This document shows positions 1-25,866 of a stretch of 25,866 nucleotides of DNA, piece by piece. The notes beneath the pieces are model-generated. The model was not told the DNA's origin, did no database searches, and saw nothing but the letters and a program-made list of their open reading frames with translations. The first letter of the stretch is position 1. Each line of letters begins with the position of its first letter. The DNA is taken from contig JADFJB010000061.1 in NCBI GenBank assembly GCA_022566355.1, forward strand, positions 1-25,866. Reading direction: 5' to 3'. Source of the stretch: a candidate division KSB1 bacterium. GTDB taxonomy: Bacteria > Zhuqueibacterota > JdFR-76 > DREG01. The translations under genes and the position numbers were made by a program.

Positions 1-74
1 AAGCGATTATCGGAAAAATATTGTATATTTATGGGTCAGCCGAAAAAAAGAAAATTGGCGCTGAATTCAACTAA
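1..74 (+). CDS. C-terminal end of an unidentified upstream gene (partial)
   Basis: The third reading frame is open from the window edge to a TAA at 72-74 and reads like a protein tail (residues IGKILYIYGS, then a Lys-rich stretch). It stops four bases before the next start codon, which fits a compact operon. Frame 1 is also open, to a TGA at 79-81 that overlaps the next ATG, so the frame is not certain. Too little is visible to name the family. Confidence 0.3.
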   Translation, partial: AIIGKILYIYGSAEKKKIGAEFN

Positions 75-77
75 TCG

Positions 78-353
78 ATGAAAAAACCTAAAATAGATAA
101 AGATTCCACCAACTTGATTGAACACTTTTCGCACAAAATCAGGAATCCCATACATTCAATGGGGATCAATTTGGAGGTTATCAAAATCGAATTAAATCGG
201 TCGAATGAGCCAAATTTGACAAAATTAAAAAAACATATAAGTATTGTTTGTTCAGAAATGGATACAATAAAAAAGATGATTGCGGAATTTGCGGAAGCTA
301 GCCCCAACGCTGCTAAAAGTAAACAAACCAAAACCAAACGACAATCAAATTGA
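78..353 (+). CDS. Stand-alone HisKA/DHp-domain protein (kinase fragment or phosphotransfer protein)
   Basis: The 91-residue product resembles the dimerization and phosphoacceptor (DHp/HisKA) helix pair of a sensor histidine kinase. The H-box is around residues 16-28 (EHFSHKIRNPIHSMG) and a second amphipathic helix spans about residues 49-75. The canonical kinase H-box is H-E-x-x-x-P; here it reads H-K-I-R-N-P, with His19 as the likely phosphoacceptor. There is no ATP-binding HATPase_c domain and no room for one, because the response regulator starts one base after this stop. The protein would therefore need a kinase in trans, or act as a phosphotransfer or dimerizing partner. Its position directly before an NtrC-type regulator supports a signalling role. 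A decayed kinase remnant is the main alternative. No clear Shine-Dalgarno is visible. Confidence 0.6.
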   Translation: MKKPKIDKDSTNLIEHFSHKIRNPIHSMGINLEVIKIELNRSNEPNLTKLKKHISIVCSEMDTIKKMIAEFAEASPNAAKSKQTKTKRQSN

Positions 354-354
354 A

Positions 355-1722
355 ATGAATATGAATTCGTCTTCTTCAAAAGATAAAATATTAATTGCTG
401 ACGATGAAGAAAATATCGTCGAGGGCTTGGGCACCCTTTTGCAAGACCAGGGATATGAGGTCGTTAAAGCATTGGATGGTTTAGCAGCACAGGATAAATT
501 GAAGGAGAATGAGATTGGCGTCGCATTGGTTGATCTTGTGATGCCAAAACTGGATGGATTCGAATTGTTTGCCCGTATGAAAAAAAACGGCAGCATCACA
601 CAATTTATTTTTATTACAGGACAAGGTTCTGTCTCCACAGCCGTTGAAGCAATGAAAGCCGGCGCATATGATTATTTAACCAAACCGGTTGAAACCATTC
701 GCCTGTTATCTTTAATTCCCAAAGCCATGGATCATTACAATTTGCTTTTATCGCATTGGCAATTGGAGAATGAGTTAAAAAATATTGTCCGTTTTGATGA
801 ACTTATCGGACAAAGTAAACGGATGCAGGAAATCTATCAAATGATAACTGCAGTGGCAGACTCCACAGCAAATGTTCTTATAACAGGGGAAAGCGGTACC
901 GGTAAAGAATTGGTGGCTAAAGCCATCCATCGGAAAAGCGGTCGTTCCGGTTCGTTCATTGCAATTAACTGTGCAGCATTCCCTAAAGATATTCTGGAGA
1001 ATGAGCTTTTTGGTCATGAGAAAGGGGCATTCACTGGAGCGTTGCAAGAGAAACAAGGCTGTTTTGAACTTGCTCATGGGGGTACCCTGTTTTTGGATGA
1101 GATCGGTGATATGCCGGTGGATGTTCAGGCAAAGTTCCTTCGAGCATTGGAAGAAAAAAAATTCCGAAGATTGGGTGGTAAGAAAGAAATTAAGGTTGAC
1201 ATTCGGATTCTTGCCGCAACAAATCAAGAACCGCGTAAAACTTTGCGTGAAGACCTCTATTATAGATTGAGTGTTGTTGAAATGGAACTTCCACCTTTGC
1301 GGGAAAGACTCGAAGATATGCAGGTATTGATAAAAGAATTTTTACAATATTTCAATCAACGGAATAGCAAGAAAATTCAAAGCTTCTCTGTTCATTGTAT
1401 GAACTTAATGATGAATTATTCCTGGCCGGGGAATGTCCGTGAATTGAGAAATGTAATTGAAAGATCGGTGCTTCTAAGTCCGGGGAAAATTATAGAAACG
1501 GATGTACTGCCTAACAGGCTGCTCGAAAATGCGATGAACCCAACAATGGTATCTATTGCCCTGGACTCCAGTCTTGCCGATATTGAAAAAACCATGATTG
1601 TTAAGAACCTGGAAAGAGTCAATTATAATAAGACTAAAGCTGCAATGATTCTTGGAGTAAGTCTAAAAACCTTATATAACAAAATGGGGAAATACGGGAT
1701 TAAAGTCCAACCAACTAAATAA
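355..1722 (+). CDS. NtrC-type sigma-54-dependent response regulator
   Basis: This is a two-component regulator of about 455 residues with the full three-domain layout. The receiver domain (about 10-125) has the acidic pair Asp16/Asp17, the phosphoacceptor Asp60 in VALVDLVMPK, Thr88 and Lys110. The AAA+ sigma-54 activation domain (about 147-380) has Walker A GESGTGKE at 178-185, the sigma-54 contact loop GAFTGA at 224-229 and Walker B TLFLDEIG at 244-251. A Fis-type helix-turn-helix closes the protein (NKTKAAMILGVSLKTLYNKM). The family opens promoters held by RNA polymerase-sigma54 after phosphorylation. I chose ATG 355 (361 is equally possible) because the receiver fold begins just after it and the upstream stop is at 351-353; the longer frame from 280 would overlap the DHp gene. 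Candidate targets are the -24/-12 sites at 2174 and 5231. Confidence 0.93.
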   Translation: MNMNSSSSKDKILIADDEENIVEGLGTLLQDQGYEVVKALDGLAAQDKLKENEIGVALVDLVMPKLDGFELFARMKKNGSITQFIFITGQGSVSTAVEAMKAGAYDYLTKPVETIRLLSLIPKAMDHYNLLLSHWQLENELKNIVRFDELIGQSKRMQEIYQMITAVADSTANVLITGESGTGKELVAKAIHRKSGRSGSFIAINCAAFPKDILENELFGHEKGAFTGALQEKQGCFELAHGGTLFLDEIGDMPVDVQAKFLRALEEKKFRRLGGKKEIKVDIRILAATNQEPRKTLREDLYYRLSVVEMELPPLRERLEDMQVLIKEFLQYFNQRNSKKIQSFSVHCMNLMMNYSWPGNVRELRNVIERSVLLSPGKIIETDVLPNRLLENAMNPTMVSIALDSSLADIEKTMIVKNLERVNYNKTKAAMILGVSLKTLYNKMGKYGIKVQPTK

Positions 1723-1757
1723 GGTTTAGCCGAAAACTCTTTTATCATAGTGTACAC

Positions 1758-1887
1758 TGTCATTTCGAACGGATGTGAGAAATCTTATAAATTCCGTAAT
1801 TCCTATATCTTATCATAGTTTTTGAAAAAAGATTTCTCCTCGCGGAGTTTATCCTGAGCGGAGCCGAAGGGCTTCGTCGAAATGACA
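1758..1887. repeat. ~130-bp dispersed palindromic repeat, copy 1
   Basis: The ends are a perfect 11-bp inverted repeat: TGTCATTTCGA at 1758-1768 and TCGAAATGACA at 1877-1887. A second perfect pair lies inside: GAGAAATCTT at 1777-1786 and AAGATTTCTC at 1829-1838. The right arm contains a CGGAG...GAGCGGAGCCGAAGGG segment. The organisation and length match the copy at 25713-25841. Elements beginning TGTCATTCTGA or TGTCATTTCGA and running into an AAGATTTCTC-like core are recurrent in FCB-group genomes; this recognition is from memory. It may be a non-autonomous mobile element or a REP-like sequence. Confidence 0.75.
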
Positions 1888-1922
1888 TATGTGAATTTTC
1901 GGTCAACACTAATATAACAAAC

Positions 1923-1939
1923 TATGTAATTATTACATA
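1923..1939. promoter_or_regulatory. 17-bp perfect palindrome, possible activator-binding site
   Basis: TATGTAAT-T-ATTACATA is a perfect 8+1+8 dyad about 250 bases upstream of the -24 element of the LysM gene. That is a usual distance for an enhancer site of a sigma-54 activator. The binding protein is unknown, so the role is inferred. Confidence 0.35.
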
Positions 1940-2173
1940 CGTTTTGTGTTGCCAGGGGAATATCTACAAACCCTTATTAAATTGAGACTTAAGCTGCTTA
2001 ATTGTTGAGTGGATTATTCAGTTGGATTAAATTAACTGTGTAAAAATTACAATATTCGTTGATTCTTTATTTTTTGAATTTATTGAGATTTTAAACAATG
2101 CTAAAGTCTAACCTATTGTAAATTAAAGGTTAAAGTCCTTTAATTTTATTAGAAGTTTTTTGGCTAATCCTGG

Positions 2174-2188
2174 TGGCACGACTATTGA
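2174..2188 (+). promoter_or_regulatory. Sigma-54 (-24/-12) promoter of the LysM gene
   Basis: TGGCACG-N4-TTGA matches the sigma-54 consensus TGGCACG-N4-TTGC at every listed position except the last, where the -12 GC is GA. Spacing is exact. The expected start of transcription is near 2200, giving a leader of about 46 bases. An NtrC-type activator gene lies just upstream. Confidence 0.6.
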
Positions 2189-2245
2189 GAATACTCTTGA
2201 TCAAAACCGGTTAATTTTTTAATCACTTAAATTGGAGGTAGTACA

Positions 2246-2932
2246 ATGAAAAAAGTCATGTTGGTGGTTTCCGTCGTTTCACTTGTGATTTTCGGTTTGA
2301 CTCAAGATAGCATTTTATGGAGTTTCCGTTTATTTCTTGATGAACCGATTGTCCATAATGTGGAAAAGGGTGAGTATTTGAGTCAGCTTTCGATAAAGTA
2401 TTATGGCACCCCGGATTATTGGAAAGAATTGGCATTGATCAATCGTGCCCCAAATCCCAACCTTGTGCATCCTAATGAAAATATTATCATTCCGGATCTT
2501 GAGTCAATTAAACAATTGCACAAAGCTAAAACCATCACAAAAGTAAACAAACTTGTACGAAATTTAGAAAATGTGATGATCCATCCTAAGAAAGTCGAAA
2601 AGGTGAAAAAAGCTACCCCGGGTCCCCAGGAGAAAGCACAACCTGTAATTCAAAAACAAACTCAAAAAGAAGAGAGTAAACTAATGCTCTCGACGTCTAA
2701 TATCGAGCCGGAATCTTCCTCAATTATGCCAATTGTGCTTTTGATTATTCTTGGATTTCTCATTGTGGGCGGTATTGTGTATTGGATTTTCAAAAGAGGA
2801 AAAGAAAGGTTCGGAGAAACTGATTTTCAAACTCAATCTGAGGAAGAATTCGAACCAATAGAGCAGATGGAAGAAGAAAGGCCATTTGAAAATAAAAGTA
2901 AAAAAATATTAGAAGACGCTTTGGCAAACTGA
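2246..2932 (+). CDS. LysM-domain single-span membrane protein
   Basis: The 228-residue protein begins with a hydrophobic signal or anchor segment (about 1-20). A LysM peptidoglycan-binding module follows (about 36-84; VHNVEKGEYLSQLSIKYYG ... NPNLVHPNENIIIPDL). Next are a Lys/Gln-rich linker, a strong transmembrane helix (about 160-182) ending in the positive stretch KRGKERF, and an acidic tail (190-228). The implied topology is a periplasmic LysM and a cytoplasmic acidic tail, like FimV/TspA-type wall-binding proteins. The start is supported by a good ribosome site (GGAGG, 2234-2238). It is preceded by a -24/-12 promoter and followed by a terminator, so it is probably a monocistronic unit. 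The function is inferred only to the level of an envelope protein that binds peptidoglycan. Confidence 0.8.
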   Translation: MKKVMLVVSVVSLVIFGLTQDSILWSFRLFLDEPIVHNVEKGEYLSQLSIKYYGTPDYWKELALINRAPNPNLVHPNENIIIPDLESIKQLHKAKTITKVNKLVRNLENVMIHPKKVEKVKKATPGPQEKAQPVIQKQTQKEESKLMLSTSNIEPESSSIMPIVLLIILGFLIVGGIVYWIFKRGKERFGETDFQTQSEEEFEPIEQMEEERPFENKSKKILEDALAN

Positions 2933-2961
2933 TCCAAAATAAAATTATTCTTTTGAACCTT

Positions 2962-3006
2962 CGGTTGTCAGGAATTATGCTGTGTTTCTGACAACCGGTC
3001 TTTTTA
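2962..3006 (+). terminator. Rho-independent terminator after the LysM gene
   Basis: A perfect 10-bp stem (CGGTTGTCAG at 2962-2971 and CTGACAACCG at 2988-2997) with a 16-base loop is followed by a T run at 3001-3005. Confidence 0.8.
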
Positions 3007-3052
3007 AGGATTTTAATGGATGAATTGAAACAAAGTTGTAGCAAAGGGATTT

Positions 3053-3655
3053 ATGAGTTTACAAATTATTTATTCAATTTATACTGTCCTGTTTTCGTTA
3101 GAATCAGTGCTTGTTTTATGGCAGCCAAATTCAGAGCCCGATCTAGCGGGATATCGAATTTATTATGGGTTACGTTCTGGAGATTATCTACACGTTATTG
3201 ATGTGGAAAATAATACTTCGTGGTTGATTAATGACTTAACCTCCGGAAACACCTATTTTTTTGCAGTAACAGCTTATGATAAATCAGGTAATGAAAGTGA
3301 TTTTTCCGAAGAGGTGAGTATTCATTTAAACGACGAAAATAATGATATTGAGGAAGGCGAATCGACTTTACAGCTTGTTTATAATTTTCCCAATCCAATG
3401 ACATTGAATATTCAAAACACTTGGATTCGATATTACCTGGTTCAAGATGAATGGGTATCCATTCAAATTTATGATATGAATCATAACTTAATTCAAACAA
3501 TTCTTGATGAGACGATGAGACAGGCTGGAGAACATACTGATGATTTTTGGGATGGCAAAAATGCAAAGGGCAATTATGTCGCGAGTGGTGTTTACATTTG
3601 TAAAATAACTGTGGGTAGAATCCATAATGTTATTCGAATTGTCACGATTCGCTGA
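3053..3655 (+). CDS. Secreted FN3 protein with C-terminal T9SS-type sorting domain
   Basis: The 200-residue protein has a short N-terminal hydrophobic segment (about 1-22) and one fibronectin type III-like domain (about 19-92; LWQPNSEPDLAGYRIYYG, then NTYFFAVTAYDKSGNESDFS). It ends in a FlgD-Ig-like fold typical of type IX secretion sorting domains (about 103-200; VYNFPNP ... VSIQIYDMNHNLIQT ... FWDGKNAKGNYVASGVYICKI). The sorting domain is atypical: the usual second NP of NPFNP is absent and the end is TIR rather than a KMxLxK-like tail. A purine-rich site (AAAGGG) precedes this ATG at about seven bases. The next gene, the PorV-like barrel, is on the same strand about 100 bases later. In T9SS, PorV-like barrels shuttle such substrates, so the two may work together. 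Confidence 0.75.
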   Translation: MSLQIIYSIYTVLFSLESVLVLWQPNSEPDLAGYRIYYGLRSGDYLHVIDVENNTSWLINDLTSGNTYFFAVTAYDKSGNESDFSEEVSIHLNDENNDIEEGESTLQLVYNFPNPMTLNIQNTWIRYYLVQDEWVSIQIYDMNHNLIQTILDETMRQAGEHTDDFWDGKNAKGNYVASGVYICKITVGRIHNVIRIVTIR

Positions 3656-3761
3656 ACAAAATAATGAAGTGAAATAGAAGAAATGCCAGGGTCAAGTCTA
3701 ATGAAACAGTACTCTGTTATGTCAGTGTGCTCTTCGGTTTATAAATTTAGCAGACTAAATT

Positions 3762-4913
3762 ATGAAAAGTAAATTTATATTAATTCATCATCTGTTCTCT
3801 TTGTTCCTGTTTGTTAATTTTACTTTTGCCGATGACAATTTCGGCTCTCCAGGCGCTTTCCTGAGATTTGGCGTTGGCACTCGTGCGTTAGCTTTGGGGA
3901 ACGCATTCACTGCCATTGCAGATGATGCTACTGCTGTATATTGGAATCCTGCCGGCCTCATTCAAATGAGGAATATTCAACTAAATGTACAATACAGCCA
4001 TTTGCCATTCGATCGTACATTTCACTTTATTGGTTCGGTCTTGCCATTGAGAAGGGTAGGTTCGTTTGGTTTCAGCTGGATTGGTTATAAGGTCAACAAC
4101 CTGGAAGCCAGGCAAACGAATACACTGGAACCCGATTATTTTTTCAGCAATTCGGAAAATGCTTTCATGATTTCTTTTGGCCGACAAATAAATTCCCGCC
4201 TTTCAATGGGCGGAAATTTTAAATGGATTTATCATTCTCTAGACAATAGAACAGCATCAGGTTATGGATTTGATGCTGCCATTCTTGTTACTCTTATTCA
4301 AAATTTTAAAATGGGTATTATGATTCAGGACATCAATACACAGAAAAAATGGGATAATGGTTTCACGGATCTGTTTCAGCAAACTATCAGGATTGGTGCA
4401 TCTTACCACTTGGCACCGTACTTGTTATTCAGCGGTGAAATCGAAAACAGGTGGAATGAAAAACCGGTTCGTCATTTCGGCGTGGAAATCAAATCCTTTA
4501 ACAATTTGTCTGTTCAAATTGGTATGAATAAGAATCGATTCACATCCGGTGCATCTTTGAACATCCCACTGTCGAATATAGATTTGAAATTGGGCTATGG
4601 ATTGACAAATAGTGAAATTGGTGATTCCTACATCCATGGTTTTTCACTGAATTTATCCTTTCACAAAGCATCCTCAAAGAGTTTTTCCGGAATGACAACC
4701 ATTGAATCTAAAAATTCAGTTAAGAGATTTGAGATTTTGGCAAATTTATTATATGTGAGAGACGGACCCGGGATGCAACATCCAGTTATTGATTCTGTAC
4801 GAAAGGGAGAGCAGTTTGAGAGCCGCACACAACTTCGCGGATGGTTAAAAATTCGTTTGCGATCTAGTAAGACAGGTTGGATCAGCGGTAAATATACCAG
4901 GGTCATTCGCTAA
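3762..4913 (+). CDS. PorV/PorQ-family outer-membrane barrel fused to an SH3b domain
   Basis: The 383-residue protein has a signal peptide (about 1-23, ending NFTFA). A PorV/PorQ-like barrel follows (about 25-305), beginning with the family hallmark near residue 35: VGTRALALGNAFTAIADDAT, then AVYWNPAGL. Many alternating hydrophobic/aromatic strands follow. After a short linker, a bacterial SH3 (SH3b) domain occupies about 318-383 (LLYVRDGPGMQHPVIDSV ... GWLKIRL ... GWISGKY). PorV proteins bind T9SS substrates and pass them to the sortase; PorQ-type proteins are related barrels. The SH3b tail would face the periplasm and could bind peptidoglycan or a partner. The PorV assignment is at family level only. 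Confidence 0.85.
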   Translation: MKSKFILIHHLFSLFLFVNFTFADDNFGSPGAFLRFGVGTRALALGNAFTAIADDATAVYWNPAGLIQMRNIQLNVQYSHLPFDRTFHFIGSVLPLRRVGSFGFSWIGYKVNNLEARQTNTLEPDYFFSNSENAFMISFGRQINSRLSMGGNFKWIYHSLDNRTASGYGFDAAILVTLIQNFKMGIMIQDINTQKKWDNGFTDLFQQTIRIGASYHLAPYLLFSGEIENRWNEKPVRHFGVEIKSFNNLSVQIGMNKNRFTSGASLNIPLSNIDLKLGYGLTNSEIGDSYIHGFSLNLSFHKASSKSFSGMTTIESKNSVKRFEILANLLYVRDGPGMQHPVIDSVRKGEQFESRTQLRGWLKIRLRSSKTGWISGKYTRVIR

Positions 4914-5329
4914 AGAATTTTCACAATTCTTGTTTCATGTTTTTACAAATGGATCAGAGATGAGCACTATTGTTAATTTCAGAATTATTTTATTGAGTCA
5001 ATTTTTACGGTTTAGCATTGAAAAGATTTATTATCAAAAAAAATCATTAAGGCAGTATTTTTTTGTGTGTCACAATAATCACCTATTTGTAACATGTTAT
5101 AATTAAAGAGGATACCGTTACAATAAAACCAAATCATTTTTTCTCCATTAGACGCATTATGGTCTTGGGAGGATCAATAGCTATAATCCTACCCCAGATA
5201 ATTTAATCATATCCAATTTTAAAATTAGAGTGGCATTAATTTTGCGAAAGCAACTGAGACAGCTATTTTGTTCAATAGTGGTCTTATGATTGAAACGCGA
5301 AATAATGAATTAGGGAAAAGAAATTTAAA
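4914..5329. other. Intergenic region before the CsgG-like gene
   Basis: No ORF is supported in these 416 bases. The region is AT-rich and contains a small dyad TTGTG-TGT-CACAA (5072-5084 region), a 10-bp palindrome TAACATGTTA (5090-5099) and the near-perfect sigma-54 promoter at 5231-5245. No convincing terminator was found after the PorV-like gene. Confidence 0.5.
5231..5245 (+). promoter_or_regulatory. Sigma-54 (-24/-12) promoter of the CsgG-like gene
   Basis: TGGCATTAATTTTGC has both invariant elements, TGGCA and TTGC, with the exact GG-N10-GC spacing. Predicted transcription start is near 5257, leaving about a 73-base leader. This is the best sigma-54 match in the window. The palindrome at 5090-5099, about 140 bases upstream, could be an activator site. 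Confidence 0.65.
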
Positions 5330-6034
5330 ATGAAACAAACCATTTGTCTTATCCTTCTTATCAGCTTCCTTTCAGGTCTGTTTTTGCCAGATATTGTCCT
5401 TGCGAAAGGGTTAAAATCAGGAGGAAATAAAATTGCAGTGTTGCCAATTGAAGGCCAAGGGACATTAAAACGAACAGAAATGAGAAGGATTACTTACGTT
5501 TTAACTAACGAATTTCAAGGGATGCAAGGGTACGATCCAATAGAAATGGTTCTGGTAGAAAATATTTTAAGAGAAAACAACATCGATTTGTATTCCTGTG
5601 CCACACTTTATTGCCAGACTGAAGCTGCAAATGCTTTGGGTGTGGGCTACATTGTAAACGGAACCATTGAGAGAAGGGGAACAAATTATATATTAGATTT
5701 TCGGTTAGTCGATGTATCGGATGGAAATGTTACCAATACTGTAAATACTGTCGTCAGGGGAAATTTTCGAGATTTGCAGGATTATATGGTAATTGTGGCT
5801 GCGAGATTGGTTGGGACGAGCGCAAGTGAAAGATCAAAAAGTTTTGTGCTAACCGACAATCTAATTCAAATTGATCAGAGTCATACTACTTGGATAATCA
5901 TGGGACTTGCCCTAGCTTCCGGGGCAGGTCTCGGAATGTATTTGCTCAATAAAAATGGTGAAGCTAAATCCAGTCCGGGAGGACCGAAAGTTGAAGTAGC
6001 GTTACCGCTTCCCGGCCCTCCGTCCTTTCCATGA
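5330..6034 (+). CDS. CsgG-like periplasmic protein with a C-terminal membrane helix
   Basis: The 234-residue protein has a signal peptide (1-25, ending IVLA). A domain resembling the CsgG/FlgO/DUF2380-like fold spans about 33-150 (KIAVLPIEGQGTLKR, then RRITYVLTNEF, LGVGYIVNGTIERRG and RLVDVSDGNV). These residues fit the family pattern in which a conserved 'IAVLPF' strand is followed by helix, strand and 'G.i...g..y.l..rlvdv..G'. Unlike CsgG lipoproteins there is no lipobox. A clear transmembrane helix lies at about 187-206, followed by a Gly/Pro-rich end. Two cysteines (90 and 95) might pair. The gene has its own sigma-54 site and lies 35 bases before the 1036-aa T9SS-tailed protein, so the two probably form one unit. 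The function is not established; a role in secretion or envelope assembly is inferred. Confidence 0.65.
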   Translation: MKQTICLILLISFLSGLFLPDIVLAKGLKSGGNKIAVLPIEGQGTLKRTEMRRITYVLTNEFQGMQGYDPIEMVLVENILRENNIDLYSCATLYCQTEAANALGVGYIVNGTIERRGTNYILDFRLVDVSDGNVTNTVNTVVRGNFRDLQDYMVIVAARLVGTSASERSKSFVLTDNLIQIDQSHTTWIIMGLALASGAGLGMYLLNKNGEAKSSPGGPKVEVALPLPGPPSFP

Positions 6035-6069
6035 TAAAATAGAAAGGAGGATAAAGAAGCATAATAATT

Positions 6070-9000
6070 ATGAAAATAAGAATGAAAAAATTAATGCGGT
6101 TAATATTTATTTTGTCAGTAACTCTAGCGACAAATACAGTATTTGCTCAACCTCAGATTAATCCCAGGGCATTAAATTTTGGGAATGTTCAAGTGGGAGA
6201 ATCTAAAGATTTATCGATAACAATCAGTAATAATAATTCCTCAGATTTGATCTTTACCATTCGGTCTATCTCAGGGCCATTCATTGCTACGAATGACCCG
6301 GGAAGGTTGACACTTACAGCAAACCAGTCATTTGTTTTACAAATTCGTTTTAGCCCTACAAATCGATTTGATTTCAGTGGGAGTTTGATTATCGATGCAA
6401 TTGCTCCCAATCAAACGACAAATGAAATTCCATTATCAGGTTCAGGATTTGGGCCTAGAATGATTCTATCGCCAAACTTGGTTATCAATTTCGGTGATGT
6501 TGATGAAAATTCTTCAACAAAGAGAAAAGTGCTCGTGCTTAATTTACCAGCCCCAGATCCTGATCTGAATGCGGATCTTAAAGTTGACAATATTACAACT
6601 TCACTTTCAAGTGCTTACAGCGTTTCTCCAACTAATTTTACCTTAGCTTTGGGAGATACCAAGTCTGTCACCATCATTTTCCATCCACCTGACTATGGTT
6701 CGTACGATGGAAATCGAGTGACGTTTTTTACCAACGACAAATCACAAGCCGTATTTTCGATTAATCTAAATGGATTTGGATTAGACAAAACTCCTCCGTT
6801 ACCAATCACTCAACTGACTGCAACTTGGGGTAATTTTGATGGATATACAAATGCCGATAATTTATCGATTTGTTGGCAAAATCCGGTAGATTCAAGTGGA
6901 ATAGCTGAAGTTTGGTGGAAATTTTCCAGCAGTGCTTCTCCGCCTCAATCTGCTACTGACACAACTAAATTCGGTGGCCGCTATGCATTGCAACTGGATG
7001 AAGCGTGTGTCCAAATTCCTTTGAGAGGGAGGATAACAACAGGGTTCTGGAATTGCTATATTTGGCTGGTTGATGGTAGCGGAAATTCAGGTTACCTGAA
7101 TGCTATTCAAGAAAGTTTTGTTTTTGATATTACGCCGCCAAAAGCACCAACCGTTTTGAGTCGTTCGATTCCAGAGACCCAATGGTTTGGTGATCATGAT
7201 ACATTTACTTTAACCGTAGATATTCCAACGGATAGTGATCGAGGCACCTATGATGCCAGAGAAATTCGTTGGAAATTTAACTCAATTCCGGCAAATGACC
7301 ATGAGTATGATGAACTGATACTATTGCCTGGCAACGGTGCAACCCAATTTACTTTCTCAATAGGTTTTGATAACATTTTTCAATGCGGTGAAAATGAGTT
7401 ATATCTTTGGTTCGCAGATTCTACCGGAAATTCCAGCAAGGATTCTGTGACGGCGATTCAATATCGCTGGGATATATGCAATCCGGTGATTACGCGAAAG
7501 CTTACCAATGACCAAAATATTGCAAACGCTGGTGAAATTTTCCAAGATCGTTTTATTGTTACTGACCAATCCCAGGTTGATAGTGTTTTGATCCAATATC
7601 GCTTGGGCGGTGCAGAAACTTTAAAACCATCTCGCTATGCTCAAAGAGTAGGAGATACTGATGAGTTTATTGTTGATATTCCTGCGCAAGATGTGACCAG
7701 CAGGGGATTAGAAATTAGAATAAAAGCTATTGATATTGTTGGTAACGGAAATAATTGGCCGGATGATGGGGGGAATGAAAGTTGGTTTCCAATTCGAACC
7801 CGAATTTCCGGTGATGGAGAATTTCCCACAGATATTGATGGTAAAGCTGTTCCTCTTATATCAGGAGTTAACGAAACCAGCTATCAATTATTCTCAGTTC
7901 CGTTTTCATTAAACGATGGCACTATATCTGCTGTGGTGGCGGATGATCTTGGTAAATCCGATGATACGGTTTGGCGGTTATTTGACTATCGTCCCGAATA
8001 TCCTGAAAACTCTCGCTTGTTGGAAGGGACTCTTGTGCGAAACTTTAATCCGGGCCGGGCATTTTTTGTCATAACTAGTTCAGAAAACATTGTGATTGAT
8101 AGTGGACCAGGCTTAACCATAAACACAATCGAACCCTATAAATTTCAAATCTATGAGGGTTGGAACCTGGTTGCGACACCTTTTGCTTTCCCGATTCACA
8201 AAGATTCAATTTCCTTTGAGAATGAAACCAACGGCGCTAATATTGTCATAAACTCTTATGAAAAAGGATGGAAAATAACCGATGTTATGGAGCCGTGGAA
8301 GGGCTATGCAATCTATATTCCGGATCAGGGCGTCAATAACAATCCTGTTTATTTAGTGTTCAATCCAAAAGCAGCACCAGGCAGCCTGGGTAAATCGGGT
8401 GAAAATTTGATAAATTTAAGCGCTGGGGAATGGTTGGTTAGAATATCAGCGACTGCAGGTGAAATGACTGATGAAAATAATTGGGTAGGTGTACGAAAGA
8501 ACGCTAAAGTTGATTACGACCAACTGGATTTTGCCGAACCCCCTGTAATAGGCGATTTTGTCTCAGTGTCATTTCCGCATTCAGAGTGGGATCAACCGGC
8601 CCGGATGTTTAGTTCGGACATTAGACCGATTGATAAAACAGATCAAGTCTGGGATTTCCGGGTAGAATCCAATCAGTTAGATGAAATAGTAATACTCTCA
8701 TTTGATTGGATTGGTGATTTACCCGAAGAATGGGAAATTTATTTAATCGATGAAAGTCTCAAACTTACCCATAATCTTAAACAGAATCCTGTGTATTCAG
8801 TTAAAACCGGAAATGATTTTTTAAGCAAGAATTTACGATTAGCAGTTGGAAAGAAATCATTTGTGGAAAATATCGCTGGGGAAGCTGGACTGGTTCCGGG
8901 TCATTTTAAATTATTTCAGAATTTTCCAAATCCTTTTAATCCGGAAACCAATATTCGCTATAATTTAGCAGAAACAACCCAAATTAAATTAATGATTTAT

Positions 9001-9180
9001 GATTTACAGGGCCGGCTCGTACGCATTCTCATCCATGGCGAAGAGCAGACTGCGGGATTTAAGAGTGTACTATGGGATGGACGAAGTGAGTCAGGTCTTC
9101 CGGTTTCTACGGGTGTCTATATTTACACTGTTACAACCGGTAAAAAATCATTTTCAAGGAAAATGCTAATGATGAAATGA
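6070..9180 (+). CDS. Large secreted choice-of-anchor-D (ASPM-like) protein with T9SS sorting domain
   Basis: The 1036-residue protein begins with a signal peptide (about 1-26, ending TVFAQ). Two ASPM/HYDIN-like 'choice-of-anchor D' beta domains follow (about 29-125 and 128-235; LNFGNVQVGESKDLSITISN and INFGDVDENSSTKRKVLVLN). Then come FN3-like segments (about 238-580) joined by 'DITPPKAP'-type linkers, and a beta-rich region (about 600-780) with GWNLVATPF and PWKGYAIY, a pattern frequent in FCB secreted proteins. The end (about 945-1036) is a T9SS type A sorting domain: QNFPNPFNPETNIRYNL ... IYDLQGRLVRIL ... GVYIYTV ... KMLMMK. ATG 6070 and 6082 are both plausible starts; the GGAGG at 6046-6050 is unusually far (19 bases) from the first. 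It probably works at the cell surface; the ligand is unknown. Confidence 0.85.
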   Translation: MKIRMKKLMRLIFILSVTLATNTVFAQPQINPRALNFGNVQVGESKDLSITISNNNSSDLIFTIRSISGPFIATNDPGRLTLTANQSFVLQIRFSPTNRFDFSGSLIIDAIAPNQTTNEIPLSGSGFGPRMILSPNLVINFGDVDENSSTKRKVLVLNLPAPDPDLNADLKVDNITTSLSSAYSVSPTNFTLALGDTKSVTIIFHPPDYGSYDGNRVTFFTNDKSQAVFSINLNGFGLDKTPPLPITQLTATWGNFDGYTNADNLSICWQNPVDSSGIAEVWWKFSSSASPPQSATDTTKFGGRYALQLDEACVQIPLRGRITTGFWNCYIWLVDGSGNSGYLNAIQESFVFDITPPKAPTVLSRSIPETQWFGDHDTFTLTVDIPTDSDRGTYDAREIRWKFNSIPANDHEYDELILLPGNGATQFTFSIGFDNIFQCGENELYLWFADSTGNSSKDSVTAIQYRWDICNPVITRKLTNDQNIANAGEIFQDRFIVTDQSQVDSVLIQYRLGGAETLKPSRYAQRVGDTDEFIVDIPAQDVTSRGLEIRIKAIDIVGNGNNWPDDGGNESWFPIRTRISGDGEFPTDIDGKAVPLISGVNETSYQLFSVPFSLNDGTISAVVADDLGKSDDTVWRLFDYRPEYPENSRLLEGTLVRNFNPGRAFFVITSSENIVIDSGPGLTINTIEPYKFQIYEGWNLVATPFAFPIHKDSISFENETNGANIVINSYEKGWKITDVMEPWKGYAIYIPDQGVNNNPVYLVFNPKAAPGSLGKSGENLINLSAGEWLVRISATAGEMTDENNWVGVRKNAKVDYDQLDFAEPPVIGDFVSVSFPHSEWDQPARMFSSDIRPIDKTDQVWDFRVESNQLDEIVILSFDWIGDLPEEWEIYLIDESLKLTHNLKQNPVYSVKTGNDFLSKNLRLAVGKKSFVENIAGEAGLVPGHFKLFQNFPNPFNPETNIRYNLAETTQIKLMIYDLQGRLVRILIHGEEQTAGFKSVLWDGRSESGLPVSTGVYIYTVTTGKKSFSRKMLMMK

Positions 9181-9221
9181 AACAGAGAACTATCTCGTAT
9201 TTAGAATTTACCGCCCAGAGG

Positions 9222-9252
9222 AAAGCCTGGATCGAGAGGTCCAGGCTTTTTT
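9222..9252 (+). terminator. Rho-independent terminator after the 1036-aa gene
   Basis: A 9-bp perfect stem (AAAGCCTGG 9222-9230, CCAGGCTTT 9241-9249) with a 10-base loop runs into a T tract. Confidence 0.85.
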
Positions 9253-9336
9253 ATTAATGTACCTATTTTGATCTTTATCTTTTTAAAAATACAGGGATAA
9301 TTAATTAGAGCATTTGAATCCGTAAATACAAATTTT

Positions 9337-9360
9337 TTACAACTGGCATACTTGTTGTAA
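9337..9360 (+). promoter_or_regulatory. TTACAAC-N10-GTTGTAA dyad overlapping a weak sigma-54-like site
   Basis: A perfect 7-bp inverted repeat (9337-9343 and 9354-9360) surrounds TGGCATACTT. TGGCATA-N4-TTGT (9344-9358) fits the -24/-12 spacing, but the -12 GC is GT. The region may be a degenerate sigma-54 promoter, an operator, or both; the dyad weakens the promoter reading. Confidence 0.35.
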
Positions 9361-9622
9361 CTATAAGCAATTATAAGGTTTACAAGCTAGAAGAATGAAT
9401 AATAGTGGTGTATCTTAAAACAGTTTGTTTCATGATAACACAGGTTAATTCGCAATAATAGTAAAATAAGAAAATTTGACAAAGTTAAGAGATAATTTTA
9501 GTAAGTGGATTTGTTTAGTGAGATTAATGAGTTTAAATCCTTCAGCATATTTTTATTACACCAAGCATTATTCTTTGTGATAAAGGGATAAATATTAGTT
9601 GTTAAATTGAGGGAAACTTTGT

Positions 9623-12600
9623 ATGAAGAAGTTTTTAGAAATAATTAGCGATAAACTCCAGAATAAAGTAGGAGTATTATTTGAAATAACTATGTACAAG
9701 ATAATATTATTTAATCTTTTTGTACTAATTTTTTCGATTCAAAATTTACGAGCGACCAGCTTAAATGATCCGCCAGTTTTAATTATTAATGCCGGTTTGA
9801 ATGTATTGGAAGGAAATTCTGCCACAATATCAAATAATAAACTTTTAGTGGCTGATGTGGACAATGCTGATAATGAGCTAATTTATACATTAGAGGTTAT
9901 TCCGGTAAATGGAAAGTTAAGGCTAAATGGAGTCAACCTGGCTGTCGGTGAAACATTTTCTCAGGATGATATTAATAACGGTGGATTAACCTATAAACAC
10001 AATGGAAGCTTCACACTCAGTGATGCGTTCGATTTTAATGTATCTGATGGAATTGAAGGGAATACTATAAATACTACTGTTTTTACAATCGTTATAACCT
10101 TGGTAAACGATTTGCCCATTGCTTCAGGGGATTCTTTAACGACAAACGAGGATATATCATTGGATGTTGATTTGCATTCACTTGTAAGCGATGAAGAAAC
10201 TTTAAATAGTCTTTTGTTTTTTCAAGTTGAAAGTCCCTTAAATGGATCTATTAATCTTTTACCAGATAACCATACGGCACAGTTTGTACCGAATGAAAAT
10301 TTCAATGGCTCAGCTGAATTTAGCTATTTAGTGACTGATACAGGAGATCCGTCGAATACGGTTGGGCCAGTCAAAATTCATGTATCTGTAAACCCAATCA
10401 ATGACATCCCAGCTGTGTCGGATACAAATGTGACTATTGCTGAAAATGTGTCAATCAATATTGATTTGAATAACCGTATAACTGACATTGAAACTGCTGA
10501 TGAAAATTTGAATTTTACAATTAACCAAGTTATAAATGGATCCGTTGAACTGCTTGATGGTCATGAAGTCAGTTTTACTCCCAATCTTAATTTTAATGGA
10601 AATGCAAGCTTTTCGTATTCTGTTACAGATACGGGAGATAGCACGGCACTACCAATAGAAGTTGGTCCTATTCAAATTGATATCATAATCACACCTGTTA
10701 ATTCAACTCCTCAAGCTTCGTCGATAACTGTGGATATTAATGAAGATTCATTAATCACTATCGATCTGCAAACATTGGTAGAAGATGTAGAAACTAAGGA
10801 TGAAGATTTGATTTTCACCGTAAGTAATGCATCGAATGGATCTGTTCAATTGCTGGAAGATGGTCATTCGATGAGGTTTACTCCCAATTTAAATTATAAT
10901 GGCACAGAAAGTTTTGTCTATTCAGTGACAGATACTGGCGATGGTTCAGCACAAGCTATAACCGTAGAATCAATTCAAATTAATATAAATGTGAATCCTG
11001 TGAATGATTTGCCAGTAATAGAGGGAAGGAGCTTAAATATTGATGAGAACGAACAAGTCGACGTGGATCTTCGAACTTTAGTATTTGACCAGGAAACGGC
11101 CGTTAATGATTTACTCTTTGAAATAATAGAAGAGATAAATGGAAGTGTCGAGTTATTTGCGGATGGTTATACAGCTAGATTTACACCAGATTCTAATTTC
11201 AATGGTAATGCAGGTTTTAATTACCAAGTAACTGACACCGGAGATGGTACGGCAGCTCCCGAGACAGTAGGACCGGAAAGTATTGAAATCTCAATCAATC
11301 CGATCAACGACCCTCCAACCGCATCCTCGATAGAACTTATCATTGATGAAGATCAAGAGGTCGACATCGATTTAGATGCACTCGTTACCGATATCGAAAC
11401 TCCGGACCAGGATTTGATAATTACAATCGCAAACTCGGTAAATGGCACTGTAGTTATTCAGGATGGCAGCCATATTGCACATTTTGTTCCAAAATCGAAT
11501 TTTAGTGGATCGGCTAGATTTATCTATAGTGTTACAGACACTGGTGATGGAAACCAGCCGGCGATTTCCATTGGTCCATTCCAGATTAGTATAACAATTG
11601 TTCCTGTGAATGATGCTCCAATCGCAACAGGAACTACCTTAAATACTAACGAAAATATACCCATTGAAGTTGATTTATTCCCGCTGGTTGAGGATATCGA
11701 AACTCCGGATGAAAATCTTACTTTTTCCGTCGGGATCCCTGAAAAGGTGCTTGAAGCTTACATTAATAATACGGTCAATGGAATTGCCGAACTCCTTGAT
11801 AATAACCATACGGTTCGTTTTACTCCAAATGCTGATTTTAATGGATTGGGAAGTTTTACTTATAGTGTTACAGATACAGGTGATGGTTTGTCATTGCCAA
11901 TTACGACAGGTCCAATAACAATCAATGTGGCTGTCGCAGCAATTAATAATGCTCCTAATGCATCAGCGACTTCGATCGTTACAATCGAAGATAATCATAC
12001 AACAGTTGATTTACGGACACTAGTTGATGACCTGGAGACTGCAGATAATGATTTGACATTTACGGTTACCAATGCCACAAATGGAGTTGTGGCATTGAAC
12101 GATAAATATTTTGCGCAATTTACTCCAACTTCAAATTATAACGGCTCTGGAAGTTTCCATTATTTAGTTACCGATAAAGGTGATGGAACATCAGATCCAA
12201 TAACAATTGGTCCGGTAACAATTGATGTAACAATTAATCCTGTTAACGATCCACCACAAGCAACCGGAGGCAGTGCAATAATTCAAGAAGATACTCAAAT
12301 AACCTTTGATTTAAGGTTGTTAGTTGAGGATATTGAGACTTCTAAGCAGGATTTATTTTTTACTGTTCTTAACTCGGTGAATGGAACTACAATATTAGAA
12401 AATGAGCATTTTGCTCACTTTTCTCCTGTCGAAAATTTTATCGGGCAGGCAGGTTTTGATTACATCGTAACAGACACAGGTGATGGTGAATCTGCTCCAA
12501 TTACCGTTGGTCCTGTGAATATTTCAATTACTATAAATGCTGTTAACGATGCTCCGGTGGCTATTGCTGACACAGTGATCACTGACGAAGATACATCTGT

Positions 12601-14038
12601 TGATATCGACGTTCTGGCGAATGATTTCGATATCGATGGAAGTGTGATCACTTTGGCTTTCGCTTCACAAGGAGAACATGGCTTAGTTGGTATTAATGCT
12701 GAAAACCAGACACTTAAATATTCGCCTGCAGCCAATTTCTATGGAACGGATTCATTCTTTTATAATATTCTGGATGATAATGGTGCCGCCGGAACAGGTA
12801 AAGTCTTTGTAATCATTAATTCCGTCAATGATGCACCGGTGGCAATGGCGGATCAGGATTCAACACTTGAAAATCAAGCAGTAACTATTAATGTTAGCAA
12901 AAATGATTTTGATATCGATGGCACAGTTGTCCTGTCAACGATTGAATTTGTCGATTTACCGGATCATGGTGTGGTAAGTTCTAATGAAAATGGAGAAATA
13001 TTATATACACCTAATCATGGGTTTTTTGGAACGGATTCACTCAAGTATACAATTAAAGACAATAACAATGCAGTTTCAAACCCTGCTCTGGTCAGTATTT
13101 ACATTAAAGCCTTGAATAGAAAGCCTATAGCAGTTGCGGATACAGCATTTACAAATGAAGATGCATCTGTAACTTTTTCACTGATTACAAATGATTCGGA
13201 TTCGGATGGACAAATTGATCGTGAATCTATTTCTATTGTAAATCCTCCATCTCATGGTTCAGTTCAAAAAAGTGTTCATGGTAATATTATTTATACTCCC
13301 AATAAAAATTATTTTGGCATTGATCAATTTACTTACACGATCAATGATAATAATCAAGACACATCGAATGTTGCAACTGTGTTAATAACCGTTCTTCCTG
13401 TTGATGATCCACCGGGTCCATTTGAAAGATTGCTGCCAGTTGATGGCATACATATTGAAGAAAATAGTGTTGAATTTAGATGGTCTGCTGCTGGCAATGT
13501 AGATAATGATACTATAAAATATAAGCTAACATTGATTATCGAAGGTGCCTTTAAAGAAATTACGATTATTGATACCTCACTTGTGATTAATTTCAACACA
13601 TTGGGAATAGCGAATGGACAGCCAACAGTCTTGTGGAGTGTATTAGCATCAGATGGCATTACAACCATTGGTCCGACAAATAGTATTGGTAATTTCATTG
13701 TAGATATTACTACTGCAGTTAATGATCAGACAGCTGAAATACCAACTGATTTCGGTTTAGCTCAAAATTATCCTAACCCTTTTAATCCATCAACCAAAAT
13801 TGAATATCAGTTGCCACAAACAGTGAATGTTAAGATTGTGATCTACAATGTTTATGGACAATTGGTTCGCACATTGGTCGATAAGAAATCACAGCCAGGT
13901 TATTTCAAAATTGAATGGAATGGGTTGGATAATTTCGGCAATAAAGCCGCAAGTGGTATTTATATTTACCGCATAGAAGCAAAAGGAACGGATACAAAGC
14001 TATTCACAGTTACGAAAAAAATGATGCTTTTGAAATAA
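9623..14038 (+). CDS. Giant cadherin/CSPG-repeat adhesin with T9SS sorting domain
   Basis: The 1471-residue protein has a signal peptide at about 24-45 (MYKIILFNLFVLIFSIQNLR). Repeat 1 (about 50-163) is a CSPG/NG2-like repeat (VLEGNSATISNNKLLVADVD, then GLTYKHNGSFTLSDAF). Repeats 2-9 (about 164-970) form a class with DxETxxxDLxFTV ... NFNGxxxFxYxVTDTGDG, each ending NPVNDxP. Repeats 10-12 (about 970-1265) form a second class with ANDFDIDGS-like Asp-rich calcium-binding motifs. An FN3-like domain precedes the T9SS type A tail (about 1374-1471; QNYPNPFNPSTKIEYQLP ... GIYIYRI ... KKMMLLK). Repeat 7 carries an insertion (GIPEKVLEAYI). The frame starts at ATG 9623 (GAGGG nine bases before), but ATG 9692 gives the natural signal peptide. 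An adhesive surface role is inferred from the repeat families. Confidence 0.85.
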   Translation: MKKFLEIISDKLQNKVGVLFEITMYKIILFNLFVLIFSIQNLRATSLNDPPVLIINAGLNVLEGNSATISNNKLLVADVDNADNELIYTLEVIPVNGKLRLNGVNLAVGETFSQDDINNGGLTYKHNGSFTLSDAFDFNVSDGIEGNTINTTVFTIVITLVNDLPIASGDSLTTNEDISLDVDLHSLVSDEETLNSLLFFQVESPLNGSINLLPDNHTAQFVPNENFNGSAEFSYLVTDTGDPSNTVGPVKIHVSVNPINDIPAVSDTNVTIAENVSINIDLNNRITDIETADENLNFTINQVINGSVELLDGHEVSFTPNLNFNGNASFSYSVTDTGDSTALPIEVGPIQIDIIITPVNSTPQASSITVDINEDSLITIDLQTLVEDVETKDEDLIFTVSNASNGSVQLLEDGHSMRFTPNLNYNGTESFVYSVTDTGDGSAQAITVESIQININVNPVNDLPVIEGRSLNIDENEQVDVDLRTLVFDQETAVNDLLFEIIEEINGSVELFADGYTARFTPDSNFNGNAGFNYQVTDTGDGTAAPETVGPESIEISINPINDPPTASSIELIIDEDQEVDIDLDALVTDIETPDQDLIITIANSVNGTVVIQDGSHIAHFVPKSNFSGSARFIYSVTDTGDGNQPAISIGPFQISITIVPVNDAPIATGTTLNTNENIPIEVDLFPLVEDIETPDENLTFSVGIPEKVLEAYINNTVNGIAELLDNNHTVRFTPNADFNGLGSFTYSVTDTGDGLSLPITTGPITINVAVAAINNAPNASATSIVTIEDNHTTVDLRTLVDDLETADNDLTFTVTNATNGVVALNDKYFAQFTPTSNYNGSGSFHYLVTDKGDGTSDPITIGPVTIDVTINPVNDPPQATGGSAIIQEDTQITFDLRLLVEDIETSKQDLFFTVLNSVNGTTILENEHFAHFSPVENFIGQAGFDYIVTDTGDGESAPITVGPVNISITINAVNDAPVAIADTVITDEDTSVDIDVLANDFDIDGSVITLAFASQGEHGLVGINAENQTLKYSPAANFYGTDSFFYNILDDNGAAGTGKVFVIINSVNDAPVAMADQDSTLENQAVTINVSKNDFDIDGTVVLSTIEFVDLPDHGVVSSNENGEILYTPNHGFFGTDSLKYTIKDNNNAVSNPALVSIYIKALNRKPIAVADTAFTNEDASVTFSLITNDSDSDGQIDRESISIVNPPSHGSVQKSVHGNIIYTPNKNYFGIDQFTYTINDNNQDTSNVATVLITVLPVDDPPGPFERLLPVDGIHIEENSVEFRWSAAGNVDNDTIKYKLTLIIEGAFKEITIIDTSLVINFNTLGIANGQPTVLWSVLASDGITTIGPTNSIGNFIVDITTAVNDQTAEIPTDFGLAQNYPNPFNPSTKIEYQLPQTVNVKIVIYNVYGQLVRTLVDKKSQPGYFKIEWNGLDNFGNKAASGIYIYRIEAKGTDTKLFTVTKKMMLLK

Positions 14039-14081
14039 AGTCGGGATTCAAAAAAAATGGGGGAAGCTAAACAAACTAAAA

Positions 14082-15773
14082 TTATTTTTTTAGATTTTTT
14101 TGTTCGATCTTTGCCCAGGAATCACGCAGGGTTACCGTTCGGTTAAAAACCAGTTTTCCCGGAGATGAATCAGGGTCGACACAAAAATACCCTTGTCGTT
14201 CAAATTGAAAGCGTTCTCCATGCTTAGCATTGGAAAGGCTTGGTTCCAAAAAACACGATGTCAGAACTTCCAAAGAGTTAGGATTTAAGAACTCTTTGAA
14301 ATTCTTTTCTTTATGCCCACTGGGATTTTCAACAGTAAACAAACGATCGTATAGTCGTACTTCAGCGGTTATCGCATGCTGAGCTGATACCCAATGGAGG
14401 GTTCCCTTTACTCTTCGTCCATCCGGTGACCAGCCACCCCGCGTCTCCGGATCGTAAGTGCAGTGAAGTTCTACAATCTCGTCCTGGTCATCTTTGACAA
14501 TATCAGTGCATGTAATATAATATGCATAACGCAGCCTAACTTCACGGCCTGGAGCGAGACGGAAAAACTTTTTTGGCGGGTCTTCGCGAAAGTCTTCCCT
14601 TTCGATGTAGATCACTCTTGAAAAAGGCACTTTTCTTTTTCCCATGCTCTCATCTTCGGGATTGTTGACCGCATCCAGCTCTTCGGTTTTGTTTTCAGGA
14701 TAATTATCAATAATTACCTTCAAGGGTCGAAGAACTCCCATTACCCTGGCAGTATGCTTGTTCAAATCTTCCCGGACGCAGTTTTCCAATACCGCTAACT
14801 CTATCAAACTATTGAACTTGGCAATTCCTATACGATCACAAAAATTGCGGATCGATACAGGTGTGTAGCCGCGTCTGCGAAAACCGGAAATGGAAGGCAT
14901 GCGAGGATCGTCCCAACCATTCACATTATCATTTTCGACCAACTCCAAAAGCATACGTTTGCTTAGTACCGTATAGCTTAGATTGAGACGGGCAAATTCG
15001 ATCTGTTGTGGATGGAAAATCTTCAATTCATCGAGAAGCCAGTCATATAACGGTCTATGGTTTACGAACTCCAAGGTGCAAAGCGAGTGGGTAACTCCTT
15101 CAATAGAATCCGATTGTCCATGAGCAAAATCATAGGTTGGATAAATACACCATTTATCGCCGGTGCGGTGGTGTTCAGTGTGTAAAATGCGATAAAGAAC
15201 CGGATCACGCATGTTAATAATAGGAGATGACATATCGATTTTTGCACGCAATACATGTGTCCCATTCGGAAATTCGCCAGCCCGCATACGCGCAAATAAA
15301 TCTAAATTCTCGTCCTCAGATCGGTTACGGTATGGGCTATTCTTACCCGACTCAGTCAATGTTCCGCGATATTCCCTGATTTCATCTGCGCTCAGGCTGT
15401 CCACATATGCTTTACCATCTTTGATGAGTTGTACAGCAAATTGGTAGAGTTGGTCAAAATAATCGGAAGCATAATACTCGCGATCTTCCCAATCGAAACC
15501 GAGCCAACGTATGTCTTCTTTTATGGATTCAACATATTCTTGCTCTTCTTTAGTCGGATTGGTGTCATCGAAACGTAGATTGCAAATACCGTTTTGGTTT
15601 TCCAGGGCAATGCCAAAATTGAGACAAAATGATTTGGCATGTCCAATATGTAAGTAACCATTGGGTTCGGGTGGAAAGCGAGTCATAACCCGTCCGTCAT
15701 TTTTATTCGCTTTCAAGTCTTCTGCAATGATGTTCCGGATGAAATCGGAAGAAATTCGCTCATTCTCGCTCAT
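14082..15773 (-). CDS. glnS: Glutaminyl-tRNA synthetase
   Basis: The 563-residue class I enzyme attaches glutamine to tRNA-Gln. The match to E. coli GlnRS (554 residues) extends over its whole length. The signature [18 protein letters not shown] contains the HIGH motif, and VLSKRML is the KMSKS equivalent. [34 protein letters not shown] and [20 protein letters not shown] are family landmarks, and a C-terminal anticodon-binding barrel is present ([12 protein letters not shown] then [19 protein letters not shown]). I chose ATG 15773 ([16 protein letters not shown]) because the frame's farther start is TTG at 15788 and E. coli GlnRS begins at the same point. Bacterial GlnRS is patchy and thought to be eukaryote-derived by transfer; many bacteria instead use the Gat amidotransferase. 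Confidence 0.97.
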
Positions 15774-15912
15774 ACTGCTCTCAATCAATTAGGTATATTC
15801 CATAATAAAAAATTCATTAGCGAATGATACTAAAAGATTTGGTTTTTGGCAAAACAAACAGCTGTGTTGTGAACTTCGGTGAACTTGTGTTCGAATTTAG
15901 CATATTCTACAA

Positions 15913-16285
15913 TTATATGTTCTTGCCAAATGTCAGCCTGTGGCCATTCAAATCAAATAAATTCAAAATCACGCATGCCATAATCACGGTTGGCAGGTTC
16001 CTGCATATTTACAATACCTTTCTGTTTAAATTCATGATAAACCGCATCCACATCATAAACAAAAATGAATAGTTGGTTAGGTTAAATTCCAACAGACCTG
16101 TTTTCTACTTTTGTAAAGTGGATTCCAATATCATCCCGCTTCACAACAGAATAATAAGGTGGATTGCCATATGTGAATGTGATGACAAAACCCAGGTAAT
16201 CTTTATAATAATTTGCTGTTTCTATGACATCCGGAACAGGAAATACTGGCGAAGAATGGCCGAATAATTTTGGATTTGAAATCAT
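15913..16285 (-). pseudogene. VOC/glyoxalase-superfamily gene, broken by a stop and a frameshift
   Basis: The product begins HSSPVFPVPDVIETANYYKD then YLGFVITFTYGNPPYYSVVKR, a typical VOC-fold start. It hits an in-frame TAA (16082-16084 complement) at residue 68, but the same frame then continues with the second half: PNQLFIFVYDVDAVYHEFKQ and MQEPANRDYGMRDFEFI. A second stop follows (TGA, 15953-15955 complement). Skipping one base there restores DLNGHRLTFGKNI and a natural stop at 15913. The restored length, about 123 residues, is the normal VOC size. Two independent lesions argue for a decayed gene rather than one sequencing slip. VOC proteins are metal-dependent dioxygenases, glyoxalases or antibiotic-resistance proteins; the substrate cannot be told here. 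Confidence 0.75.
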
Positions 16286-16352
16286 ATTGATTCTCTTAAT
16301 GTTAATTGACCTTAACTTCTCCTCTTATATCGCAGCTTAGTATTTGCGGCAA

Positions 16353-17006
16353 CTAGTCCAATGTTGCATTTCTGATCAAATCTTGCAATTGCCAATAATC
16401 ACTACGGACCGGCAATGCGCTTCTCATATTCCTCAAAACTTTTTGTATTGGTTTCTTGTTCGAAAATAGTTCCTAATGCATTGAAATCCCAATTGTTGTA
16501 AACCCAGTATTCTCCCGGATTCTGACTACCGTGCGGTGGTTTACCATCCCTGGTTTGCGGACTTTCTGCAGCTGCCGGCAGATAAATCCCGGACCTGGCT
16601 TTTAATAGATCGGAAATTTTTGCATGCTTTTCTGTTTCTGTCAAAGGATTTGGAGTGTCATCAATATTTAAGTCAGCCAGTGTCTTGTTCAAGTCAATAT
16701 TACCGAGATCTACATGTATACCATACATCGCACTGAGATAGCTTTTGCGAATCGAATGTACGAGGTATTTATATTCGATTTCACCCCAGGATGCGATAAT
16801 ATAGCCGTCATACAATACTAAGACTGCGGCGAACCAATTTCCTTGGAGAATTGTTCGGCCTCGTTTAATTTTGCCTCTGACCAGTCTAATTCTTCCGGGT
16901 TGGCCGTATCCAGCCAGGCCAATTCGATGTCACTGAAATTATTGGAGAGATCTTTGGAACAATGGGTTAAAAAGGAAAAAAGAAGACAGTACAGGATAAT
17001 TCGCAT
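16353..17006 (-). pseudogene. Lipoprotein serine hydrolase (class C beta-lactamase-like), frameshifted and truncated
   Basis: The first part starts with a lipoprotein signal (residues 1-16, LTHC lipobox) and reaches ...EAEQFSKEIGS before the frame breaks. The remainder continues in another frame as AAVLVLYDGYIIASWGEIEY, then HSIRKSYLSAMYGI, TLADLNIDD, LLKARSGIYLPA and PGEYWVYNNWDFNALGTIFEQ. Restoring one lost G near 16826-16832 rejoins GSAAVLVLYDG, the expected family sequence. The nucleophile motif S-I-R-K and the Y-N-N motif are both present. The coding frame then stops after KRIAGP, well short of the family's usual length. A short tail in another frame (YWQLQDLIRNATLD) may be the displaced C-terminus, which implies an internal deletion. 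Both lesions together indicate a pseudogene. Confidence 0.75.
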
Positions 17007-17399
17007 TTAATTTCTACTCAAATTATTCATCAAGGTTCTCCAGCATTCTTTTTGATTAAAAAGCTACAGACAAAATATCTGTGCAAACATATTACCGGCT
17101 GCAGTTTCACGTCTTACGTTTTATGAAAATAGTAAAAAATTAGGTAATCGCAAAATAAAGAATGGAGGACCGAAATATTTTGTCTTGATTTTGAATAACA
17201 AAAGGATATATCATGGTTCTAGGTATTGTGATAATTCAAAAGGGAATTATGTGGAAGTTGTAAAAAGTTTAGTGGACGCAGGCGCTAAAATTCAGGAGTT
17301 TATGATTCGGGAAGCTTCGGAGGAGGTGGGTAGGGTTTAGATAGATTTTCAATCGAAGAGGTAATATTAGTTTTATAATTTGCTTGTAGAATCATTTAA
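17007..17399. other. Gap with no intact gene
   Basis: This 393-base stretch has no intact gene. On the + strand an ankyrin-like fragment can be read at 17212-17340. The rest is AT-rich. Confidence 0.4.
17212..17340 (+). pseudogene. Ankyrin-repeat-like remnant
   Basis: The frame reads GNYVEVVKSLVDAGAKI followed by EASEEV and a stop at 17338-17340. This resembles the second helix and turn of an ankyrin repeat (G-x-x-E-V-V-K-x-L-x-x-A-G-A). Nothing like the rest of an ankyrin protein is found upstream; the frame is open back to about 17050 but the residues are not ankyrin-like. It is the only + strand gene trace in this part of the window. The similarity is short and the call is tentative. Confidence 0.35.
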
Positions 17400-17909
17400 T
17401 TAATAGAGATTTTTATATCCATGACGATGCATTAATGTATCAAATAAAGCTTTAAACTTTGCCATAACTGTAATTGAATCGGAAAGATTCATAAATTCAT
17501 AATCAAGTGGAGAAACTACTTGTTTGGTTTTTACGTCCTCCCATGGATATTCAGGATTTGGCTTTGGCATTCCACTTCCTGCCGGAGCAAGATTCTCAAT
17601 CATATCTGCTACTGGTATTAGACTGTCTATAAAATATCCAAATGCTTCGTGCTTTCCTTTAAAACCAAGCATATTTCTAATTTGAGGTAAACGCTTAATT
17701 GTTCGTAAATATCTTACTAACACAAAATGTGTCTTTTTTTCAGGTGGCTTATTTCCTTTACATAATTGAGATTTTGAAAATTTTTCAGTTGCCATTTGTA
17801 AATAATGCAATTGATGGCAAACAGGTTTTCTGTTTTTGGGTTTTTGGAATTCCTGGTAAATACTATAATCCGAAAACGCTTGTTTTAAATAGGCATCTTT
17901 CCAAGTCAT
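17400..17909 (-). CDS. HEPN-like protein, second gene of a coupled pair
   Basis: The 169-residue protein is mostly helical. Its N-terminus WKDAYLKQAFSDYSIYQEF, then CHQLHYLQMATEKFSKSQL, fits a HEPN-type helical bundle, a fold often found in RNases and toxin-antitoxin partners. The canonical HEPN Rx4-6H catalytic motif is not obvious; the nearest is RNMLGFKGKH, with eight residues between Arg and His, so catalysis is doubtful. A conserved-looking Pro-rich loop follows (SGMPKPNPEYPWEDVKT). I chose ATG 17909 because its A is shared with the preceding gene's TAA (TAATG), which implies translational coupling. The frame could extend 11 residues upstream but would overlap that gene. HEPN identity is inferred from pattern only. 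Confidence 0.6.
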   Translation of the reverse strand: MTWKDAYLKQAFSDYSIYQEFQKPKNRKPVCHQLHYLQMATEKFSKSQLCKGNKPPEKKTHFVLVRYLRTIKRLPQIRNMLGFKGKHEAFGYFIDSLIPVADMIENLAPAGSGMPKPNPEYPWEDVKTKQVVSPLDYEFMNLSDSITVMAKFKALFDTLMHRHGYKNLY

Positions 17910-18214
17910 TAATCGATCTCGAGTTCTTGCGCATCGTCCCAACTTCCCCAGTCATCAGGAAGTGATATTTTTTTAAATTCATCGCTTCGAATAATCGCAA
18001 CTCCGGAAGGTAACGGCAAATCATCCTTTGGTGAAGCATCGAAGTAAAATGGTTCTACAATTTTACTGCCTGATATGACAAAATCATCTTCAATTTCAAC
18101 AAGTCGAACTTCATCATCATTTGGAAACCAGAATATTTTCTTTATTTGAGGTTCACTCTTTTTATTGTCCTTCGCAAGCTTTATGGCTTGTTCTTCCACT
18201 TCTTTTCTTCCCAT
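17909..18214 (-). CDS. 101-aa acidic protein of unknown function, first gene of a coupled pair
   Basis: I do not recognise a named family. The sequence has a charged N-terminal helix (MGRKEVEEQAIKLAKDNKK), then a beta-rich segment (IKKIFWFPNDDEVRLVEIED), a middle segment IVEPFYFDASPKDDLPLPSG and a tail rich in Asp and Trp (LPDDWGSWDDAQELEID). The middle motif FYF-x-A-S-P-x-D-x-L-P-x-P-S-G-V looks strongly conserved. The start has a good ribosome site (AAAGG) about seven bases upstream. Its stop overlaps the start of the HEPN-like gene (TAATG). It lies about 48 bases after the broken antitoxin. An antitoxin or partner role for this small acidic protein is plausible but inferred. Confidence 0.7.
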   Translation of the reverse strand: MGRKEVEEQAIKLAKDNKKSEPQIKKIFWFPNDDEVRLVEIEDDFVISGSKIVEPFYFDASPKDDLPLPSGVAIIRSDEFKKISLPDDWGSWDDAQELEID

Positions 18215-18261
18215 TTAATTCCCTTTCATTTTAAAATTATAATTTATTTATTTAAAGTATT

Positions 18262-18496
18262 TCATCCCCTAAGTCGATTTCTGATTTCTTTGAATACTTG
18301 TTTGCCATCTACGATTTCGATTTTGCCATCTTCATATTCTATTACACGTTTTTTCGCTTCTTCAGCCCTAAGACGATTTACTTCTGTTTGTATTGTCATT
18401 ATTAAGATTTTCTAATAGTCTCACCACTAATTCTGCCCTATCTCCACGTGGAAGAAGAAGAGCTTCTTTTACAAATTTTTGAGCTAACTCAGTCAT
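18262..18496 (-). pseudogene. TIGR02574-type antitoxin gene split by a frameshift
   Basis: The first part reads MTELAQKFVKEALLLPRGDR then AELVVRLLENL, the usual start of 'putative addiction module component' antitoxins of the TIGR02574 family. Its frame stops at 18368. The C-terminal half lies in the next frame (18262-18399): EVNRLRAEEAKKRVIEYEDG, then GKQVFKEIRNRLRG, matching the expected tail of the family. Together they give a near-normal length of about 75 residues, so a single indel near 18390-18405 split the gene. A ParE/RelE-like toxin normally follows; none does, and the coupled 101-aa/HEPN-like pair occupies the place. A programmed frameshift is possible but there is no clear slippery sequence. 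Confidence 0.7.
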
Positions 18497-18722
18497 GTTC
18501 AACCATACTTCAATATCTCTGCTCTCGAAAATAAATAAATTTAGGTTGGCATACAATAGTTATCTACACTTAGCATGTTAATTATGAACAAGATAAACAT
18601 TCTAAAATGATTTTTGTTATGAGAATTCGAAATCAACAAGTTAGCCGTGGAGCTTAACTCCATTATGGATGATGAAACAAAAAGTAAGGTTTTTTATATC
18701 TTGGCCATGCTGTAAAACCTGT

Positions 18723-19973
18723 CTAATTCTTCACCAGCTGAACCAATTCTGATTTTACTTTTGCTGGTACTACCTTATCAACCTCGATTATATCACATTT
18801 ATTGAATCGAGCAAAATCAATCAATTTTTTAGAAAATAGGGGTAAAAGTTCATCAAAGGAATTAAACTCAGGTTCAAAAACTAAGTTGAGGATTTTTAGA
18901 ACAGCATTCTTCCTATCTGCTTTTACATCCATTCGTCCCACAAAAACCTCACCCCATAAGATTGGCAAAACAAAATAGCCATATTTTCTTTTGGTGGCTG
19001 GAGTATAGCATTCCAAAGCATAATTAAATCCAAACAAAAGCTTTGTTCGTTCACGCTGGATAATCAAATTGTCAAAAGGAGAAAGGATAAAAACAGTAGG
19101 AAGGACTTGTTTAAGGTTTGAAATGGTTTCAATATTTCCTTTCATAGTGTAGAATTTTGCCTCGATCCCTTCAATTTTTAATGGAATGACGTTACCGCTG
19201 TGAACAATCTCTTTGAGATATGAAGATATCATTTTTTTATTGGCAGCAAGAAAATGAAAATCTCGTGAAGACTCTGGCTGCATAAAAAGTCTAATCTCTT
19301 TTTCTTGTGCTACACCGAAGGCACTTAAGGCCCGGCCAACTAAGAATTCGCAGATTTCATGATTAGCGGGAATTGTAATGTCTATATTTCCTGGGATCAC
19401 TCTTTCTGTTAAATCATAATACTTCTGTAAATTATTTCGTCTGGAAACCATTAAATCTCCCCGCCAAAAGAGCAGCTCCAATGTAACTCCCATAGCTTTC
19501 TTGTAATCCTCTGAATTCTTATCATTCGAGCTTGCTTCAAACTCTTTGATGCTCAATGGGCCTTCATTCCGGATTCGTTCCAGCACTGGTTGAATAAAAG
19601 GTTCACCTTGATTTTGTAGAATCTGAACCCATTTGGTTTTTGGATTTCTGAAATTATCCATCCTGGGAATGAAGTAACGGTAATCAGTCATAGGTAAATA
19701 AGAAAGCGCATGACCCCAATATTCAAAAATAAGCCGGTCTTTTGCTTGTAGTTCATTCAGGTACCTGGCATCATAATCCGGCAATCGTGTCCATAATGTG
19801 TGGTGGTGTGCGCGTTCAATAACAGATAGTGGATCGATTTGCACATAACCCAATTTGTTTATAGATTGGAGGACACCCTCTTTTCCTTTTTCTGATTTTA
19901 CCTTGCCAGAAAGGAGTTGAGACTGCAAAACTAGTCTTCGAGCTAATTGGATGGATATTTTTACTTCTTTCAC
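18723..19973 (-). CDS. YcaQ-family (HTH_42) DNA glycosylase
   Basis: The 416-residue protein belongs to the winged-helix 'HTH_42' family that includes YcaQ/AlkX and AlkZ, glycosylases that remove bulky lesions and unhook DNA interstrand crosslinks. The core motif near the N-terminus reads GYVQIDPLSVIERAHHHTLW; Q-I-D corresponds to the QxD catalytic motif of the YcaQ/AlkX subgroup (AlkZ has QxQ). Family landmarks follow: RLIFEYWGHALSYLPM, then LSPFDNLIIQRERTKLLFGF and ALECYTPATKRKYGYFVLPI, and GRMDVKADRK. The length is normal and the gene is intact in an otherwise decayed neighbourhood. Possible substrates are alkylation or crosslink damage; this follows from the family. Confidence 0.9.
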   Translation of the reverse strand: MKEVKISIQLARRLVLQSQLLSGKVKSEKGKEGVLQSINKLGYVQIDPLSVIERAHHHTLWTRLPDYDARYLNELQAKDRLIFEYWGHALSYLPMTDYRYFIPRMDNFRNPKTKWVQILQNQGEPFIQPVLERIRNEGPLSIKEFEASSNDKNSEDYKKAMGVTLELLFWRGDLMVSRRNNLQKYYDLTERVIPGNIDITIPANHEICEFLVGRALSAFGVAQEKEIRLFMQPESSRDFHFLAANKKMISSYLKEIVHSGNVIPLKIEGIEAKFYTMKGNIETISNLKQVLPTVFILSPFDNLIIQRERTKLLFGFNYALECYTPATKRKYGYFVLPILWGEVFVGRMDVKADRKNAVLKILNLVFEPEFNSFDELLPLFSKKLIDFARFNKCDIIEVDKVVPAKVKSELVQLVKN

Positions 19974-19990
19974 TGATTCATCTAAATTTG

Positions 19991-20411
19991 TCAGGTACTT
20001 TCTTTTGTATTCATGTTTGAATTTATTATGTAAAAAACATGGGGAAGGCTTGCATAAATGATGTCTTTCTCATATTTAAATCCAATCTTTTCGATGACCC
20101 GCTTCGATGCAAGATTAGAAGGCAATGTAAAGGAAACAGTATCCGGCAACCTGAATTTTTCAAATCCAATCGATAATATTGCTGTCGCCATTTCGGTGGC
20201 TAAGCCTTTGCCAAAGTATTCAAATCGCAAAGTCATAAGCCAATTCGATTTCGGGATTGCCTTCTATTTCAGTATTGTGCAGACCGGCTCGACCAACAAA
20301 CCGATTTTCTACCTTGTTTCGAAACATCACAAACCATAAGTCATCGAGGTGCAATCGTCTTGCAGACATTCGATCCGTGGCAAATATTTCGATGGATTTG
20401 TCTAATATATT
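19991..20411 (-). pseudogene. GNAT (RimJ/RimL-like) acetyltransferase gene with deletion and frameshift
   Basis: The N-terminal trace reads IFATDRMSARRLHLDDL, then directly WFVMFRNKVENRFVGRAGL and NPEIELAYDFAI before stopping at 20220. In the next frame the conserved acetyl-CoA-binding region continues (RFEYFGKGLATEMATAILSI, then LASKRVIEKIGFKYE). In RimJ/RimL-like proteins roughly 40 residues separate the first two segments, so an internal deletion is likely as well as the frameshift. No good start codon is present for the first segment. The C-terminal ORF (19991-20236) alone could not fold into the enzyme. Confidence 0.7.
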
Positions 20412-20560
20412 TCAAATGGAATTTCAGATAGAGTTCTTTTAACAATTGAAAATATACGGTGGATTGCTATATTTTCCAAGCAATAAGAGTTATTTATGCA
20501 TTAGAGTGATAAACCCCGAATCTGTTTTGTAGAAAATGAAAGCGCTTAGATTACATCAAC
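20237..20560. other. Gap between GNAT remnant and FlaG-like ORF
   Basis: Apart from the N-terminal traces of the GNAT pseudogene (up to about 20411), this stretch is AT-rich and shows no further coding signal. Confidence 0.35.
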
Positions 20561-20725
20561 TCAAACTTTTTCATCAACCAAATTCCCTAAATTATTTTCA
20601 CTTGGAGAACTTTCTAAATGCGGAATGCGCCGAATGATTTCTCCAGTATTTGTATCTACAACGTTAACAACAATATGGTTAGGGCTGTTGTTTATTTCGT
20701 ATTCAAGGTAAGCATTCTTCTTCAA
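20561..20725 (-). CDS. FlaG-like mini-ORF downstream of the sigma-54 activator
   Basis: A 54-codon frame starts at TTG (20725), three bases after the regulator stop and in the same frame as the regulator. It reads KKNAYLEYEINNSPNHIVVN, then VVDTNTGEIIRRIPHLES. This resembles the conserved second half of FlaG-type proteins (L-x-F-x-x-x-x-x-x-N-x-x-V-V-x-V-x-D-x-x-T-G-E-V-I-R-x-I-P). FlaG is usually 110-130 residues and influences flagellar filament length or surface structures. The short N-terminus suggests either a compact homologue or a remnant. There is no strong ribosome site, so it may be translated by reinitiation. Confidence 0.45.
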   Translation of the reverse strand: MKKNAYLEYEINNSPNHIVVNVVDTNTGEIIRRIPHLESSPSENNLGNLVDEKV

Positions 20726-20728
20726 AAT

Positions 20729-21808
20729 TTAATTTAGGTTCGCTGGTTCTACAGAGTATTGAGGTTTTAACTTCAAAGAACTTGATAAATCGGATGGAAC
20801 ATCCATTCTCTCCAACTTATATCGTAATTTACCACGATTGATTCGCAATAACTTGGCAGTTTTGCTAATATTCCCATTGGCCTTTTCCAAAGCACTCAAG
20901 ATGAGGCCGCGCTCTACTTCTTCTATTGAAATACCCTCATCTGGAATTTCAAACCTGTTAAATTCTATAGATTTGTTGGTTGTATTTATGACAGGCTCTA
21001 TAATTTCATGGCGTTTTTCTTTTCGATAATCCAACGATATATCATCAGGTTCAATCCACTCATCACTTTCAACCAATACTGCTCTTTCAATTGAATTTTT
21101 TAATTGTCTAATATTACCAGGCCATGGATAATTTTGAACATTCTCAATTGCAGATGGTGACAAACCCTTTACTTGCCGGTCAAATTCTCTGTTGTAATGG
21201 TCAATAAAGTGCTGGGCTAAAATAAGAACATCTTTACCGCGTTCCCTAAGTGGGGGTATCGTAATTTCACAAACATTTAAACGATAATACAGATCTTCTC
21301 TGAATTTGCCTGCTTTGACCGCTTCTTTGAGATCTGCATTTGTCGCCGCAATAATTCGCGTAGAAATTTCGACTTCTTTGAGCCCGCTTATCCTTCGAAA
21401 TCTTTTTGTTTCTACAGCTTTTAATATTTTTATTTGAAAATTTGACGTAATATCGCCAATCTCGTCAAGAAAAATGGATCCACTGTTGGCTAACTCAAAC
21501 AATCCTTTTTTACTTATATGGGCGCCGGTAAATGCTCCCTTTTCATACCCGAACAATTCCGATTCCAATAATGTCTCGGGAATTGCTGCACAGTTGATAT
21601 CCACAAACGGTTGGTTCGCAGCGTCACTATGATTATGAATCAACCGAGCAAATAATTCTTTCCCTGTGCCACTTTCTCCAGTGATCAAAGTTGTAATTGA
21701 AGAAGTTCGAGCAATTTTCTTAGCTGTGTTGATTACCTCAATAATTTGAGGCGACTCACCGATTATTTCATGCTCAAACTTGTTTAGGCCTTTGGTTGTA
21801 TTTGCCAT
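20729..21808 (-). CDS. Sensor-less sigma-54-dependent transcriptional activator
   Basis: The 359-residue protein starts directly with the AAA+ domain (about 14-245): Walker A GESGTGKE at 44-51, the sigma-54 contact loop GAFTGA at 91-96 and Walker B SIFLDEIG at 111-118. A Fis-type helix-turn-helix follows (about 300-335; ANGNISKTAKLLRINRGKLR). There is no receiver, GAF or PAS domain, so activity is probably set by a separate protein or by abundance, as in PspF- and HrpS-like activators. It lies 36 bases after the permease gene of the peptide transporter on the same strand, so it may be co-transcribed with it. Its promoter targets are not visible. Confidence 0.92.
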   Translation of the reverse strand: MANTTKGLNKFEHEIIGESPQIIEVINTAKKIARTSSITTLITGESGTGKELFARLIHNHSDAANQPFVDINCAAIPETLLESELFGYEKGAFTGAHISKKGLFELANSGSIFLDEIGDITSNFQIKILKAVETKRFRRISGLKEVEISTRIIAATNADLKEAVKAGKFREDLYYRLNVCEITIPPLRERGKDVLILAQHFIDHYNREFDRQVKGLSPSAIENVQNYPWPGNIRQLKNSIERAVLVESDEWIEPDDISLDYRKEKRHEIIEPVINTTNKSIEFNRFEIPDEGISIEEVERGLILSALEKANGNISKTAKLLRINRGKLRYKLERMDVPSDLSSSLKLKPQYSVEPANLN

Positions 21809-21844
21809 TTTATCATTCCCTACTAAATCTGAATAATAGAAACA

Positions 21845-22723
21845 TTAAATATTAAGACTTTCATTTAATCCATCTGCTACTAAATTAAAACTTATTACTG
21901 TTAAAGCGATAAAAATCCCTGGGAAAGTCGCAATCCACCAACTACTTAATAACACATTTCTTCCATCATTAATAATACTGCCCCAACTGGCTATTGGAGG
22001 TTGCACGCCGATCCCAATAAAGCTTAAAGCAGATTCCAACAAAATGACTTCGCCAATTTTGAAAGTACCTGCAATGATAACCGGGACCATACAGTTAGGT
22101 ATAAGATGACGAAATATAATTCTGGAGTGATTGAATCCCAATCCCTTTACAGCCAGTATAAAATCTCTTTCTTTTAATGACAAAACTTCTGCACGAACTA
22201 TTCTGGCAGTTTCCATCCATCCAGTTAAAGCTAAGACAGGCACTAAGTACCAGTGGTTCAATTGAAAAACGGATAATACAGTGATTACTAAAAATATAGT
22301 TGGGAATGCCAGATTAAAATCCAAAAGCCGCATCATCACAGTATCTATAAAGCTGCCAAAATATCCGGATACGGTTCCATATATCAAGCCTATGGTCATG
22401 GATAGGATTACCACACTGAAAGAAATCGATAAGGAGATCCGTCCACCAAACAGTACTCGACTTAAAATATCACGACCGAATTTGTCGGTACCAAAAGGAT
22501 GATCGGTAGATGGTGAAAGGTAACGTTTTGTTAATAGATTGCCTTGAGCATTCGGGTCTTTATTTGTAATGGTAGTACTAAATATTGAACCCAGGGTCAA
22601 AGCACAAACAAAGATTAAACCGATAATTGAAGATTTTTGACGTAAATACCTGCTCCAAAAAGTAACAGTTCGATTTAAATTATTACCATTTTTATTTGAT
22701 ATTGTCTGGACTGCTATTGACAT
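21845..22723 (-). CDS. DppC/OppC-like ABC transporter permease
   Basis: This is a 292-residue inner-membrane permease of the binding-protein-dependent peptide/nickel family. Hydrophobic segments start near residue 35 (IIGLIFVCALTLGSI). The family motifs are HPFGTDKFGRDILSRVLFG and a cytoplasmic EAA-like loop (about 170-200) reading EVLSLKERDFILAVKGLG, then RHLIPN. It fills the 'C' permease role and pairs with the next-upstream DppB-like gene; the intergenic gap is 15 bases. The substrate is probably an oligopeptide or dipeptide, but nickel or other solutes cannot be excluded. Confidence 0.92.
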   Translation of the reverse strand: MSIAVQTISNKNGNNLNRTVTFWSRYLRQKSSIIGLIFVCALTLGSIFSTTITNKDPNAQGNLLTKRYLSPSTDHPFGTDKFGRDILSRVLFGGRISLSISFSVVILSMTIGLIYGTVSGYFGSFIDTVMMRLLDFNLAFPTIFLVITVLSVFQLNHWYLVPVLALTGWMETARIVRAEVLSLKERDFILAVKGLGFNHSRIIFRHLIPNCMVPVIIAGTFKIGEVILLESALSFIGIGVQPPIASWGSIINDGRNVLLSSWWIATFPGIFIALTVISFNLVADGLNESLNI

Positions 22724-22738
22724 TTCTATTGGTTTTAT

Positions 22739-23719
22739 TTAAACATGACCCGCAATTTTAATACGGGGATCAATTCTATGATACAACAAATCAGAAATTA
22801 GATTACCGACAATAACTGCAACTGCAGCTATAAAACCACTTGCTAAAATGATCGGATAATCATGTGCAAAAATTGCATTAACAGTAATTCTTCCCAACCC
22901 CGGCCAAGAAAAAATGTACTCTGTAATCACAGCGCCTCCTAAGAGAAATGGTAAATAAACACCTATTAATGTGTTTAAAGGTAAAAGCGCATTCTTTAAA
23001 GCATATTTAAAGAGAATCTTATATCTATTAACGCCATAGGCGGTTACTGTTCGAATATAGTCCTGTTGCAGCACATCTGACAGACTTCCTCTCACAAATC
23101 TTGCCGTATAAGCAATAAATGGGATTGCCAACACCGCAACAGGCATAATCAGATGTTGAATTCGATCGACAATTTGGGCCCAGAATCCATCAATCTGTTG
23201 CAATGATTCCATCTGGCTTGATGGAAGCCATGATAGTTTAATTGAAAACAATAAAATCCCCATTAAAGCAAGCCAAAAACCCGGCAATGAATAGAAAAAA
23301 AGACACAGAGAATTCAATATAAAATCAACCTTTGTTTTATACATTACTGCCATAATGATCCCGAGACTAATACCAACAATAAACTGGATGAGAAAAACCA
23401 CTGCCGTTAATTGCAATGTATTAGGAATTGCCTCCGCAAAGATATGACTTACAGGTCTCTTATGAGTGAAAGAAATACCAAAATTCCCCTGTATGAATTC
23501 GGAAGCCCAACTTAAATACTGTTTCCATAAGGGAAGATCCAAACCCATCTGACGACGAATGTTCTCGACAGCTTTTGCTCCGATTTCCGGTTTAACATAA
23601 ATCGAGGAAGGATCACCAGGAGCGAGATGAATAACCAAGAATGTTATTGTAAGAATTCCCCAAATGATCAATAATGAAAGCAATAATCGATTTATTAAAA
23701 ATTTAACCATATTTACCAT
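22739..23719 (-). CDS. DppB/OppB-like ABC transporter permease
   Basis: The 326-residue permease begins MVKFLINRLLLSLLIIWGIL, after the usual N-terminal DppB pattern, and has LAPGDPSS and RRQMGLDLPLWKQYLSW landmarks. A typical coupling loop follows (about 225-255; RGSLSDVLQQDYIRTVTAYG, then ALKNALLP), and it ends in a helix-rich region with FSWPGLGRI. The first ATG directly follows the upstream gene's TAA (TAAATG), so translation is probably coupled; the second ATG is three codons later (MVKFLI). Confidence 0.93.
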   Translation of the reverse strand: MVNMVKFLINRLLLSLLIIWGILTITFLVIHLAPGDPSSIYVKPEIGAKAVENIRRQMGLDLPLWKQYLSWASEFIQGNFGISFTHKRPVSHIFAEAIPNTLQLTAVVFLIQFIVGISLGIIMAVMYKTKVDFILNSLCLFFYSLPGFWLALMGILLFSIKLSWLPSSQMESLQQIDGFWAQIVDRIQHLIMPVAVLAIPFIAYTARFVRGSLSDVLQQDYIRTVTAYGVNRYKILFKYALKNALLPLNTLIGVYLPFLLGGAVITEYIFSWPGLGRITVNAIFAHDYPIILASGFIAAVAVIVGNLISDLLYHRIDPRIKIAGHV

Positions 23720-24754
23720 TTAAAAAACTGGTTCACTAGCTTTAATATTTCTAGAAAATTTAGGCTCTTTTGCAACTTTCTCAGCAAAATGACAAGCTAC
23801 AAAATGATTATTTCCTATATTTCTCAGAAGTGGCTTTTCGTGACAACATCTCATTTCTGTCCATGGGCAGCGATCTGAAAAACTACACGCTTGGCTTCCT
23901 TTAGATTTTAGGAAAGAAGGGTCCAAATCATTTTTCGTATCATTGTATGCTTTATTAAATCTTGCAGATTCTATCAGCAACCTGGAATAAGGATGCATTA
24001 AATTGTGAATCGCTAAATTCGTATTTGATATTTCAACCAGATCACCTTTATACATTACTCCTATACGATCCGACATATTTAAAACCAAATTTATGTCATG
24101 TGAAATCAAAACCATTGTCATTTTAAATTTAAGTTGGAGATGCTTTAATAACTCAATGATTTTGTATTTTACTGATGCGTCCAGACTTGATGTAGGTTCA
24201 TCTGCAATTAATAGTTTTGGCTTAACAGCCAAAGCCCGTGCGATTGAAACTCGCTGACGCTGACCTCCACTTAGTTGTTGAGGATATCTATTTTTGATTT
24301 CGACATCTAAGTGGACCAATTGGAGTAAGTCATCGACCCGTTTCCATAGTTCATTCTTACCACATTTCTCATATAATCGTATTGGTTCTGCAAGGCATGA
24401 AGCGATAGTCTGTCTTGGATTGAGAGCCAGAGAAGCATCTTGAAATATCATTTGAAATTTTCTACGATAATGGCGATAATGTTTTTCAGGAATTGCTAAA
24501 AGATCCTTCCCTTGATAAATCACACTCCCCCCGTCCGGTTTAACCAACCGTAACAAACAACGGCCAAGTGTTGTTTTACCGCTTCCGGATTCCCCCACAA
24601 TGGCCATGCATTCACCATTATTTAGATGAAAAGATACATTATTCACAGCCGGCCTTTCCAAGGCCTTACTATTTTTAATTTTAGGATTTATTTGATATTC
24701 TTTTCTTAAGTTGATTACAGTAAAAAATATCTCTTGGTCATCCATTTCTCTCAT
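23720..24754 (-). CDS. Peptide ABC transporter ATPase, DppF/OppF-like
   Basis: The 344-residue ATPase has Walker A GESGSGKT (about 54-61), Q-loop FQDASLALNPRQ, the signature LSGGQRQRVSIARAL and Walker B LLIADEPTSSLD, then a switch His in ISHDI. The C-terminus carries the oligopeptide-type extension (about 280-330) with the Cys pattern of the family: ACSFSDRCPWTEMRCCHEK then FVACHF. These Cys residues bind an iron-sulfur cluster in related transporters. The gene lies three bases from the upstream ATPase gene and immediately before DppB. Confidence 0.93.
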   Translation of the reverse strand: MREMDDQEIFFTVINLRKEYQINPKIKNSKALERPAVNNVSFHLNNGECMAIVGESGSGKTTLGRCLLRLVKPDGGSVIYQGKDLLAIPEKHYRHYRRKFQMIFQDASLALNPRQTIASCLAEPIRLYEKCGKNELWKRVDDLLQLVHLDVEIKNRYPQQLSGGQRQRVSIARALAVKPKLLIADEPTSSLDASVKYKIIELLKHLQLKFKMTMVLISHDINLVLNMSDRIGVMYKGDLVEISNTNLAIHNLMHPYSRLLIESARFNKAYNDTKNDLDPSFLKSKGSQACSFSDRCPWTEMRCCHEKPLLRNIGNNHFVACHFAEKVAKEPKFSRNIKASEPVF

Positions 24755-24757
24755 CCA

Positions 24758-25543
24758 TCAAATAAAATTATGAAAACAGCTATTTACCAATAGAGAACGA
24801 GTATATTCGGATTTTGGATTTTCTAGGATTGCCGTTTTCATCCCGACTTCTACAATTTCGCCATTGTGCATGATAACAATATCATTCGCCATTTCTGCCA
24901 CAACTCCTATATCATGACTAATCAATAACAATCCAAAATTATATTGTTTTTGCAGGTCTTTGATTAATTCAAGAATTTGAATTTGTGTTGTTACATCAAG
25001 AGCTGTGGTGGGTTCATCTGCTATAATTAATTTTGGATTACAACTCAAAGCCATTGCAATCATAACTCTTTGTGCCATCCCCCCACTTAACTGGTGTGGA
25101 TATGCATGATAAATTTTTTCAGGATGGGAAAAACCAACGTTTTCAAAGAGACTCATTGAACGATCAATGGCTTCACTATTTGATAATTTTGCATGGGTTT
25201 TAATAACATCCAATATCTGCGTCCCAGCAGTAAAAACCGGATTAAGAGCAGATAAAGGAGATTGAAAGATCATTGTTACCTTTTTTCCACGAAGCCTGCC
25301 AATTGATGATTGACGACCAACAAAAAATCTGCTGCCTTCAAGCCAAATTTCTCCTTCTATCTTTTCTGCCTGTTTCGGTAATAAGCCAATTGTTGCTAAT
25401 GCCGTTAATGTTTTCCCTGATCCTGATTCTCCCAACAAAGCCAAAGTTTGCCCAGCTGACACTTCAAAGGAAACATTCTTAACCTCAAAAACCTTATTTT
25501 GAAATTGCCGCATAAAAAACGATATATTTTTGACAGTAAACAA
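24758..25543 (-). CDS. Peptide ABC transporter ATPase, DppD/OppD-like, short C-terminus
   Basis: The 261-residue ATPase has Walker [24 protein letters not shown], the signature [15 protein letters not shown] and Walker [13 protein letters not shown] with ISHDIGVV. It forms the heterodimeric motor with the DppF-like gene just downstream. DppD proteins are usually about 320-330 residues long with a C-terminal oligo_HPY extension that contains conserved cysteines; this one ends soon after [16 protein letters not shown] and lacks that region. The first codon ([12 protein letters not shown]) lies about 83 bases downstream of the predicted promoter. No solute-binding protein gene is visible. Confidence 0.92.
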
Positions 25544-25607
25544 TAGCCTTTTCCATTTTCTGTTTATTAACCTGGACTATTCATGAACCTTTCACTGTTA
25601 TTCAGAA

Positions 25608-25673
25608 GGGATCTATTTTGCAACTATTTTATACTTAGAATTATGCTTTTTCAATTTTATGGAAATAGATCCC
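25608..25673. repeat. Perfect 11-bp inverted repeat flanking the transporter promoter
   Basis: GGGATCTATTT (25608-25618) and AAATAGATCCC (25663-25673) are exact reverse complements separated by 44 bases. The predicted -35 and -10 boxes lie between them. It could be a regulator-binding pair, the ends of a small mobile element, or a hairpin. Confidence 0.6.
25626..25654 (-). promoter_or_regulatory. Sigma-70-like promoter of the peptide transporter operon
   Basis: On the minus strand, TTGAAA (25649-25654) and TAAAAT (25626-25631) are separated by 17 bases. It lies about 80 bases upstream of the first ATG and points into the operon. Activity is not shown, and promoter consensus in this lineage may differ. 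Confidence 0.5.
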
Positions 25674-25702
25674 ATTGCGCAGGCTGTCGCACAATGCGCA
25701 AT
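25674..25702. repeat. 8-bp inverted repeat near the transporter promoter
   Basis: ATTGCGCA (25674-25681) and TGCGCAAT (25695-25702) form a perfect pair with a 13-base loop. It directly abuts the 11-bp repeat and lies just upstream of the -35 side. It could be an operator or a hairpin. Confidence 0.45.
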
Positions 25703-25712
25703 ATCATTAAAA

Positions 25713-25841
25713 TGTCATTCTGATCCCGCCTGGCCGGGAGAAGAATCTTGCTGGTACAGCCCTTAATAACTTGATTATACTAGAGTTACAACGAGTTTCA
25801 AACAAGATCCTTCACTCCGCTTCGCTCCGTTCAGGATGACA
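25713..25841. repeat. ~130-bp dispersed palindromic repeat, copy 2
   Basis: The left end TGTCATTCTGATC and the reverse complement of the right end (TGTCATCCTGAAC, 25829-25841) differ at only two positions. The internal arms also pair: GAAGAATCTTGC on the left against the reverse complement of ACAAGATCCTTC. Length and layout match copy 1 at 1758-1887. The right arm contains a CTCCGCTTCGCTCCG segment typical of these repeats. Confidence 0.7.
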
Positions 25842-25866
25842 ATTCCAGGCTTTTTGCCTATTCTGC

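Follow-up and report, generated by a model that had tools for sequence, protein, structure and literature searches.

We found that two small, overlapping genes of a candidate division KSB1 bacterium, here named P1 and P2, form what predicted folds and sequence comparisons indicate to be a divergent MNT-HEPN-like module, with the canonical chemistry apparently missing from both partners. The pair, of which we found no description in the open-licence literature searched, is probably a hitherto undescribed toxin-antitoxin variant. On balance, we favour the reading that it is a horizontally spread MNT-HEPN-like toxin-antitoxin module in which P1 would neutralise P2 by binding and P2 would act via RNA or translation. 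An earlier note on this DNA had proposed a small two-component toxin-antitoxin or defence module of no nameable kind. The nucleotidyltransferase fold predicted for P1 now gives the module a kind, because a P1 with the MNT fold makes the pair a divergent relative of the MNT-HEPN modules rather than one without relatives. The features discussed below are collected in Table 1, where positions refer to the window, that is, the whole stretch of 25,866 nucleotides of contig JADFJB010000061.1 that was analysed.

Table 1. Positions of the P1-P2 pair, its motifs and the neighbouring remnants in the window
Feature	Position	Strand	Description
P1	17909..18214	-	101 aa; ATG 18214, TAA 17909; upstream gene; proposed antitoxin, predicted degenerate nucleotidyltransferase (MNT/KNTase) fold
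P1 beta-1 and following turn (IFWFPN, residues 27-32)	18119..18136	-	place of FGS in MNTs
P1 beta-2 (EVRLVE, residues 35-40)	18095..18112	-	DxD strand of MNTs
P2	17400..17909	-	169 aa; ATG 17909, stop 17400; downstream gene; predicted HEPN fold; proposed toxin
P2 Ex3K motif, helix 2 (E42, K46)	17772..17786	-	E42 in 100% of 52 members, K46 in 96%
P2 His61, loop after helix 2	17727..17729	-	invariant; aligns with the alternative histidine of HEPN-T/AbiV
P2 NxEYPW (residues 118-123), loop after helix 3	17541..17558	-	invariant
Broken PF09720-type antitoxin	18265..18556	-	upstream; split between two frames; outside the module
Decay fragments: beta-lactamase-family, glyoxalase-like (weak), GNAT acetyltransferase, perhaps NUDIX	16402-16815, 16082-16285, 19991-20236 (-); 17119-17340 (+)		

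Both open reading frames are intact and share one base in a TAATG, in agreement with the earlier description of two intact, overlapping small genes. Homologues from other genomes keep the frames (P1 at 18-56% identity, P2 at 24-41%), and both genes are under purifying selection, with dN/dS values of about 0.02-0.25 for P1 and P2 alike when near relatives are compared. Thus, P1 and P2 are real genes. In direct searches, neither protein passed any cut-off in Pfam, NCBIfam, PADLOC, PHROGs or the PDB sequences, and neither received a name from the first four of these libraries. The window contains about as many promoter and terminator matches as chance would predict. The inverted repeats in the window are all short, and none lies upstream of P1.

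A P2 profile scanned against the contigs of 84,980 species yielded 56 loci in about nine bacterial phyla, the hosts being, by record title, Planctomycetota, Armatimonadota, Chloroflexota, Acidobacteriota, Pseudomonadota, delta-type proteobacteria (Desulfobacterales), Lentisphaeria, Sumerlaeota and KSB1. At 55 of the 56 loci, P2 is immediately preceded by P1, with a gap of -19 to +17 nt and usually an ATGA junction; at the single locus without an upstream P1 (L046) the contig stops there. When P1 was the starting point instead, the searches again recovered the pair, together with a few orphan P1 genes, and in two other genomes of the window's phylum we found 14 P1 paralogues, nearly all of them followed by P2 or a P2 remnant. 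The distances within the two families are correlated (mirror-tree r 0.80, a value reached by none of 2000 permutations), and P1 is the more divergent partner (mean identity 0.276 vs 0.349 for P2). No third gene recurs around the 56 loci, where the genes other than P1 and P2 belong to common families such as response regulators. It is therefore well supported that P1 and P2 form one unit, and of the module claimed earlier the two-gene part stands on observation, while a toxin-antitoxin function is its best reading. Variants of the module exist: two P1 genes stand in tandem before one P2 in locus L039 (4334-4992), and two complete pairs stand in tandem in locus L024 (866-2568). Two further copies of the pair, L014 and L012, lie 3.7 kb apart on contig C153 of genome G080, each next to a serine/threonine kinase that carries TolB-like repeats, and look as if kinase and pair had been duplicated together. 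Three planctomycete P1 sequences (L035, L040 and L045) have an apparent N-terminal extension of 30-45 residues.

P1 is predicted to have the MNT/KNTase nucleotidyltransferase fold. It was modelled alone by AlphaFold2 (pLDDT 94.5), as a joint P1-P2 mixed alignment misplaced the P1 rows. The best Foldseek matches of the model, with weak E-values, are nucleotidyltransferases, MntA chains included, and after VIA realignment all 50 rows belong to the nucleotidyltransferase superfamily. The best rows are the N-terminal domain of KNTase, ANT(4'), with Z 8.3-8.5 over 89 aligned residues (rmsd 2.7-2.8 Å); further rows include the archaeal MNT 2rff (Z 6.5), Rel, polymerase X, OAS1 and Cid1. A viral structure library again returned nucleotidyltransferases, none of them close. 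KNTase itself carries a HEPN-like C-terminal domain (PMC3710099) but, unlike P1, it is an active single-chain enzyme, whereas in P1 the DxD site is devoid of catalytic acids. At the sequence level, P1 has no Pfam match to PF01909 or PF18765, and hhalign to MNT sequences gives a non-significant 2%; within this insignificant match a tiny stretch, 'IKKIFWFPN', is in register with the FGS strand (beta-1) of MNTs. The GSX10DXD active site was not found in the 71-member alignment of the P1 family. When the DxD positions are mapped by strand order, none of the 71 members has acids at both, and the second position is R, K or H in 69.

P2 is assigned to HEPN by predicted fold and by profile, in line with what the earlier note had seen in it. 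For the AlphaFold2 model (pLDDT 90.7), Foldseek ranks the sacsin HEPN domain first, with a weak E-value of 0.9. The best seven VIA-align rows are all HEPN, namely the sacsin HEPN domain (Z 6.9), HepT (6.7), AbiV (6.5), HepT again (6.4 and 6.3), the AbiA C-terminal domain (6.1) and HI0074 (5.5), with 106-136 residues aligned at rmsd 3.9-5.0 Å, while the eighth row is a non-HEPN designed protein (Z 4.8 over 49 residues). A Z near 7 is modest for a helical bundle and can be reached by chance; therefore, we place weight on the unmixed HEPN ranking and on the profile evidence. The profile comparison that the earlier note had proposed gave an hhalign value of 90.6% for P2 against PF05168 members from related genomes, vs 1.2% for the reversed control. 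Neither rare adjacency of the two families nor a lack of HEPN similarity by profile, the two outcomes that the earlier note had named as speaking against its reading, was observed. PF05168 itself matches 8 of the 52 P2 members weakly (best E 5e-4), always under the curated cut-off. Ordinary PF05168 HEPN genes adjoining nucleotidyltransferase genes, some of them interrupted by stops, are found on three contigs (C129, C112 and C48) of genome G000.

The canonical Rx4-6H, which the earlier note had already described as lacking, is not conserved anywhere in the 52-member P2 family, and the NxEYPW loop occupies its place. The 'RKPVCH' at residues 27-32 of P2 is a chance occurrence, being unconserved and away from the catalytic position. 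The family shares the Ex3K motif of HEPN, as defined in PMC3710099, and has an invariant polar set of Q10, Q38, E42, H61, N118, E120, Y121 and W123, joined by the nearly invariant K46. At about 35% identity among the 52 sequences, eleven positions are invariant, as would be expected of a functional site more than of a decayed one. Among the closest known systems is HEPN-T (PF05168, including class II MNT-HEPN), which P2 resembles by profile over helices 1-2, in the Ex3K motif, in the alternative conserved histidine and in the 'YP' loop after helix 3. In contrast to HEPN-T, all P2 sequences have a glutamate for the arginine of 'RYP' (E120, in a part of the alignment that is of low confidence), P2 scores under the Pfam cut-off, and its partner P1 has no MNT motifs.

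The distribution of the pair is patchy. Of 82 genomes from the window's own phylum, 3 have P2, and of 392 from Planctomycetota, 6 have P1, while one genome holds ten P1 copies, and many copies are decayed. The nearest relatives of the window's pair sit in other phyla: in a tree made by a quick method (support 96, six-row set), it groups with Thiotrichales and Planctomycetota pairs, apart from the copies of its own phylum. Horizontal transfer is a simpler reading of this tree than a history of paralogues. A search of plasmids returned neither P1 nor P2, and one of phages returned no P2; among viral contigs, P2 has one match, a pair at the start of a contig, and the P1 search gave none. Both genes are intact at 57 loci. 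One gene is damaged at 16 non-edge loci, with P2 broken or missing beside an intact P1 in 15 and the reverse in one (binomial 0.004, gene length allowed for); the loci behind this count are not independent of each other, and erroneous frameshifts may account for some of the P2 breaks seen in metagenome bins. In two other KSB1 genomes, where searches started from P1 as well as from P2, eight pairs are intact, six loci retain an intact P1 only, one has both genes broken and none has P2 alone. This asymmetry fits a toxin that is lost first.

From the antitoxin-first gene order, the patchiness, the presence of up to ten copies in a genome, the faster evolution of P1 and the 15-to-1 decay, we infer a toxin-antitoxin function with P2 as the toxic partner; we further propose neutralisation by binding and an RNA target. 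Alternatively, P1 and P2 might be the subunits of a regulatory or processing complex, in which P2 would be a HEPN that binds RNA without catalysis, as has been proposed for inactive HEPNs of the MtlR type, with P1 as an obligate partner. The loss of Rx4-6H from P2 and the purifying selection on both genes agree with such a complex, as does the observation that HEPN domains paired with nucleotidyltransferases are often non-catalytic and substrate-binding (PMC3710099). However, patchiness and up to ten copies in a genome, many of them decayed, are not typical of a housekeeping complex, P1 is also retained as an orphan gene where P2 is absent, and no operon partner recurs; we consider this explanation rather unlikely. 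An abortive-infection phage defence of the AbiV type, in which P2 would stop translation upon infection and P1 would keep P2 inactive, is distinctly improbable. There is no PADLOC match, no recurrent defence-gene neighbour at the 56 loci, a single match among viral contigs and none on plasmids for either gene. AbiV itself is not known to be paired with a P1-like gene, and a sequence match of P2 to AbiV was not found, no AbiV model being among the Pfam matches of the P2 members. What speaks for this type of defence is that AbiV is among the best structural matches of P2 and, like P2, is a HEPN protein that lacks Rx4-6H but has an alternative histidine (PMC3710099).

The favoured toxin-antitoxin reading places the pair next to MntA-HepT, the type VII toxin-antitoxin system. 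An MNT-HEPN module usually begins with the nucleotidyltransferase gene, which encodes the antitoxin (PMC3710099), and MntA AMPylates a tyrosine of HepT through GSX10DXD (PMC7641770). P1-P2 shares with MntA-HepT the adjacent genes, the predicted nucleotidyltransferase fold in the first and HEPN fold in the second product, and the patchy, multi-copy occurrence. It differs in that P1 has no GSX10DXD and P2 no RX4HXY, and in that the sequence match of P1 to MNTs is insignificant. With both motifs missing, neither AMPylation nor canonical RNase cleavage is to be expected. Since P1 does not have the catalytic GSX10DXD, AMPylation should be impossible and neutralisation by binding is the likeliest alternative. 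In the proposed mechanism, P1, having lost this site, would neutralise P2 through binding instead of AMPylation, and P2 would inhibit growth via RNA or translation, through its invariant polar set, when P1 is in short supply. P1 might instead still be an active nucleotidyltransferase with rearranged catalytic residues that modifies P2, perhaps at Tyr121, as MntA does HepT at Tyr104. The predicted fold, the invariance of Y121 in 52 of 52 P2 sequences and the often acidic positions E35 and E40 of P1 are in favour of such an enzyme, which we regard as very improbable nonetheless: with no acidic pair at the DxD positions, an active MNT is not supported, the second metal-binding position is basic in nearly all members, and in the window protein the loop where GSX10 would be expected comprises just a few residues.

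The pair lies among decayed genes, as the earlier note had observed, and fragments of a beta-lactamase-family gene, a GNAT acetyltransferase gene and, weakly, a glyoxalase-like gene were found around it. The broken antitoxin seen upstream is likewise real: one piece matches PF09720 at profile positions 2-22 and a second, in another frame, at positions 24-54, both with scores under the curated cut-off. No RelE/ParE-type toxin is left beside it. The suggestion that the pair takes the place of the toxin of this antitoxin did not hold up: although the remnant shares the strand of the pair and is found about 50 bp upstream, it is hardly conceivable that P2 is its orphaned toxin, and we rejected this candidate, because an antitoxin of this type is not a recurrent neighbour at the other loci, while P1 precedes P2 in 55 of 56.

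More specifically, we tentatively suggest that P1 could be a pseudo-nucleotidyltransferase antitoxin that controls, by binding alone, a HEPN toxin in which a new active site (H61, E42, K46, N118, E120 and Y121) replaces Rx4-6H, so that a lineage of the MNT-HEPN modules would have given up both known chemistries. A multi-phylum relative without the AMPylation site and without the RNase site would show that a pair of the MNT-HEPN type can work differently. It would also bear on how HEPN proteins without Rx4-6H act, which two publications, from 2013 (PMC3710099) and 2020 (PMC7641770), have asked. The pair also yields a motif for searches, NxEYPW next to an ExRLxE protein, which is absent from the domain and defence libraries searched here.
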